DNA of 64,000 nt from Bacteroidetes bacterium CG2_30_33_31. GTDB lineage: Bacteria > Bacteroidota > Bacteroidia > Bacteroidales > UBA1556. Below the pieces are notes generated by a model that saw only the letters and a list, made by a program, of their open reading frames with translations, was not told the DNA's origin and searched no databases. A program made the translations under genes and the position numbers. Location of the stretch: positions 1 through 64,000 of the forward strand of contig MNXP01000023.1 of NCBI GenBank assembly GCA_001872625.1. Reading direction: 5' to 3'. Positions 1-64,000 of the stretch are shown piece by piece; the first letter of the stretch is position 1; each line of letters opens with the position of its first letter.

Positions 1-14
1 CTAGCCTTAAGATT

Positions 15-123
<109 letters not shown>

Positions 124-134
124 CTAATTACTTT

Positions 135-167
135 AAGCCCTGAGTTTTAACTCAGGGCTTTTTTTTT
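135..167 (+). terminator. Intrinsic terminator of the rRNA operon
   Basis: A perfect 10-bp stem (135-144 with 151-160), six-base loop TTTTAA and a T-run to 167, starting 12 bases after the 5S end. Confidence 0.92.
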
Positions 168-201
168 AATGTTTTATTAAAAATAACTACTAATTTATTT
201 A

Positions 202-209
202 TAATTTTG
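202..209 (+). promoter_or_regulatory. -7 box for the inositol monophosphatase gene
   Basis: TAATTTTG matches the Bacteroidota consensus TAnnTTTG, 35 bases before the start codon at 245. No clear -33 TTG was seen. Confidence 0.45.
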
Positions 210-244
210 GCTCATTTAGATTTGAAATTAAATTAATATTTAGC

Positions 245-1045
245 ATGATAAATTTAGATGATATTTGTTCTAAAGTGATGAATTTATGCTTTGAAGTTGG
301 TGAGTTTATTATATCTGAAAAAAGTAAAATAAATTTACAAAATACTGAAATTAAAGGTATTCATAATTTTGTTACCTATGTTGATAAAGCCTCTGAGAAA
401 AGGCTTGTTGGAGAGCTTTCGTTAATTTTACCTGAATCAGGATTTATCGCTGAGGAAGGAACTTCTAATAAAATAGGAAAGGAATTTAATTGGATAATTG
501 ATCCATTAGATGGTACAACAAATTTTATTCATGGACTTTCGCCTTTTTGCATTAGTATTGCTCTTCGTCAAAATGACAAGATTGTGCTTGGTGTAATTTA
601 TGATCCAAATTTAAAAGAAATTTTCTATGCTTGGGAAGGTGGAAGTGCTTTTTTAAATGGCAAAGTTATAAATGTTTCTAAATCGAACAAGTTAGACAAC
701 TCATTATTAGCAACAGGATTTCCTTATAGTGATTATAGTATGCTGCAAAATTATTTGAAAGTTTTTGAATGGTGCTTGCTTAATACTCACGGAGTTAGAA
801 GATTAGGCTCTGCCGCTATAGATTTGGCTTATGTGGCTTGCGGTAGAATGGATGGATTTTTTGAATATGGATTGAGCCCATGGGATGTGGCTGCTGGAGC
901 TTTTATCGTTGAAAAGGCTGGTGGAAAAGTTACTGATTTTTCTGGCGATATTGATTATGTTTTTGGTAAAGAAATAATAGCATCTAATCTTTTTATTCAT
1001 TCAGAATTCATTGAAAACTTTAAAATGATTTTTTATAAAGATTGA
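245..1045 (+). CDS. suhB: Inositol-1-monophosphatase family protein (SuhB-like)
   Basis: A 266-residue Mg2+-dependent phosphatase of the inositol monophosphatase family, usual in length. The metal-binding signature is complete: E70-E71, then DPLDGTTNF (D86, D89, G90, T91), and the late motif WDVAAGAFIVEKAGG with D214. The expected substrate is myo-inositol-1-phosphate or a related sugar phosphate. Members of this family also include 3'-phosphoadenosine phosphatases, so the true substrate cannot be fixed from sequence. It is the first gene after the rRNA terminator and has its own -7 box. The start at 245 fits the family N-terminus and no earlier in-frame ATG competes. A cytosolic enzyme; the family is certain, the substrate inferred. 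Confidence 0.9.
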   Translation: MINLDDICSKVMNLCFEVGEFIISEKSKINLQNTEIKGIHNFVTYVDKASEKRLVGELSLILPESGFIAEEGTSNKIGKEFNWIIDPLDGTTNFIHGLSPFCISIALRQNDKIVLGVIYDPNLKEIFYAWEGGSAFLNGKVINVSKSNKLDNSLLATGFPYSDYSMLQNYLKVFEWCLLNTHGVRRLGSAAIDLAYVACGRMDGFFEYGLSPWDVAAGAFIVEKAGGKVTDFSGDIDYVFGKEIIASNLFIHSEFIENFKMIFYKD

Positions 1046-1064
1046 TATGCATGTTGTTTTTGAT

Positions 1065-1072
1065 TAATTTTG
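1065..1072 (+). promoter_or_regulatory. -7 box for the YghO-like gene
   Basis: TAATTTTG lies 16 bases before the ATG at 1089 and 25 bases before the alternative ATG at 1098. Confidence 0.45.
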
Positions 1073-1088
1073 TGAAACATTACAAAAG

Positions 1089-2222
1089 ATGTTATTTATG
1101 GCAATTGTAATTAGAGAGGTGGAAAGTAAAATTGAAAGAAAAAAATTTATTAATTTTCAATTTGAAATTTATAAAAATGATCGAATGTGGGTTCCTTCAA
1201 TAATTTCTGATGAGATAAAATCTATTGACCCAGATAGAAATCCTGCATTTAATAGCTGTAAAGCTAAATTTTGGTTGGCGTATAATGGAAATATGATTGT
1301 TGGTAGGATAGGGGCAATAATTAATTTACGCTATAATGAGGAACATAATGAGAAGCTTGGAAGATTTTCTCGTTTTGAATCGATAGAGGATATTAATATC
1401 GCAAAAGCATTGCTCGAAACCGCCTCTAATTGGTTGAAAGATAACTCAATGACTAAAGTTATGGGACCTCTGGGATTTAATAATTTAGATCAACAAGGTT
1501 TACTAATTGAGGGTTATGATTATCTACCATCAATAGGTTCGGCTTATCATAAACCATATTACAAAAGCTTTTTTGAGGAACTGGGCTGGGAAAAGGAGAT
1601 TGATTGGGTAGAATTCAGATTGACACTTGGTGAAGAAGCTCAAAATAAAGCTATGCGAGGTTCAGAGTTAATAAAAAAACGCTATAATATTGAAGTAAAG
1701 CATTTTAAAAGTAAAAGAGAGCTTGCTCCTTTTGCTAAAAAGATTTTTGAAATAATTAATGAATCTTTTGATGTGCTTCCATTTGTTTCATCTTTTGACA
1801 AAGATTTGATTGATTTTTATGCAAAAAAATATATTTCATTTTTAAATCCTCATTTTGTTAAAATGACTTTAATAAATGGAGAACCAATTGGTTTTATTGT
1901 GGCTATGCCAAGTTTATCAAAAGCCATGCAAATGGCAAAAGGAAAGCTTTTCCCTTTCGGTATTTTCTATTTATTGAATGCTCGTAAAGGTAATGGCAAT
2001 ACTGTTGATCAGATGCTTACTGGCGTTATTAATGAATATCATTCTACTGGCGCAGCAGTAATTTTGCAAGCTGAAATGCAAGCTGAAATGTTAAAACATG
2101 GCATAAAATATATTGAAACTACTGGGATTTTTGAAACAAATGACAGGGCAATAAAGAATTGGAAAAATTATGAACATATTCAACATAAGCGCCGACGCTG
2201 TTACAGAAAAGAATTAAATTAA
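1089..2222 (+). CDS. YghO-like protein (GNAT-fold, function unknown)
   Basis: A 377-residue cytosolic protein resembling the YghO family found in many Bacteroidota and in E. coli. Members look like two GNAT acyltransferase-type halves, and their reaction is not known to me. The recognisable block is near residues 47-78, where DPDRNPAF is followed by AKFWLAYNG and then VGRIGAIIN, a GNAT-like beta-strand pair with the R-x-x-A/G turn. A second block, IKYIETTGIFETNDRAIKNW, near the C-terminus resembles the last GNAT strands. An ATG at 1098 (MAIVIREV) may be the real start, since the three residues before it look like leader. The next gene begins 12 bases after the stop, suggesting co-transcription. 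Family call moderately sure, function open. Confidence 0.7.
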   Translation: MLFMAIVIREVESKIERKKFINFQFEIYKNDRMWVPSIISDEIKSIDPDRNPAFNSCKAKFWLAYNGNMIVGRIGAIINLRYNEEHNEKLGRFSRFESIEDINIAKALLETASNWLKDNSMTKVMGPLGFNNLDQQGLLIEGYDYLPSIGSAYHKPYYKSFFEELGWEKEIDWVEFRLTLGEEAQNKAMRGSELIKKRYNIEVKHFKSKRELAPFAKKIFEIINESFDVLPFVSSFDKDLIDFYAKKYISFLNPHFVKMTLINGEPIGFIVAMPSLSKAMQMAKGKLFPFGIFYLLNARKGNGNTVDQMLTGVINEYHSTGAAVILQAEMQAEMLKHGIKYIETTGIFETNDRAIKNWKNYEHIQHKRRRCYRKELN

Positions 2223-2234
2223 TATGCTTTAGCT

Positions 2235-4667
2235 ATGAAAAACCTTATATCGTCCCTTTTAATATTATGGCTTTCAATTAGCATAAATACTGCTAAAGCT
2301 CAAGATTTTCTTTCATTTGTAAATGATAATTACGCTGGCTCAACAGCTATGTTTTATAATCCTGCTGCAATAGTGGATAGCCGATATAAATTTGACATGG
2401 AGTTGTTGGGAATTTCTAATAGAATAGACAATAATTGGGTCAAAATTGATAAGTCGGTTCTTTTAAACTGGGTTAAATGGAAGGAATCTGATTTTAAAAA
2501 TAATCACATGTCGATGGATTATAATGGCTTATCCAAAAATGCATATTTAGGTGTTGAAGGTAGAGCTTTGTCTTTTTTGACTAATTATAATCATAAAAAT
2601 GCTTTTGGATTTTCAGCTCGAGCAAGAGTAATAATGAATTTTGATAATTTACCTGAAAGTGCGGCAATTTTGATTTTTAACGGTAATAATGTTGATAGTT
2701 TAATGAGTCATCATACTTTCGAAAATATGAGTCAAGAATTAGTCTCATGGGCAGAATATGGTTTAACTTATGGCCGAATCTTAACTGAAGATGAATCTAA
2801 ACATTTTTTTAAAATTGGTGCATCAGCTAAATTATTACAAGGAATCGCTGGGATATATTTATATGAAAAATACATGGATTATAATCTTAAGAATGCTGAT
2901 ACTGCTACGAATGTTGTAGCTGATATTAAATTTGGATTGACAGGTAGTGTTGACGATATAAGAAAATTTAAGTTCACCGCTACTCCTGCAATTGGATTTG
3001 ATTTTGGTTTTGTGTACGAATGGAGACCAAAAACGAAAGAATTTAAATATGCAATGAATGGAAAAACTGATTTATGGCGCAATGATTTGAATAAATACAA
3101 GCTAAGAATTGGATTTTCAGTTCTGGATATTGGTTCAATGAAGTTTAAAAAACAATATAAATCAGGAAATATCACTATTGATGATAAATTAGTAAATTTT
3201 GCATTACTTCATGCTCCAACATTAATTGATTTAGCCGACACAATAAATAGGTTATATGGAACAGAATTAACAGATTCATATTTTCATTACAGATTGCCAA
3301 CAACACTAAATCTAAGCGTTGACTATAATATTTTAAAATATTTTTATGTAAGTCTATCAGGTAGATTGGCTCTTAATCAAGGTAATAACCATTATGAAAA
3401 GGCTCATTATCTAAATAATATTAGTATTATTCCGCGTTATGAAAAAAAATGGTGGGGAGTCTCAATTCCAATAAAGTATAATCAATTTGGTTTTATTAAT
3501 GTTGGTATGGGTTTGCGAATGGGGCCAATTTGGTTGGGTTCAAGTGATTTGACTGGTTTAATAGGGTTAAGCAAAAAAGTTATGGGAGCCGATATTCATT
3601 TAGCAATAAAAATCCCAATTTATTATAAATCTCCTGCCGACAAAGATGGGGATTTAGTGTCCGATGATTTGGATATTTGTCCCACAGAAAAGGGAACTTG
3701 GGAACTAAAAGGCTGCCCCGATGATGATAATGATGGTATAGTGAACAGTCTTGATAATTGTCCAACCGTTGCAGGATTAGTTGAATTTAATGGTTGCCCA
3801 GATTCTGACAAAGATGGTGTTCAAGATAAATACGACAAATGCCCAGATATTTATGGAGAAATAAAGTACTCAGGATGTCCCGATTCTGATGGCGATAATA
3901 TAATTGATATCAATGATAGTTGTCCAAAAATTGCTGGATTAGAAAAGTTTAACGGTTGCCCTGACACTGATGGTGATGGAATTCCAGATGTTCATGATGA
4001 TTGTCCAGAAGTATTTGGCATCGAATTTTTTAATGGTTGCCCTGATACCGATGGCGATGGGATTCGTGATGTTGATGATTTGTGCCCAACTGTATATGGG
4101 CTTGATAGTCTTTATGGCTGCCCTTATATTGACACTGATAATGATGGAATTCAAGATAAATATGATAAATGTCCAAAGATTGCTGGTCCAAAAGAAAATT
4201 CTGGTTGTCCTTATTTAGATACCGATCATGACGGAGTTTTAGATAAAGACGATTTATGTCCAATGACACCAGGCCCAGTTTCTAATAATGGCTGTCCAAT
4301 TATAGAATTAGCCGAACAAAATATTTTAGATACTGCTTTTGCAAATTTGGAATTTGAAACAGCTATGTCGATTATTAAATCAACATCTTATGAGTCATTA
4401 ATTAAAATTGCAGATTTGATGAAAAGAAAACCTGAATTTAAATTGTTAATCGAAGGTCATACCGATAATATTGGAAAAGATGCTGCAAATATGAGCTTAT
4501 CTCAAAATCGAGCTCTTGCTGTTAAATATTATTTAATTAAAAATGGCATTTCAGAATCGCGAATAAATGCTAAATGGTACGGAGAAACTAAACCAATATG
4601 GAGCAATGAGACCGAAGAAGGACGCCAAAAAAATCGACGAGTCGAAATGTCAATAATTTTTGATTAA
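2235..4667 (+). CDS. OmpA-family outer membrane protein with DUF5723-like barrel and eight TSP3 repeats
   Basis: An 810-residue envelope protein in three parts. After a signal peptide ending at AKAQ (residue ~22) comes a ~440-residue domain with many alternating strands; its early YNPAAIVDSRYKFDMEL stretch is typical of DUF5723, a Bacteroidota outer-membrane barrel family. Residues ~469-690 are eight calcium-binding thrombospondin type 3 repeats of the DxDxDG...CP...GCP kind. The C-terminal OmpA domain has the peptidoglycan-binding motif with IEGHTDNIGKDAANMSLSQN and R in NRALAV. The protein would join the outer membrane to peptidoglycan with a rigid Ca2+-dependent stalk between. It follows the preceding gene by 12 bases. 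Architecture is clear; biological role is inferred. Confidence 0.85.
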   Translation: MKNLISSLLILWLSISINTAKAQDFLSFVNDNYAGSTAMFYNPAAIVDSRYKFDMELLGISNRIDNNWVKIDKSVLLNWVKWKESDFKNNHMSMDYNGLSKNAYLGVEGRALSFLTNYNHKNAFGFSARARVIMNFDNLPESAAILIFNGNNVDSLMSHHTFENMSQELVSWAEYGLTYGRILTEDESKHFFKIGASAKLLQGIAGIYLYEKYMDYNLKNADTATNVVADIKFGLTGSVDDIRKFKFTATPAIGFDFGFVYEWRPKTKEFKYAMNGKTDLWRNDLNKYKLRIGFSVLDIGSMKFKKQYKSGNITIDDKLVNFALLHAPTLIDLADTINRLYGTELTDSYFHYRLPTTLNLSVDYNILKYFYVSLSGRLALNQGNNHYEKAHYLNNISIIPRYEKKWWGVSIPIKYNQFGFINVGMGLRMGPIWLGSSDLTGLIGLSKKVMGADIHLAIKIPIYYKSPADKDGDLVSDDLDICPTEKGTWELKGCPDDDNDGIVNSLDNCPTVAGLVEFNGCPDSDKDGVQDKYDKCPDIYGEIKYSGCPDSDGDNIIDINDSCPKIAGLEKFNGCPDTDGDGIPDVHDDCPEVFGIEFFNGCPDTDGDGIRDVDDLCPTVYGLDSLYGCPYIDTDNDGIQDKYDKCPKIAGPKENSGCPYLDTDHDGVLDKDDLCPMTPGPVSNNGCPIIELAEQNILDTAFANLEFETAMSIIKSTSYESLIKIADLMKRKPEFKLLIEGHTDNIGKDAANMSLSQNRALAVKYYLIKNGISESRINAKWYGETKPIWSNETEEGRQKNRRVEMSIIFD
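3639..4304 (+). repeat. Eight tandem thrombospondin type 3 repeats (inside the OmpA-family gene)
   Basis: Eight units of 27-29 residues, each with an Asp-rich loop (such as DTDGDGIPDVHDDCP) closed by a GCPD/GCPY turn. Units 5 and 6 are closest to one another. The tandem coding repeats also explain the open reading frames on other strands and frames here, which are shadows of the Asp/Gly-rich codons. Confidence 0.9.
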
Positions 4668-4761
4668 TTTGAATTTATTGCTGTTAGCCAGCATTGTCAG
4701 AATATTAACTATATGAAGTAGTTAAAATTCTCTTTTGTTTAAAATATTTAAAAACATATTT

Positions 4762-5208
4762 ATGGAATTTATCAAAGAATTTGAAGTAAGATGGGCCGAT
4801 GTTGACGCTAATAGGCACATGAGGCATACTGCATATAATGATTATGCGACACAGTTGCGTGTGGCTTTAGTTATGGGAATAGGAGTAGGGAATGAGGCTA
4901 TTGAGAATTATGAAATTGGGTCAGTTCTTTTTCATGAGGATACGTATTTTTATCGCGAGGTAGTTTTATGTGAAAAAATTAAAATCGATTTACGTATAAG
5001 AGCAATGTCGCATGATGGAGAAAGATGGCAAATTTTACACTTAATTTTTAAAGAAAATGGAGAGCTTGCTGCTAAAATATTGGTAGAAGGAGCTTGGATT
5101 GATAGCAAACGTAGAAAATTAGCTCCTCCTCCTATAGCACTTTTGGATAAATTTAATGAGCTTCCAAAAACTGAAGATTTTGAGTTTCTGACTAAGAATT
5201 CGAAATAG
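4762..5208 (+). CDS. Acyl-CoA/acyl-ACP thioesterase, hotdog fold (4HBT-like)
   Basis: A ~148-residue protein with the 4-hydroxybenzoyl-CoA thioesterase motif at its N-terminus: VRWADVDANRHMRHTAYNDY, with acidic residues D13 and D15 and H19 in the usual active-site loop. It likely hydrolyses acyl-CoA or acyl-ACP thioesters in the cytosol. I start it at the ATG at 4762 because the family begins just before the FEVRW strand; a TTG at 4735 would add nine residues with no family match. It stands alone, 94 bases after the OmpA gene and convergent with the carbonic-anhydrase-like gene. The substrate cannot be told. Confidence 0.85.
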   Translation: MEFIKEFEVRWADVDANRHMRHTAYNDYATQLRVALVMGIGVGNEAIENYEIGSVLFHEDTYFYREVVLCEKIKIDLRIRAMSHDGERWQILHLIFKENGELAAKILVEGAWIDSKRRKLAPPPIALLDKFNELPKTEDFEFLTKNSK

Positions 5209-5268
5209 TTAATCTAAAATTGGCAATTATTTCAACTATTATAGCGATTAAAATGCGTATAATAAAGA

Positions 5269-5796
5269 TTATGTTTCATCCTCTGATTTATACCATGAAG
5301 CATACATGGCATAAGAATTAGCAATTCTATGTACTTCGCCTTTAAGAAGTTCTGGACTCAGACTTTTTATTTTCTTAGCTGGAATTCCTGCATAAATTGA
5401 GCCTGATTCTACTATTGTGCCTTTGGTAACTACAGCTCCTGGAGCAATTATAGTGTTATTATAAATTATGGCATCATCAAGAATTATTGCACCAATTCCT
5501 ATTAAAACATTATCGTAAATTGTTGCGCCATGAACCACGGCATTATGAGCAATAGATACATTGTTGCCAATATTTGTAGGTGACTTTTGGTAAGTGCAGT
5601 GGATAGTAGCATTATCTTGAATATTTACATTGTCTCCAATTTTAATATAATTTACATCGCCTCTAATAACACTATTAAACCAAAGACTGCAATTGTTGCC
5701 AATTTCAACATCTCCAATAATAATTGCTGTTTCGGCAATAAAGCATTCTTTGCCAATTTTTGGACTTTTGCCTCTTAATGCTTTAATAATTGCCAT
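5269..5796 (-). CDS. Gamma-carbonic-anhydrase-like hexapeptide-repeat protein (YrdA/CaiE type)
   Basis: A 175-residue left-handed beta-helix protein of the gamma-carbonic anhydrase group. Hexapeptide repeats run from about residue 14 to 140. The R45-G-D47 pair, Q60-D61 and three candidate metal-ligand histidines H66, H84 and H89 are in the family positions, so metal binding is probably intact. Many members of this YrdA-like branch show little carbonic anhydrase activity, so the reaction is uncertain. The start codon lies 14 bases inside the end of tilS, so the two are translated from one mRNA. The last strands and the C-terminal helix are of normal length. Confidence 0.88.
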   Translation of the reverse strand: MAIIKALRGKSPKIGKECFIAETAIIIGDVEIGNNCSLWFNSVIRGDVNYIKIGDNVNIQDNATIHCTYQKSPTNIGNNVSIAHNAVVHGATIYDNVLIGIGAIILDDAIIYNNTIIAPGAVVTKGTIVESGSIYAGIPAKKIKSLSPELLKGEVHRIANSYAMYASWYKSEDET

Positions 5797-7117
5797 ATTC
5801 TATTGTAAGAAAATCTGTTGTATTGTTTGATAACTTGAATCTATCATCTGAGCGATGACCAATAATCCAGATGATGTCTTTTCCTGAACAAAGAATCCAA
5901 ATATTTTCTTTCTCATCAATTGAAAGTTTCTCATCTGTAAAAAAATCGCTTACTAATTTTTTCCCTTTCATACCATAAGGATAGAAGAAATCTCCATTTG
6001 TCCATCGACGTAATGCCAAAGGAAAATTAAGCTTTTGAAAATCGAAATATGCAATATTTTTTTTGGGGTTGATTATAGGTTTTTCATTGCTGCGTTTAAA
6101 GCTTAATTCAATTGGAATTAGGTCATTAAAGTCTTCGTTTATTATAAAAAAATCGTTGCTTGAGCTTTGATCGCCAGTTAGATAAGGTGTGATAATCAAG
6201 GTTTTTCGATCCTTAATAAGTCTATATGATTCACTAAAAAATCTTAATCCAGATTTGTCAGAAAGAAGATTTTGGTAAATATTTTCTATGCAAGATTCAT
6301 TAAATCCATATTGCGTTAAGAACTCGCTGAGATATGGTCTTAAATTATTTATTTCCAAAAGTTTGGAAATGCTTATTGTTATTTTATCATTGTGTATTTC
6401 CAGCATCGAATTAAAAATAATATTAGTTTGTGATTTGAAAGCTTGTTCAATATCAGCAAGTTTAACAATAGTATTGGCTAAATTAGAAATAAAATTTGAA
6501 TTTTGAGATTTAAAAAGTGGAATAATATTATGTCTCACATTATTGCGCAAATATTTGTCAGAGTAATTTGATGAATCTTCGACAAAAGGTATATTATTTT
6601 TTAAAGCATATTCTAATATTTCAGCTCTACTGCAAAACATTAGCGGGCGAATAATGAATTTTTTTTTGGGGGCAATACCATGAAGTCCAGCGATTCCAGT
6701 GCCTCTTATTAAATTTATCAAAAAGGTTTCAGCTTGATCGTCTAAATGGTGGGCTGTGGCGATATATTCAAATCCAATATTTTTTCTCATTTCATCAAAC
6801 CATTGATATCTAAGGTCACGTGCAGCCATTTGAATAGAAACTCCATGCTTTTTAGCATAATCTTTAGTGTCGAAATGTTGTATAAATATTTCTATATTGT
6901 ATAAATTGCAATACTTCTGAACGTGATTCATATCTCTATCGGATTCATTGCCTCTAAGGTGAAAGTTGCAATGCGCTACCACAAACTTTAATTTAGAAAC
7001 TCTAAATAAATCAAGCATTACCATAGAATCGACACCACCGCTGACGGTTAGAACAATTCTTTGGTCTTCAGAAAGTTCTAATTTATTTTTGTAATATTCG
7101 CTAAACCTAATTTTCAT
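5783..7117 (-). CDS. tilS: tRNA(Ile)-lysidine synthase TilS
   Basis: A 444-residue essential ATPase that joins lysine to C34 of the tRNA-Ile with a CAU anticodon, so that it reads AUA instead of AUG. The N-terminal PP-loop S26-GGVDS-31 is intact, followed by the HCNFHLRG block and ATAHHLDDQAETFLINLIRGTG, which is the signature of the family. The C-terminal half carries the substrate-binding TilS domain (GDFFYPYGMKGKKLVSDFF). Length is normal. It heads an operon with the gamma-CA-like gene, and its own promoter sits immediately before the ATG (7122-7129), implying a leaderless message. Confidence 0.95.
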   Translation of the reverse strand: MKIRFSEYYKNKLELSEDQRIVLTVSGGVDSMVMLDLFRVSKLKFVVAHCNFHLRGNESDRDMNHVQKYCNLYNIEIFIQHFDTKDYAKKHGVSIQMAARDLRYQWFDEMRKNIGFEYIATAHHLDDQAETFLINLIRGTGIAGLHGIAPKKKFIIRPLMFCSRAEILEYALKNNIPFVEDSSNYSDKYLRNNVRHNIIPLFKSQNSNFISNLANTIVKLADIEQAFKSQTNIIFNSMLEIHNDKITISISKLLEINNLRPYLSEFLTQYGFNESCIENIYQNLLSDKSGLRFFSESYRLIKDRKTLIITPYLTGDQSSSNDFFIINEDFNDLIPIELSFKRSNEKPIINPKKNIAYFDFQKLNFPLALRRWTNGDFFYPYGMKGKKLVSDFFTDEKLSIDEKENIWILCSGKDIIWIIGHRSDDRFKLSNNTTDFLTIEYGNY

Positions 7118-7121
7118 TTGC

Positions 7122-7129
7122 CAAAGATA
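7122..7129 (-). promoter_or_regulatory. -7 box of tilS, four bases before its start
   Basis: On the minus strand TATCTTTG then GCAA then ATG. Transcription from such a box should begin at or within a base or two of the ATG, so the mRNA would be leaderless. Confidence 0.55.
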
Positions 7130-7203
7130 AATTTTAATTTTCGAGATTTAAGGTAATTTATGTTTAAAAGGATTTTTTTAATATTGATTTTGAAAGCAAT
7201 TTT

Positions 7204-10200
7204 CTAACGCATGAGATAAATTTTGCCAAAATTATTTTTGAAATATGTATCAGCAGCAGAATTACGGTGCTCAATATCCTTGCCGTTTATTCGTGTAATT
7301 ACTCGATAGAGATATACGCCATTTGCCAATCTATCGCCAAATTCGTCTGTTCCATCCCAAGCATAAGTTGAAATATTTCTTCCAATGTGAATTTCGCCGA
7401 TTTCATCGATGCCAATTTCTTTTATCACCTTGCCACTAATGGTCATAATTTGAATAAGAAGATAGTCTGGAATTTGCGAACCAGTTAGCGTAAATACAAA
7501 GTGTGTTTTAGTGGTAAAAGGGTTGGGCCAATTCATAAGATTGGTTATAGTTGCTTTATTTATCACATTAAAAGTGAGTTGATAATCTGTAAGCCCAGCA
7601 ATATTTAATGAAGGATCGACAGCTTGGGCATAGAGTTTATATATTCCATCTACTTTAAAATCAGGCCTATAAATTATTTTAGATTTATTTTTAGGCATTT
7701 CTGCTGCAATAAATTGCATTTGTTCTTCTCCATTGGAAAAAAAGTATATTCTCCTTCTGGCAAGATTTCCAGGCTCAGTAATATAAATTTTAAATGATGA
7801 TGTATCGTCTAAAGGAATGAATTTATTATCATCATTTAGCGATATTAAAATTTCGGGCTTGGCCGATACAATATCTCCATCAAGTATATGTATTCCATCG
7901 AAAGTAACATCTAATAGTGGGTTTGAATTATCTTTTTTTACATAGAATGGAATTTGGAAGCTATTATTAGAATGTGTGATTTCTAACTGGTCGAAGTTTT
8001 GAGTTGTAGGATTTATGGTATTGATGTCAATATTGAAGTAGCAATTTTCCACAAGATTTGTAGTTATCAATGAAAATGTATCTACAATGAATGTATTAGC
8101 CAAAATTTTATTTACTCTTCTCAATTTGAAATCGTGTCTAATATTTTGGTTATCAATAAGCCAATAACTAACGAGAATGCTATCTGCCAAGTTGATATCA
8201 GAAATATTTTTATATGCCAAAGAAATCCTCATGGTATCTCCTCTTTCAATGGTATCACTGTGAAATGTAAAATTATCTTTTGGTTCAATAGCAATTTCTG
8301 GCACTTCGCTAAAAAGAACTTGCCAATATTTTATGTAAGTTGGTGTGTGCAAACTGTCATCTTTCATATAGCAGATTAGCTGGCAATAAGGATAATCAGC
8401 AGCAGGCATAATATTATTCAATTTCGAAATATTGCTAGAATCTGGTGGCATATCGCTAAATATTGTTGTTTTGCTGCCATCAAGTTTATAACCTACCAAA
8501 GCTAATCTCACAGAATCGGTATTTATAGCATCTTGGCTGATAACTTTCCAATTTATAGCATACCATTTTGAAGAGGGACCTATTATAGGTGATGCTATAA
8601 ATCCTTGTGTCCATTTGGTATTGAAACTATCAACCAAAAGTATATGCGCTTGTAAAGAATCCCCAATTACTTCTGTTGAACCTCCCAAAAGACCTTTTAT
8701 TCCCCAAGAAATATAAGGTCTATTGTCGGGAATATTTCTTATAAAATTTGTGCCAATGGAATCGTAAGATTTATAAAGATATTCAGGCCAAGAAGTTGCG
8801 TGAGAGTTGGCTGCAGAAGTAGCTAAAACATAATGTCCATTTGGAATTGTGCCTATAAAGTTTGCCATACGGCGAAACCAAATGCTATCTGGAACATTTG
8901 GAGGATTTGTTGGAAAATTTACTGTGCTTTCTGTGCTGAATTCAAATGCTGGGTAGTCATAACCTTTGCATTGAAAGGAACCAGATACACCAGTATGGTC
9001 GCCAAAATCATGATTAAACCAAGGCTTCCCACTAATAGGATTTATAACGGCAATTTTCATCCCGTTGCTAACGCATTGCCAATAAGATTGTTGAATATTG
9101 TTTATTTGGTATTGTGGTTCTGTCCAGCCAATGTATGGATATATTCCATTAATACATTTAAGTATTTTTATGTCGTTAACAAATTCAAATTTGCGAAGTG
9201 CTTTATTAAAAACTGCAAATTGATAGTTATTGTGTTCAAATTGAAAAAAATCAGATTGCGCCCAACCTTTTTGACCTTGAATATATTGAAATGATGAATT
9301 TCGCCAGTTAAAGGAATTTGTTGAAGTTGAATCTACGCCTACTCTCCAATAGTAAACTACACTATCTGAGAATGTTAACATTGGTTGATATTCTATAACT
9401 CCGCCAGAGCTAATAATATTGCCAGTTTCCATAAGTGGGCTATTGAAATAAATTGTTGTGTCTATCTCAAAAATGTAGTTGACATTTTTACTTAGGGGAT
9501 AAAATGTTGATGCTTTTAGGGTGGCTTTGTTTGTAGAAATAATTGCAAATTCTGCTGGGAAAACTGGTTTTAAATCCGCCGCAATAACATTAAAATTAAC
9601 TGAAATATTATTATTTGATTCGCTTAATTCAGTAATATTTGAGTTTGCATCAACTCTTACTGACAGAGTGTTTTTGCCAACGTCAATCATATTATTTATT
9701 GGAAACCAAACGCTTAAAGTGTCTTTAAAATAAGTTCCTCTTTGATAATATCGTTTTTCTTGAGTGTTTAAATTTGGCAAAGTTCTGACAATTTCTACCA
9801 CAATGGAATCATTTACAGCTTTACCAATATTTGTTACGACAATTTTTGTTTCAAAGCTGTCTTTTTCAGTAGTAACAATTTCAGGTATAAAAAATATAGA
9901 ACTCTGATTTACCATATAATCAGGCAATTGATGTGCATTTAAAATCAAAGCTGGATCGCCATGCAGTGCCATCTCCAAAGAAACTTCTTTGATTTTAGGC
10001 GTATTGGAATAGATATGTGCGATAGTGTTAATTATACTGCTTCCAATAGATTTACCATAATTAGTTTGGCAATAATTTTTGAAATATTCTTTGGTATATA
10101 AGTTTAAATATGCTGGAAAACCTGATGTAATGGAGCCTAAATAGGCAATTGCTCCTTTATCGCGTATAAGAATAAAAGCTTCACTTGAATTGTCAATTCC

Positions 10201-12258
10201 AACATTTGGCTGAAATATATCGCCAGCAAAACAAGAATTTGCTATTAAAAAAGGGTATTTGCCGTAGTTGTTATATTCAGAAGGATTATCAATGCTAATA
10301 TCGAAACCAATTCCAGCAGCATGACCAAAAAAGCTTAGCATATTTACTCCTCCATCAATTAAAACTTTAATTTGTGCGGAGAGATTTATTTGAATAGGAT
10401 CTGTAGTGGTTTTATAAAAAGTTTTTACACTGCCACCAAAATTTGTGTCTTCATATATTTTTTCGTAGCCTTTCATATAAGTGGCTATTATACTCTGAAG
10501 ACTCGCCACGTCACCTCCACTAAAAAATAGTGCTTTTTTCATCCATTCTGCTGGTGGATTTAGCAGAGGGTCTTCATATTGCATAACTTTATTGAGGTAT
10601 AAATCAACATGATTTATATTTTTCGCCACCAATCTTCCAGTAGCTAATGCTGGCAAAAAAGTGGAATCAATGGCTCTTGCTGTCAATAAAATATCTGAGG
10701 GTGGCGAGCCAAAAGATGGCACTAAAGTTTGGTTGTAATATGTAGTATTTTTACGATATTCATCTGGATAGTAGGCTTTTCCTATTATAAACAAATATTT
10801 TGGATGTGTGCTAAGTTGTGCAAAAGCTTTTGCAACGAAATTTCTAATTGCCATTGGATTTTTGCTTATTCCATAAGAGAACTGCTCATATAAATCATCA
10901 ATATCTACTAATACTGCATGATTACCAGTGGTGTTTCTATAATTTACATAGTCATTCGAGGTATATTGAGTTTGCCCATTTCCCATAAGAGATTTGTGGG
11001 TGATAACAAAATAATCTGCATTTGGATTTTGTGATAGATAGTTTTTAAAATGTCCAAAATTTCCAACTGGAGTCAAATTAACTCCATTAGTTATTAGGGC
11101 TTCAGACACTAAAACGCAATTTTTTTCTGAACCAGAATTGGGAATTAAACATTGGTAATTGCTGCCATTTTTTGTTACCAAAATCTTTCTGTGGTTTTTT
11201 AAATCATAAAGTACAGGATTATTGCCACCACTAAAGTTAGAAATGTTTAAATAATTTTTGTTTTGGCTGGCATCAGGAATAGAAAATTCAAAATAATTTA
11301 TACCTTCAAAATTCAATGTGTGTGGATATTTAATTTCTATAAAAGAAACGGCATTTCTGTCAGCACCTGAGTTTAAATCATTGATAGAGCTAAATAAAAA
11401 GTTAGTATTTGTGGAACTTAGACTTGCTGCGCTTGTGCTTAGATTATATCTTAAAATTTTATATCCATCAAAGATTGTGTCAATGGTGTTTCCAGCAAAT
11501 TGAATTCTTACATGATGATCGCCATTTGAAATTGATTGATAATTTGAAGCACCATAAATCGAAAATTTTACCTGTGCTGCTGGGCCAGTAGTAAATGCAT
11601 TTTTTGTTGAAATATTATATGAACGACTTCCCCCAAGATAAAATGCATAGCTGTAGAATCCTTCTCCATATGTATATTCAGGATCCGACAATGTACCTTC
11701 ATTAGTTTCTTCCATCGGAAGGCCTTCTAAATATTCATCGTTATAATTGGCATGAATGGTTTTAAAAACATAAGGCTCTACAGTATAAGAAGTATAGTTT
11801 ATTGAGGTTTCTAAACTCAGTCTTTTATTATTATATGCTGTATTAAATGTAAGAAAATATTCTGCTGTATCGGTAAACAAACTATAGGATTTATCTAACT
11901 GATATTCTGGATGTTTATACAATATGCTATCATACCAGCCATCATTTTTTTGAGCATAAAATTCAATATAATCTCCTGAACTCATTACCCCTGAAATTTG
12001 TGTTTTTACATAAATATACTGTTCTACACCACGCCCAAAAATTTGAAAATTTTGTGGACTTATTGAGCCAACTGGTAATCCAGCAGAAAGTAAATCACTA
12101 TAATTTATTCTATAAATGCCATCTTTATATACCTTAAATCTGTAATATGTCTGATTATAATTAATCCAGTCATTTGCATAAGTTTGTGAAATTAATTCGA
12201 CAGCAAATGTGTTGAAAAACAGAAACAATAAAATTATTTTGAGCCTATTTGTCATCAT
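7204..12258 (-). CDS. C25 (gingipain-family) protease, T9SS sortase-like PorU2
   Basis: A 1684-residue secreted protein. The signal peptide ends near ELISQ. The N-terminal PorU-type domain (YRFKVYKDGIYRINYSDLL) leads into a peptidase C25 domain at about residues 400-760 with the catalytic His646 in SFFGHAAG and Cys676 in ANSCFAGD. A CARDB-like Ig domain follows (about 780-895), then a long stretch of further beta domains, and a C-terminal FlgD-like/T9SS sorting domain from about 1570 (WPNPF..., then LANGVYLYRV). Length and architecture match the family annotated as putative T9SS sortase PorU2, rather than the shorter canonical PorU. Its start lies 14 bases inside the end of the PorV-like gene, so the two are translationally coupled. 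Its own role as a sortase is inferred. Confidence 0.85.
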   Translation of the reverse strand: MMTNRLKIILLFLFFNTFAVELISQTYANDWINYNQTYYRFKVYKDGIYRINYSDLLSAGLPVGSISPQNFQIFGRGVEQYIYVKTQISGVMSSGDYIEFYAQKNDGWYDSILYKHPEYQLDKSYSLFTDTAEYFLTFNTAYNNKRLSLETSINYTSYTVEPYVFKTIHANYNDEYLEGLPMEETNEGTLSDPEYTYGEGFYSYAFYLGGSRSYNISTKNAFTTGPAAQVKFSIYGASNYQSISNGDHHVRIQFAGNTIDTIFDGYKILRYNLSTSAASLSSTNTNFLFSSINDLNSGADRNAVSFIEIKYPHTLNFEGINYFEFSIPDASQNKNYLNISNFSGGNNPVLYDLKNHRKILVTKNGSNYQCLIPNSGSEKNCVLVSEALITNGVNLTPVGNFGHFKNYLSQNPNADYFVITHKSLMGNGQTQYTSNDYVNYRNTTGNHAVLVDIDDLYEQFSYGISKNPMAIRNFVAKAFAQLSTHPKYLFIIGKAYYPDEYRKNTTYYNQTLVPSFGSPPSDILLTARAIDSTFLPALATGRLVAKNINHVDLYLNKVMQYEDPLLNPPAEWMKKALFFSGGDVASLQSIIATYMKGYEKIYEDTNFGGSVKTFYKTTTDPIQINLSAQIKVLIDGGVNMLSFFGHAAGIGFDISIDNPSEYNNYGKYPFLIANSCFAGDIFQPNVGIDNSSEAFILIRDKGAIAYLGSITSGFPAYLNLYTKEYFKNYCQTNYGKSIGSSIINTIAHIYSNTPKIKEVSLEMALHGDPALILNAHQLPDYMVNQSSIFFIPEIVTTEKDSFETKIVVTNIGKAVNDSIVVEIVRTLPNLNTQEKRYYQRGTYFKDTLSVWFPINNMIDVGKNTLSVRVDANSNITELSESNNNISVNFNVIAADLKPVFPAEFAIISTNKATLKASTFYPLSKNVNYIFEIDTTIYFNSPLMETGNIISSGGVIEYQPMLTFSDSVVYYWRVGVDSTSTNSFNWRNSSFQYIQGQKGWAQSDFFQFEHNNYQFAVFNKALRKFEFVNDIKILKCINGIYPYIGWTEPQYQINNIQQSYWQCVSNGMKIAVINPISGKPWFNHDFGDHTGVSGSFQCKGYDYPAFEFSTESTVNFPTNPPNVPDSIWFRRMANFIGTIPNGHYVLATSAANSHATSWPEYLYKSYDSIGTNFIRNIPDNRPYISWGIKGLLGGSTEVIGDSLQAHILLVDSFNTKWTQGFIASPIIGPSSKWYAINWKVISQDAINTDSVRLALVGYKLDGSKTTIFSDMPPDSSNISKLNNIMPAADYPYCQLICYMKDDSLHTPTYIKYWQVLFSEVPEIAIEPKDNFTFHSDTIERGDTMRISLAYKNISDINLADSILVSYWLIDNQNIRHDFKLRRVNKILANTFIVDTFSLITTNLVENCYFNIDINTINPTTQNFDQLEITHSNNSFQIPFYVKKDNSNPLLDVTFDGIHILDGDIVSAKPEILISLNDDNKFIPLDDTSSFKIYITEPGNLARRRIYFFSNGEEQMQFIAAEMPKNKSKIIYRPDFKVDGIYKLYAQAVDPSLNIAGLTDYQLTFNVINKATITNLMNWPNPFTTKTHFVFTLTGSQIPDYLLIQIMTISGKVIKEIGIDEIGEIHIGRNISTYAWDGTDEFGDRLANGVYLYRVITRINGKDIEHRNSAADTYFKNNFGKIYLMR

Positions 12259-13345
12259 GAATTGATTTATCTGATTTTGTATTAAAACTTAATTTCAAAG
12301 AGAAAACATTTGAATAAAGTGCGATAGATTGATTACCAATATCTGTGAGCGCATAATCTATTGTTAAAGTTTTTTTAATTACAACTCCAAGTCCAATATT
12401 TGGTTGAAATGAAGTTTTCATTTTTCCTTTTAATGATGTTTCTTTTTGTATGTTTCCAATGCCAGCTCGCACAAAGACAACTTTTTTGTAGCCTAATTCA
12501 AGTCCAAGATGTGGATCTATGCTTAATGGTTTGCTTTTTATTAGAACGTTTCTTTTCCCATCAGTAGATATATTTGCGTCAAATTCAGTTAGAAAATTGA
12601 AATTTTTGCTTAAATCAAAACTGCGTGCTGAAGAAATTATAATTGTGGGCATGGTAATTTCGGTGCTTGTTTGAGGAATGACATTTCCTGTAATTTTAAA
12701 AGCTTCAATCATCTCGTCGGAAAAGGTGTAAGTCCAAGAATTAAAAGTAGTTGTGATATCGCGCAACATCAATCCAAAAATCCAATTTTCTTTTTTATAT
12801 ATACTTCCGAGGTCAATACCAAAACCCCACGATTTTGCAAAATTGCCTGCAGTGCGCCTAACAATTTTCGTATTTACACCATAAGACAAACCTTCAATAT
12901 CGCTTTTATGAGAAAAAGAAATAATAAAAGCATAATCAGCAGCTGAAAAAGCCGTTACTTTATCATAATTTATATTTCCCTCTGCGTCAATAAGTTGGGA
13001 TGTATTTGGAATATTATCAACGCCAAATCTTATTAGCGAAAATGCTATTGCACTCTGTGTTCCCGATTTAGAGGCAAATGCTGCATAATCATATTTTGCA
13101 ATTCCAGCAAAATATTCTGAATGCATGGCGGATAATTCCTTATTGTTGTTTATAAAAACTAATCCTGCAGGGTTCCAATAAGTGCTATAAATATCAGAAG
13201 TAGTGGCAGTTATAGAACTTGACATAGCCAATGCTCGAGCTCCAACTCCTAATGACAAGAATTCGTTACTGTATTTTGCAGTTTGTCCAGCAAGGCCAAA
13301 AAATGAAAATAAAATAAGATTAAATATTATAATTCTTCTTGACAT
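12245..13345 (-). CDS. PorV/PorQ-family outer membrane beta-barrel protein
   Basis: A 366-residue protein with a signal peptide ending at GLAGQ and a FadL-like barrel of the PorV/UPF0164 family: EFLSLGVGARALAMSSS and then STYWNPAGLVFINNNKEL, which are the family signature (GARA and NPAGL). The end is rich in alternating strands and finishes near an FSLKLSFN strand, compatible with an outer-membrane barrel. PorV binds T9SS cargo and hands it to PorU, and porU is next to porV in Porphyromonas gingivalis. Here the same pairing is preserved with a PorU2-type protease. Whether this is the main PorV or a dedicated partner of PorU2 cannot be decided from this window. Confidence 0.8.
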   Translation of the reverse strand: MSRRIIIFNLILFSFFGLAGQTAKYSNEFLSLGVGARALAMSSSITATTSDIYSTYWNPAGLVFINNNKELSAMHSEYFAGIAKYDYAAFASKSGTQSAIAFSLIRFGVDNIPNTSQLIDAEGNINYDKVTAFSAADYAFIISFSHKSDIEGLSYGVNTKIVRRTAGNFAKSWGFGIDLGSIYKKENWIFGLMLRDITTTFNSWTYTFSDEMIEAFKITGNVIPQTSTEITMPTIIISSARSFDLSKNFNFLTEFDANISTDGKRNVLIKSKPLSIDPHLGLELGYKKVVFVRAGIGNIQKETSLKGKMKTSFQPNIGLGVVIKKTLTIDYALTDIGNQSIALYSNVFSLKLSFNTKSDKSIHDDK

Positions 13346-13549
13346 ATTGAATCAATTTGTGAAGACAAATTTTTTGCAAAATTCGAATTTAAAGTTTAGC
13401 ATAAAAATACTACAATTCTTTTAACGAAATCAATTGAATATTATTTATGATAAATATTTTTTTATTAGCATTTAGATATTTATATATAAGTTATATAAAT
13501 TAGAATACTTATTGCTTCCTGAATATTTTTAGGAACTTGAGTTAAGAAA

Positions 13550-14719
13550 TTAGAAATTAAATTTATAGTCGGAATCTACTACCGAATAATAATTTTTAAC
13601 TGGATTTGCCATCATTTTTAGATATATAATCCTGTTTTGAGCATCATCTCCCTCTGTAGATTTTAATTTTTCTTCCATATCAATTATAAATTCAACATAC
13701 TGTTCTTTTTTGTACAAATGAGAGAAGCAACTTTCATTATTTAAAATATCTGCTGCAATATAATTCGATTCATATAATCTGTAATTTGCAAAAATAAACT
13801 TATCTAAGTAATTACAAAGGTTTCTAACTTTCTGATTTACTGGAGAATGTTCGTTTATTTTTAATAACACATCTCTGCTTAACTCCTTGCCAAATTGATA
13901 ATGCATCCTGCCTTTTGAACCAGTTAACCCAGCAATCATCGAATTAAAATCTTCCATCGGACTTTTAACATATTTAATTCCGTTTTCAATAGCTGCTAAT
14001 TCGTTGATTTTCATTAAATCGCATGGATCTTTTTCATAACTTATAGCCACAGGTATTATGTGAAGTTCAGAAAAATTATCAGCAAAAGTGCTTTCTCCAG
14101 ACATGTTTAGCATTTTTATTAAGCCAGCTTGGCTAAAATCATTACCATCTTTCGTTCTACCTTCTCGGTTGGCAAGCCAAATACTATCAGATTTTGAAGT
14201 TATTATGTCTCGTATATATTGTGAAAGCCGTTTTGAACTTAAAAGTAGTTGCTGTGGTATTAAATCTCTTTCAACTAAAAAACTTTTATTCATGCGTGCT
14301 AAATGCATGACCCACGGTATTTTAAGTAAATTATTTCCAATGGCAATAGCTGTAGATTGAAATTTTTCTTTCTGCTCCTTATAAAGAACATAATTTAATG
14401 TAGAAACATCCATCACAATATTACGGTGGTTAGTTATGAATAGATATTTTTTTGAAGGGTCAATATTTTCAACGCCATCATAAGTCAGATCAGTTACGGA
14501 ATCATGGATAATTTTCTCCATCAAATGAATGATAAATCCTTTTTGAAAATCATCTACTGAAGTAAATTGTTGTAAAAATTCTCTTGCTTGATTATCATCA
14601 TAAGCGGGATGATAATATTTCACGATGCGATACATCAAAGGTTCTTGAACAAGCTCAGGCAAAAATCTCCTGAAGTCCAAGTCGTTATAATACTTGATGT
14701 CGCTATAATCGTATTTCAT
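13550..14719 (-). CDS. Glycerol-phosphate acyltransferase (PlsC-like)
   Basis: A 389-residue acyltransferase of the PlsC/PlsB superfamily that likely makes phosphatidic acid or a related lipid. The acyl-binding motif reads NHRNIVMD (N97-D104), so H98 and D104 are separated by five residues instead of the usual four. The later motifs are WLANREGRTKDGND and IIPVAISYE. I start it at the ATG at 14719: a TTG at 14737 extends the frame by six codons, but the -7 box at 14751-14758 leaves a 31-base leader to 14719, a natural layout. It diverges from pabB. Confidence 0.8.
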   Translation of the reverse strand: MKYDYSDIKYYNDLDFRRFLPELVQEPLMYRIVKYYHPAYDDNQAREFLQQFTSVDDFQKGFIIHLMEKIIHDSVTDLTYDGVENIDPSKKYLFITNHRNIVMDVSTLNYVLYKEQKEKFQSTAIAIGNNLLKIPWVMHLARMNKSFLVERDLIPQQLLLSSKRLSQYIRDIITSKSDSIWLANREGRTKDGNDFSQAGLIKMLNMSGESTFADNFSELHIIPVAISYEKDPCDLMKINELAAIENGIKYVKSPMEDFNSMIAGLTGSKGRMHYQFGKELSRDVLLKINEHSPVNQKVRNLCNYLDKFIFANYRLYESNYIAADILNNESCFSHLYKKEQYVEFIIDMEEKLKSTEGDDAQNRIIYLKMMANPVKNYYSVVDSDYKFNF

Positions 14720-14750
14720 ATTGTAAATTCTTCCCAAAATTTGTAGTGTG

Positions 14751-14758
14751 CAAATGTA
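14751..14758 (-). promoter_or_regulatory. -7 box of the acyltransferase gene
   Basis: TACATTTG on the minus strand, 31 bases before the ATG at 14719. It pairs with the + strand box at 14781-14788 in a divergent promoter region. Confidence 0.5.
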
Positions 14759-14780
14759 ATATTTTATTTAAAGATTATGA

Positions 14781-14788
14781 TACTTTTG
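14781..14788 (+). promoter_or_regulatory. -7 box of pabB
   Basis: TACTTTTG, 29 bases before the pabB ATG at 14818. Confidence 0.5.
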
Positions 14789-14817
14789 TTTTTCTTTTGA
14801 TTTGTAATATTTAACAA

Positions 14818-16137
14818 ATGAATTTATATAAGGAGCTTAGGCTCAATTTTAATTCGCTATCACTAAATAGGCTTGTAGATTTTTTACGTGTATTTGATGA
14901 CGTTTTATTGCTTAATTCAAATTCAGAAATTTTAAAGAACAATTCTGATATTGGTTTTATGCTTGCAATTGATAAGGCTAAATCATTGACAATTAATAAC
15001 TCACATAGCGACTCTTTTTTAAGCCTTCGAGAGTTTCATAGTCGTTATAAAGATTATCTTTTTGGTCATCTTTCTTACGATTTGAAAGAAGAAATAGAAA
15101 ATCTGAGCAGCGAAAATCGTGATGAAATTAAAATGCCATTGATGAATTTTTTTGTGCCTGAATTGATGCTAAAATTTGAAAGTGGAATTTTAAAATGTTT
15201 ATTATTTCATGAAAATTCAGCACATTATAAGGGTGTTTGTAACGAAATCCTGAAAGTTTTAAAAAATGCCAACTTCCAAGATCCATTTTATGTAAAAAGA
15301 TCATTTGAAATAAATTTAAAAAGCAGAATTTCAAAAGCAGAATATTTTACCCAGTTCAAAAAAATAAAGAATAATATTCAAAAAGGAGATATTTATGAGA
15401 TGAATTTTTGTCAAGAGTTTTACTCTGATAACGCTTTGATTGACCCCTTCGAACTCTATCTAAATTTGAATAAAATTTCACCTTCACCTTTTTCTGCTTT
15501 TTATAGAATTAATAATAAGTTTTTGATTTCCAGCAGTCCAGAGAGATATTTACAGAAAAAAGGTTCTAAAATTATTTCACAACCGATTAAAGGAACTGCA
15601 CCACGAATGAAATCGGCAATAGAAGACTTAATTGCGAAAGAAAATCTTAGAAATAATTTAAAGGAAAGAGCTGAAAATGTTATGATTGTGGATCTTGTGC
15701 GTAATGATTTATCTCGAACTGCTGCAAAAGCAAGCGTGAAAGTAGACGAGTTATGCGAAATTTATTCTTTTAAGCAAGTACATCAAATGATTTCTACCAT
15801 CTCATCGATTTTAAGTCCTAAGTTTGATTTTGTTGACGTACTTCGTACAAGCTTTCCAATGGGTTCAATGACTGGTGCGCCAAAAATTAGAGCAATGCAA
15901 TTTATTGAAAATTATGAGACTTCTAAACGTGGATTGTATTCAGGTGCAATAGGTTATGTTAGCCCTAATGGTGATTTTGACTTTAGCGTTGTAATAAGGA
16001 GCATAATATATAATAGCCAAAATAAATATCTTTCATTTATGGTTGGGGGTGCAATTACTGATGGCTCAGATCCACAATTTGAATATGATGAATGTCTATT
16101 AAAAGCAAAAGGAATTATAGAAAGTTTAAATTCTTAA
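14818..16137 (+). CDS. pabB: Aminodeoxychorismate synthase component I
   Basis: A 439-residue chorismate-utilising enzyme that makes 4-amino-4-deoxychorismate for folate. The chorismate-binding domain has KGDIYEMNFCQEF, QPIKGTAPR, VDLVRNDLSR and PMGSMTGAPKIRAMQFI. Lys258 in PIKGT corresponds to the catalytic lysine of PabB, where anthranilate synthase has alanine, so this favours PabB over TrpE. No amidotransferase partner (pabA) is seen nearby. It supplies p-aminobenzoate to the same pathway as folK and the cyclo-ligase elsewhere in this window. Start at 14818 fits the promoter. Confidence 0.9.
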   Translation: MNLYKELRLNFNSLSLNRLVDFLRVFDDVLLLNSNSEILKNNSDIGFMLAIDKAKSLTINNSHSDSFLSLREFHSRYKDYLFGHLSYDLKEEIENLSSENRDEIKMPLMNFFVPELMLKFESGILKCLLFHENSAHYKGVCNEILKVLKNANFQDPFYVKRSFEINLKSRISKAEYFTQFKKIKNNIQKGDIYEMNFCQEFYSDNALIDPFELYLNLNKISPSPFSAFYRINNKFLISSSPERYLQKKGSKIISQPIKGTAPRMKSAIEDLIAKENLRNNLKERAENVMIVDLVRNDLSRTAAKASVKVDELCEIYSFKQVHQMISTISSILSPKFDFVDVLRTSFPMGSMTGAPKIRAMQFIENYETSKRGLYSGAIGYVSPNGDFDFSVVIRSIIYNSQNKYLSFMVGGAITDGSDPQFEYDECLLKAKGIIESLNS

Positions 16138-16169
16138 TTTGTAATAATTGCTATTTATATAATTAAACA

Positions 16170-17360
16170 TCAGGTTTTTATAATTTCATTATATTTATTA
16201 AATAGCAATTTACCTATACTTCCTTCTGAAAATTTATCTCGGTATTGTGATTTGATTAGTTCTTTATTAAAACAAAATTTATCATCTAAAAACTCAAGCA
16301 ATTTTTCTATTAATGCGTCCTCATCGCCTGCATTTATCAATATACCATTTTGGCTATTTATCATCTCAGATATTCCACCAACCTTGGTTGATATAACTGG
16401 CAATCCAGCAACGAGGCTCTCATTTATTACTACTGGAAAATTTTCATAATTGCTAAAAATTATCATCATGTCGGCTTTTGCATATTCACGTGCAAGATTT
16501 TCATTTTCTAACAAACCAATAAATTGAATAACATTTTGATTTTTAATGATTTTTTGAGCATAATTGCTTAGATATTCGAAATCGATACCTTCGCCAATTA
16601 GCTTACAAACAAAATCCGACCTTTTTTTGCTGAGTTCATTTATAACTCTAATTAATCCACTTATATTTTTAGATTTATCCTCAAAACTTGAGACATGAAT
16701 GAATGTTTTTTTTGAATTTTTAATATCATTAAAATTGTAATAAAAATACTTTGAAACTACATTAGGAAGCACAAAATAATTTCTGTTTATTAATCCATGA
16801 TTTTGCATCTCCTCCTTCAAATTATTTGTTACAGTGCTTACAAATGAAGCCTGAGAAACCACAATTTTAGTAAAAATTTTTCTAAAAAAACCATTGTAAT
16901 TGGCTGTAGTTGGCAAATATCGACTCCAGTGTTCGGTAATTACATAAGGTGTTTTTTTAAATAATTTATAATAGAGGCCGAAAATTCCTAATCTCGAAAG
17001 AATGTGAATATGAATTAAATTGAATTTTTTATCTTCGCATTTTAGCCTCTTAAATCCTTTGTTAATTGCTCGTAAATAAAGAATCCCATTGATTAAATTG
17101 GCAATAAAATCTATAGCAAATTTAACTTTTTTATAATAGACAATAATCTCAGTTAAGTTTGTATTTGATTTATAATCAATGAGTAAGCTGTCTTTCAAAT
17201 CAAAAGATCCATGAGCATAAATTACATAATTTGGGCAGTAAAGGGAAGTCGCCTCCACATGTTTTTTAACAAATAAACCAAACATCGGGTCGAACTTATT
17301 AGGATACCATCTTGCCAAATGTAAAATTTTTATCTCCTTTGGATTTACCATATTTGCCAT
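16170..17360 (-). CDS. Glycosyltransferase family 4
   Basis: A 396-residue GT-B sugar transferase. The N-terminal Rossmann region starts ILHLARWYPNKFDPMFG, and the acceptor/donor site carries the GT4 E-x7-E motif in YENFPVVINESL with GGISEM following. It should transfer a sugar from a nucleotide donor to a cell-surface glycan or lipid. It begins 11 bases after the GH3-type gene on the same strand, implying an operon. An ATG at 17351 is an alternative start two residues in. Acceptor and donor cannot be told. Confidence 0.85.
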   Translation of the reverse strand: MANMVNPKEIKILHLARWYPNKFDPMFGLFVKKHVEATSLYCPNYVIYAHGSFDLKDSLLIDYKSNTNLTEIIVYYKKVKFAIDFIANLINGILYLRAINKGFKRLKCEDKKFNLIHIHILSRLGIFGLYYKLFKKTPYVITEHWSRYLPTTANYNGFFRKIFTKIVVSQASFVSTVTNNLKEEMQNHGLINRNYFVLPNVVSKYFYYNFNDIKNSKKTFIHVSSFEDKSKNISGLIRVINELSKKRSDFVCKLIGEGIDFEYLSNYAQKIIKNQNVIQFIGLLENENLAREYAKADMMIIFSNYENFPVVINESLVAGLPVISTKVGGISEMINSQNGILINAGDEDALIEKLLEFLDDKFCFNKELIKSQYRDKFSEGSIGKLLFNKYNEIIKT

Positions 17361-17371
17361 TTATTATAAAT

Positions 17372-18922
17372 CTAATTTTTTGATTTGATTGATTGTTCTT
17401 CAAGAAAATTCTGCCATTCTTGAATTCTTTCACCTTTCAAAACTCTTGGAAATTTATTGGCGCCTCCTAGCTTATTATTTTTCTCCATAAATTTGTAAAA
17501 AATTTCGCAGGATATTGATTCTACTTTTACCAATTTTATTGCCTCCATTCGCTCAACTCTATAATCATCATTCAAAGTTGAGAGTTCAGCATCAATAATT
17601 TTGGCGGCTAAATTATTGTCAATCTTATCGTTGCTGCCAAGATACCAAATATGTTCAAAAAGATTTTTATGTGGTTGAGCAAAAACTGTAAACTCACAAA
17701 TTTCGATATTGAGTTTGTCTTGTAATATTTCCACCGCTCTACTCAAATTTTCCAGTGATAAATGTTCCCCACAAACCGATAAAAATTGTTTCGTTCTGCC
17801 AGTAATTTGTATTTCGGATTTATCTTTATCAGTAAAAATAATTGTATCGCCAATCAGATAGCGCCAAGCACCCGCATTAGTGCTAATCAATAGTGCATAT
17901 TCGATATTATTTTCAACTTCTTTGAGCCAATATGTTGATGCATTGGATCTTATATTAGCTTCTTCATCAAAGTTTTCAGGAGTAAAAGGAACGAATTCAA
18001 AGTAAATCCCGTTGTTGGTTATCAATTCCATTCCTAAAGCATCTGGATCAGTTTTATAGGCAATATAGCCTTCAGAAGCCAGATACGATTCAATATAAAA
18101 GATTTTTTTCCCAAATAATTTGTTGAATGTTTTCAAATAAGGTTTAATGGAAACACCGCTGTGGACGTAAATATTTAAATTAGGCCACATTTCATGAATA
18201 TTCTTCAAATTATAGCGCTCAATAATTTTCTCAAAGATTATCTGAACCCATGCTGGAACGCCTACTATTACGCCAATATCCCATGATGGAGCCGCATTGA
18301 CAATCTCCTCGAGCTTTAAATTCCAATCTGAGCTTTGTGAAATGGTTTTCCCAGGTTTGTACCAATGTTGAAACCAAAAAGGAATTTTATTTGCAGTAAT
18401 TCCACTCAAATCTCCTGCATAGTACTTTCCATTATAGTTTAAATGCGTGCTCCCTCCAATCATCAGCATTCCTTTGTTATAAAATTCTAAAGGAAATTTA
18501 TAATTTACCATTGATACCAACTGTCTGATACTTGCACGTTTAATAGATTTAATCATGCTTCTGGTTACAGGGATATATTTACTTGAAGCCTCCGAAGTGC
18601 CTGAACTTAAGGCGAAATATTTTACATGGCTTGGCCAACAAACGAAACTTTCCCCATTTAAAAGCCTGTACCAATATCTTTTGTACATGCTTTTATAATC
18701 AAATATTGGAACGTTTTTTCTGAAGTTTTCAATAATGTTTTTTGAACTTAGAATTTTATAGAAATTATAATCTTCGCCAAAAATTGTAAATTGTGCTTTA
18801 ATGAGCAATTTTTTTAAAACTCTTTCTTGTTCTTTTACAGGCTTTCTATTAGCTTTTTTTACTTTTTGTGGTAAATTTCGCAACTCAAAAGCCCGTTTTA
18901 TCAAGCGCCCAATTAATTCCAT
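17372..18922 (-). CDS. GH3-type acyl-adenylate-forming protein
   Basis: A 516-residue member of the GH3 (auxin-responsive, jasmonate-amido synthetase-like) superfamily. It shows the adenylation P-loop-like segment ALSSGTSEASSKYIPVT, and a later GAWRYLIGDTIIF motif with the acyl-adenylate Asp. GH3 enzymes activate a carboxylic acid with ATP and join it to an amino group; bacterial members have no agreed substrate. It is transcribed with the GT4 gene, 11 bases downstream. The -7 box at 18945-18952 gives a 22-base leader. The family is sure, the substrate unknown. Confidence 0.85.
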   Translation of the reverse strand: MELIGRLIKRAFELRNLPQKVKKANRKPVKEQERVLKKLLIKAQFTIFGEDYNFYKILSSKNIIENFRKNVPIFDYKSMYKRYWYRLLNGESFVCWPSHVKYFALSSGTSEASSKYIPVTRSMIKSIKRASIRQLVSMVNYKFPLEFYNKGMLMIGGSTHLNYNGKYYAGDLSGITANKIPFWFQHWYKPGKTISQSSDWNLKLEEIVNAAPSWDIGVIVGVPAWVQIIFEKIIERYNLKNIHEMWPNLNIYVHSGVSIKPYLKTFNKLFGKKIFYIESYLASEGYIAYKTDPDALGMELITNNGIYFEFVPFTPENFDEEANIRSNASTYWLKEVENNIEYALLISTNAGAWRYLIGDTIIFTDKDKSEIQITGRTKQFLSVCGEHLSLENLSRAVEILQDKLNIEICEFTVFAQPHKNLFEHIWYLGSNDKIDNNLAAKIIDAELSTLNDDYRVERMEAIKLVKVESISCEIFYKFMEKNNKLGGANKFPRVLKGERIQEWQNFLEEQSIKSKN

Positions 18923-18944
18923 AAGCCTAAATTAAATATGTTGA

Positions 18945-18952
18945 CAAAGTTA
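18945..18952 (-). promoter_or_regulatory. -7 box of the GH3/GT4 operon
   Basis: TAACTTTG on the minus strand, 22 bases before the ATG at 18922. Confidence 0.5.
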
Positions 18953-19088
18953 GAACTTTATCAATGTATCTAAAATAATTAATGATTAATATTCACATAA
19001 GTAGTGCTATTGAATGTAAGTAGACATTCGTAAAATTGATTAAAATATTTGAATTTAACAGATTACAATTAAATATTTTAGTCGTATT

Positions 19089-19125
19089 AAAAAGAAATCT
19101 CTGCACTTGATACAAATGCAGAGAT
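19089..19125 (-). terminator. Intrinsic terminator of the tRNA-His gene
   Basis: A 9-bp perfect stem (19097-19105 with 19117-19125), 11-base loop, then on the minus strand TTCTTTTT. It begins eight bases past the tRNA 3' end. Confidence 0.85.
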
Positions 19126-19133
19126 AAATTTTG

Positions 19134-19207
19134 GGTGGAAGATGGGGCTCGAACCCACGACCTCCGGAACCACAATCCGGCGCTCTAACCAGCTGAGCTA
19201 CATCCAC
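19134..19207 (-). tRNA. tRNA-His (GTG anticodon)
   Basis: A full cloverleaf of 74 bases on the minus strand. The anticodon loop is TTGTGGT with anticodon GTG between CCGGA/TCCGG stems; D arm GCTC/GAGC; T loop TTCGAGC. The base before the gene on the minus strand is G (complement of C at 19208), giving the G-1 opposite C73 that histidyl-tRNA synthetase needs. The acceptor stem has one U-U mismatch (position 6/67). CCA is not encoded. The histidyl-tRNA synthetase gene is at 59627-60991. Confidence 0.95.
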
Positions 19208-19292
19208 CGTTAAGAGGCTGCAAATATATTAAAATTCTGGCTTAGCAAATATTTTTCTTGTAAAATCGTATTATTAAAACCTTAAATTTTAT

Positions 19293-19300
19293 TAGTTTTG
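19293..19300 (+). promoter_or_regulatory. -7 box of the glycan operon, five bases before its first start
   Basis: TAGTTTTG then CTGCA then ATG at 19306, so the operon message would be nearly leaderless. Confidence 0.5.
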
Positions 19301-19305
19301 CTGCA

Positions 19306-20421
19306 ATGGAAAAGGAGAAAATTTTACTAAAGAAAATATTTGTTGTCATTGAACTTATAGATAAAAGCGTACCTCATAATTCGTTGCATTCTTTGGAAGC
19401 AATGGGACTGCATTTGGCAAAATATTTCGACATCTCTTTGTTATTTGTAGCTGCCTCCGCTTCTCTGGCTGAAAAATATTCTGTAGAAACCAAAACCAAA
19501 ACAAATTTTTCTATGGTTTTGATTAAAGTGAAAAAAAGTATTTCTAAAACCTTTAATGAACATCGAATTTCAAATGCATATAAGGCTGGTTGTCAAATAT
19601 TTAATTCTGTGTCTGGAAAACCTAATGTGATTATTTTTGTTGGAAAAATGAATTCATCCTTCTTACAAAATGTCCATAGAAATTATTTTGGTGTTCATTT
19701 GATTGCTTTTGTAAACAATATTGACGCATCAAAAAATTATCTGAAACCAAATATAAAATTGAAGCTTGATTGTGTGATTTATAAAAATGAAACTCTCAGG
19801 AATCAGCTGGAAAATAAATTTCTCCCACTTACAAACTGTGTGATTCCACTTCCAATTGATTATTTTGAATCGACCGAAATTTCGAAATCTTTACAAAATT
19901 CTTGTGATTTTTTGTTTGTAATAAATTCTAATAATGTATTGTATATCAATGATATAAACAATAAAATTAGAAATATTCAAAAAAATTTCCCCGACAAAAT
20001 TATTGCTATTTCTGCAGCAGCAAATTTGAAATCTTATTTTGAGAAATCTATAAAATTCGGTGCTTGTGTTTTCCTAAACTCTATGGATGAATATTTTATG
20101 GCTTTGAAAAATTGCAAAGAATTTGTACTTCTTGGAGAGGAATCAAATTCATTGGAACTTCTTGGAGAGTTTATGTTGAATGGAAAAAATGGATATTCTT
20201 TTACAGATTTAATTCATGAAAATTTTCCCTTCAAAAGTTTTTGCAAAGTTTTTGAAGCTAAAGATTGGATAGGAAATGATGACTTTTTTGTGAATAACAA
20301 TGATGTAAACTCTCCAGTTAAATTCGATGATTTTAATGAGCTTATTGACGAAAATTATTCTCCCGAGGTGGTGGCTTTTTCATTAAAAATTAAAATCGAA
20401 TCTTTTTTTAAAGCTGAATAA
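19306..20421 (+). CDS. Unrecognised protein in a glycan operon, glycosyltransferase-like shape
   Basis: A 371-residue soluble protein that I do not recognise. It starts with a hydrophobic strand (KIFVVIELID) and a basic-to-helical segment, and alternates strands with helices in two halves, as GT-B glycosyltransferases do; no E-x7-E or other catalytic motif is visible, though a LGEESNSLELLGEFML region late in the sequence sits where a donor-binding loop could be. It is the first gene of an operon with a formyltransferase/propeller fusion (13-base gap) and a flippase, so a surface-glycan role is likely by context only. Confidence 0.6.
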   Translation: MEKEKILLKKIFVVIELIDKSVPHNSLHSLEAMGLHLAKYFDISLLFVAASASLAEKYSVETKTKTNFSMVLIKVKKSISKTFNEHRISNAYKAGCQIFNSVSGKPNVIIFVGKMNSSFLQNVHRNYFGVHLIAFVNNIDASKNYLKPNIKLKLDCVIYKNETLRNQLENKFLPLTNCVIPLPIDYFESTEISKSLQNSCDFLFVINSNNVLYINDINNKIRNIQKNFPDKIIAISAAANLKSYFEKSIKFGACVFLNSMDEYFMALKNCKEFVLLGEESNSLELLGEFMLNGKNGYSFTDLIHENFPFKSFCKVFEAKDWIGNDDFFVNNNDVNSPVKFDDFNELIDENYSPEVVAFSLKIKIESFFKAE

Positions 20422-20434
20422 AAAATAAATAAAT

Positions 20435-22090
20435 ATGACCAAACTGCATTTTGGAATAATGGTAAATGGATTTGTATTGAAAAAATGGCAAATTGTGATT
20501 ATTGAAAATTTAATTTCAAATGGTCATAAGCTCGACATTATAATTCAAAATAGTGAAAAGGAAATTTTTAAGAAATCAAAATATGCAAAGTACCTGGGAA
20601 AGAATTCCTTGTATAATTTATATCTTAAATTTTTTCATAATCCAGACATGCTTTCAAATGTTGATTTTTCTCAAACATTAAATCAATATGATGTTATTGA
20701 AGTGGTTGCAGAACTTAAAGGCAAGTTTTCGCAGTATTTTGCCACTGATAAAATTGAGATTATTAAGGCTAAAAATCTTGATTTTATTTTAAGATTTGGT
20801 TTTAATATTATTAAAGGTGAGATACTTAATTCGGCAAAATATGGTGTATGGTCATTTCATCATGGCGACGAAAGAGAATTTCGTGGTGGTCCTCCAGGTT
20901 TTTGGGAAATTTATTATCATAAAAATATTAATGGAATAATCTTGCAAAAGCTTACAGAGAAACTTGATGGGGGAATGATTATTCGAAAAGGAATGTTTTC
21001 TATCGTAAATCATTCTTACTCAACACATTTGAATGAATTACTTAGGCATGGAATTAACCTTATTCTGTTTGCAGTAGAAAATCTATCACATAATGGTGAG
21101 TTGAAAATGACAATAGCGGAAATAGAAACTTCGAAAATTTATAAGTTTCCAGGCAATTTTGAAATGTTCAGATTTCTAACAATTCTTATTTTCAACCGAA
21201 TTAAATTTAATTTACAAGATTTATTTCTTCATGAGAACTGGAATATTGGAATTGCTCAACAAAAGGTTGATGATTTTGTTCAAAACGAAAAACTTGAAGA
21301 AATTCATTTTATCCCCGAATCAGAGAATTCTTTCTTCGCCGCTGATGTTTTTATTTCTGAAACTGATGAAGTGGTGAGTTTATTTTATGAAGATTTTGAT
21401 TATAAAAGCTTTAAAGGAAAAATTTCTTCCCGAGATTTTCAAAAAGTTAATAATAGTTTTACTGAATCTGAAACCATTTTAGAGAAACCCTATCATTTGG
21501 CATTTCCATTTTTATGGGTACAAAATGGAAAGCAATATTTAGTACCGGAGGCAAATCATTCTAACAGTTTGCGTAGATTTAAAATAGATTCTCAGAGCAA
21601 AACTATTCTTGATGAAAATATAATTATGAAATCAGATTGTATTGATTCTGTTGTATTTAAGTACAATGATTTATATTGGATTTTTTGCACAAAAAAAGCT
21701 TATGGAACAAACGATTATCTCTTCGCCTATTATGCGGATGATTTTTTTGGCGATTGGAGTTCCTATAAAAATAATCCAATTGTATCTGATAGTAGAAAAG
21801 CAAGAATGGCGGGAAATATTTTTATGGCAAATGGAAAATTGTATAGACCAGGGCAGAAAAATAATGTTTTTTATGGAGAGGCAATAGTATTCAATGAAAT
21901 CATTGAGCTAACAAAAGATGCGTATGTTGAAAAAGAGATTTTTAAACTTATGCCATCTCAATTTTTAAAATTTTCTAAAGGGATTCATACCTTCTCAGTT
22001 TCAAAAAATTATATTGCCATTGATGCCAAAAATTATAAATTTGTCAGGTCGGAGTTTTTAAGAAAGATCAAACTCAAGATTCGCAAATGA
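20435..22090 (+). CDS. Formyltransferase-like domain fused to a GINT1-type beta-propeller
   Basis: A 551-residue two-domain protein. The N-terminal ~230 residues resemble a formyl transferase: FHHGDEREFRGGPPGFW with H142 and H143, followed by KLDGGMIIRKG with the usual Asp. The Asn that normally precedes the catalytic His is not seen (the stretch reads WSFHH), so activity may be altered. From ~residue 290 comes a beta-propeller matching my memory of the N-terminal domain of glucosamine inositolphosphorylceramide transferase: YHLAFPFLWVQNGKQYLVPE, RMAGNIF (457-463) and GIHTFS. The gene overlaps the flippase by 4 bases. Likely acts on a glycan intermediate; inferred. Confidence 0.75.
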   Translation: MTKLHFGIMVNGFVLKKWQIVIIENLISNGHKLDIIIQNSEKEIFKKSKYAKYLGKNSLYNLYLKFFHNPDMLSNVDFSQTLNQYDVIEVVAELKGKFSQYFATDKIEIIKAKNLDFILRFGFNIIKGEILNSAKYGVWSFHHGDEREFRGGPPGFWEIYYHKNINGIILQKLTEKLDGGMIIRKGMFSIVNHSYSTHLNELLRHGINLILFAVENLSHNGELKMTIAEIETSKIYKFPGNFEMFRFLTILIFNRIKFNLQDLFLHENWNIGIAQQKVDDFVQNEKLEEIHFIPESENSFFAADVFISETDEVVSLFYEDFDYKSFKGKISSRDFQKVNNSFTESETILEKPYHLAFPFLWVQNGKQYLVPEANHSNSLRRFKIDSQSKTILDENIIMKSDCIDSVVFKYNDLYWIFCTKKAYGTNDYLFAYYADDFFGDWSSYKNNPIVSDSRKARMAGNIFMANGKLYRPGQKNNVFYGEAIVFNEIIELTKDAYVEKEIFKLMPSQFLKFSKGIHTFSVSKNYIAIDAKNYKFVRSEFLRKIKLKIRK

Positions 22091-23394
22091 TTAGAAACAT
22101 TATTTCCACTACAATAACAAGGTTTTTGGCAGCTTTAATTAGTCTGGCAATTGTAATTCTAAATTCTCGAAATATTGGACCCGAAGGAGTTGGAATGATT
22201 GGCATTATTATCTTGGATATTACTATTATAGCAAATATTAGCGGATTTTTTGGTGGATCTTCCTTCGTTTATTTTGCTTCCAAAAAAAGTCTTAAAAACC
22301 TGTCCATTTTATCTCTGTTTTCTTCTATTATTGGCCCAATTTTATTTTACACCTTATATATACTGTTGCAAAATTTTGAACAAATTTCAAATGTTGTCGC
22401 TCCCAAAGAATTTGTTTATCATATTATAATGATATCCGTATTGCTATTACTTTATACAAATAATCTTTCTATGATTTTAGGAAAGGAAAAAATTATAATT
22501 CAAAATATATTAACTGTTGTTCAATCTGTTAGCTTGATTTTATCCTTATCATACTTCTTCTATTTTTCTCATGATTATAGCGTTTTAGCTTATGTAAAAT
22601 CTTATTATTTAAGCATAATTATTCCTTTAGTGTTAAGTTTTATTTTTCTTTTGCGAATGATAATAAATGACAATAAGCAAGAGGATTTTAACTTTTCATA
22701 TTTAAAAGAAATATTTGATTATGGATTTAAAGTCCAGATGGCTTCACTACTTCAGATATTTAATTATAGGATGTCTTATTATTTTTTGAAAGCATTTTTC
22801 CCTAATGGAAATCGCCTTGGTATTTATACTGTTGGTAATCAGATTTCTGAAGGATTGTGGATAATTGGGAAAAGTGTTGCAATGGTTCAATATTCAAGAA
22901 TTTCTAATACCGAAGATGATGAAATAAATTCAAAACTGACCCTAAGCCTTCTTAAATTTTCGGTAATTGTAACAGGATTTTTGTTGTTGCTTTTGATATT
23001 GTTACCAGTTGAATTTTATGTCTTTATATTTCATTACCAAGCTTTTGCTGAGGTAAAAATTGTTGTTCTGTTTCTTTCTCCTGGCATAATTTCGCTGGTT
23101 GCAAACATGATTTTCTCACATTATTTGAGTGGGATAGGAAGGCCATCCTTTAACATTATTTCTTCATTTTTTGGATTGGTTGCAATTTGCATTTCAGGAT
23201 ATTTTTTAATTCCACAATGGGGAATAACTGGTGCAGCTGGCTCTGCATCAATCACATATTTTATAAGCATGTTAATTAGTATGTTTTTTTATTTTTCTGT
23301 TTCTAAGTCAAAAATCTCAGATTTAAAACTTAAAAGGAGTGATTATATTCTATTTTATGAAGTTATTAAAACGATAATTGGAAAGAAAAAGTAA
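22087..23394 (+). CDS. Flippase, polysaccharide transporter (MATE/Wzx-like)
   Basis: A 435-residue integral membrane protein with about 12 hydrophobic segments spread over its whole length, opening with a NIISTTITRFLAALISLAIV segment as polysaccharide translocases do. It would move a lipid-linked glycan across the inner membrane. The start ATG overlaps the stop of the fusion gene (ATGA), so translation is coupled. The operon 19306-23394 thus has a modification enzyme and an export step but no visible initiating transferase in this window. The substrate is unknown. Confidence 0.8.
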   Translation: MIRNIISTTITRFLAALISLAIVILNSRNIGPEGVGMIGIIILDITIIANISGFFGGSSFVYFASKKSLKNLSILSLFSSIIGPILFYTLYILLQNFEQISNVVAPKEFVYHIIMISVLLLLYTNNLSMILGKEKIIIQNILTVVQSVSLILSLSYFFYFSHDYSVLAYVKSYYLSIIIPLVLSFIFLLRMIINDNKQEDFNFSYLKEIFDYGFKVQMASLLQIFNYRMSYYFLKAFFPNGNRLGIYTVGNQISEGLWIIGKSVAMVQYSRISNTEDDEINSKLTLSLLKFSVIVTGFLLLLLILLPVEFYVFIFHYQAFAEVKIVVLFLSPGIISLVANMIFSHYLSGIGRPSFNIISSFFGLVAICISGYFLIPQWGITGAAGSASITYFISMLISMFFYFSVSKSKISDLKLKRSDYILFYEVIKTIIGKKK

Positions 23395-23569
23395 ATTAAG
23401 AATGTTCGTAATTAATTTCTAAGATTTATAGATTTTTTTTAAACACTGAATATTAGTCATTTAAAAAGAATAGTTACCTAAAAAATCTAAATTTTATTTT
23501 GTATTAAAATTGTTTAAGAAAAATGAAATTAAAATTCGGACTTAAGGGAGAATTATTAAAAAATAGTGT

Positions 23570-23577
23570 TACTTTTG
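23570..23577 (+). promoter_or_regulatory. -7 box of the T9SS substrate gene
   Basis: TACTTTTG, 37 bases before the ATG at 23615. The gene is transcribed alone and closed by a terminator at 25525-25557. Confidence 0.5.
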
Positions 23578-23614
23578 TGTTCAGAACAAACCATTTTTAA
23601 CTAACATTTAAATT

Positions 23615-25507
23615 ATGAAAAGACAACTACTTTTTTCTATCGCTCTTAGCTTATCAATGTTTGGCGTAAGCCAAAACATAAATAGCTTTACCAAAGCTAA
23701 TCCTAATAAAGCTATAAGGACTTATTCTGATGCAGGAACAACGAATTCTTCTACACCTTTCAATAAAAGCAAAAGTGGAATGAAAGGTATTTCTTCAGTG
23801 CCAATAACAAGCTCTGGAAATGTTTACGGTTTTTTATTAGAAAATCAAACATGCCTTGTGGCGAGCGAAGCCATTGGAGTATTACATTTTACTTCAAGAG
23901 GTAATCCTCCAACAATTGGAGCTTCCTCTGGAGATATTATAAGCAGTCAGTCTCGCGATGGCGGTTGGAATTGGACACAAATGAATGTGTTCCCAAATGC
24001 AAGTGGTGCAAATAATCGCTATCCAAGTGGTGTTATTTATAACCCATCAACAAAAAACACAAATCCCGACAATGCTTATGCAGTTTGTGTTGGCCCAGTA
24101 TCAGATGGATCTGGTTGGCCATCTTCATTTTGGGGAAGCATGAGGCTTGATAGCACAAATGCAAGTCGCGAATACAAGCCTACCTATGGAGCTCTTATTC
24201 GTAGCAATTTAACAGCTACCGCAAATGGAAAATTTCATATTATTTCAAGTAATTATTCTGCTACTCCATACTTTCTCGACACTTTATTGCTTTTTGAAGG
24301 AACTTGGAATAATACCAATAATAAAGTTGATTGGGTAGAAAATAAACTCTATCACGATTTTGTGATTGGTTCCGATGGTAGCCAATTTGCATACGTTTGG
24401 GATTTTAAAACTGCTTGGTCTGAAGATGGCGTAACGGGATATTATTGGACTATAGGCCGTGATTCATCAAACGACACTCGTTCATATCAGCCAATTGTTT
24501 GGAAAACAGTTAACAGCGGTTCTACTTGGACAAAAATGCCTGTTTATGATTTTTCAAATCTCACTACAATTACTGATGAGTTAAGAACTATGGGTGGATT
24601 AACTACAAAAAGACCACAATTTACCGGCGTTATTGAAGGCGTGGTTGATGCCAATGGTAATTTGCATCTTATGTCAAGAATTTCTTCAGCATATTCAAAC
24701 AATAATGACTCTTTAGATTATTCCTTTACTCAAACTTTTGAAGGATTAGCTGGACATAATACAATTTTTGATGTTTATACAACATCTACAGGTTGGGCAG
24801 CTCACAAATTAGGACGTGTATGGACAATTGATGTAGCAGATGCAGATTCTCAATTCGGCTCTGGCGCTGATGCGATTGGTTGGGACTGTAGATTGCAAGC
24901 CGGTAGAACTACCGATGGAACAAAAGTTTTTGCTTCTTGGGCAGATTCTGACACAAGTTTTGCTTTAACAAATGCTACTGGATTTCCAATGAATACTTTC
25001 CCTGATATTATATTTGCTGGTGTTAATATTACAACCAATACAGTTATTCCTGAGGTAAATTATACTGCAGGAACAGGTCTTGCTGGAGATTGCTTCTTCC
25101 ATTATATGTCAAACATTATTTTAACTGATATTAACGGAAATTATACAATTCCTTTTGCAGAACTTGATTTAGGTTCTACTCCTCTCGACCCTGTAACAGT
25201 TAATTATGTTAAATTCTCTGGAAACAGCATTGCCGAAAATAATCCATCCCTTGCAACAATTTCGCAAAATCGTCCAAACCCATTTAGCGGTATTACAAGT
25301 ATTGAAGTAACTCTTTCTGATGCATCCGAAATTAGTATTATTGTTACTAATGTTACTGGTCAAAAAGTTTATGAAATGAATTATGGTAAAGAGTTGGCTG
25401 GATTACACAATTACCAAATTAATGCTTCTAATTTATCCTCAGGATTATATTTTTACACCGTTAAAGCTGGAAATACTAGCTCAACAAAGAAAATGATTGT
25501 AAGATAA
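23615..25507 (+). CDS. Secreted protein with T9SS C-terminal sorting domain and Asp-box repeats
   Basis: A 630-residue secreted protein with a signal peptide ending near FGVSQ (residue 20). Two Asp-box-like motifs are visible, SRDGGWNW (113-120) and NSGSTW (~300-305), suggesting a sialidase-type propeller fold; the catalytic residues of sialidases were not recognised. From about residue 550 it ends with a type A T9SS sorting domain: QNRPNPFSG, then SGLYFYTVKAGN and KKMIVR. It would leave the cell by T9SS and be cleaved and anchored by PorU-type sortases such as that at 7204-12258. The mature function is unknown. Confidence 0.8.
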   Translation: MKRQLLFSIALSLSMFGVSQNINSFTKANPNKAIRTYSDAGTTNSSTPFNKSKSGMKGISSVPITSSGNVYGFLLENQTCLVASEAIGVLHFTSRGNPPTIGASSGDIISSQSRDGGWNWTQMNVFPNASGANNRYPSGVIYNPSTKNTNPDNAYAVCVGPVSDGSGWPSSFWGSMRLDSTNASREYKPTYGALIRSNLTATANGKFHIISSNYSATPYFLDTLLLFEGTWNNTNNKVDWVENKLYHDFVIGSDGSQFAYVWDFKTAWSEDGVTGYYWTIGRDSSNDTRSYQPIVWKTVNSGSTWTKMPVYDFSNLTTITDELRTMGGLTTKRPQFTGVIEGVVDANGNLHLMSRISSAYSNNNDSLDYSFTQTFEGLAGHNTIFDVYTTSTGWAAHKLGRVWTIDVADADSQFGSGADAIGWDCRLQAGRTTDGTKVFASWADSDTSFALTNATGFPMNTFPDIIFAGVNITTNTVIPEVNYTAGTGLAGDCFFHYMSNIILTDINGNYTIPFAELDLGSTPLDPVTVNYVKFSGNSIAENNPSLATISQNRPNPFSGITSIEVTLSDASEISIIVTNVTGQKVYEMNYGKELAGLHNYQINASNLSSGLYFYTVKAGNTSSTKKMIVR

Positions 25508-25524
25508 ATATCTACCAAATTTTA

Positions 25525-25557
25525 AAAAAAACCTTCTCCATTTGGGGAAGGTTTTTT
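25525..25557 (+). terminator. Intrinsic terminator of the T9SS substrate gene
   Basis: An 8-bp stem CCTTCTCC / GGGGAAGG (25531-25538 with 25543-25550) with one G-T pair, four-base loop, and seven Ts. Confidence 0.9.
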
Positions 25558-25784
25558 TGTTTATTTTTTTTCAACCTGAAATTTAGAAGCATTTTAAGTA
25601 AGGTTTATTATGTTGTAAAATATTGAAATACAGTTGTATATAATGGGATAAATGTTTATTATTTAGAGGAACAAATAATAACATATAATTTATGAATCCT
25701 TAATAAAAAATATTAGTAATTTCGCAGTCCTTTTTGATTGTTAATATATAAAAACAATCTAAAGCACAGATAGTTACGAATAAA

Positions 25785-25813
25785 TTTTGAAATTTTCAAA
25801 ATTGATATTTCAA
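25785..25813 (+). promoter_or_regulatory. Two adjacent TTGA...TCAA palindromes before nifJ
   Basis: An 8-bp perfect inverted repeat TTTTGAAA/TTTCAAAA (25785-25801, one central base) followed at once by TTGATATTTCAA (25802-25813). They lie 22-50 bases before the nifJ start. They may be operators or fold in the leader RNA. The background is AT-rich, so chance is possible. Confidence 0.3.
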
Positions 25814-25834
25814 GGTTTTAAAAATTTATAAATT

Positions 25835-28800
25835 ATGTATAAAAAGAAAAAGTTTATTACTTGTGAAGGCAATTATGCTGCTGCTCATATAGCATATATG
25901 TTTAGCGAAGTTGCTGCAATTTACCCTATCACACCCTCATCCGATATGGCTGAGTATGTTGACCAATGGTCGGCCAATGGAAGAAAGAATATTTTTGGAA
26001 ATACAGTGCATCTTGCCGAAATGCAATCTGAAGCTGGCGCTGCTGGTGCAGTTCATGGCTCTTTGCAAGCTGGAGCACTCACCACTACTTTTACTGCTTC
26101 CCAAGGTTTGCTTTTGATGATTCCTAATATGTATAAAATTTCTGGAGAGCTACTGCCAGCAGTATTCCATGTTAGCGCTCGTGCATTAGCCGCGCAAGCG
26201 CTATCTATTTTTGGCGATCATAGCGACGTAATGTCAACTCGCCAAAGTGGTTTTGCCATGCTTGTAACCTGTAGTGCTCAAGAAATTATGGACATTGCTG
26301 CAATAGCACATCTTGCAGCTATCAAAACAAGAGTGCCATTTTTGCATTTCTTTGATGGCTTCCGTACATCTCACGAAATAATGAAAGTGGAAGCCATGGA
26401 CCAAGATGAAATTTCAAAACTCTTGGATATGGATGCAGTTAAAAGATTCAAAGACAAAGCATTGAATCCTGAAAACCCTGTTACTAGAGGTACAGCTCAA
26501 AATCCTGATATCTATTTCCAATCTCGCGAAGCTGTTAATTCATTCTATGAAGGTATTCCTGATGTAGTAGAAAATTATATGCAAGAAATTCAAAAAATTA
26601 CAGGAAGAGAATACCATCCTTTCTCATATTATGGAGCACCTGATGCAGAATATCTAATTGTGGCAATGGGTTCCGTAACTCACACAATTATGGAAGTAAT
26701 TGATTACGAAAATGCAAAAGGAAAAAAATATGGTGTTATTTCTGTCCATCTTTATAGACCATTTTCAGAGAAATATTTCATGAAAGTATTTCCTAAATCA
26801 GTTAAAAAAATTGCTGTTCTTGATAGAACAAAAGAATTAGGTGCTAACGGTGAACCTCTATATTTGGATGTTAGAGATTTGTTTTATGATAAGGATATTC
26901 AACCCGAAATTTTTGGTGGTCGCTACGGATTAAGTTCCAAAGATACTACCCCTTCAATGATAATTTCGGTATTTCAAAATATTGAGTTAAAAACTCCTAA
27001 GAATCATTTTACAGTTGGTATTGTTGATGATGTTACATTCCATTCATTGCCAATTTTGCCAGATGTAAGTGTTTCTAAAAAAGGAACCTTTGAAGCAAAA
27101 TTTTATGGACTTGGCGCAGATGGAACTGTTGGCGCAAATAAAAACTCTATTAAAATTATTGGCAACAACACCGATAAATATGCACAAGCATATTTTGCTT
27201 ATGATTCAAAGAAATCTGGAGGTTTTACTACTTCCCATTTAAGATTTGGCGATGTTCCCATTGATTCTCATTATTTGGTTATTCAACCAGATTTTGTAGC
27301 TTGCCATGTTCCTGTGTACCTCGAGAAATATGATATGTTCAAGGGTCTAAAGGACGGTGGCTCGTTTCTTTTAAACAGCCTTTGGGATGCAGAAGAGACA
27401 AAAAATCGCTTGCCTAACAGCGTTAAAAAATATATGGCCGAGCATAAAATTAACTTTTACATTATTAATGCTACCGAAATTGCTAAGCAAATTGGATTAG
27501 GAAATCGTACTAATACAATTATGCAATCAGCATTCTTTAAAGTATCCCAAGTAATTCCTTATGTACTTGCTGTAAGTGAAATGAAAGCTGCAATTGTAAA
27601 ATCCTATGGACGCAAAGGCGAAAATATTATTCAAATGAATAATGCAGCTGTAGATCATGGTGCTGATGTTCAAAAAGTTGAAGTGCCTATTGAATGGGCA
27701 CAATTGGAAATAATTGACACCCAAACAACTCGAGATGTACCAGACTTCATAAAAAATGTTGTTGATGTAATCAATGCCCAAAAAGGTGATGACTTACCAG
27801 TTTCAACATTTTTGGGTATCGAAGATGGAACTTTTCCTGCTGGAACGGCTGCTTATGAAAAACGAGGTGTTGCCATTGATGTTCCAGAATGGACTGGTGA
27901 AAGCTGTACTCAGTGTAATCAATGTGCTTTTGCTTGTCCTCACGCTTGTATTCGACCATTCTTGATAACAGATGAAGAAGCAGCAAATGCTCCTGTGGGA
28001 ACTGACATGGTACAAGGTAAAGGCCCAATAAAAGATTATCAATATAGAATTTCAGTAAGCGTACTCGATTGTACTGGCTGTGGAATCTGTGTGGATGTTT
28101 GTCCTTCTGTGCCAAAATCATTAGCAATGATACCATTAGGCGAAAAACTTGATGAGGTCGATCGTTGGAATTATATGAATGATGTTGTAGGTTATAAAGA
28201 TAAAGTGGTAGATAAATTTAAAAATACCAAGAATTCACAATTTTCACAGCCATTATTTGAATTTTCGGGTGCTTGCGCTGGTTGTGGTGAAACAGCTTAT
28301 ACTAAGGCAGCAACTCAACTTTTCGGTGAGAGAATGATTATTGCCAATGCAACTGGTTGTTCATCAATCTATGGCGGTACTGCTCCCTCCACACCATATT
28401 GTGCTAATAATGAAAGTGGTAAAGGTCCTGCATGGGCAAATTCACTTTTCGAAGATAACGCCGAATATGGCTATGGAATGGCTATAGCAGTTAGAAAAAT
28501 TCGCGATGGTTTGAAAATTAAAATGCTTGAAGCTATGCAATCGGAAGTTTCCCCCGACACAAAACAAGCAATGCAGGAATGGATTGATAATATGGAAGAC
28601 TCTGTGAAATCAGAGGAAGCTACAGAGAAACTCCTTCCTCTTTTGGCAAATGAAAAAAGCACTATTGCTCAACATATTCTTGATATTAAACAATATCTTA
28701 TAAAGAAATCAATTTGGATTATTGGTGGCGATGGATGGGCTTATGATATTGGCTTTGGTGGATTAGACCACGTAATTGCTTCTGGAGAAAATGTTAATAT

Positions 28801-29374
28801 TTTGGTTCTTGATACCGAAGTTTACTCAAATACTGGCGGTCAAGCTTCAAAATCTTCCACAACAGGACAAGTTGCAAAATTTGCTTCCACTGGCCGTCAT
28901 ACTCGAAAAAAATCTTTGTCGGCAATTGCAATGACTTATGGTTATGTTTATGTAGCTCAAGTTTCAATAGGAGCAAGTCAATCGCAGTTCTTTAAAGCTT
29001 TGAAAGAAGCTGAGGCATACGACGGACCTTCAATAATTATTGCATATTCTCCTTGTATAGCGCATGGTTTGCGCAATGGAATGAATCATGCCGATGATGA
29101 AGAGAGATTTGCAGTTCAATCGGGTTACTGGCAAACATTCCGCTACAATCCAATGCTCGAGAAAGAAGGGAAAAATCCTATGGTTATGGATATGAAAGAA
29201 CCTGACTGGGATCAATTTCAAAAATTTCTTGATAATGAAGTTAGATTTGCTTCACTCAAAAAAGCATATCCTGAGCGGTCTGAAGAGCTTCAAAAGCTTG
29301 CGTTAAACGATGCTAAATGGAGATATTACCACCTCAAACAAATGTCGGAGATGAATCCAATAGTAATGGATTAA
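25835..29374 (+). CDS. nifJ: Pyruvate:ferredoxin (flavodoxin) oxidoreductase
   Basis: A 1179-residue single-chain oxidoreductase converting pyruvate and CoA to acetyl-CoA and CO2 with reduction of ferredoxin or flavodoxin. Domain I has YPITPSSDMAEYVDQWS with the pyruvate/TPP pocket residues; a gamma domain follows. Two 4Fe-4S clusters are held by C691, C694, C697, C701 and C746, C749, C752, C756. The TPP domain VI has GGDGWAYDIGFGGLD and VYSNTGGQAS for the Mg-TPP site. Length is normal for this enzyme. It shows an organism that ferments or lives anaerobically at least part-time. It is transcribed alone, with a strong terminator after it. Confidence 0.97.
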   Translation: MYKKKKFITCEGNYAAAHIAYMFSEVAAIYPITPSSDMAEYVDQWSANGRKNIFGNTVHLAEMQSEAGAAGAVHGSLQAGALTTTFTASQGLLLMIPNMYKISGELLPAVFHVSARALAAQALSIFGDHSDVMSTRQSGFAMLVTCSAQEIMDIAAIAHLAAIKTRVPFLHFFDGFRTSHEIMKVEAMDQDEISKLLDMDAVKRFKDKALNPENPVTRGTAQNPDIYFQSREAVNSFYEGIPDVVENYMQEIQKITGREYHPFSYYGAPDAEYLIVAMGSVTHTIMEVIDYENAKGKKYGVISVHLYRPFSEKYFMKVFPKSVKKIAVLDRTKELGANGEPLYLDVRDLFYDKDIQPEIFGGRYGLSSKDTTPSMIISVFQNIELKTPKNHFTVGIVDDVTFHSLPILPDVSVSKKGTFEAKFYGLGADGTVGANKNSIKIIGNNTDKYAQAYFAYDSKKSGGFTTSHLRFGDVPIDSHYLVIQPDFVACHVPVYLEKYDMFKGLKDGGSFLLNSLWDAEETKNRLPNSVKKYMAEHKINFYIINATEIAKQIGLGNRTNTIMQSAFFKVSQVIPYVLAVSEMKAAIVKSYGRKGENIIQMNNAAVDHGADVQKVEVPIEWAQLEIIDTQTTRDVPDFIKNVVDVINAQKGDDLPVSTFLGIEDGTFPAGTAAYEKRGVAIDVPEWTGESCTQCNQCAFACPHACIRPFLITDEEAANAPVGTDMVQGKGPIKDYQYRISVSVLDCTGCGICVDVCPSVPKSLAMIPLGEKLDEVDRWNYMNDVVGYKDKVVDKFKNTKNSQFSQPLFEFSGACAGCGETAYTKAATQLFGERMIIANATGCSSIYGGTAPSTPYCANNESGKGPAWANSLFEDNAEYGYGMAIAVRKIRDGLKIKMLEAMQSEVSPDTKQAMQEWIDNMEDSVKSEEATEKLLPLLANEKSTIAQHILDIKQYLIKKSIWIIGGDGWAYDIGFGGLDHVIASGENVNILVLDTEVYSNTGGQASKSSTTGQVAKFASTGRHTRKKSLSAIAMTYGYVYVAQVSIGASQSQFFKALKEAEAYDGPSIIIAYSPCIAHGLRNGMNHADDEERFAVQSGYWQTFRYNPMLEKEGKNPMVMDMKEPDWDQFQKFLDNEVRFASLKKAYPERSEELQKLALNDAKWRYYHLKQMSEMNPIVMD

Positions 29375-29390
29375 ATTAAAAATTAATATT

Positions 29391-29421
29391 AACCGCCGAA
29401 ATTTTTTCGGCGGTTTTTTTT
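29391..29421 (+). terminator. Intrinsic terminator after nifJ
   Basis: A 10-bp stem AACCGCCGAA / TTCGGCGGTT (29391-29400 with 29406-29415), five-base loop, T-run. Confidence 0.92.
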
Positions 29422-29422
29422 A

Positions 29423-29430
29423 TAACTTTG
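29423..29430 (+). promoter_or_regulatory. -7 box of the serine hydrolase gene
   Basis: TAACTTTG directly after the nifJ terminator, 25 bases before the ATG at 29456. Confidence 0.5.
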
Positions 29431-29455
29431 CTTAAACAAACTAAATCAATTTATT

Positions 29456-30796
29456 ATGAAAAAGATTCTATGGATTATTGTTGTAATAGTTGTGCTTGGC
29501 GTAGGCATTGGCTTTAAATATCTCATCGATAGAGCACCAATTTTTACAGGTTATGCTGCCAAAGAGGTTGCCTCAGCTTTATTTATTGATCATCGTGATT
29601 TTAAAAGTGTTAAAGAAAATGATATTAATTTTTCACTAATTCCTTTATCTTCAATAAGAATTGATACTGTTGAAAAGGCGGTTTATACAAGTTTTTTGGG
29701 TTTTGCAAAGCAAAAAGCTGTATATAGAGAAGGTTTGGGTTGTGCTTTAATTGCTGATGGAAGCGAAGATTATGCTCTCTCAATGAAATCTTTGGTGAAA
29801 CCAATTCCGATTGAATCCAGCAATATTTATTGGCCTTATGGTGATAAATTGCGTAATAATGTGGTAAAAAAAGTCAATATCAAGAAATTGAGCGCAGCAA
29901 TAGATTCCGCATTTAACCAAGGAAAAACTAGGGCAGTAATAGTATTATACGACACCTTAATGCTATTTGAAAAATATGCTGATGGATTTAATAAGGACAG
30001 TAGAATTTTAGGATGGTCGATGGCAAAATCTATTACCAGTGCATTAGTTGGAACATTAGTAAAATCTGGCAAGTTGGACATAAATAGTAAAGCAGCTGTG
30101 GCTGAGTGGAGAAATGATAAAAGGAAAAATATCACTTTACGGAGTCTATTAAATATGTCGAGCGGGCTGAAATGGGTCGAAGACTATGGCGATATTTCTG
30201 ATGCAACAGTTATGTTGTACCAAAAAGCTGATGTAGGGAAATATGCGATTTCAAGTCCAAGCATTTATCCGCCAGATTCAGTTTGGTATTATTCTTCGGG
30301 TTCTCCAAATATTATTTCACTCATCATACGGCGAACAATAAATAATGACCAAGTTTATTGGAATTATCCAAGGAATGCTCTGTTTAATAAAATTGGAATG
30401 AGAAGCGCTATCATGGAGACTGATGCTTCTGGAACTTTTGTGGCATCTTCATATATTCAAGCTACGCCACGAGATTATGCACGCTTTGGGTTATTATATT
30501 TAAATAATGGAATTTGGGGAAAGGATACAATTTTGCCAAAAGGCTGGGTGGATTTTACTAGAAAAGAAGCACCAAATTCTGGCGGCGAATATGGTGCGGA
30601 ATTTTGGTTAAATAAGTCGGGTAAAGAATTGCCTGATGCTCCAAAGGATATCTATTACTGTGACGGTTTCAATGGTCAAAGAATTTATATTGTACCTTCA
30701 AAACATTTGGTAATAGTGCGCATGGGACTTTCTAAACATGGCGAATTTGACTATAACAGATTTGTAAAATTAATATTGGATGCTATAGAAGATTGA
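29456..30796 (+). CDS. Serine hydrolase, class C beta-lactamase family
   Basis: A 446-residue protein with a single N-terminal hydrophobic anchor (about residues 4-23) and a beta-lactamase/transpeptidase-like domain. The nucleophile motif S-x-x-K is SMAK in GWSMAKSITSALVG, and the second motif is probably YSSGS in place of Y-x-N. It most likely acts in the periplasm on peptides or esters; members include esterases and D-aminopeptidases, and drug hydrolysis is not implied. It is alone between the nifJ terminator and convergent cyclo-ligase gene. Substrate unknown. Confidence 0.85.
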   Translation: MKKILWIIVVIVVLGVGIGFKYLIDRAPIFTGYAAKEVASALFIDHRDFKSVKENDINFSLIPLSSIRIDTVEKAVYTSFLGFAKQKAVYREGLGCALIADGSEDYALSMKSLVKPIPIESSNIYWPYGDKLRNNVVKKVNIKKLSAAIDSAFNQGKTRAVIVLYDTLMLFEKYADGFNKDSRILGWSMAKSITSALVGTLVKSGKLDINSKAAVAEWRNDKRKNITLRSLLNMSSGLKWVEDYGDISDATVMLYQKADVGKYAISSPSIYPPDSVWYYSSGSPNIISLIIRRTINNDQVYWNYPRNALFNKIGMRSAIMETDASGTFVASSYIQATPRDYARFGLLYLNNGIWGKDTILPKGWVDFTRKEAPNSGGEYGAEFWLNKSGKELPDAPKDIYYCDGFNGQRIYIVPSKHLVIVRMGLSKHGEFDYNRFVKLILDAIED

Positions 30797-30839
30797 GATT
30801 GATTTGATGATTTGTAATAATTTAGCAATTTTGGGGCTT

Positions 30840-31385
30840 TCATTTAATCACAACTTCTTCAGAAATTACTAAATCCATTTTTATATCAAAATTCTCAGTA
30901 GGCACTTTATCGACTATTTGAAAGTCGAAACATATTCCAGCTTTTGTAAAATTATTTCTTTCTAATAGTTTGTCGTAGTAGCCTTTACCTCTTCCAATGC
31001 GGTTCTTTTGATAGTCGAATGCTTGACCAGGAACTATTATTAAATCAATTTCATGTAGGTTTTCATAAGTATCGCCAGCAGGTTGAAATATGCCAAATCT
31101 GCTTTCCATAAACATATTTTCTATTCCAGTAAATTTTTTGATTTCAAGAATATCATTTTGAATTACAGGTAAAAGTATGGTTTTTTGAGTATGCCACTTT
31201 TGAATGAACTCATGTGTATTTACCTCATCAGCCATCGACCAAAAAAGCATGACAACTTTAGACTCTGTGAAACATAATTCTTTCTCTACATTCTTAAAGA
31301 TCTGCTTAGATTTAACATTTAAATCTTCGATAGTATAATTTCTTCCAAGAATTTTGATGTGATTCCTAAGTTCTTTCTTATTCAT
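30840..31385 (-). CDS. 5-formyltetrahydrofolate cyclo-ligase
   Basis: A 181-residue folate enzyme making 5,10-methenyl-THF from 5-formyl-THF and ATP. The C-terminal nucleotide-binding motif is present as RIGRGKGYYDKLLER, and VPGQAFDYQKN precedes it. Length is usual. Its -7 box (31390-31397) sits four bases before the ATG. SppA ends about 25 bases past this gene's promoter on the same strand direction, so the order is sppA then cyclo-ligase with an internal promoter for the latter. It joins folK and pabB in the folate theme of the window. Confidence 0.92.
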   Translation of the reverse strand: MNKKELRNHIKILGRNYTIEDLNVKSKQIFKNVEKELCFTESKVVMLFWSMADEVNTHEFIQKWHTQKTILLPVIQNDILEIKKFTGIENMFMESRFGIFQPAGDTYENLHEIDLIIVPGQAFDYQKNRIGRGKGYYDKLLERNNFTKAGICFDFQIVDKVPTENFDIKMDLVISEEVVIK

Positions 31386-31389
31386 CAGC

Positions 31390-31397
31390 CAAAGATA
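31390..31397 (-). promoter_or_regulatory. -7 box of the cyclo-ligase gene, four bases before its start
   Basis: On the minus strand TATCTTTG then GCTG then ATG; same box and spacing as tilS. Confidence 0.55.
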
Positions 31398-31410
31398 AAA
31401 TTATAAAATA

Positions 31411-33174
31411 TTATTGAATATCAATTATGTAAGGAATTCGTGCTTGATAATTATCTTTTTGATCGATAGTTTTAAGGTAATTGATATATTGCCCATACAC
31501 GCCAAAATTATTTTTCAGATATAATATTGCCGAAGTTTGACTATTTAAATTTCTTAAAATCTCTTCAATTATAGTCTTTTGTTTTGGTAATTCTGTAATT
31601 CTATAATTTTCAAGTTTGGCTAATTTTGCAGCCATTGCTATTGCATTATCAATATTTCCTAACTCATCAACTAATCCCAGCTTTTTGGCATCTGTTCCAC
31701 TCCAAACCCTTCCTTGCGCCATACTATCAACAATATTCTTAGACAAATTTCTTCCATCAGCTACATGACCAATAAAAGTATTGTAAATGTGATCTATAGC
31801 ATTGCGTATTGTTTCAGTTTGAAATTCAGATAATGGTTTAACTATGGAAGACATGTCAGCATTTTCGCCAGTTTTTACACCATCGAAAGTTATTCCCAAC
31901 TTATTATTCACAAAATTCTTGATGTTAGGAATCATACCAAATACACCGATAGAACCAGTTATAGTATTGGGTTGAGCAAAGATTTTATTTGCCATGCAAG
32001 ATATGTAATAACCTCCAGATGCTGCATAATCACCCATTGAAATTACTACTGGTTTTACTGCTTTGGCAAGAATAAGTTCATGATAAATTATTTCGGAGGC
32101 AAGAGCACTTCCTCCAGGGCTGTTAACTCTTAGTACAATAGCTTTTATACTGATGTCTTTTCGCGCATCGCTAATGGCAGCTGCCAAACGGTCACTACCT
32201 ATAGTTTCATCATCGCCTTCGCCCGAAACTATTTCGCCTGATGCATAAATTAATGCAATTTTATTCTTAGATTTCCTGTTTTGTATTTTTAATGTTTGTT
32301 GATATTCGCCAATATTTATAAAAGTTAGCTCTTTATTTTTAGGCGTTTTGGTTAAAATTTTTAATTCTTCATTTACTTCATTCAAATATTTAAGGCCATC
32401 CACAATACCGTTTTTGAATGCTGCATCGGTATCATAAGTTGTTAAATTATCTGCAATTTGTTGAAGCTTTTTTACACTGATATTCCTGCTTTTCGAAATA
32501 TTCGTTAGCATATTTTCCCATAACGAACTTAAAAATACAGAAGTCTGTTCTTTGTTTGCTTCACTCATGCGGTCTAAAATGAATGGTTCAACGGCAGATT
32601 TAAATTTATTTCCAGGGCCTCTTATTATTTGCATCTGAATATCCAATTTATCCAGGGCATTTTTAAAGAATGCAATCTGTGCATAAAGTCCTTTAAAATC
32701 AATTATTCCCATTGGGTTAATATAAATTTTATCGGAGACAGAGGCTACATAATATGCTTTTTGACTGTAGTTTTCGGCATAAGAAATAATAAATTTTCCT
32801 GACTTTTTGAAATCTAATAATGCATTTCTTATTTCTTCTAAAGTGGCTAATCCTCCTCCAGCGATAATTCCAGCATCAAGATAAATTCCTTTGATATTTG
32901 GATCCTCTTTAGCTTGTTTGATGCTCGCCAAAACAGAGTTCAGTCCTTGAATATAATTATTATCTCCCAAACCAAATTCGCTTAATGGATTTATTGGTTC
33001 ACGTTCGGTTATTGGCTTTGAAAGACTTATTTTTAAGATAGAATTGCTTTTGACGGTTACTGGTTCTTTTTCAGATACCGATAGAGCTATGCCTAAGAAT
33101 AAAAAGAAAATAATTGCTAAAGTAATGAAAGTGCCTAAAACTGAGGCAAAAGTGTATTTGAAAAAGCTTTTCAT
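31411..33174 (-). CDS. sppA: Signal peptide peptidase SppA, 67-kDa type
   Basis: A 587-residue membrane protease that clears cut signal peptides. One N-terminal membrane segment (about residues 11-33) is followed by two tandem S49 domains. The catalytic lysine K192 is in the first domain (NKFKSAVEPF) and the serine S386 in the second (DYAASGGYY), as in the E. coli long form. NSPGGSALASE at 351-361 marks the oxyanion side. Length is normal. It should act in the periplasm on the inner membrane face. The promoter at 33218-33225 leaves a 43-base leader. Confidence 0.95.
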   Translation of the reverse strand: MKSFFKYTFASVLGTFITLAIIFFLFLGIALSVSEKEPVTVKSNSILKISLSKPITEREPINPLSEFGLGDNNYIQGLNSVLASIKQAKEDPNIKGIYLDAGIIAGGGLATLEEIRNALLDFKKSGKFIISYAENYSQKAYYVASVSDKIYINPMGIIDFKGLYAQIAFFKNALDKLDIQMQIIRGPGNKFKSAVEPFILDRMSEANKEQTSVFLSSLWENMLTNISKSRNISVKKLQQIADNLTTYDTDAAFKNGIVDGLKYLNEVNEELKILTKTPKNKELTFINIGEYQQTLKIQNRKSKNKIALIYASGEIVSGEGDDETIGSDRLAAAISDARKDISIKAIVLRVNSPGGSALASEIIYHELILAKAVKPVVISMGDYAASGGYYISCMANKIFAQPNTITGSIGVFGMIPNIKNFVNNKLGITFDGVKTGENADMSSIVKPLSEFQTETIRNAIDHIYNTFIGHVADGRNLSKNIVDSMAQGRVWSGTDAKKLGLVDELGNIDNAIAMAAKLAKLENYRITELPKQKTIIEEILRNLNSQTSAILYLKNNFGVYGQYINYLKTIDQKDNYQARIPYIIDIQ

Positions 33175-33217
33175 AATATCATGTTTTTAGGTTGTAAAAG
33201 AGAAAAAATTTAATTTT

Positions 33218-33225
33218 CAAAATTA
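33218..33225 (-). promoter_or_regulatory. -7 box of sppA
   Basis: TAATTTTG on the minus strand, 43 bases before the ATG at 33174. Confidence 0.45.
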
Positions 33226-33379
33226 TGTAAATTATGATTGTTATTTTATAGATTTTTCTTGGCTATTTCTGAATGTTTATTTGCCTAAAAACAAGTATAA
33301 ATAATGTCTTTAGGTGCTTATCACTTATAATAATTTATTGCATTATTTTATTAAACTTTTTATTATTTAGATTAAATAT

Positions 33380-33387
33380 TACTTTTG
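33380..33387 (+). promoter_or_regulatory. -7 box of folK
   Basis: TACTTTTG, 17 bases before the ATG at 33405. Confidence 0.5.
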
Positions 33388-33404
33388 TACACTATTAAAA
33401 CATT

Positions 33405-33890
33405 ATGAATACAATAGTTTTATTGTTGGGAGGTAATTTAGGAAATAAACTTGAAAATTTGTCTAAAGCTCGGTTGATGATTGAAAATATGTTGGGAAGG
33501 GTAATCCAAAAATCCTCTATTTATGGCTCTGAACCTTGGGGTTTTATTAGCACAGAAATTTTTTTTAATCAGGTAATTGTTATAGAAAGTGAATTAAACC
33601 CTTTTGAAACTATTAATAAGTTGCAGAATATTGAAGACATATTGGGACGAATAAGGGATTCTAACAAATGGATTTCGCGCACAATGGATATAGATATTTT
33701 ATTCTTTAATTCCGAAATTATTAATAATGATAAGCTGACAATACCTCATAAGTTGATGCAAGACAGAAGGTTTGTTTTATTTCCATTGCACGAAATAATG
33801 AAAGATTTTATTCATCCAGTTATTCAAAAGTCAATAGGAGAACTATTGGAAATTTGTAACGATAAAGGAAAAATTACATTTATACAGTGA
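33405..33890 (+). CDS. folK: 6-hydroxymethyl-7,8-dihydropterin pyrophosphokinase
   Basis: A 161-residue folate enzyme that moves pyrophosphate from ATP to hydroxymethyl-dihydropterin. LLLGGNLGNKLENLSKA is the N-terminal motif, and the signature WISRTMDIDILFFNSE carries the two metal-binding Asp residues. PHKLMQDRRFVLFPLHEI follows, as in the family. The stop codon overlaps the GTG start of the kinase gene by 4 bases, so they are coupled. Confidence 0.95.
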   Translation: MNTIVLLLGGNLGNKLENLSKARLMIENMLGRVIQKSSIYGSEPWGFISTEIFFNQVIVIESELNPFETINKLQNIEDILGRIRDSNKWISRTMDIDILFFNSEIINNDKLTIPHKLMQDRRFVLFPLHEIMKDFIHPVIQKSIGELLEICNDKGKITFIQ

Positions 33891-34528
33891 AAGATTATCC
33901 ATATAAATATATATCTATAGAAGGAAATATTGGAGCTGGCAAAACTTCTCTGGTAAATTTACTCGCCAATGATTGCGATGCCAAAATGATTCTTGAGGAA
34001 TTTGAAGATAATTCTTTTTTACCAAAATTTTATAGTGAGCCTGAAAGATATGCTTTCCCTTTGGAACTTTCATTTTTAGCTCAACGATTTCAGCAGCTAA
34101 AAGATTCTATTTCAAACCGTGATTTATTTAAATCGTTTACAATTTCGGATTATATAGTTTCGAAATCATTAATCTTTGCACGTAAAACTTTACAAGAAGA
34201 TGAATATGTATTATATCAAAAACTTTTTGAGATAATTCATCTTAGCATTCCAAAGCCAGATTTATTTGTTTATTTGCATGTGAATATTAAGAATCTTCAA
34301 GAGAATATTAAAAAAAGAGGAAGAGATTATGAACTTGCAATTTCTGATGATTATTTGCAATCGATACAAGAAAGTTATTTTGATTTTATTAGGCAGCAAT
34401 CAAATTTGCGAATATTAATTATAGATACAAATTTTTTAGATTTTGTGAATAGGAGAGAAGATTATTTTCGAATCAAAGAAATTATTATGCAAGATTATGA
34501 TATAGGTATTCATAGAGTTACACTGTGA
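33887..34528 (+). CDS. Deoxynucleoside kinase
   Basis: A 213-residue member of the dNK/thymidine kinase 2-type family that phosphorylates deoxynucleosides in nucleotide salvage. The P-loop G13-NIGAGKT-20 is intact, followed by PERYAFPLELSFLAQRFQQ and the lid-side KKRGRDYE. The start is GTG within the folK stop (GTGA), which fits coupled translation; the residues following are typical of this family start. The base preference (deoxyadenosine/deoxyguanosine versus pyrimidine) is not determined. Confidence 0.88.
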   Translation: MKDYPYKYISIEGNIGAGKTSLVNLLANDCDAKMILEEFEDNSFLPKFYSEPERYAFPLELSFLAQRFQQLKDSISNRDLFKSFTISDYIVSKSLIFARKTLQEDEYVLYQKLFEIIHLSIPKPDLFVYLHVNIKNLQENIKKRGRDYELAISDDYLQSIQESYFDFIRQQSNLRILIIDTNFLDFVNRREDYFRIKEIIMQDYDIGIHRVTL

Positions 34529-34531
34529 AAC

Positions 34532-34563
34532 AAAAAAAGGAGACTAATTTAGTCTCCTTTTTT
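34532..34563. terminator. Bidirectional terminator between the kinase and TPR lipoprotein genes
   Basis: A perfect stem GGAGACT/AGTCTCC (34539-34545 with 34551-34557) with A-run on the left and T-run on the right, so it can end both convergent transcripts. Confidence 0.92.
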
Positions 34564-34583
34564 GTTTAATGTCTTTCGAAATA

Positions 34584-36284
34584 TTATTTTACAATAGCTT
34601 GAAATTCAGATTTATCTTTAAAATTGAAAAATTCAAGGTCTTTTGTAGCTTCTTCTTTATAAGCAGGAACTGCGTCAACAGCTTTTTTAAGATTATCATA
34701 AAGCATATTTGAATTGTTGGTACGAGCGCCAATTACAGCATATAAATAATAAACTTCAGCTGATTTTTCAGCACAGTCGAGTGTTTTTGATGCTTCAGCA
34801 GCGTTGCCATTGGCTAATTGAGAAAGAGCTAAGTTATAATCGCATTTTTTGCTTGAGAAAGCAGATTGAGCGCCAGCATAATCTCCATTGATCATCTTTA
34901 TTACACCCATGTTGTAACTAACATTAACTCCTTGTGCAGAAGCATCTTTATAATAATTTTCAGCTGCTTTATAATCTTTTTTCCAAGCGGAGATAACGCC
35001 TAAATTATTAGAAACCAAACCATTATTAGGATTAAGTTCATTAGCTTTTCCAAGTGAGGTTGCTGCATCATCAATGTTGCCTGATTTGATATTTACAGCT
35101 GCGAGATTATTCCATGCTCTCCAGTCATTTGGAAATAATTGAGTTGTCGTTGTATAAATTGCTCTTTGATTATTAATATCAGAAGTAAGAGTAGCTGCAT
35201 AAAGTAATTCGTTATTTTTTAAAGTATCAGCATTTGAAATCGCATAAGCAGCAATTTGTTCGTCGGTAAATTTTGGCTCAAAACAAGTTACTGTAATTTC
35301 TGAACGGCGAAGAACAGACAACATATTTTCAACATCCTGATAAATTACAGTCATATTGCGAATTTGTTGTTCTCTTTGTTCTCTTGTATTTTGGGATTTA
35401 ATTACATTAGCAATTTTATCTTTTTCAGTAATATTTGATGCCTGTAATGCTTTCATAAAACCGTCAAAGTCAGCACCTTTAGCGTTAACAGTATATTGAG
35501 GTTCATTAGAAGCATCAACATTTTTAGATTTATTCATAGCTTTTAAGTCAGTTACAAATGCTATTTTGCCAGTAGCCCCACGTTCCTCAGAGAGTTGTTG
35601 ATTGGCTGTTAGCTCACCTTCTGGAGAAGCCCATGCGTCAATGTTGATACCTTTGATTTTCCATCCTAAGGCAACAAAACTTTTTAATGTGGAATAAGCA
35701 TCGGCATTAGTTTTATTAAGTTTTAATTTCCAATCAAGTTTTGATTCATTGTAAGCAAAATAAATGTTTGCACTTTTTGAAGCATAAGTTTCTTTTTGAT
35801 ATTCATCGGCAGCTATTTGAACATTTTCGCCTCTGCCAACTCTTGTGCTTGTAATAATAATTCCATTTGCAAGCTTAACATCGTCAAGAGTAATCTCTTT
35901 ACTTCCTTTTTTAATTTTAATTTTAACCCATAATTCAGAAACTTGCATTTCTGGAATATATTGAAAATTATCAGTATAAGTAATTGAACCACCTGTTTTG
36001 GTTGCTATTACTGTACCTTCACCTAAAGCTGCTTCACCCTTAAGAGTCAATGGTTTTAGGTTTAAACTACCGCCGTTGTATTTTAAAAATGGTTGAAATT
36101 CTACAATGGCTTTTTTGTGAAATGATTTGGCTGGAATAGTGCCAGAGACTTTCACATTAACAGTTCCTCCATTATTTACAAGTGGGTTGGGGTCAACTTG
36201 ATAAGAGTCAGGCAATTTTGTAGATACGCAGCTCGAAATTACTACTGCCATTACTATTGCCAATAAAGTTTTAAAGTTTCTCAT
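34584..36284 (-). CDS. TPR lipoprotein with an OmpA-like segment
   Basis: A 566-residue lipoprotein; the lipobox ends at C19 (VVISSC). After an immunoglobulin-like N-terminal part, residues ~210-240 contain INIDAWASPEGELTANQQLS, which matches the OmpA-type peptidoglycan-binding motif (SPEG...N..LS). Then TPR-like helices run from about residue 380 to the end (YKAAENYYKDASAQGV). It likely sits on the outer membrane inner or outer face, holding to peptidoglycan or partners. It is transcribed alone from a box at 36318-36325. No exact function is known for this architecture. Confidence 0.75.
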   Translation of the reverse strand: MRNFKTLLAIVMAVVISSCVSTKLPDSYQVDPNPLVNNGGTVNVKVSGTIPAKSFHKKAIVEFQPFLKYNGGSLNLKPLTLKGEAALGEGTVIATKTGGSITYTDNFQYIPEMQVSELWVKIKIKKGSKEITLDDVKLANGIIITSTRVGRGENVQIAADEYQKETYASKSANIYFAYNESKLDWKLKLNKTNADAYSTLKSFVALGWKIKGINIDAWASPEGELTANQQLSEERGATGKIAFVTDLKAMNKSKNVDASNEPQYTVNAKGADFDGFMKALQASNITEKDKIANVIKSQNTREQREQQIRNMTVIYQDVENMLSVLRRSEITVTCFEPKFTDEQIAAYAISNADTLKNNELLYAATLTSDINNQRAIYTTTTQLFPNDWRAWNNLAAVNIKSGNIDDAATSLGKANELNPNNGLVSNNLGVISAWKKDYKAAENYYKDASAQGVNVSYNMGVIKMINGDYAGAQSAFSSKKCDYNLALSQLANGNAAEASKTLDCAEKSAEVYYLYAVIGARTNNSNMLYDNLKKAVDAVPAYKEEATKDLEFFNFKDKSEFQAIVK

Positions 36285-36317
36285 GATTGATAGTTTAATA
36301 TTATTTCAAATAATTTG

Positions 36318-36325
36318 CAAATATA
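36318..36325 (-). promoter_or_regulatory. -7 box of the TPR lipoprotein gene
   Basis: TATATTTG on the minus strand, 33 bases before the ATG at 36284. Confidence 0.5.
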
Positions 36326-36446
36326 AAAATTGTTGGTTAATAAAAAATAAAAATATACTAAATACTAATACTCTCAACATAAATTATTTAAATGTTGACT
36401 CTATAGAAGAAAAGCCATAATTGCTTATTAATTTTCTGAGTTTTTA

Positions 36447-38162
36447 TTATTTTATACGTTTACCGTTTTCAAATATAACCACAAATGCATCACTAATGCC
36501 AAGAGCTTTTGCTTTTGCCACATAAGTCTTTGCATCCGACAAGCTGTTGAATTTCCCAAAACTATATTGATACCATATATTTACTTTTTCTTCGTAAATT
36601 TCATTAGCATTTACTTTTAACTTATTTGCAAGTTTTATTATAGGATAGGGCCTATTATTAGATGCAGATATTTGAACTTTGTAAGTTAAACCATTTTCAT
36701 TAAATGGAGTTTTATCCATAATATCTTGGTTAACATCGTATAAATGAGGAAGATATTTGCCGTCTTTAAATACAACCACATAAGCTCCATTGACTTTAGT
36801 GCCATTTATTCTTTCCTCTGCTGAAGAATAATCAGAATAATTTCCAATTGTGTAATTATTGTATCCTTTATATTCACTCTCGCTTACAAGGTCGTTCAAT
36901 TTGTATTGTTTTTGAATTGCAGCTGGATTCATTTTGCCGCCATAAACAGCAGCAACTTGAACTGCGTAGAATATTCCAGATTTGTCTGTTTTTGATGGAG
37001 TATTTTCAATTTTATCTTGAACTCCAACTATATCAGTTCCCGAAACAATATTTTCAATTAATATTTGATTTTTAAACTGCTTAACATTAATTTTCCCTTT
37101 TTCCTTATATACTAAAGTTCCAGGAATATTAAATGATTCGCCAATAATGTTTCCTGCTTTTATTTTGTAAGCAATACTAATTTGAGTATCTGAAGGTAAA
37201 TTAGCCCATTTATATACAAGTTTTCCTTGTTCAAAACTAAAATCTCCATTGCTATTTTTAATATTTTCCACAATAAATCCATCTGGAAATGTTTGATTAA
37301 ATTCTGCCGCAGAATTTAAGTCCCCCTTATTTAATATCACATTTACAGTTTTAAATTCATTTGGCTTTATATACGTTGGTATATCAACAGATGTGCTCAC
37401 ATTTACAGGAATGTATTCTTCAACTTGTGCTATTGTTGTGTCATTATTATTAATAGGTACAAGTTCTAACTGAGGTTTTTTATCCTTTTTAGATCCAAAC
37501 AAATACGAAGCCCCAACGCTGGTAAAAGAATAAATGTCGTTAACTTTGGTGCCGCTTCCTATGTGAGCATCAATATCATCAACAAATGTATTTCTAAAAG
37601 TATTTTGTGCAAATATGCTAAATCGAGGAGTAAGATTAAAACTCATTCCCCAGCCCCAGGGTATTATTAGCGCTTGACCATTAGCGGAGTTTAAAGTCTG
37701 ACCAGTACTTGCAACGCTTTTTACTGCCTTATAATTTGTCATTCCTATTCCGCCTAAAATATAAACTGAAATAAGTCGATCTGGCTTTGCACCAAATAGA
37801 GCAGTTATATCAGCATTCACTCCAATGTTATAATCGTAAAATTTCGTTAAGAAAGTTAAATCAGCATCTTTTTTATCGGACCATATACTTCTAACACCTG
37901 TAAGTTTTCCAAATAAAAATGAGCCTTCAACCGAAAAAACTTCAGATAATTTTCGGTTGAAATCTAACTCGTAAGAGAGCTTAGATTCATTGCTGAACAT
38001 TTTAGAAAGCGGATTATTGTTATCCGATAAATCGCCCCAAATCAAAGAGCTCCCACTATGAACTCCAACTCTCCAAAGATAATTTTTGTCTAAATTAGCA
38101 TCTTGGGAAAATAAAAAAGTTGATGAAATTGACATTACAAATAAAATGATAAATATTTTCAT
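36447..38162 (-). CDS. SPOR-domain outer membrane protein
   Basis: A 571-residue envelope protein with a signal peptide ending near FLFSQ, an N-terminal outer-membrane barrel-like region of about 220 residues, a DUF11-like Ig middle part (TFPDGFIVENIKNSNGDFSFEQ), and two SPOR-like C-terminal repeats: FYAVQVAAVYGG followed by YTIGNYSDYSSAEE, and TYKVQISASN followed by YQYSFGKFNSLSDAKTYV. SPOR domains bind denuded peptidoglycan at division sites, so this protein would tie the outer membrane to the wall. It diverges from the OmpA gene with abutting -7 boxes. Confidence is high for the SPOR part. Confidence 0.8.
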   Translation of the reverse strand: MKIFIILFVMSISSTFLFSQDANLDKNYLWRVGVHSGSSLIWGDLSDNNNPLSKMFSNESKLSYELDFNRKLSEVFSVEGSFLFGKLTGVRSIWSDKKDADLTFLTKFYDYNIGVNADITALFGAKPDRLISVYILGGIGMTNYKAVKSVASTGQTLNSANGQALIIPWGWGMSFNLTPRFSIFAQNTFRNTFVDDIDAHIGSGTKVNDIYSFTSVGASYLFGSKKDKKPQLELVPINNNDTTIAQVEEYIPVNVSTSVDIPTYIKPNEFKTVNVILNKGDLNSAAEFNQTFPDGFIVENIKNSNGDFSFEQGKLVYKWANLPSDTQISIAYKIKAGNIIGESFNIPGTLVYKEKGKINVKQFKNQILIENIVSGTDIVGVQDKIENTPSKTDKSGIFYAVQVAAVYGGKMNPAAIQKQYKLNDLVSESEYKGYNNYTIGNYSDYSSAEERINGTKVNGAYVVVFKDGKYLPHLYDVNQDIMDKTPFNENGLTYKVQISASNNRPYPIIKLANKLKVNANEIYEEKVNIWYQYSFGKFNSLSDAKTYVAKAKALGISDAFVVIFENGKRIK

Positions 38163-38201
38163 AAATAGTAAAATTAAATGTTCAGCAATTAGATTAATTA
38201 T

Positions 38202-38209
38202 TACATTTG
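38202..38209 (+). promoter_or_regulatory. -7 box of the OmpA-family gene, abutting the divergent box
   Basis: TACATTTG, 37 bases before the ATG at 38247. Its last base touches the first base of the opposing box at 38210. Confidence 0.55.
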
Positions 38210-38217
38210 CAAAGGTA
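38210..38217 (-). promoter_or_regulatory. -7 box of the SPOR-domain gene, abutting the divergent box
   Basis: TACCTTTG on the minus strand, 47 bases before the ATG at 38162. Confidence 0.5.
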
Positions 38218-38246
38218 TTAATAATAATATTATAAAATTAATAAAT

Positions 38247-39602
38247 ATGAAAAGTATATTACTTTTTGGAATACTTTTAATCACATTCAGTATTTCCAAT
38301 GCACAATCCACCGAATATAGAACTGTAAAAGACACAACTATTGTAGATAATTACAATCATTTTTACGTTGCTTTAAATGGTGGTTTGCACCAATTTTATG
38401 GTGATGTAAGTAGCGATGTTTTTTTCCCAGGGTCATCCATGAAAGGTAAAATTCCTTTATCAATTTCCCCAAAAATTGGTTGGGATTTTAATCAAGATTT
38501 TGGTTTGAGAGCAGATTTCAATATTGGTTCAATTTGGGCTAAAGGTAATAAGCCAAATCAAGATATTTATTTTCACGCCAATATTAATGATATACAGGCA
38601 TATTTTATTATGAATATGTCTAATATTGTCTTTCCATATGTTTACAATAAAAGATGGAATTTGACATTTTTTGCAGGTGCCGGTTGGATGATGTATAGAA
38701 CAATAGCACGTAACTCAAACGATGATATCAAATACGTTGTGGGATATGACCTTAATGGAAATAAAACAAAAAAGCAGGTTGAAAGATTATGGTCTGCAGG
38801 TATTTCTGGGGCATATAAAATAGCAAAACATTTAGATGTTACTATGGAGGTAAAATTTAACAATACCCCTACCGACAAATTGGATGGTGTTGATATTGTA
38901 CTTTCAGAATTGGATAATTACTCCTCAGTAACTTTAGGACTCAATTATTACTTTGGGTCTAAGCAACAAGAATGGAAATGGAATCCAATTGACCCATTTA
39001 TTGAAAAAATGCTTGATACTATTAAATCAAATGAAAACAATTTAGTAGATCTTGGGAATAAAGTTACTTCGCTTCAGGATTGTTGTGATGCTAAAAATGA
39101 TGTTAATCAGCCTGATGACGACTTAGACAGTGTGCCAAATGCCAAAGATTTGGAGCCAAATACACCTAAAGGTCAGTTAGTTAATTTCCAAGGAATTACG
39201 ATTCCACAATTAGATACAATGCTTAGCCAAAATGCTGGTAATATTGGTAATATTGGAGCCAATACAGCTGCTGGTCCAATGTTTTTTAATTCAATCTATT
39301 TTCCTTTCGACCAATCAATTATTGACCGCGAAAATTATTTAGAAATTGTTAGACTTTCTCAATATATGAAAGCACATCCTGGTGTTAAAATAATGATTTC
39401 TGGCAATTGCGATAAGAGAGGAAATGATGCTTACAATGACGCTTTGAGCAAAAGACGTGTAGCTGCCGCTAAAAAAGCTTTGATTTCCGACTTCGGATTT
39501 ACTAATAAAGATTTTGCAGAAGAAGCTTTAGGAAAACGTAAAATATTTTCTCAAAATACTCATTGGGTAAATCGTAGGGTTGACTTTTACATTGTAAAGT
39601 AA
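38247..39602 (+). CDS. OmpA-family outer membrane protein
   Basis: A 451-residue protein with a signal peptide ending near SNAQS, an outer-membrane barrel of about 210 residues (LNYYFGSKQ near its end), a linker with one TSP3-like unit (DDDLDSVPNAKDLEPNTPKG), and an OmpA domain with SGNCDKRGNDAYNDALSKRR and final WVNRRVDFYIV. The domain anchors the barrel to peptidoglycan. It is divergent from the SPOR protein, and both would be made in parallel or in turn. A terminator follows directly. Confidence 0.88.
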   Translation: MKSILLFGILLITFSISNAQSTEYRTVKDTTIVDNYNHFYVALNGGLHQFYGDVSSDVFFPGSSMKGKIPLSISPKIGWDFNQDFGLRADFNIGSIWAKGNKPNQDIYFHANINDIQAYFIMNMSNIVFPYVYNKRWNLTFFAGAGWMMYRTIARNSNDDIKYVVGYDLNGNKTKKQVERLWSAGISGAYKIAKHLDVTMEVKFNNTPTDKLDGVDIVLSELDNYSSVTLGLNYYFGSKQQEWKWNPIDPFIEKMLDTIKSNENNLVDLGNKVTSLQDCCDAKNDVNQPDDDLDSVPNAKDLEPNTPKGQLVNFQGITIPQLDTMLSQNAGNIGNIGANTAAGPMFFNSIYFPFDQSIIDRENYLEIVRLSQYMKAHPGVKIMISGNCDKRGNDAYNDALSKRRVAAAKKALISDFGFTNKDFAEEALGKRKIFSQNTHWVNRRVDFYIVK

Positions 39603-39624
39603 AATTTTAATTGGCAATAATTGG

Positions 39625-39660
39625 AAAGCAGCAATTGAGAAATTAATTGCTGCTTTTTTT
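39625..39660 (+). terminator. Intrinsic terminator after the OmpA-family gene
   Basis: A 12-bp stem AAAGCAGCAATT/AATTGCTGCTTT (39625-39636 with 39645-39656), eight-base loop, T-run. Confidence 0.92.
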
Positions 39661-39694
39661 GTTATTTTTATTAATTTAGCGATAAATCTATTTT

Positions 39695-41596
39695 ATGAAA
39701 ATTATTTATTTAGTAATTATTTTTTTTATCAACTTGCAGCTTTCCGCCCAAAGAATAAAAGGAATGCATGAGGAAGATACTCTTGACTATTCCAAAGTAA
39801 TGATGAATTCTTTGAATGCTATTGATGATGATGATTATTCTACGTTCACAATTTTTGATTCATTAGTTAAAAGTTCAAATATTTTTTTTGCAGGTGAAAA
39901 TCATGAATATAGATTTTCAAACACAAGAACTGAAATCAAATTATTGAAATATCTTTATAAAAATGCTGGCGTTCGCACGCTGGTTATGGAGTTTGGTTTT
40001 TCAAGAGCTTGGCTTGTTGATAATTATATTAATTCACAGGATACTTCATACGCAAAGATTTTAAGAATTTACTCTTTTAAGGAATATTCCGATTTTTATA
40101 AAAAGTTAAGAGAATTTAATCTCACACTTCCATTAGATCAGCGCATTCATGTTGTTGGAATTGATGTTGAAAGATTTAGCGACCTTCTAGCAAAAGTATT
40201 AAGTTTACAACTTCCTAAAACAAATCCCAGCGACACAATTATAGTTAATATTGAGGCACTTAGAGGTATATCGGGATTCCTTGATGAATATCTATTGGAA
40301 AATAAACAAAGAATGCGAGCAAAAGGATCTTCATCATTTGGAAGTGATGAAAAATATATTTCTCGAACCTATAGCGTTGCACAAACACTAAATTCAATAG
40401 TTGAAGATTTTGATAAGAACAAATTTTATTATAAGGAATATTTGGGTGAAAATTTTCAAAATTTTGAAAAGATAATTTTGGAGATTAAAGATCAGGGATT
40501 ATATGAGCTATATAATAATCAAACTCAGCAGTATGTTTTTCGAGAAAATTATATGTATCATCAGTTTTTGAATTATCATATATTACATCCAAATGAAAAG
40601 ATATTTGGACAATTTGGTCGATGCCATGTAGCATCAAGTCATCAGCAGCATGCATGCAACTGGTACGACTTTGACCCTCTGGCTTCAAAAATAAATTCTT
40701 CCGCCGACAGCAGCTTAGTTAATAAGGTATGTTCTTTTGCTTATTTTTATAAAGAGGATGAGACATTTAGAAAGACAATTGCAGAAAATGGCGTTATGAA
40801 TAAGATTCTTAACAAAGCAGCTGAATTAGACACATTTGTAGCCATTATGACAAATGATGATTCACTGTTTTTTGGAGACTTTCATAAAATGTATAAATTT
40901 ATTATATTTAATGGAAATTCTATGGCTGATGAATCGGAGCAGCTTGAATATAATGCTGATATAAATGATAACAGCACCGAAAATACAGAATCTTTTTTTA
41001 GTATTTACGCTGGATGGCAAAAGCTTTCCAATAAATATAATAATCTGAACAATTTCCTCTTGGCAAATAATTTTTCTACTATAAGCTTTCAACCTGATTA
41101 TGTTCAATTTGGAATGCAAATAAACTCTCTGAAAAATTTATGTGTTGATATAAACGTTTCTATCTTGCCTCAAATTAAAATAAATAATTCGACTGATACT
41201 ATTACAGTAGCGTTTTCAGGCTATAATTTTGCTTGGAATTATGGGTGGAATTTTCTTAACTCAAAGTATTTTTTTATGAAACCTAATATTGGGTTTGGCA
41301 TTAGCAACAATAAACTTATTTTTTCGGAAAGTAAAAGTAAAGTGATTCCAAACAAAGATATTTTTGGTGGAAATCAAACAGATATTTTTAATAAGAATGC
41401 ATTTATTTTAGACTTTGGAATTGAAGGAATTTTAAAATATAAATTTATTGGCATAGGAGTAAAGTATGGTTATTTATGGGATACATCTAAAGGTTATTGG
41501 TCAAACATGGATAATAAAATATTGCCAAGCTCTGCACCTTTTAAAGTTTCAGGACAATATTTATCTGCTGCAATTCATTTTATCTTCGATTTGTAA
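39695..41596 (+). CDS. EreA/ChaN-like domain fused to a probable outer-membrane barrel
   Basis: A 633-residue protein with a signal peptide ending near LQLSAQ. Residues ~60-400 resemble the erythromycin-esterase/ChaN superfamily: FAGENHEYRFSNTRTE with E68 and H70, then VMEFGFSRAWLVDNYI with E99, HVVGIDVE, and GQFGRCHVASS. The GExH spacing (E68, H70) is nearer ChaN/TIKI proteins than EreA. From ~430 on come amphipathic strands and a final AIHFIFDL ending, compatible with an outer-membrane barrel. The domain could be an esterase or a haem/metal-binding module on the cell surface. No promoter was clear. Role unknown; drug resistance should not be assumed. Confidence 0.6.
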   Translation: MKIIYLVIIFFINLQLSAQRIKGMHEEDTLDYSKVMMNSLNAIDDDDYSTFTIFDSLVKSSNIFFAGENHEYRFSNTRTEIKLLKYLYKNAGVRTLVMEFGFSRAWLVDNYINSQDTSYAKILRIYSFKEYSDFYKKLREFNLTLPLDQRIHVVGIDVERFSDLLAKVLSLQLPKTNPSDTIIVNIEALRGISGFLDEYLLENKQRMRAKGSSSFGSDEKYISRTYSVAQTLNSIVEDFDKNKFYYKEYLGENFQNFEKIILEIKDQGLYELYNNQTQQYVFRENYMYHQFLNYHILHPNEKIFGQFGRCHVASSHQQHACNWYDFDPLASKINSSADSSLVNKVCSFAYFYKEDETFRKTIAENGVMNKILNKAAELDTFVAIMTNDDSLFFGDFHKMYKFIIFNGNSMADESEQLEYNADINDNSTENTESFFSIYAGWQKLSNKYNNLNNFLLANNFSTISFQPDYVQFGMQINSLKNLCVDINVSILPQIKINNSTDTITVAFSGYNFAWNYGWNFLNSKYFFMKPNIGFGISNNKLIFSESKSKVIPNKDIFGGNQTDIFNKNAFILDFGIEGILKYKFIGIGVKYGYLWDTSKGYWSNMDNKILPSSAPFKVSGQYLSAAIHFIFDL

Positions 41597-41623
41597 TTTT
41601 AGAAATATTTCACTTAAATGTAA

Positions 41624-41631
41624 TATTTTTG
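41624..41631 (+). promoter_or_regulatory. -7 box of the acyl-CoA ligase gene
   Basis: TATTTTTG, 54 bases before the ATG at 41686. Confidence 0.4.
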
Positions 41632-41685
41632 TCGCTCTTATGAACAAAACACTTAGCATAAATAACTTAAATCAAAACTAAAATT

Positions 41686-43596
41686 ATGAGCCAGAAACAA
41701 AGGACAATACCTGCTATGTTTGAAGGAAGCGTTGAGAAATTCGCAAAAAATAATCTTATTTACGAAAAATTAGATGGAAAATATGTTGGGAAAACTTATA
41801 GCGAAGTTAGGGAAATGGTTCTAAAATTTGCATCTGCGCTTTTAAAGTTGGGTGTTGACAAGGAAGACCGCATTGCGCTTCTTTCAGAAGGCAGGTCCGA
41901 GTGGTTAGTTGCTGAGCTGGCAATGCTTTATCTTGGGATTATCAATGTTCCTTTGTCTGTAAAACTCAATGAATCAAGCGAATTGAAATTTAGAATAAAT
42001 CATGCAGAATGCAAATATATAGTTGTTTCTTCGCGGCAATTAGGAAAAATTAGAGAAATTATTGCTCAAATAAAAAGTATTGAAAAGGTTATTGTTATTG
42101 GTAACGAAAATAATCTTAGTGGTATGGAAATTAGCTATGAATCTATTATTAATAGCGATTTTGAAAAAAATGATGAAAAGAGAATTTTAGAAATTGCCAA
42201 TAATTTATCTGAAAACGACCTCGCCAATATTAGCTACACATCTGGCACTACCGCTGATCCTAAAGGTATAATGTTGTCGCATCGCAATTACACTGCAAAT
42301 GTGGAGCAAGCAAAATCTCTTATTAACGTGTATGTATATTACAATTCCTTATTGATATTACCATGGGATCACAGCTTCGCTCATACAGTTGGTCTCTACA
42401 CTTTGATAGACAATGGAGCATCAATGTCAGTGGTAGAATTGGGTAGTACTTTAATTGAGACTTTAAAAAATATTCCAAAAAATATTAAGGAAACTAAACC
42501 AACATTTCTTTTATCAGTTCCTGCTTTGGCTAAAAATTTTAGAAAAAATATAGAGAATGGAGTGAGAGAAAAAGGTCCAATAGTGCAGAAACTTTTTAAA
42601 GCTGGTTTGGCTTTAGCATATAAATATAATGGGATTGGCTGGGATAAAGGCAAAGGGTTAAGGTTTCTACTTAAGCCATTAGTATTTTTGTTTGATAAGA
42701 TTTTATTTGCCAAAATTCGAGAAAATTTTGGTGGCCGTCTTGAATTTTTCATCGGCGGAGGAGCTCTGTTGGACATCGAATTACAGCGATTTTTTTATGC
42801 CATAGGCATCCCAATGTATCAAGGATATGGTCTCTCTGAAGCTTCTCCAATAATTTCGTCAAATGCTCCTCTGCGTCATAAACTTGGCTCTTCTGGATTC
42901 CTCGTTGATAATCTTGAGTTAAGAATTATTGACGAAAATGGTAAATCTCTTGAAGTAGGAAATAAAGGAGAAATTGTGGTAAAAGGTGATAATGTAATGA
43001 AAGGTTATTGGCGAAATGAAAGCACAACAAAAGAAACTTTGATTGATGGCTGGCTTCATACTGGCGATATGGGTTATATGGATAATGATGGTTTTTTGTA
43101 TGTTTTAGGCCGGTTCAAAAGTTTATTAATTGGAAATGACGGTGAGAAATATAGCCCTGAAGGAATTGAGGAAGCAATGGTTGAGCAATCGCCATTTATA
43201 GATCAAATAATGTTGTATAACGATCAGAATGCATATACTATAGCTTTGTTATATCCAAATTATTCTGCTATTAAAACAGAAATTGCGAAAAGGCAAATTG
43301 TAGCTGAACCTGATAAAATGGCTCTCCTAACAGCACTAATTATTCAGGAAGAAGTAGATAAATATTTTCTCGACGGTCAGTATTCAAAGATGTTCCCTTC
43401 CAGATGGCTGCCTGCTGCTATTGGTATTGTAGATGAGGCTTTTAGTGAAGAAAACAAATTGGTAAATTCTACCATGAAGCTTATTAGAGGGAAGGTTGTG
43501 GAGCGATATTCAACTCTCATCAACGAACTCTATACAGCTGAGGGTAAAGATATTACTAATAATTTAAATATTAACACAATAAGAAAAAATCTTTAA
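41686..43596 (+). CDS. Long-chain acyl-CoA synthetase (AMP-binding, FadD-like)
   Basis: A 636-residue adenylate-forming enzyme that activates a fatty acid with ATP and CoA. The P-loop-like motif is YTSGTTADPKGIML, the A5-type motif is YQGYGLSEASP, and the A7-type motif is HTGDMGYMDNDGFLYVLGR; the C-terminal region carries GEKYSPEGIEE. Length is usual for the long type. Its end overlaps the convergent SRAP gene by 4 bases. The chain length is not predicted. Confidence 0.92.
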   Translation: MSQKQRTIPAMFEGSVEKFAKNNLIYEKLDGKYVGKTYSEVREMVLKFASALLKLGVDKEDRIALLSEGRSEWLVAELAMLYLGIINVPLSVKLNESSELKFRINHAECKYIVVSSRQLGKIREIIAQIKSIEKVIVIGNENNLSGMEISYESIINSDFEKNDEKRILEIANNLSENDLANISYTSGTTADPKGIMLSHRNYTANVEQAKSLINVYVYYNSLLILPWDHSFAHTVGLYTLIDNGASMSVVELGSTLIETLKNIPKNIKETKPTFLLSVPALAKNFRKNIENGVREKGPIVQKLFKAGLALAYKYNGIGWDKGKGLRFLLKPLVFLFDKILFAKIRENFGGRLEFFIGGGALLDIELQRFFYAIGIPMYQGYGLSEASPIISSNAPLRHKLGSSGFLVDNLELRIIDENGKSLEVGNKGEIVVKGDNVMKGYWRNESTTKETLIDGWLHTGDMGYMDNDGFLYVLGRFKSLLIGNDGEKYSPEGIEEAMVEQSPFIDQIMLYNDQNAYTIALLYPNYSAIKTEIAKRQIVAEPDKMALLTALIIQEEVDKYFLDGQYSKMFPSRWLPAAIGIVDEAFSEENKLVNSTMKLIRGKVVERYSTLINELYTAEGKDITNNLNINTIRKNL

Positions 43597-44414
43597 TCTT
43601 CAATATCTGGATGTCGATTTTCAATCGTATTTTTATTTCGATTTCCCATACCTTCTAATTTCAATTCCTTATAAGTTTTAATTTGAATTTCGGGTTGAAG
43701 TTTCAATCCCTTTTGAATAATCAGATTTCTGCCATCAGATTTTGGGTTTTTTATCTCATCTGATATAGGATATGCATTCATCAAATGGGAAGGATAGGGA
43801 TGGAGCAAATTTGTGATTTCGCTAAGATGAGCTTTTGGATTTAGCCATCTTCTTTCAGCTGATTTTGAAAGAATTATTGGAGAGCGGTGATGTGGAATTT
43901 TCTGCATCAATTCATTTGCAACGGTGGTGATAATTGCAAAAGAATTGCATACTTCTCCAGTACTTTCGTCTACCCAATTGTCGTAAATGCCAGCGAAGGC
44001 AAAAGGTCTCTCTTTATTTTGCAGATAAACCAAAAAAGATTTCGACAGACCTTCATTTGTTGTGCCTTCGATGAATGCATCTGCCAGTACCAAGCATCTT
44101 TGCGAACGAATTGGCTTGCGAAAAGCGGGTTTGTTGATTATATCTTTTGCACCGGTAAATTGGGGATTGTTATCTTTATTCCTGTCGCCCTCGGCTCGGG
44201 CATTAAAAAGATACATTTTCTTTTTTGCCCAAAAAGGACTCATGCCAAATTGAAAAAGCTGTAGTTCCCTTGGATTTTCACAAGTGATTACTGGCGCAAA
44301 TTTGCCTGGTGATATATTGTATGAGGGTTGAAAATCAAAATCTGATGGAACTGTTACATTAAAGCGTCGCTCCAGAATTTCAACTTTCTGAACTAAAACA
44401 TATCTACCGCACAT
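43593..44414 (-). CDS. SRAP/YedK family protein (abasic-site DNA-protein cross-linker)
   Basis: A 273-residue relative of YedK and HMCES. The catalytic Cys2 is present in MCGRYVLV, together with SYNISPGKFAPV, FNARAEGDRN and HHRSPIIL with the conserved His. These proteins bind a thiazolidine bond to abasic sites in single-stranded DNA to protect it. The C-terminal extension after the core is about 70 residues. It starts 2 bases after the TonB receptor gene stop, so the two are on one transcript; no functional link is evident. Confidence 0.9.
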   Translation of the reverse strand: MCGRYVLVQKVEILERRFNVTVPSDFDFQPSYNISPGKFAPVITCENPRELQLFQFGMSPFWAKKKMYLFNARAEGDRNKDNNPQFTGAKDIINKPAFRKPIRSQRCLVLADAFIEGTTNEGLSKSFLVYLQNKERPFAFAGIYDNWVDESTGEVCNSFAIITTVANELMQKIPHHRSPIILSKSAERRWLNPKAHLSEITNLLHPYPSHLMNAYPISDEIKNPKSDGRNLIIQKGLKLQPEIQIKTYKELKLEGMGNRNKNTIENRHPDIED

Positions 44415-44416
44415 AA

Positions 44417-46771
44417 TTAAAAAGTAAAATTCATTCCCAACGAGGGCATGAAAGGCAATTGGTCAACTCTTTGGTTTGTAATTCTATCTATATAAAAAAT
44501 ATTATCACGATTGTAAATATTGGTAATGCTAAAATTAATCTCCAAAATGGTAGTTTCAGAAATATAAAACTTTCTTTTTATTGCAATATCGAGACGGTGA
44601 TATGACGGTAATCTTTTAGAATTTATGTCTCCGTAAACTATTCCAACTTGACCGTTGGCAGTGGTATAGTCAGTATTAATACCATCACCAAAATTAATGA
44701 GCTCGTAATTTCCAGCTGTTGGAGTAAATGGAAACCCAGAACCAAAATTCCAACGTGCTGTCAAATCCCAAAGTTTTTTATCTCCTGCAGCATAGGTAAT
44801 CAATAAATTTGCATTATGGCGTCTATCGAAATGAGGTGTATACTCAAGTAATCCATCGAATCTGTTATTATAGCCGAGCGAATACACAGACCAAACATAA
44901 AATCTTTTGTACTCATATTTTAGAGATACATCTGCTCCATAAGCATCGCCAATTTCTACAATAAAATCTTTTTTCAGCGCGTCTGGCTTATCAACGTATG
45001 CAGGGCTATCATCAAAAACTTTATTTCTATTGATATTAGTTAGCTGTGTGAATTGTTTATAATATGATTCCACATTTAAAGTTAATCTGTGTGAAATGTC
45101 GTATTCAAAGCCAAGGATTAAGTGATTGGCTTTCTGTAATTTATGGGTTAATATTTTGCCATTAAATTCAGTCTGAAGATTTTCAGGCCCAGAAATAAAG
45201 CCAGAGAATAAATTTACTACATCTCTGTCGGAAGCCGTGCTTATTAGGTTTTGGGAATAAATTCCAGTGGCTAATTTCAATCGGAAAAGATTTGTGATAT
45301 TGTATTTCATTGAGAATCGTGGTTCAAAAGAAATATTACGCAGTGAGGCATAATATTGAATTCTGAAACTTGGTTCTATGATAAATCTTTTAAATTTATC
45401 TATTTGTTTAGTGTTAATACTTTTGTATTTTATTTCTCCGAATAGAAATTTTGATGAAAAATATGCGGAAATTTCTGTGGTGGATTCTTTCTGAGATATT
45501 GATCTTTTTAAATCGTTAACATAAGAGTAATCTGTAGAAAAACCCATTATTTCTAATCCATATTTCAATCGGTTTTGTCCTAGAAAATATGTAAAATCTA
45601 AACCCATATTAAATCCACCAATATCGCTATACCTATCTAATCCACTACCATCGAGCATATTAATTTTATAGTCGGAATAAGATGCTTTGCCTTCTAAAAG
45701 CATTGGCGAACTTCCAGGGACAACTGTAAATTTCATGCCGCCGCCATAGGAATTCCATTGATAATTGTTTATAGTTTTGAATGTTACCTGATCTTTAAAG
45801 TTGAAACCAAATACATCTAATCTATTTCCATCAGCACCGTTCAAAGATACTTTGCCGTAATAATCAGCGAATGTGAATGGAATTCCATCACCTTCATTAA
45901 TGTTTGTGTACAATGTTTTTGATGTTCTGTCGATAAAACTGTTTTTTGCAGATAATACAAAAGATACACTACCTTTATCTATGTTAACTTCTTTAATAAG
46001 TGGTCCCTCGAGCATTATTTTACTTCCGAAAGTGCTTAAATCGACTTTGCCAGCAATATTTTTTGTGTTGCCATATCGATAGCTAACATCCATAATAGAT
46101 GAGATTCTGCCTCCATATTCAGCGCCGAAACCTCCGGTATAAACGTCGGCTACGCTTATTAAATCTGCATCAAAAACCGAAAATAATCCTATTGAATGAA
46201 AAGGATTATATACTGTCATGCCATCAAGAAGCACTTTATTTTGTATGGGAGTTCCTCCTCTAATATAGAGTTGGCCGCCTTGGTCGCCAGTAAAAACAAC
46301 GCCGGGTACAACTTGCAGATATTGCGCGAAGTCGGCTTGCCCGCCAATTGTTGGAATTTTATTTATTTGTTTGGCTGTAATTCTTTCTACAGAAATTCTT
46401 GTGTCAGTTTTACCAGCTAATCGATCGGCACTTATGATGGCTCCAGAGAGTTGATAAACTGCAGGCTCGAGGTATAATTTTTTTGTAATTATCTCATTTG
46501 CAACTATATTCACTGGAATTCGTAATGTGTCATAACCAACATAACTAACTGTTAAAATATATTTTCCAGGTTTGATTTGAGATATTAAATAAAATCCATT
46601 TTCGTCGGTGGTAGCGCCCATTGCTTTGCCTTCAAAGTAAACATTGGTGTAAATTATTGGTTGTGAATTTTTTTTGTCATAAACATTCCCTTTTACCGAA
46701 CCAAATTGTGCAAATGCTGATGCGAAATGTAAGATGAAGAATAGTATTGATAGGATTATTTTTGACCTCAT
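44417..46771 (-). CDS. TonB-dependent receptor with carboxypeptidase-regulatory-like domain
   Basis: A 784-residue outer membrane receptor with a signal peptide ending at ASAFAQ, a beta-sandwich domain (residues ~22-110; GNVYDKKNSQPIIYTNVYFEGK), a plug (LYIRGGTPIQNKVLLDGMTV) and a 22-strand type barrel ending in MNFTF. The final Phe after TF is the typical outer membrane sorting signal. It would take up an unknown ligand with TonB energy. No SusD partner is beside it, so it is not a classical polysaccharide utilisation pair. The promoter box is at 46825-46832. Confidence 0.9.
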   Translation of the reverse strand: MRSKIILSILFFILHFASAFAQFGSVKGNVYDKKNSQPIIYTNVYFEGKAMGATTDENGFYLISQIKPGKYILTVSYVGYDTLRIPVNIVANEIITKKLYLEPAVYQLSGAIISADRLAGKTDTRISVERITAKQINKIPTIGGQADFAQYLQVVPGVVFTGDQGGQLYIRGGTPIQNKVLLDGMTVYNPFHSIGLFSVFDADLISVADVYTGGFGAEYGGRISSIMDVSYRYGNTKNIAGKVDLSTFGSKIMLEGPLIKEVNIDKGSVSFVLSAKNSFIDRTSKTLYTNINEGDGIPFTFADYYGKVSLNGADGNRLDVFGFNFKDQVTFKTINNYQWNSYGGGMKFTVVPGSSPMLLEGKASYSDYKINMLDGSGLDRYSDIGGFNMGLDFTYFLGQNRLKYGLEIMGFSTDYSYVNDLKRSISQKESTTEISAYFSSKFLFGEIKYKSINTKQIDKFKRFIIEPSFRIQYYASLRNISFEPRFSMKYNITNLFRLKLATGIYSQNLISTASDRDVVNLFSGFISGPENLQTEFNGKILTHKLQKANHLILGFEYDISHRLTLNVESYYKQFTQLTNINRNKVFDDSPAYVDKPDALKKDFIVEIGDAYGADVSLKYEYKRFYVWSVYSLGYNNRFDGLLEYTPHFDRRHNANLLITYAAGDKKLWDLTARWNFGSGFPFTPTAGNYELINFGDGINTDYTTANGQVGIVYGDINSKRLPSYHRLDIAIKRKFYISETTILEINFSITNIYNRDNIFYIDRITNQRVDQLPFMPSLGMNFTF

Positions 46772-46824
46772 AGAATAATAAAATTATGTTTCATTTTGTA
46801 TTTCTTGTTAAAAGTAAGCAGCGG

Positions 46825-46832
46825 CAAAAGTA
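46825..46832 (-). promoter_or_regulatory. -7 box of the TonB receptor gene
   Basis: TACTTTTG on the minus strand, 53 bases before the ATG at 46771. Confidence 0.45.
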
Positions 46833-46915
46833 CTTATTTAATAAATAATGCCAGAAATCTAATTATAGATTTTTATTTGTTAAAATTGAATAATAATTAT
46901 GATTGAGACTGGGAA

Positions 46916-47461
46916 TTATTTCATCTCGATGTTTTTTAAGTGTTTGGCTTGTTCTTTTTTCAACATCGAATCTTCCAGCAATTTTTCGCCTGGCTTAATT
47001 AGAAGTGCGAGTAGGCATTTAAGAGTTATACCAATCCAGAAAGGACTTATGAGTGGTTTTGATGTGCCAAAAAAGTAGGTAACTAAATTATCTATCTGAG
47101 GCTCAAGAATGGCAGAGGTGGCTATGAATAATAATATTGCAACAAACAAAACAATGGTAGAAGCTCTTCTTCCAATTTTTGCTTCAGTTACAGCGGTGAT
47201 AGCCTCTTTTAATTGAATATTTTTATCATTAAGTTCTGCATTCAAAAATTCAAGTTTCTCATTTGTGGTATTTAGTTTCCCTTGCAGCCTATCACTGATT
47301 TTAGTAATGATTTTTACTTGGTCAACAAGTTCTTCATAATTTTCCACCAACTTTTTGTATTCAAGCTGGATATCCATCTTTGAGTACTCAGGTCTGCGCA
47401 AAAAATTTTTTGCCTGCTCTAAGTTTTCGAGTTCCTTTTGATATATACTTTGATTAGCCAT
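46916..47461 (-). CDS. Coiled-coil membrane protein downstream of siaBC
   Basis: A 181-residue protein I do not recognise as a family. The first ~95 residues form a coiled coil, with KLVENYEELVDQVKIITKIS followed by DRLQGKL; this stretch looks like the linker that precedes GGDEF or SpoIIE output domains in many signalling proteins. Two membrane segments follow (about 103-120 and 140-157) and a basic tail. No catalytic domain is present. A TTG at 47467 is possible but the ATG at 47461 is preferred. It begins 15 bases after siaC, so a partner in the same signalling path is likely. Confidence 0.65.
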   Translation of the reverse strand: MANQSIYQKELENLEQAKNFLRRPEYSKMDIQLEYKKLVENYEELVDQVKIITKISDRLQGKLNTTNEKLEFLNAELNDKNIQLKEAITAVTEAKIGRRASTIVLFVAILLFIATSAILEPQIDNLVTYFFGTSKPLISPFWIGITLKCLLALLIKPGEKLLEDSMLKKEQAKHLKNIEMK

Positions 47462-47476
47462 AGACAATTGTTGCTA

Positions 47477-47857
47477 TTAATCTTCTATCACCAATATTTC
47501 AAAAGGCAGTCCGCTTACATCTTGATAATCTTCACCAGTCTCCATCATTTCTTCATCATCTTCATCATAATACCATTTGACACTAACTTTTTTACCATCA
47601 TTAAGTATTCCTTTAAGACGTTTAAAAATTTCAAGAATATATTTAGAGGAGGATGTGTTGAAATATTCTAATTTAACATTTATAATTGTCTCATCTTTTG
47701 CCACTAAATTATATTCATCAAGCCATAAAAGAACTGGATTAAAAAACTCAAATGTGTTTTCTGGGATAGAGCGTCCGCTTAATTTTAAAACACCAGTTGA
47801 AGCATTGAAACTTATTGCTGGAGTTTGTTTTGTTCCTTCGATTTCTATATTTGTCAT
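47477..47857 (-). CDS. siaC: SiaC-family regulatory phosphoprotein (DUF1987)
   Basis: A 126-residue protein matching SiaC. The phosphorylation site of Pseudomonas SiaC is Thr68 in a NTSS motif, and here the residue at position 68 is Thr in FNTSSSKYI. The N-terminal IEGTKQTPAI and later KVSVKWYYDEDDEEM also match the family. In Pseudomonas the unphosphorylated form binds and activates the diguanylate cyclase SiaD. No SiaD or SiaA gene is beside it. It is 11 bases after siaB on the same strand. Confidence 0.88.
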   Translation of the reverse strand: MTNIEIEGTKQTPAISFNASTGVLKLSGRSIPENTFEFFNPVLLWLDEYNLVAKDETIINVKLEYFNTSSSKYILEIFKRLKGILNDGKKVSVKWYYDEDDEEMMETGEDYQDVSGLPFEILVIED

Positions 47858-47868
47858 AATATTTTTAT

Positions 47869-48411
47869 TTAATTATTTTTTGCAATTTTAACTTTTAAAC
47901 TAAAAAACGATAATATTTCATTTACCTCATTAAATTCAAATTCGAGTTTTTGACCTGATTTTCTAGCCATATCAATCATACCTAAATCGGCTCCTCCTTT
48001 ATTGGAAATAATGTTATTATCTAATATCTCACGATAATATTTTCGCAAATCATCTTTTTCCATAGCATTTACTCTTTCAATTCTATCTTTCAGGCGAGGA
48101 ACTTCTGCTGACTTTATAAAATTTCCAGTGGTAATATAATAAAATTCATTGTCAAAAAAAAGTTCTAACATGGCAGATCGAATAGAACGCTCTTGCTCAT
48201 TTTCTGGTTCAGCATGATGATACAAATTTTGCATACATTCAACCAGAATATTAAAAATCTTCTTTTTAACAGTTCCTTTTTCTTGGGCGGCATCGAGCTT
48301 TGACTCCATAATTTGAAGAACCATAGTAACTATGTCCGAAGTAATTTCTCCCTTGAAGGACAATATGATGTGATTGTCCATCATAGCCTTAAATCTTGTA
48401 TATACATTCAT
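47869..48411 (-). CDS. siaB: SiaB-family protein kinase
   Basis: A 180-residue kinase of the SiaB family (DUF6272), a GHKL-like fold that phosphorylates SiaC on threonine. The N-box is NILVECMQNLYHHA and the G-box like turn is NKGGADLGMIDMARKSG. It is the first of three tightly spaced genes (siaB, siaC, coiled-coil protein). No -7 box was found in the 96 bases before it. The assignment rests on the pairing with siaC and on these motifs. Confidence 0.82.
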   Translation of the reverse strand: MNVYTRFKAMMDNHIILSFKGEITSDIVTMVLQIMESKLDAAQEKGTVKKKIFNILVECMQNLYHHAEPENEQERSIRSAMLELFFDNEFYYITTGNFIKSAEVPRLKDRIERVNAMEKDDLRKYYREILDNNIISNKGGADLGMIDMARKSGQKLEFEFNEVNEILSFFSLKVKIAKNN

Positions 48412-48507
48412 GATTCGTATATTAATTTAACAAGCACTAATTTATATATAATATTAAATGATAAAATTTTATTTTTAATCTTATTGCAGCTCCAATTAAA
48501 AACTTAA

Positions 48508-49212
48508 TTATTTGACAATAGTACCAATATTTTCTCCTTCAATAACCTTAAGTAAATTTCCTTTCTTGTTCATGTCAAATACATAAATAGGCAAATTATT
48601 TTCTTGGCAAAGAGTAAAAGCTGTCAAATCCATGATGTGAAGTTTTTTCTCATAAGCTTCTGTAAATGAAAGTTCTGTGTATTTTTTAGCTGTTTTATCT
48701 TTTTCAGGGTCAGAAGTATAAACCCCATCAACTCTGGTTCCTTTAAGAATCGCATCAGCTTGAATTTCGACGGCACGCAGTGCTGCTGCGGTGTCGGTAG
48801 TAAAGAATGGATTGCCTGTGCCACCACTTATGATTACTATTTTGCCATCTTTTAAGTAATCGCTTGCTCTTTTTCTGCTCATGGCTTCGCATATTGGATC
48901 TATTGCCAAACCGCCAAGCAGCTTTGTGGGAATTCCTTCATTTTCTAATGCTCCTTGAATGGACATTGAATTTATAATAGTTGCAAGCATGCCCATATAA
49001 TCCCCTTGAACTCTATCCATGCCTTGGCTTGCTCCTTGCAACCCTCTAAAAATATTACCACCACCAATAACAATTGCTATTTCAACACCTTTTTCATAGA
49101 TTGATTTTATTTCCTCCGAATAGGCTTTAAGTTGTTTAGGATCAATACCATATTGCATATTTCCCATAAGAGCTTCTCCACTAAGTTTCAATAAAATTCT
49201 ATTGTATTTCAT
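48508..49212 (-). CDS. pyrH: UMP kinase
   Basis: A 234-residue hexameric UMP kinase, making UDP from UMP and ATP in the cytosol. MKYNRILLKLSGEALMG is the family start, followed by GGGNIFRGLQGAS and GGTGNPFFTTDTAAALRA, and DGVYTSDPEKD. I set the start at the ATG at 49212: an earlier ATG at 49242 would overlap the -7 box at 49240-49247. Length is normal. Confidence 0.95.
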   Translation of the reverse strand: MKYNRILLKLSGEALMGNMQYGIDPKQLKAYSEEIKSIYEKGVEIAIVIGGGNIFRGLQGASQGMDRVQGDYMGMLATIINSMSIQGALENEGIPTKLLGGLAIDPICEAMSRKRASDYLKDGKIVIISGGTGNPFFTTDTAAALRAVEIQADAILKGTRVDGVYTSDPEKDKTAKKYTELSFTEAYEKKLHIMDLTAFTLCQENNLPIYVFDMNKKGNLLKVIEGENIGTIVK

Positions 49213-49239
49213 ATTATATTCGAATAGGTTTTCAATATT

Positions 49240-49247
49240 CAAAAGTA
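49240..49247 (-). promoter_or_regulatory. -7 box of pyrH
   Basis: TACTTTTG on the minus strand, 27 bases before the ATG at 49212, and overlapping the upstream ATG at 49242, which argues against that start. Confidence 0.5.
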
Positions 49248-49286
49248 AAAAATATTATCGACTTATATAAAATAATTTTTAGCAAG

Positions 49287-50414
49287 TCAATATTCATCTA
49301 AAATTAGAAGATAACTTTTAGAAGTCTCTAAAATTGAAATTGAATGAACTCCATTGAGTGAAAATTTATCTTTTCCTCTAAAATTTGGAATTGTTGTAAT
49401 TTCCGTTTCTTTATAATTCATGCTATCAATAGTATTTATATAAAATGACCTGATTCCGTTGCCGTAATTTGGATAATCATCTTGAGCAAATCTTATGAGT
49501 GAATCGTTTTTTATAAAAATATTTCCAGCCATTCTTGAGGCATCTGCATCATCATGTTTTATTGGGTTTTTAGGATGCGATTTCCAAGGGTCTAAAGGTG
49601 ATTTTGAATAATATAAATACAGATTTGCATTCGATGTGGAGGTAAATAGCCACCAAAGATTTTTGTATTTAAAAATTATATTGTCAAGATAATTACCTCT
49701 ATCTAAAATGCTCTTTTCGAACTTCCATGAATATGGGAAATCTATTGATTTATAAAGCCTTATGCTTTTCGATTTGGCTGATTCTGGTATCATATAATAG
49801 CTGCCATTCCAGGTGAAGACGCAGGGGAATGAAAGATGAAATGACTCTGAAAGTACTACTTTTTCATATTTCCATTGCAGTCCGTCGCGACTTGATGCCA
49901 TTCCAATTTCTCCTTTTTTTGTTGACGAATTAAAAACCTCAAAAAAGGTATAAAATTCATTTTTATGTTTAATTAAAAATGGATCAGCTGTAAATTCTGC
50001 TTTTACGTCATTTATATCTTCTGCTTGAATAATTGGATTTTTTATTTTGCTAATAATTAACTTGCTAAGATTTGTTTTTTCGAGTTGATAAGAGGCTATT
50101 TTCCAAATGGCTCTATTATTTTTATTAAAATGTATCGAGTAATTAAAAAGTAGTATTGTAGATATTATAAGGTAAGAAATGAAGATTGTAAGCTGAATTT
50201 TTATCGAAATATTTTTCATATATTTGATGCAAATGCTTGATATAAATACAAAAATTATATTGGATATTCCTATGTAAATTAGCATTTTATCAATCTTTCC
50301 AAGGTTGATTTGTTTCCAAGATATATAGTCATGAGCAAATGGGAAAATTATTAAAAATATGGCAAGCAGTAGAATAGAGATGTAAAAAACTGATATAATA
50401 TTTTTATTCTTCAT
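49287..50414 (-). CDS. Membrane-anchored GINT1-type beta-propeller protein
   Basis: A 375-residue protein with three N-terminal membrane segments (about 8-26, 44-65 and 73-92) and a C-terminal propeller starting near residue 135. The propeller shares motifs with the fusion protein at 20435-22090: FHLSFP, MIPES, and an identical RMAGNIF (294-300), then GVHSIS. Unlike the fusion, it has no formyltransferase-like domain. With three segments the propeller would lie outside the inner membrane if the N-terminus is inside. It starts 4 bases after the CLC gene stop. It may be a glycan-modifying or binding protein; function unknown. Confidence 0.7.
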   Translation of the reverse strand: MKNKNIISVFYISILLLAIFLIIFPFAHDYISWKQINLGKIDKMLIYIGISNIIFVFISSICIKYMKNISIKIQLTIFISYLIISTILLFNYSIHFNKNNRAIWKIASYQLEKTNLSKLIISKIKNPIIQAEDINDVKAEFTADPFLIKHKNEFYTFFEVFNSSTKKGEIGMASSRDGLQWKYEKVVLSESFHLSFPCVFTWNGSYYMIPESAKSKSIRLYKSIDFPYSWKFEKSILDRGNYLDNIIFKYKNLWWLFTSTSNANLYLYYSKSPLDPWKSHPKNPIKHDDADASRMAGNIFIKNDSLIRFAQDDYPNYGNGIRSFYINTIDSMNYKETEITTIPNFRGKDKFSLNGVHSISILETSKSYLLILDEY

Positions 50415-50418
50415 GGCT

Positions 50419-52185
50419 TTAGTCTTCCGAAAATTCCTTTAACAACTTCCTATATTCAGCAAAGAAATTAGCTCGCGAAATAAATCCTATGTATTTTCCA
50501 TTTTCGACTACAGGAATATTATAGACCTCGTGTTTATTAAGTTTATAGGCAATATTTTCCATAGTTTCATTTTTAGTTATTACAAATTCAGGATAAGTAA
50601 TTAATTCAGTAATTTTAATTTTATCATATAAATTTGGTTTAAAAATGATATTTCGGACGTCGCTAAATTTAATTATTCCAACGTAGTCGCCATTGGATTT
50701 TACTACTGGAAAAATGTTTCTTGAAGAAATGGAAATCAATTTTACCAAATCGCCAAGTTTAGCTATTGGATTTATTGTTTTGAAATCTGTTTCTATAAGT
50801 TGTTCAATATGAATAAGTTTTAGCATATTTCTATCGGCGTGATGTGTTATCAATTGACCTCTTTGAGCAAGTTGATAAGTGTAAACGGAGTTCTTAATAA
50901 ACAAATGAGAGCTAAGATAAGAAATCAATGAAACTATCATAAGAGGTATTAAAAGCTGATATCCACCAGAAATTTCGGCAATCAGAAAAATTGCAGTTAA
51001 AGGTGCTTGCAAAACTCCCGCAATAGTTCCAGCCATAGCCGCAAGAGCGAAATTTTCAATGGGTAAATGGTAGCCAATTTGATTGAAAATACTTGCAAAA
51101 AGAAGCCCTGATAAAGAGCCCATAAAAAGGGTAGGGGCAAAAATTCCGCCAACACCGCCAGAACTGAAAGTGAAACTTGTGGCAAAAGATTTCAGTAAAA
51201 TTATTAATCCAATTATTAATAATCCCATAAGAGTATTTGACGATATCGAGTTAATAATTGAGCTTTCAACAATAAAGTTCACATTTCCTGCAAGTGCGGC
51301 ATTTATAATTTTGTAGCCCTCACCATAAAGTGCTGGAAAAAGAAAAATTAATATGCCAAGGATCAACCCAGATATTGAAAGCTTTAAATATGGATTTTTG
51401 AAATGGCCGAACTTCTTTTGAATGAAAATATATATTTTGGTGAAATATGCTGAAATTAAACCTGTTAAAATTGCCAAAAGTATAAAAAAAGGTAAGTCGA
51501 TCATTTTAAATGCTTCCTTAAGCTCGAAATGATAAAGTACTTCAGAACCTAAAAAGAGATACGAAGTTAGCACCGCCATGAGAGATGAAATTAATAGAGG
51601 CAGAACCGAACTTATGGTTAAATCAATCATAATAACTTCAATAGCAAAAACAATTCCTGCGATAGGAGCTTTAAAGATAGCCGACATTGCGCCAGCACAA
51701 GCAGCACCAAGAAGAATGATAATTTGTTTGTAATTTAACTTAAAAAATCTGCCAATAGCCGAACCATAAGCTGCGCCAGTAACTACCGTGGGACCTTCAA
51801 GACCAACCGAACCTCCAAAACCTACTGTCAAACCTGCTGTTACTATTGATGAAAAAAGATTATGTTTCTTAATATGTCCTTTGGTTTCGGCAATTGAATA
51901 CAGCACACTTGGAATTCCGTGCTGAACTTTTTCTCTTACGATGTATTTTACAAATAATATAACTAATAAAACTCCAAAGATTGGATAAACGAAATAAAAA
52001 TAATGTTGTAAAGTGGAAAGTGATTCATCTTTTAGAAGATTTTGAATAAGAAATACAAAGTTCTTTATCGCCACAGCTGCCAATCCCACCAATAAACCCA
52101 CCAATGCACTAAGGATGTTGACAAACTGCTTGTCATTTATGTATTGCTTCCTTATTCCGGATAAATAATCTAAATTTATTTTCAT
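50419..52185 (-). CDS. CLC-family chloride channel/transporter with CBS domains
   Basis: A 588-residue membrane protein with the CLC core in residues ~20-440 and a C-terminal CBS pair at ~455-580. The selectivity and gating motifs are GSVGLEGP with E130, which is the gating glutamate, and GGVGGIFAP. At the site of the E. coli proton glutamate (E203) the FAIEVIM stretch has Val184, as seen in CLC channels. The first filter loop reads QHGIP instead of GSGIP. It likely carries chloride or another halide. It is in the run P-loop kinase, methyltransferase, CLC, propeller, all separated by 4-11 bases. Confidence 0.9.
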   Translation of the reverse strand: MKINLDYLSGIRKQYINDKQFVNILSALVGLLVGLAAVAIKNFVFLIQNLLKDESLSTLQHYFYFVYPIFGVLLVILFVKYIVREKVQHGIPSVLYSIAETKGHIKKHNLFSSIVTAGLTVGFGGSVGLEGPTVVTGAAYGSAIGRFFKLNYKQIIILLGAACAGAMSAIFKAPIAGIVFAIEVIMIDLTISSVLPLLISSLMAVLTSYLFLGSEVLYHFELKEAFKMIDLPFFILLAILTGLISAYFTKIYIFIQKKFGHFKNPYLKLSISGLILGILIFLFPALYGEGYKIINAALAGNVNFIVESSIINSISSNTLMGLLIIGLIILLKSFATSFTFSSGGVGGIFAPTLFMGSLSGLLFASIFNQIGYHLPIENFALAAMAGTIAGVLQAPLTAIFLIAEISGGYQLLIPLMIVSLISYLSSHLFIKNSVYTYQLAQRGQLITHHADRNMLKLIHIEQLIETDFKTINPIAKLGDLVKLISISSRNIFPVVKSNGDYVGIIKFSDVRNIIFKPNLYDKIKITELITYPEFVITKNETMENIAYKLNKHEVYNIPVVENGKYIGFISRANFFAEYRKLLKEFSED

Positions 52186-52196
52186 GTCTGATAAAA

Positions 52197-53012
52197 CTAA
52201 TTTCCAATAGATTTTATAAAATCTCTTTGGCGTCGGGCTTCAAAAAGCACAATGGCAGTGGCTGTTGACACATTCAATGAATCTGCTTTGCCAGCCATTG
52301 GAATAATTATTTTAGAGGTTGCTGAATCAATCCACTGCTGCGAAATGCCTGTTGCTTCTGTCCCCATCACAATTGCCATTGGTCCTTTGAAATTAGCATT
52401 TTGGTAGGGCAATGCGGCTTGTAGATATGTCGAAAAAATACTAATTTCATTTGCATTTAGCCAACTAATTGCTTCCACAGAACTTGATATAATCGTTGGA
52501 ACATTGAACACAGTTCCTATGGAAGCTCTAATTGCATTAGGGTTGTAAATATCTGCTTTAGCATCGCAAAGGATTATGGCATCTATGCCAGCGGCGTCGG
52601 CAGTACGATAGATTGCGCCTATATTTCCAGGTTTTTCTATGCCCTCTAAAACCAATAAAAGAGGATTTTTAGCTAATGAGAATTTATTTAATTCGTGATT
52701 TTTTGGTTTTGCAGTGGCAATTATTCCACCAGTAGATTCTCTATAAGCAATCTTCGAAAAAATATCTTTATTTACTTCATAAAATTTGCTGCTGCTGATT
52801 TTTGATTTTATTTCTTCAAAGTTGTTTTTAGATATTATAGCACTGCAAAAAAATATAGAATCTATTTGATATCCTCCAGCAATAGCTTTTTCCAGTTCTT
52901 TAATTCCTTCAATAATAAAAAGACCTTGCTCCAATCTTTCTTGTCTTTTCTGAAGTTTTATAAGATTTTTAATCTTTTGATTTTGACGACTTTCAATTGA
53001 TTCTATTTGCAT
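52197..53012 (-). CDS. RNA 2'-O-methyltransferase, SpoU/TrmH family
   Basis: A 271-residue SPOUT methyltransferase. An N-terminal L30e-like substrate domain (residues ~1-100) precedes the knot. Motif 1 is KPGNIGAIYRTADAAG, motif 2 is IVMGTEATGIS, and motif 3 is IPMAGKADSLNVSTATAIVL. It places a 2'-O-methyl on tRNA or rRNA with S-adenosylmethionine. It is 5 bases after the P-loop kinase and 11 before CLC. The target base is unknown. Confidence 0.92.
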   Translation of the reverse strand: MQIESIESRQNQKIKNLIKLQKRQERLEQGLFIIEGIKELEKAIAGGYQIDSIFFCSAIISKNNFEEIKSKISSSKFYEVNKDIFSKIAYRESTGGIIATAKPKNHELNKFSLAKNPLLLVLEGIEKPGNIGAIYRTADAAGIDAIILCDAKADIYNPNAIRASIGTVFNVPTIISSSVEAISWLNANEISIFSTYLQAALPYQNANFKGPMAIVMGTEATGISQQWIDSATSKIIIPMAGKADSLNVSTATAIVLFEARRQRDFIKSIGN

Positions 53013-53017
53013 TTTGA

Positions 53018-53542
53018 TTATCTATTATTTACAACTGACAAAACAATATCTAAAAATTTCATTAGATTTTCTATATCAATTTCTTCATTTGCATCTAATA
53101 TTTTCACCTCAAAATCTCGCTCACAAGGCATTCCGTACAATTGATGTGATTTCCAAATATGATTAACATACCAAGTTGGCTCTTTGCCCCACCTTAAATC
53201 TTTAGTCTTTCGAGATATAAAAGTGTTTTTAGAAATATCCAGATATATTTTTCTATCGTAAAGATTATTTAAATCATCGAACCAAAAAGCAAAAAGGCCC
53301 TCTGCAATTACTAAATCATAAATTTTAGAAGTTTCTTTTACCTTAGCTATATACTTGTCAATCATTATTGTAGTAGGAATTTCCCAATCGATATGGCTTT
53401 CAATTTTAGTTAAATTGTTATGAAACTTTACAAAGTCATCCTGACAAATAATTATCGAATTTAAATTTACAAATTTATTTGCAATTTGTATTGCTAATGC
53501 CGATTTTCCAGCATTACTGCATCCTCCAATTCCAACTACCAT
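53018..53542 (-). CDS. P-loop kinase, uridine kinase/nicotinamide riboside kinase-like
   Basis: A 174-residue NTPase. The P-loop is GGCSNAGKSALA near residue 6, followed by IICQDDFVKF and HIDWEIPTT, resembling the NRK1/uridine kinase layout of Asp-binding and acceptor loops. The lid is FISRKTKDLRWGKEP. I start it at the ATG at 53542; a TTG at 53548 adds two residues. It is the head of the run through the SpoU, CLC and propeller genes. Nicotinamide riboside is the best guess for the substrate; it is not certain. Confidence 0.75.
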   Translation of the reverse strand: MVVGIGGCSNAGKSALAIQIANKFVNLNSIIICQDDFVKFHNNLTKIESHIDWEIPTTIMIDKYIAKVKETSKIYDLVIAEGLFAFWFDDLNNLYDRKIYLDISKNTFISRKTKDLRWGKEPTWYVNHIWKSHQLYGMPCERDFEVKILDANEEIDIENLMKFLDIVLSVVNNR

Positions 53543-53726
53543 ATTCAATAAATTGATTTATGCAAAATAACTCAAAAAATTGCTATAAAAATTACTAATT
53601 ATTTTGACTATGATTTTTACCAATGCAATTAATGTTGCTTTGCCGGAGTTAAATAAATTACATCAAAAGTATATGCTCACTTTTTTTTGTTGCAAGCAAA
53701 ACAGCAGAAATAACATTAATTTTATA

Positions 53727-53757
53727 TTGAACCTCATACAATTAAGATATATTTTTG
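53727..53757 (+). promoter_or_regulatory. Promoter of the lysozyme-like gene with -33 and -7 elements
   Basis: TTG at 53727-53729, a 20-base spacer, and TATTTTTG at 53750-53757, 28 bases before the GTG at 53786. It is the best full match to the Bacteroidota promoter found in the window. Confidence 0.55.
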
Positions 53758-53785
53758 CGGGAAATTTTACATAAATATTATATCA

Positions 53786-54892
53786 GTGAAAAAAGTTTTT
53801 AAAGTTTCCATTTACACCTTCGTTATAGTTTTTGCGCTATTAGGCTTTGGATTAACTTCGGCATATTTGGCAATCAAATTTCATCTTACAGATGACCCTG
53901 GTGCGGTAGATTATAATGACAGATTATATAAAGAATTGGCTAATAATGATTATCATAATAAAAGCAGCGATTCCTTAGCATATTTTACTATGCAAAATAA
54001 TGATAGGGCAGAAGATTATATGAAAATTATGTTGATAGGAAAGTTTTATCCTTATAATGCAAACCTTATATTAAATGCTGTAAATAATTCCAATGACCCC
54101 ACTCTTGCAGATAAATTAATAGCTGCTATTGATTTTAAATTAAGTAATAATGCTGATTATATAAGTCTTTTAGAAAAAGCAAAAAACATTTATCAGTCGC
54201 CTATCAAATTAGACACAGTGGCGAGTGTATTTGATTGGATGAATATTTCTGAGTGGAGCGACTTAAAAATAGCCATCACAAAAGATAAAAAACTTATCGA
54301 CAGTGCTGCATCACTTGCTGGAGTTGAATCAAGAATTATTGTTTGTTGTCTAATCGGGGAGCAAATTCGTTTGTTCAATTCCAAACGTGAAATCTACAAA
54401 ACTTACATTAGTCCGTTGAAAGTTTTATCTGTTGAATCCCAATTTTCACTAGGTGTTGTTGGCGTAAAAGATTTTACTGCCGTTGCCATTGAACAAAATT
54501 TAAAAGATACTTCGTCTGTATTTTATCTTGGGGAAAAATACGAACATGTATTAGATTTTGAAACTCAAGTGCACGAAACAGAAAGATATAGTCGTCTGAC
54601 AAGTTTTAGAGATCATTTTTACCAGTATCTATATTCTGCTTTATATCTAAAAGAAGTTCAAAATCAGTGGAAAACAGCCAAATACGATATTTCAAATCGC
54701 CCAGAAATTCTCACAACTTTATATAATGTTGGTTTTAAGGCATCAATACCCAAAGGCAATCCTAAAGTTGGAGGCTCTAAAATAACAATTCATGACAAAA
54801 ATTATACTTTCGGTGGCATTTGTTTCGACTTTTATTATTCTGGAGAACTTGCTAAAGAATTTCCTTACTTAGAAAAAAAGTTTTGGGATTAA
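53786..54892 (+). CDS. Lysozyme-like fold protein, inner-membrane anchored
   Basis: A 368-residue protein starting at GTG with one N-terminal membrane segment (about residues 8-30). The rest is helical and resembles lysozyme-like or DUF1402-type lytic proteins: ESRIIVCCLIGEQIRLFNSK may hold the catalytic Glu, SLGVVGVKDFTAVAIEQNL matches the GIMQIKPATA-like turn, and EILTTLYNVGF matches the late AYNxG segment. The active residue is not certain. It would act on peptidoglycan in the periplasm. A convergent terminator separates it from the cytochrome gene. Confidence 0.55.
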   Translation: MKKVFKVSIYTFVIVFALLGFGLTSAYLAIKFHLTDDPGAVDYNDRLYKELANNDYHNKSSDSLAYFTMQNNDRAEDYMKIMLIGKFYPYNANLILNAVNNSNDPTLADKLIAAIDFKLSNNADYISLLEKAKNIYQSPIKLDTVASVFDWMNISEWSDLKIAITKDKKLIDSAASLAGVESRIIVCCLIGEQIRLFNSKREIYKTYISPLKVLSVESQFSLGVVGVKDFTAVAIEQNLKDTSSVFYLGEKYEHVLDFETQVHETERYSRLTSFRDHFYQYLYSALYLKEVQNQWKTAKYDISNRPEILTTLYNVGFKASIPKGNPKVGGSKITIHDKNYTFGGICFDFYYSGELAKEFPYLEKKFWD

Positions 54893-55251
54893 TAATAGCT
54901 CAGGCTAAGAAGCTTTAATTCAACTCAAATTATTGATTTTGTATAAATTTATTTTGTTGCTTTGTTTTTTCTCATTTTCAAATAAGTGCAATATCTAAAA
55001 TATTGTTCATTCATTGAAAACAGACTTAAAATTATTAGTGATTTTAATAAAGGCTAATTGCTAATAAACTATCGTTTTTAGACATACAATTTTTAAAGTC
55101 TTATCAATTGAGAAATTAAATCAAAAAACCCTGTATCAATGAGTAATACAGGGTTTTAAGAAAATCAAAATCAACTTAGTATTCAATGCTTTATTTGCAT
55201 TAAAATCATTTGAATAAATATAGTTAGCATTAATAATCTCATAAATAATGC
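54893..55251. other. Intergenic region between convergent genes
   Basis: A 359-base gap with no gene that I can support. Its only recognised element is the hairpin at 55125-55157; the rest is AT-rich. Confidence 0.6.
55125..55157. terminator. Bidirectional terminator between lysozyme-like and cytochrome genes
   Basis: A 12-bp perfect stem AAAACCCTGTAT/ATACAGGGTTTT (55125-55136 with 55146-55157) with a nine-base loop, A-rich on the left and T-rich on the right. Confidence 0.85.
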
Positions 55252-56754
55252 TTAATATAAGTAACGGTGGCAATCGGAGCAATTGCTTTCTTTCCAAGCA
55301 TCACCAATATCTATCGGATGTTTAAACTCTAAATCCCCATCAGTTTGCGCTCTCATCATGTTCTTAGCATCACCTTGTTTTACAATAGAATGACATAAAT
55401 CGCAAGCCTTGCTAATAACTTTCCCATTTTTAGCTTTGTGCTTATCATCATGGCATCTGAAACAACCATTATTTTCTAAGTGTCCATCATGTTTCGGGTA
55501 TTTATCCCAGTTAGCTCCCATTTCAGGAAATACATTTTCGGCGTAAGCTTTACTTATTCCAGCAATATTTTTATTAATTACTTTCAAGTTACTCTTGTAA
55601 TAAGAAGGATAATTGGTTTTATAAAAGTCTAATATTATTTTCTTTATATTAGCATTTGCCTTGGCATAACTTGGATAAGTCTCCTTGAGAATTTGCATTG
55701 AAACACTTTTTATTTGTGGAGTATTTTTAGAGATATCCCCTTTACTTATAGCTTTATCAATAAAATTTTGAGGAGCTAAAAATTGATGTGATGGTCTATT
55801 ATGGCAATCCATGCAATCCATAGTTCTGGCAGAAGCTTTTTTGATAAATGAGGCTGCCAAAGGCTCTTCAGTGTTTTGGAAGATTGTTATCTTACCTGTT
55901 TTCTTATCAGTATATTTTACCCAAGGAATAAATTCTCTGCTCGAATCAGATTCAATATACTCAATTTTCACATCTTTATTTATGTGCCAATGAATACCTT
56001 TTGTAGATCCTGAGGCGGTTTCAGCTGGTCCAATTTTCATTTGACATGATGTAGTCCATTCAGTGTTAAGGCTGTCAGTCAAATAATGTGTATTTGTAAT
56101 AACTTGATTTGTATAAAATTTTTGTGGCCAGTGACATTGCTCACAAGTTTCGTGTGCTGGGCGCAGACTGCTTATTGGTGTGGGTATTGGACGTGGATAT
56201 ATATTCCTGATTGCTGCATATACTTGATAAAGTCCTGTTATTTTCGATTTTGCATAAAAGTCGGCGCCTTCTCCAACATGACAAGCTACACATTTTACTT
56301 TAGCATGCGATGATGTTTGGTAAGTTGTGTACTCGGGAGTCATAATCTTATGGCATAGAGTCCCACAAAATTCGTTTGATTCGGTATAGTGAAATGCTTC
56401 GTAGCTACCAACACTGGTAAGCACAATGAATATAAAGGTTCCAAATACAAATACTAATGCTGCATTTCTGTGATTAGTATTGTTAAAGTCGAAAATAACT
56501 TTTTGTTTGTCGGCATCTACTAGGTTAACACGTTTGTTTTTCCTGAATTTTATAAACATTCCTAATGGAATAAGCATTAAGCCAATAAAAAGTACTATTG
56601 GCAATGCTACATAGAGGAGTAATCCAGTGTAATGCCCCGCTCCATTAAAGAGAGAAGCTACAATGTAAATAATAAACATTAAGGTTAATGTTAGCGCTGC
56701 AACCAAAGTTCCTACGTAGGAAAGTCGATTGTGATAAGTTAAGGGTAATTTCAT
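55252..56754 (-). CDS. Seven-haem cytochrome c, NapC/NirT-like
   Basis: A 500-residue membrane-anchored cytochrome with three hydrophobic segments (about 14-35, 46-66 and 97-117). Seven haem-attachment sites are visible: one C-x3-CH (C130-GTLCH) and six CxxCH (CVACH, CEQCH, CMDCH, CFRCH, CDLCH, CSDCH). The first two together with HKIMTPEYTTYQTSSH match the NapC/NirT/NrfH quinol dehydrogenase core. Thus it probably takes electrons from menaquinol to a periplasmic acceptor. No terminal reductase (such as NrfA) is next to it, so the partner is unknown. It is transcribed alone. Confidence 0.88.
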   Translation of the reverse strand: MKLPLTYHNRLSYVGTLVAALTLTLMFIIYIVASLFNGAGHYTGLLLYVALPIVLFIGLMLIPLGMFIKFRKNKRVNLVDADKQKVIFDFNNTNHRNAALVFVFGTFIFIVLTSVGSYEAFHYTESNEFCGTLCHKIMTPEYTTYQTSSHAKVKCVACHVGEGADFYAKSKITGLYQVYAAIRNIYPRPIPTPISSLRPAHETCEQCHWPQKFYTNQVITNTHYLTDSLNTEWTTSCQMKIGPAETASGSTKGIHWHINKDVKIEYIESDSSREFIPWVKYTDKKTGKITIFQNTEEPLAASFIKKASARTMDCMDCHNRPSHQFLAPQNFIDKAISKGDISKNTPQIKSVSMQILKETYPSYAKANANIKKIILDFYKTNYPSYYKSNLKVINKNIAGISKAYAENVFPEMGANWDKYPKHDGHLENNGCFRCHDDKHKAKNGKVISKACDLCHSIVKQGDAKNMMRAQTDGDLEFKHPIDIGDAWKESNCSDCHRYLY

Positions 56755-57511
56755 AGCTAAAAAAAGTTAATTGTTAAAAATTAGTCCCGAGATCTTTGGG
56801 ATGATAAATTGTTCATATTCAAATAGTCTATTGTGTTGTTTTTTTATTATTATTTTGAAGAAAATATTTTTAATTTTAATGCTTTTTAATGAGCCAAAAG
56901 TTTTGAATTTTAGAAAATTAGAATTCGGTTTTTTATTAATGTTATATATATCAGAGCCTTCTTCAAATTTATTTTTATTGCGTTGGCACCAATTCACACC
57001 ATTGCTATAGAAGACTAGAACTGATAATAATCTTCTTCCAAATTCTGCCGTAATGCCTTTTAGTATTAGCCTCATCAACAAATATTTTCTCCATTTTAGT
57101 TAAGAGTGTAAAAATATATAAATTTGTAATATATATTGTTTTTTGGTTAACATTTTTTGAATAAAAATTAAATAAATATTTAGAAATAGTATTTTTGGGT
57201 TAATATATTTCTCTAAATTATATTATTATTATACGTAAACATAAGAATTACAATATAATAGACCTCCTTTGTGAGTTGCAAAAAAATTTATATATTTTGA
57301 TTATTAAATTCTGCAATTAATAATTTAAAATATTTATAGATCGCCTTTTCTTTATTTTTAATTCTTACTACTGAATTTATGGAATAGATAAATTCGACTT
57401 GACTTTTTTACAAATTTATGTTTTCAAGCATTAAGTCGCACATTTATAAAATTCTTTGGATTGACATTTAAACTAATTTTGCCATATTTCATTTAGTTAA
57501 AAGATAATAAT
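56755..57511. other. Long intergenic region, no gene supported
   Basis: A 757-base stretch between divergent cytochrome and methyltransferase genes. One 104-codon frame on the minus strand (56767-57081) and one 79-codon frame on the plus strand lie on the same bases; neither shows a known domain or a promoter, so I do not call either as a gene. The rest is very AT-rich with a -7 box at 57474-57481. Confidence 0.55.
57474..57481 (+). promoter_or_regulatory. -7 box of the methyltransferase gene
   Basis: TAATTTTG, 30 bases before the ATG at 57512. Confidence 0.45.
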
Positions 57512-58129
57512 ATGCATTTTGATAATGAGGCTCAGACTTGGGATAATGACCCAAAGAAAACAGAAAGAGCAAAAATAGTTTCTGAGGAAATAATTTCTTA
57601 TATAAAGAATGGTAATGGTAGGAATGCCATGGAGTTTGGCTGTGGCACTGGTTTATTGAGTTTTCAATTAAAAGATTTTTTTAAATCTATTACTCTAATA
57701 GATAATTCAGAAGGAATGATAAAAGTGTTGAAAGAAAAAATCGCCAAATCTGGCATCAACAATTTTAAGCCTGTATATATTCAATCCTTTGAAGATGAAA
57801 TTAGTAAGGCGGAATATGATGTAATTTATACTTTGATGACTTTGCATCACATTTTAGATCTTAGCAAAATTGCTGAGGTTTTTCATTCTGCTTTGAAATA
57901 TGAGGGCTATTTATGCATTGCCGATTTAGTAAAAGAAGATGGCTCTTTTCACTCGCATATAGCTGATTTTGAAGGTCATAATGGTTTTGAACGGAACTCG
58001 CTCATGCAAATCTTAACGGCAAAAGGATTTGAAGTAGTTTTTTATAAAGTTTGTTTAGAAATTGAGAAAATTTCAGATAATAAAATTATGAAATACCCAC
58101 TGTTCTTGATGATTTGTAAGAAAAATTAA
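57512..58129 (+). CDS. Class I SAM-dependent methyltransferase
   Basis: A 205-residue cytosolic methyltransferase of the small UbiE-like type. The SAM-binding motif EFGCGTGLL at 41-49 and the following LIDNSEGMIKVL acidic strand are intact, and VIYTLMTLHHI is the post-II motif. It is alone, convergent with the YigZ gene. The acceptor is not known. Confidence 0.85.
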   Translation: MHFDNEAQTWDNDPKKTERAKIVSEEIISYIKNGNGRNAMEFGCGTGLLSFQLKDFFKSITLIDNSEGMIKVLKEKIAKSGINNFKPVYIQSFEDEISKAEYDVIYTLMTLHHILDLSKIAEVFHSALKYEGYLCIADLVKEDGSFHSHIADFEGHNGFERNSLMQILTAKGFEVVFYKVCLEIEKISDNKIMKYPLFLMICKKN

Positions 58130-58173
58130 AATTACTTTGGGAAGAATATTTATAAATCCCCATTCATTAAACA

Positions 58174-58779
58174 CTAGATTTCTATTTCAACACCATAAAT
58201 GCTCTTTAGGTTTTCGATAACTTTTTGGCTTTCGCTCAATCTTACTTTTATAATAATTTGACAGTTCAATTCAAATTTTGTCTCTACTATTTCAATGCTT
58301 TTCTCCTTTAAAAACCGCATTACTATATCCATTATTGGATAATCATATTTAATAGTAATTAATTCATCAACAGTTTTTTCAATAATAGAAGCTTTATCTA
58401 AAGCTTCTTTTGTAGCTGTTCGGTAAGCATTTATCAAACCTGGTATCCCAAGCTTGGTTCCGCCAAAATATCTAATTACCACTACAAGAATATTAGTGAG
58501 ATCGTATGAAAGTAATTGTCCATATATTTGTTTTGCTGCCGTACCTGAGGGCTCTCCATCTTCATTAATTCTATATGCCGATTTGGTTGGTCCTAAAATA
58601 TATGAATAGCAGTGATGCTTGGCATCATGATATTCTGTTCTCAAATTTTGTAATATTTCTTTTATTTCTTCTTCCGATTTAACTGGAAATGCACGTGAAA
58701 TAAACTTGCTTCCTCTATCTTTGAAATATCCTTCCGTTGGCTCAGAAATAGTCCTATATGTATCTGAAAATAAATCCAT
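58174..58779 (-). CDS. YigZ/IMPACT family protein
   Basis: A 201-residue protein of the UPF0029/IMPACT family. The signature EDGEPSGTAAKQI is intact, as is RYFGGTKLGIPGLINAYR. The C-terminal ferredoxin-like domain is normal. Members have been linked to translation and ribosome-associated control in eukaryotes; the bacterial role is unclear. Its ATG shares one base with the stop of the EamA gene (TAATG). Confidence 0.9.
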   Translation of the reverse strand: MDLFSDTYRTISEPTEGYFKDRGSKFISRAFPVKSEEEIKEILQNLRTEYHDAKHHCYSYILGPTKSAYRINEDGEPSGTAAKQIYGQLLSYDLTNILVVVIRYFGGTKLGIPGLINAYRTATKEALDKASIIEKTVDELITIKYDYPIMDIVMRFLKEKSIEIVETKFELNCQIIIKVRLSESQKVIENLKSIYGVEIEI

Positions 58780-59630
58780 TATATGCCTGATGTGATGATT
58801 ATTATGGCAATCATTGCTAAGGCAATTCCCAAAAAATTTACTCCTCTCAATTTTTCTTTGAAAAGTATAAATCCTACTAATGCTGAAATGGCTATATATC
58901 CAGAGTTGTATATTGGGAAAAAGATGCTGTCTGCATAAAATGTTAGCGACTTCAGAATTGTGATGGTAGAGGCATAATTTAAGGCTCCAAGTGCAATACT
59001 TGCTATTATACTTTGGTAATTAATCTTATTTCGCTTTTTGTTGAAAAAATTAGTAGCAAAACCAAATATTCCTGCTGATAGAAATATCAAAGCCATAAAA
59101 ACCATCATAAACTTTCCTGCACCAACTTTCTCACCATAACTTAAGAGTGAAGCATTTATACCGTTGAAAGTAAATAAAAGAAATGGAAGATAAATAAAAT
59201 CAATACCGATTTTTATATTTTTGTTTGGCTTGAAAATAAGATAAAATGATAATAATGTGAGAATTAAGCCTGCAATTTTTGAAAATGATGTGCTTTCGTG
59301 ATAAAAAATCATAGCTATTATCACAGGTACTATTACCGACAAATTACCAGAAACCGAAGTGATTGCCAGCCCAATTTTTTTTGTCGATAAAGCAAAAAGC
59401 TGAAATCCAATATAAAAAGTAACTCCAAGTAATATTCCTATATAAAACCATTGAAAATCTGGCAGATTTTTAAAATCAAATTCCAAATCTCTGCTAAAAA
59501 ATGCCAACAAAAAAGAAATGAAATAACTTAAAATTATGGTGTTGTTTCTATCAATTAAAAACCTATCGAATAGCCGGAAGAATGTTAAGATTGCTACCGA
59601 TATTAAAATGCAAAATATTAAATATATCAT
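58779..59630 (-). CDS. DMT/EamA-family transporter
   Basis: A 283-residue membrane protein with about ten hydrophobic segments in two EamA halves (the second half begins with [20 protein letters not shown]). The substrate is unknown. Its start overlaps the hisS stop by 4 bases (ATGA). It lies between hisS and YigZ in one operon. Confidence 0.85.
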
Positions 59631-60991
59631 TTAAGGAATTCTATTATTTCTTTTATTGTAAGGTTCTTTTGTTCACCAGACTCCATATTTTTTAAAGAAA
59701 AAATGCCCTTTTCAAATTCATTTTGACCAGCAAGCAGAACATATTCGATTTTATTTTGGTTGGCATAAATCATCTGTTTTTTTAATTTTGCCGTTTCTGG
59801 GTAAAGTTCAGCACTAATTCCAGCAAGTCTTAAATTATCAATAATTTGAAGCGATTTTTTTGCCTCAACATCACCAAAATTAACAAGCATTAACTTGGTT
59901 CCAGCCGAGGTTTCCTTTGGAAACCCATCAAGTTCTGTAAGAACATCATAAATTCTATCTGCCCCAAAACTTACTCCTACACCCGACATATCATTAAGCC
60001 CAAAAATACCAGTTAAATCGTCGTAACGTCCACCACCACAGATGCTTCCCATATTTACATCCTTAGCAATAACTTCAAAAATTGCACCTGTATAATAGTT
60101 CAATCCACGAGCTAATGTTAAGTCAATTTGTAACTTATTGTTGATTTTTACATATTCCAGTAGTTCAAATATTTCCTCCATCTCAGCAATTCCCTTATTG
60201 CCATCAGGAGAATCTTTAACAATTTCTTTTAATAATAGCAATTTTTCGGAATTTTCATTTTGTGAAAGCATTATAACTTTTTTCAAAATATTAATTGCAT
60301 TACCATTAATACCTTTACTCTCAATTTCTTCAATCACTTTGTCGATACCAATCTTATCAACTTTATCCAAGGCGATAGTTATGTCTACAACTTTATCAGC
60401 ATGTCCCATGGCCTCGGCAAGGCCAGCAAGTATCTTACGATTATTTATTTTAATAATCACATTTATTTTTAATTTGCTAAAAACTTTATCCATTATCTGT
60501 ATCAATTCCAGTTCATTAAGCAAAGATTTGCTCCCAATTACATCGCTGTCACATTGAAAAAATTCGCGATATCTGCCTCTCTGTGGACGGTCGGCACGCC
60601 ATACAGCTTGAATTTGAAAACGTTTAAAAGGAAAAGTAATATCATTCTGATGTTGAACTACATAACGAGCAAAAGGCACAGTTAAATCATAACGAAGCCC
60701 CTTTTCAGAAATATGGGTTGTGATTTTTTTTGAGTCAATTTCAAATAAATCTTTGTTGTCAACTTTTGAAAGAAAATCACCAGAGTTTAAAATTTTAAAT
60801 AATAATTTATCACCTTCTTCACCATATTTTCCCATCAAAGTAGATAGATTTTCCATTGCTGGTGTTTCTATTTGCTTATAACCAAATATTTTGTAAATAT
60901 CAGTTATACTGTTAAATATATAATTTCTTCTTTCCATTTCGATAGGAGAGAAGTCGCGCGTGCCTTTTGGAATACTTGGTTTTTGTACCAT
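59627..60991 (-). CDS. hisS: Histidyl-tRNA synthetase
   Basis: A 454-residue class II aminoacyl-tRNA synthetase. Motif 2 is in [20 protein letters not shown], and the histidine-specific [15 protein letters not shown] and [13 protein letters not shown] are present. The C-terminal anticodon domain starts near residue 370. I use the ATG at 60991; a TTG at 60994 adds one codon. It heads the operon hisS, EamA, YigZ, and charges the tRNA-His encoded at 19134-19207. The promoter box is at 61018-61025. Confidence 0.95.
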
Positions 60992-61017
60992 CAATTTGCT
61001 CTTTACTTATTTAATTG

Positions 61018-61025
61018 CAAAAATA
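61018..61025 (-). promoter_or_regulatory. -7 box of the hisS operon
   Basis: TATTTTTG on the minus strand, 26 bases before the ATG at 60991. Confidence 0.45.
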
Positions 61026-61171
61026 AAAAATATGCCTTAGAAAATTGGCTTTTATTTGTATCTATTAGCTATGCTCATGTCTGTTCCTAAACAAAATGCA
61101 AACGTTGACAAGATTTAAATTTGTAATTTCGCCAAATATTAATTTTTTTCATAATATATTATAATTCAAAT

Positions 61172-62065
61172 ATGTCTGAAAATAAAACACATAAAGCTGG
61201 TTTTGTAAATATTATTGGCAATCCGAACGTTGGAAAATCAACTTTGATGAATGCTTTAGTTGGTGAAAATCTTTCCATAATCACTTCAAAAGTTCAAACT
61301 ACTCGCCACCGTATTTTAGGAATTGTCAATGGCGATGATTTTCAAATGGTATATTCTGATACTCCCGGAATCATCAAAAACCCAAATTATAAATTACAAG
61401 AGGCCATGATGCATTTTGTTGCCTCAGCAATCGAGGATGCTGATGTTTTTCTTTATGTCACCACTCTTGACGATGATGAAATTCAGGCTGAGATTGCCGA
61501 AAAAATTCGCCAGAGTCAAGTTCCTATTGTGGTGGCTATCAACAAGATTGATTTATCAAATCAAGATGCGGTGATGGTAAAAATTGAAGATGTTAAATCA
61601 ATTTTCCCTGAGGCAGAAATACTTCCAATATCTGCTTTACATAAATTTAATATTGAAGGAATATTTGAACTAATTCTTCGCCAACTTCCTGATGGTGAAG
61701 CTTTTTACCCAAAAGATGAACTCACTGACAAAACTATGAGATTTTTTGTTTCAGAAATTATTCGTGAAAAAGTGCTTTTAAATTATCAAAAGGAAGTTCC
61801 ATATTCTGTGGAAGTTTCTGTGGAAGAATACCATGAATCTGATGATAGGATTGAAATTCGTGCATTTCTATATGTTTTAAGAGAATCCCAAAAGGGAATT
61901 ATTTTAGGACATCAAGGAAAATCAATAAAAAAATTGGGTATTGAAGCTCGAAAAGATATTGAGGAATTTGTTGGAAAACATGTATTCCTCGACCTAAGCG
62001 TAAAGGTGAAAAAGGATTGGCGAGAGGATAATATTTTATTGAAACAATTTGGTTATACAGATTAA
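61172..62065 (+). CDS. era: GTPase Era
   Basis: A 297-residue GTPase required for 30S ribosome maturation. G1 is GNPNVGKST (16-24), G3 is DTPG, G4 is NKID, and the C-terminal KH domain has IILGHQGKSIKKLGIEARKD with the RNA-binding GxxG-like loop. Length is normal. It is followed after 13 bases by the MORN-like protein gene. A weak TAATTTCG sits at about 61124-61131. Confidence 0.95.
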   Translation: MSENKTHKAGFVNIIGNPNVGKSTLMNALVGENLSIITSKVQTTRHRILGIVNGDDFQMVYSDTPGIIKNPNYKLQEAMMHFVASAIEDADVFLYVTTLDDDEIQAEIAEKIRQSQVPIVVAINKIDLSNQDAVMVKIEDVKSIFPEAEILPISALHKFNIEGIFELILRQLPDGEAFYPKDELTDKTMRFFVSEIIREKVLLNYQKEVPYSVEVSVEEYHESDDRIEIRAFLYVLRESQKGIILGHQGKSIKKLGIEARKDIEEFVGKHVFLDLSVKVKKDWREDNILLKQFGYTD

Positions 62066-62078
62066 ATATTTAAATTAA

Positions 62079-63347
62079 ATGAATTTTTTTAAAGTACAGA
62101 TTATTAGTATATTATTATTTATAATAAATTTAGCTTTTGGTCAAAAAATCGAAACTTACGAAGGGCCATTTCAGAATGGATTGCCACAACAAGCTACAGC
62201 AAGATTTACTTATTATTTGGATGCAAAAGCTAATAAAATTAAGCAAGGAAATTTTAGATATTTGGTAAAATTGAAGGACAGAGATTTTCGATTTTTGCAA
62301 AATTTTCAAGGCGAATATTCCAATGGTTTGAAAAATGGAAGTTGGGAATATGAAACAAAATCTAAGGATTATGGAATTGACAAACAAGGCTTTAGCACTT
62401 CCATCGATATGTCGATGAAAGCCAATTATATTAATGGAATTCCTGAAGGTTCTTGGGAATTTCGCGCATTTATTACCAAACGAAAGAAAATTCCTACCCA
62501 AGGAGAAATACAGTGGACAAAATCTGACACTTTGAAAGATGTTGTAATAAAATTAAATTTTGCTAAAGGATTATTGGTGGATTCAATTCAAATACATGAT
62601 AACATGCACGTTAATATTGACTTATGGTGCGATAAAAATGGTTTTATTGTCGGTAACTTTGCTGTTAATATGTTCAAAGATTCTTTAATATCATTTTATG
62701 AAGATGGCTTTCTATCTATGACAAAAAATAATAACATCGAGGCGAAAAATGTTGATTTCCAATTTTATAAGTCTAATATGAATGCCAAAAACAAAGATTT
62801 CGTTTTAGATACTAATTCATTGTTCGACCAGAAAGATTGTAGTATTCGAAATTATTTAGATGACAACATTTTTAATAACGGATATTTCATGTTTAAATAT
62901 ATTGATGGCGATGCTTTTATGAAAACTAATAATCGTGGTCAAATACAATCAATAAATTATAAAGGATTGAAATATAAGAGTTTGATTGTGAAATTGACTC
63001 TGGAAGAGAAAAAAATTATATCTGATATTAAATATTATTATTCTAATGTCAATAATCTTTATTCTAAAGCTGAGGCTGATTTTAAGAGAACGAATTCTGA
63101 TAAAGTATTGAGAAGTAGAAGGGATGAACTTTTGAAATTATACAATGAAATAAAATCTTATAATTGTGTTGCTGAGCAAGCAAAAATTGAAGCTGTTACG
63201 TCAGAGCTCTTAGCTAAGTCAATCTCAAAATGCGGAAATTTGCCACTCTTAAATTTAAAGATTTCAACTAAAAAGGATTTGCTTTTGAAGTTACTTGACG
63301 CTTCCAAAAAGGCAAATTTGCAGGCTGAAAAAATGTCAGGTAAATAA
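62079..63347 (+). CDS. Secreted MORN-like protein of unknown function
   Basis: A 422-residue protein I do not recognise as a named family. A signal peptide ends near LAFGQ (residue 22). MORN-like hairpins are visible: FQGEYSNGLKNGSWEYE and YINGIPEGSWEF. The C-terminal ~110 residues are helical and basic (YNEIKSYNCVAEQAKIE). It follows era by 13 bases, perhaps on the same message. The role cannot be told. Confidence 0.6.
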   Translation: MNFFKVQIISILLFIINLAFGQKIETYEGPFQNGLPQQATARFTYYLDAKANKIKQGNFRYLVKLKDRDFRFLQNFQGEYSNGLKNGSWEYETKSKDYGIDKQGFSTSIDMSMKANYINGIPEGSWEFRAFITKRKKIPTQGEIQWTKSDTLKDVVIKLNFAKGLLVDSIQIHDNMHVNIDLWCDKNGFIVGNFAVNMFKDSLISFYEDGFLSMTKNNNIEAKNVDFQFYKSNMNAKNKDFVLDTNSLFDQKDCSIRNYLDDNIFNNGYFMFKYIDGDAFMKTNNRGQIQSINYKGLKYKSLIVKLTLEEKKIISDIKYYYSNVNNLYSKAEADFKRTNSDKVLRSRRDELLKLYNEIKSYNCVAEQAKIEAVTSELLAKSISKCGNLPLLNLKISTKKDLLLKLLDASKKANLQAEKMSGK

Positions 63348-63536
63348 ATTTAAATAATTTAAAACCAGTTATATATATTAATTTACTAAAGCTATAATTT
63401 AAATAAATATTTGAATTTAAAATTTTTTTATATTTATTTTTAAAAGGCAAATTATTATAAACTTATCATTAAACTTGGGTTTAATATTTAAATGATTAAA
63501 AATTATTTTGTATAAAATTATTTTGAAAATTTATCA

Positions 63537-63544
63537 TATCTTTG
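63537..63544 (+). promoter_or_regulatory. -7 box of the alpha/beta hydrolase gene, four bases before its start
   Basis: TATCTTTG then TTCT then ATG at 63549, the same box and spacing as in tilS and the cyclo-ligase gene. Confidence 0.55.
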
Positions 63545-63548
63545 TTCT

Positions 63549-64000
63549 ATGACTAAAATACCAACACAAAATTTTATAGAGGATATTTGCAACAAAGATT
63601 TCTTTATGCGCACTTTGCCTCTTAAGCCAGATCGCTTTGGAAAATCGAATGCTACATTGGTTTATAAGCCTTCCGAAACTAATTCTATAAAGGCAGTCTT
63701 GTATATCCATGGATTTATAGATTATTTTTTTCAGTGGGAATTGGCAGAATTTTATAACAAATTAGGCTATAATTTTTTTGCTGTGGACTTGCGAAGATAT
63801 GGTCGCTCACTTGATAACGCTCAAAAGCCTAATATCATTAATGCTGTTGAAGATTATTATGAAGAAATTAACGCAGCTTTGCAGATTATGAAAAATGAAT
63901 TGGGTAATGAATATATTATAATAAATGGCCATTCAACAGGAGGCCTAATTGCCTCACTTTATGCAAACGATTTCCCTAAAAAGATTGATGCATTGATACT
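63549..64000 (+). CDS. Alpha/beta hydrolase, partial (continues past the right edge)
   Basis: The first 150 residues of a hydrolase, open at the window end. The oxyanion motif YIHGFIDYFFQWE and the nucleophile elbow GHSTGG are in the family order; the acid and His lie beyond the window. It may be a serine lipase or esterase of the lysophospholipase type (AVDLRRYGRSLDNA is like that group). The substrate is unknown. Confidence 0.85.
   Translation, partial: MTKIPTQNFIEDICNKDFFMRTLPLKPDRFGKSNATLVYKPSETNSIKAVLYIHGFIDYFFQWELAEFYNKLGYNFFAVDLRRYGRSLDNAQKPNIINAVEDYYEEINAALQIMKNELGNEYIIINGHSTGGLIASLYANDFPKKIDALI

Follow-up and report, generated by a model that had tools for sequence, protein, structure and literature searches.

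What does a SiaB-SiaC phosphorylation switch act on when the gene that follows siaC encodes a membrane protein and not a diguanylate cyclase? In Pseudomonas aeruginosa, the SiaABCD system comprises the kinase SiaB, the phosphoprotein SiaC, the phosphatase SiaA and the diguanylate cyclase SiaD (PMC7647112, PMC8457831), and in the open-licence papers searched a function for DUF1987/SiaC proteins is described only in Pseudomonas, as the activator of one diguanylate cyclase. In the 64,000-nt stretch of DNA analysed here (the window), ORF calls place siaB, siaC and a 181-aa gene in tandem on the minus strand, separated by 11 and 15 bases, the same arrangement and spacing that an earlier note made from the letters of this DNA had described. 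The features of the locus are as follows.

47869..48411, minus strand: siaB-family GHKL protein kinase, 180 aa (NCBIfam SiaB_fam_kinase, Pfam DUF6272, alignment to 6KKO chain A)
48238..48240, minus strand: SiaB Glu58, aligned with P. aeruginosa Glu61, the residue predicted to be catalytic (alignment and PMC7647112)
47477..47857, minus strand: siaC-family phosphoprotein, 126 aa (Pfam SiaC; gapless alignment to PDB 6kko_C/7e6g)
47654..47656, minus strand: codon of SiaC Thr68, the residue predicted to be phosphorylated, within Y65-F-N-T68-S-S (translation and alignment)
46916..47461, minus strand: stalk-2TM protein, 181 aa, with a predicted SiaC-binding stalk and a two-TM hairpin (ORF, hydropathy, AlphaFold, profile search)
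47222..47461, minus strand: predicted SiaC-binding stalk domain, residues 1-80 (non-2TM stalk profile; NCBIfam SiaD stalk match)
47282..47302, minus strand: K54-I-S-D-R-L-Q60, equivalent of SiaD R80-I-S-D-R-Y-Q86 (invariance in 18 sequences; alignment to 7e6g chain A; PMC8457831 contacts)
46937..47221, minus strand: two-TM candidate output module, residues 81-175 (family alignment; also on REC, TPR and propeller proteins)
47105..47161, minus strand: transmembrane segment 1, residues 101-119 (hydropathy; within helix 28-131)
46994..47044, minus strand: transmembrane segment 2, residues 140-156, with Lys148 (hydropathy, peak 137-155; helix 140-180; column counts)
48412..48507, no strand: the 96 bases that separate pyrH from siaB; at this place same-genus relatives have TPR-caspase and propeller-SpoIIE phosphatase genes (locus comparison)

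The window also encodes, at 49287-50414, a protein of 375 aa that has TM segments and a domain resembling GINT1_N/GH43.

The first two proteins belong to the Sia families. The SiaB protein matches NCBIfam SiaB_fam_kinase with E=9.7e-47 (158.8 bits against a cut-off of 85) and Pfam DUF6272 with E=7.9e-40, and it aligns with P. aeruginosa SiaB (6KKO chain A) with E=3.8e-13. Glu58, in the N-box VECMQN, falls on Glu61, the predicted catalytic residue in P. aeruginosa (PMC7647112). The SiaC protein matches Pfam SiaC (PF09345) with E=1.4e-42 (144.6 bits against a cut-off of 24.5), aligns without gaps with P. aeruginosa SiaC (6KKO/6KKP/7E6G; E=1e-19) with Thr68 on Thr68, and keeps Y65, N67, T68 and S69. 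The earlier description of a SiaB-like kinase and a SiaC-like phosphoprotein with Thr68 in NTSS is thus borne out by curated models scored above their cut-offs and by the gapless alignment. SiaC misses the equivalog model NF038265 (108.9 bits against 150), and SiaB, SiaC and the stalk all score under the NCBIfam cut-offs for the P. aeruginosa equivalogs; SiaB and SiaC are therefore family members, not the Pseudomonas proteins. Across the order, SiaC is present in 122 of 295 genomes, many with at least 14 copies, and a genome-wide search found one in the window genome.

The third protein carries a stalk of the kind that SiaC binds in Pseudomonas. In the SiaC-SiaD crystal structure (7E6G), SiaC Thr68 reaches in between a parallel pair of SiaD stalk helices, where it contacts S82 and Q86 of the motif RISDRYQ, and phosphorylation blocks this contact (PMC8457831). 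The Kd of Pseudomonas SiaC for SiaD was 49.8 nM. In a PDB-wide profile search the window stalk aligned weakly with SiaD (7e6g chain A, E=0.66). Because this match was too weak alone, an independent stalk profile was built, made only from siaC-neighbour proteins that lack the hairpin (GGDEF, histidine kinase, SpoIIE and stand-alone proteins). This profile matches residues 1-80 of the window protein with E=2.5e-17, the best of 254 window frames, the runner-up having E=0.11. Furthermore, of the 18 members of the stalk-2TM family, 12 have a stalk that the NCBIfam SiaD model recognises. The SiaD contact residues S82, D83, R84 and Q86 correspond to S56, D57, R58 and Q60 in the window stalk, and T53, S56, D57, L59 and Q60 are invariant across the 18 sequences. 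The SiaD-type SiaC-binding motif is present once per chain here, against two in SiaD. Over residues 32-97, 83% of the a/d heptad positions are apolar, and S56 stands at an a position. The protein itself is not SiaD, as it has no GGDEF domain and reaches 17.2 bits against NF038266, in the stalk region only (cut-off 290). In two relatives (L064 and L085) the stalks are 100% identical at a dS of 1.7, which, judged from the sequences, is a sign of strong constraint on the stalk; for the window gene dS is saturated and gives no dN/dS estimate.

The cassette is conserved well outside the window. A SiaC similarity search of the named genome collection gave 12 loci, and in 11 of them the stalk-2TM gene lies directly after siaC; 8 of these are from Bacteroidales-type and 3 from Cytophagales-type MAGs. 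With whole-genome searches added to the collection, 17 genomes show the order siaB-siaC-stalk-2TM, and L084-L094 are all among them. The cassette is conserved in many Bacteroidales MAGs, in the three Cytophagales-type MAGs and in one further family. In the Cytophagales-type loci (L092-L094), SiaB and SiaC are fused in an ORF of about 321 aa beside a dCache-HAMP-GAF-SpoIIE gene. In one genome (G527) the pair is unlinked, the stalk-2TM gene being on contig C40 and siaC on C46, and its SiaC falls within the clade of SiaC proteins paired with stalk-2TM (support 0.98 in the SiaC tree).

Elsewhere in Bacteroidota, the gene after siaC encodes the stalk joined to other domains: GGDEF (L007, L010), histidine kinase (L008, L029), SpoIIE (L018, L020, L073) or adenylate cyclase (L022, L028). 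These proteins (as in L007, L008, L018 and L022) share with the window protein the N-terminal stalk and the place after siaC, but end in an enzymatic domain whereas the window protein ends in a two-TM hairpin. Since the same stalk is fused to enzymes at this position, the hairpin takes the slot of an output domain, and the resemblance that the earlier note saw between this coiled coil and the linkers before GGDEF or SpoIIE domains reflects membership of one stalk family. A bare stalk is found beside siaC in four further loci (L014, L015, L026, L031), such stalk-only proteins having 78-86 aa. In three cases (L014/L077, L026/L078, L031/L076) a bare stalk of 77-85 aa lies between siaC and a large gene of 979-1269 aa, which in L077 encodes a 1260-aa protein with TPR and triple AAA ATPase regions. 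The SiaD-type stalk, the contact motif, the conserved siaBC neighbourhood and the pair kept unlinked in one genome all make the third protein, at the level of sequence, very probably a target of SiaC, as had been proposed. The TonB-dependent receptor gene downstream is kept within the genus at 60-70% identity and is absent from other families, so a functional link was rejected in favour of synteny. The convergent receptor beside the unlinked stalk-2TM gene of G527, with 28% identity over a third of its length, was likewise treated as synteny.

The third gene had been said to stand in place of both SiaA and SiaD, neither of which was seen. Neither is indeed present in the neighbourhood, where pyrH is followed directly by siaB with no SpoIIE/PP2C gene beside it; a genome-wide search for a distant phosphatase and cyclase found four SpoIIE genes elsewhere in the window genome and no GGDEF. 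GGDEF was also absent from 7 of 8 other stalk-2TM genomes and from 8 of 9 further hairpin genomes tested (exception: G160). For the SiaD output the proposal therefore stands, but for SiaA it does not, because relatives carry SpoIIE beside siaB along with stalk-2TM. In most relatives a SpoIIE phosphatase gene lies immediately upstream of siaB. The operon in the same genus reads pyrH, TPR-caspase, propeller-Y_Y_Y-SpoIIE, siaB, siaC and stalk-2TM, and in other relatives a TPR-SpoIIE, REC-SpoIIE or dCache-HAMP-GAF-SpoIIE precedes siaB or is fused to SiaB. Two other loci (L067 and L090) have no adjacent SpoIIE either, and their genes are intact. The SpoIIE protein of the relatives' operon matches three of the four SpoIIE proteins of the window genome at 37-40% identity, against 45-60% among the operon copies themselves. 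The likeliest reading is that the window genome lost the linked phosphatase. The protein upstream of propeller-SpoIIE in relatives, which is absent at the window locus, combines TPR with a caspase-like domain (L088:1704-4046, L087:1715-4063, L171:9686-10999), the latter recognised by Pfam Peptidase_C14 in L171 and by GHG and DACESG motifs in L088 and L087.

The remaining part of the third protein is the hairpin. AlphaFold gives an unbroken helix at 28-131, in which the stalk continues into TM1, followed by another helix at 140-180 (mean pLDDT 81, pTM 0.41). With the heptad register and hydropathy, this upholds the earlier description of a 181-residue protein with a coiled coil and two membrane segments. 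Positive charges flank the cytoplasmic ends of both TM segments, which suggests from sequence that both termini are inside. Within the family, the distance from motif to TM differs by exactly 7 residues, that is, one heptad, and the register is kept. As modelled, the continuous helix, the heptad register and the 7-residue step fit, without proving, mechanical coupling along the coiled coil. The family alignment gives the hairpin consensus N.QL.ETID.LTEAKIGRKA.TIV....LF..SE..IEP.ID....GL..K..IA.LIKP.E, in which an intramembrane Glu and Lys are conserved and P157 and E159 are invariant. The window copy has Ser at 116, a position occupied by Glu in 19 of 20 relatives, and a loop 11 residues longer than theirs, so its state may differ from that of its relatives. 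With the adjacent phosphatase also lost, the window copy may be retuned or decaying.

Pfam and NCBIfam scans assign the hairpin to no family and return only scattered weak single-member matches, and Foldseek of the stalk-2TM model against the PDB gives nothing under E=3, an outcome to be expected of so simple a helical hairpin. Matches of the hairpin profile to AcrB-like proteins (L151) were rejected as chance, as they lie inside the transporter TM region and end before the P-x-E motif. The same hairpin is C-terminal in REC-coiled-coil (L071) and TPR-coiled-coil (L075, L149) proteins, and it also ends propeller-Y_Y_Y-TM (L150) and secreted TPR-TM (L152, a weak match) proteins. In these proteins the input is a receiver, a TPR array or a periplasmic propeller, whereas in the window protein it is the predicted SiaC-binding stalk. 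The hairpin thus appears to be an output module and not an anchor; it would be either an effector or the recruiter of one, the label 'output' being taken solely from its domain position. It may even be an undescribed output domain of Bacteroidota, interchangeable on stalk, REC, TPR and propellers, through which several unrelated systems converge on one c-di-GMP-independent membrane action; we put this forward tentatively, at slightly less than an even chance.

A passive role for the third protein has to be weighed against this. It could be a membrane tether that holds SiaC near a membrane-bound SpoIIE sensor, with another protein as the real output. Two TM segments with no catalytic domain recognisable by Pfam or NCBIfam would suit a tether, and the stalk-only proteins beside siaC imply that a stalk can do without an output. 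However, the propeller and secreted TPR sensors that end in the hairpin (L150, L152) already have a TM of their own and would need no further anchor, so that a purely anchoring role is disfavoured. The Glu and Lys conserved within the membrane, together with the invariant P157 and E159, exceed plain hydrophobicity, and the window genome has a single SiaC and no GGDEF. We therefore consider a tether unlikely. It is still less probable that SiaC acts on some other target, such as a TerB-ABC transporter, and that the third gene is accessory. A gene of about 1024 aa encoding TerB-ABC_tran-ABC2_membrane is the commonest neighbour of siaBC in the order, but it is not at the window locus, the representative copy in L155 has no stalk motif, and the SiaC proteins paired with stalk-2TM form a separate clade. 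This gene lies near siaBC, usually on the opposite strand, in L115, L122, L126, L130-L140 and L154-L163, and its association in many Bacteroidales is possibly another SiaC-linked system. A last reading is that the window cassette is a degenerating remnant, its phosphatase lost, its SiaC fixed in a single state and its hairpin drifting. This agrees with Ser116, with the longer loop and with the TPR-caspase and propeller-SpoIIE genes that congeners have beside siaB and the window locus has lost. It is nevertheless very improbable, since no ORF of the three is disrupted, the protein sequences retain the motif, T68 and the kinase Glu, the genome still has four other SpoIIE genes, and L067 and L090 keep intact genes without an adjacent SpoIIE.

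In the preferred reading, which we hold to be probable, a threonine-phosphorylation switch of the SiaABC type has as its output a membrane protein in place of the diguanylate cyclase SiaD. By homology, SiaB would phosphorylate SiaC at Thr68. A sensor-linked SpoIIE phosphatase, encoded beside siaB in relatives and presumably acting from elsewhere here, would remove the phosphate. Given the stalk family and the contact residues, unphosphorylated SiaC would then dock on KISDRLQ of a parallel dimeric stalk, and with one site per stalk chain, two SiaC per dimer are proposed. Docking may tighten or re-register the coiled coil, which is predicted to run unbroken and in register into TM1, and so change the state of the hairpin. 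The hairpin, used also by the REC, TPR and propeller sensors, would perform the membrane action, possibly through a partner that it recruits or gates.

This scheme shares with P. aeruginosa SiaABCD the SiaB-family kinase, the SiaC-family Thr68 protein and a coiled-coil-stalk target with (K/R)ISDRxQ, and, through the relatives of the window locus, a SpoIIE/PP2C phosphatase adjoining siaB. It differs in that the target ends in a two-TM hairpin instead of GGDEF and has a single SiaC site per stalk where SiaD has two, and in that the window locus has no phosphatase gene. In the parallel systems HsbR/HsbA-HsbD and BgrSTUWV-BgrR, a STAS-like protein under Ser/Thr phosphorylation activates an adjacent output, as proposed here (parallels in PMC8457831). 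However, those systems use STAS proteins and diguanylate cyclases, whereas SiaC is STAS-like in structure only and the window output is membrane-bound.

A switch that controls biofilms in Pseudomonas thus seems to be wired to a new membrane output in an uncultured Bacteroidales bacterium. The loci indicate that the stalk is a portable predicted SiaC-docking domain standing before at least five different outputs, one of them a membrane hairpin of no named family, found too at the C-terminal end of receiver and sensor proteins. Given its high copy number, at least 14 in many genomes, the SiaC switch may be a major signalling currency in uncultured Bacteroidales.
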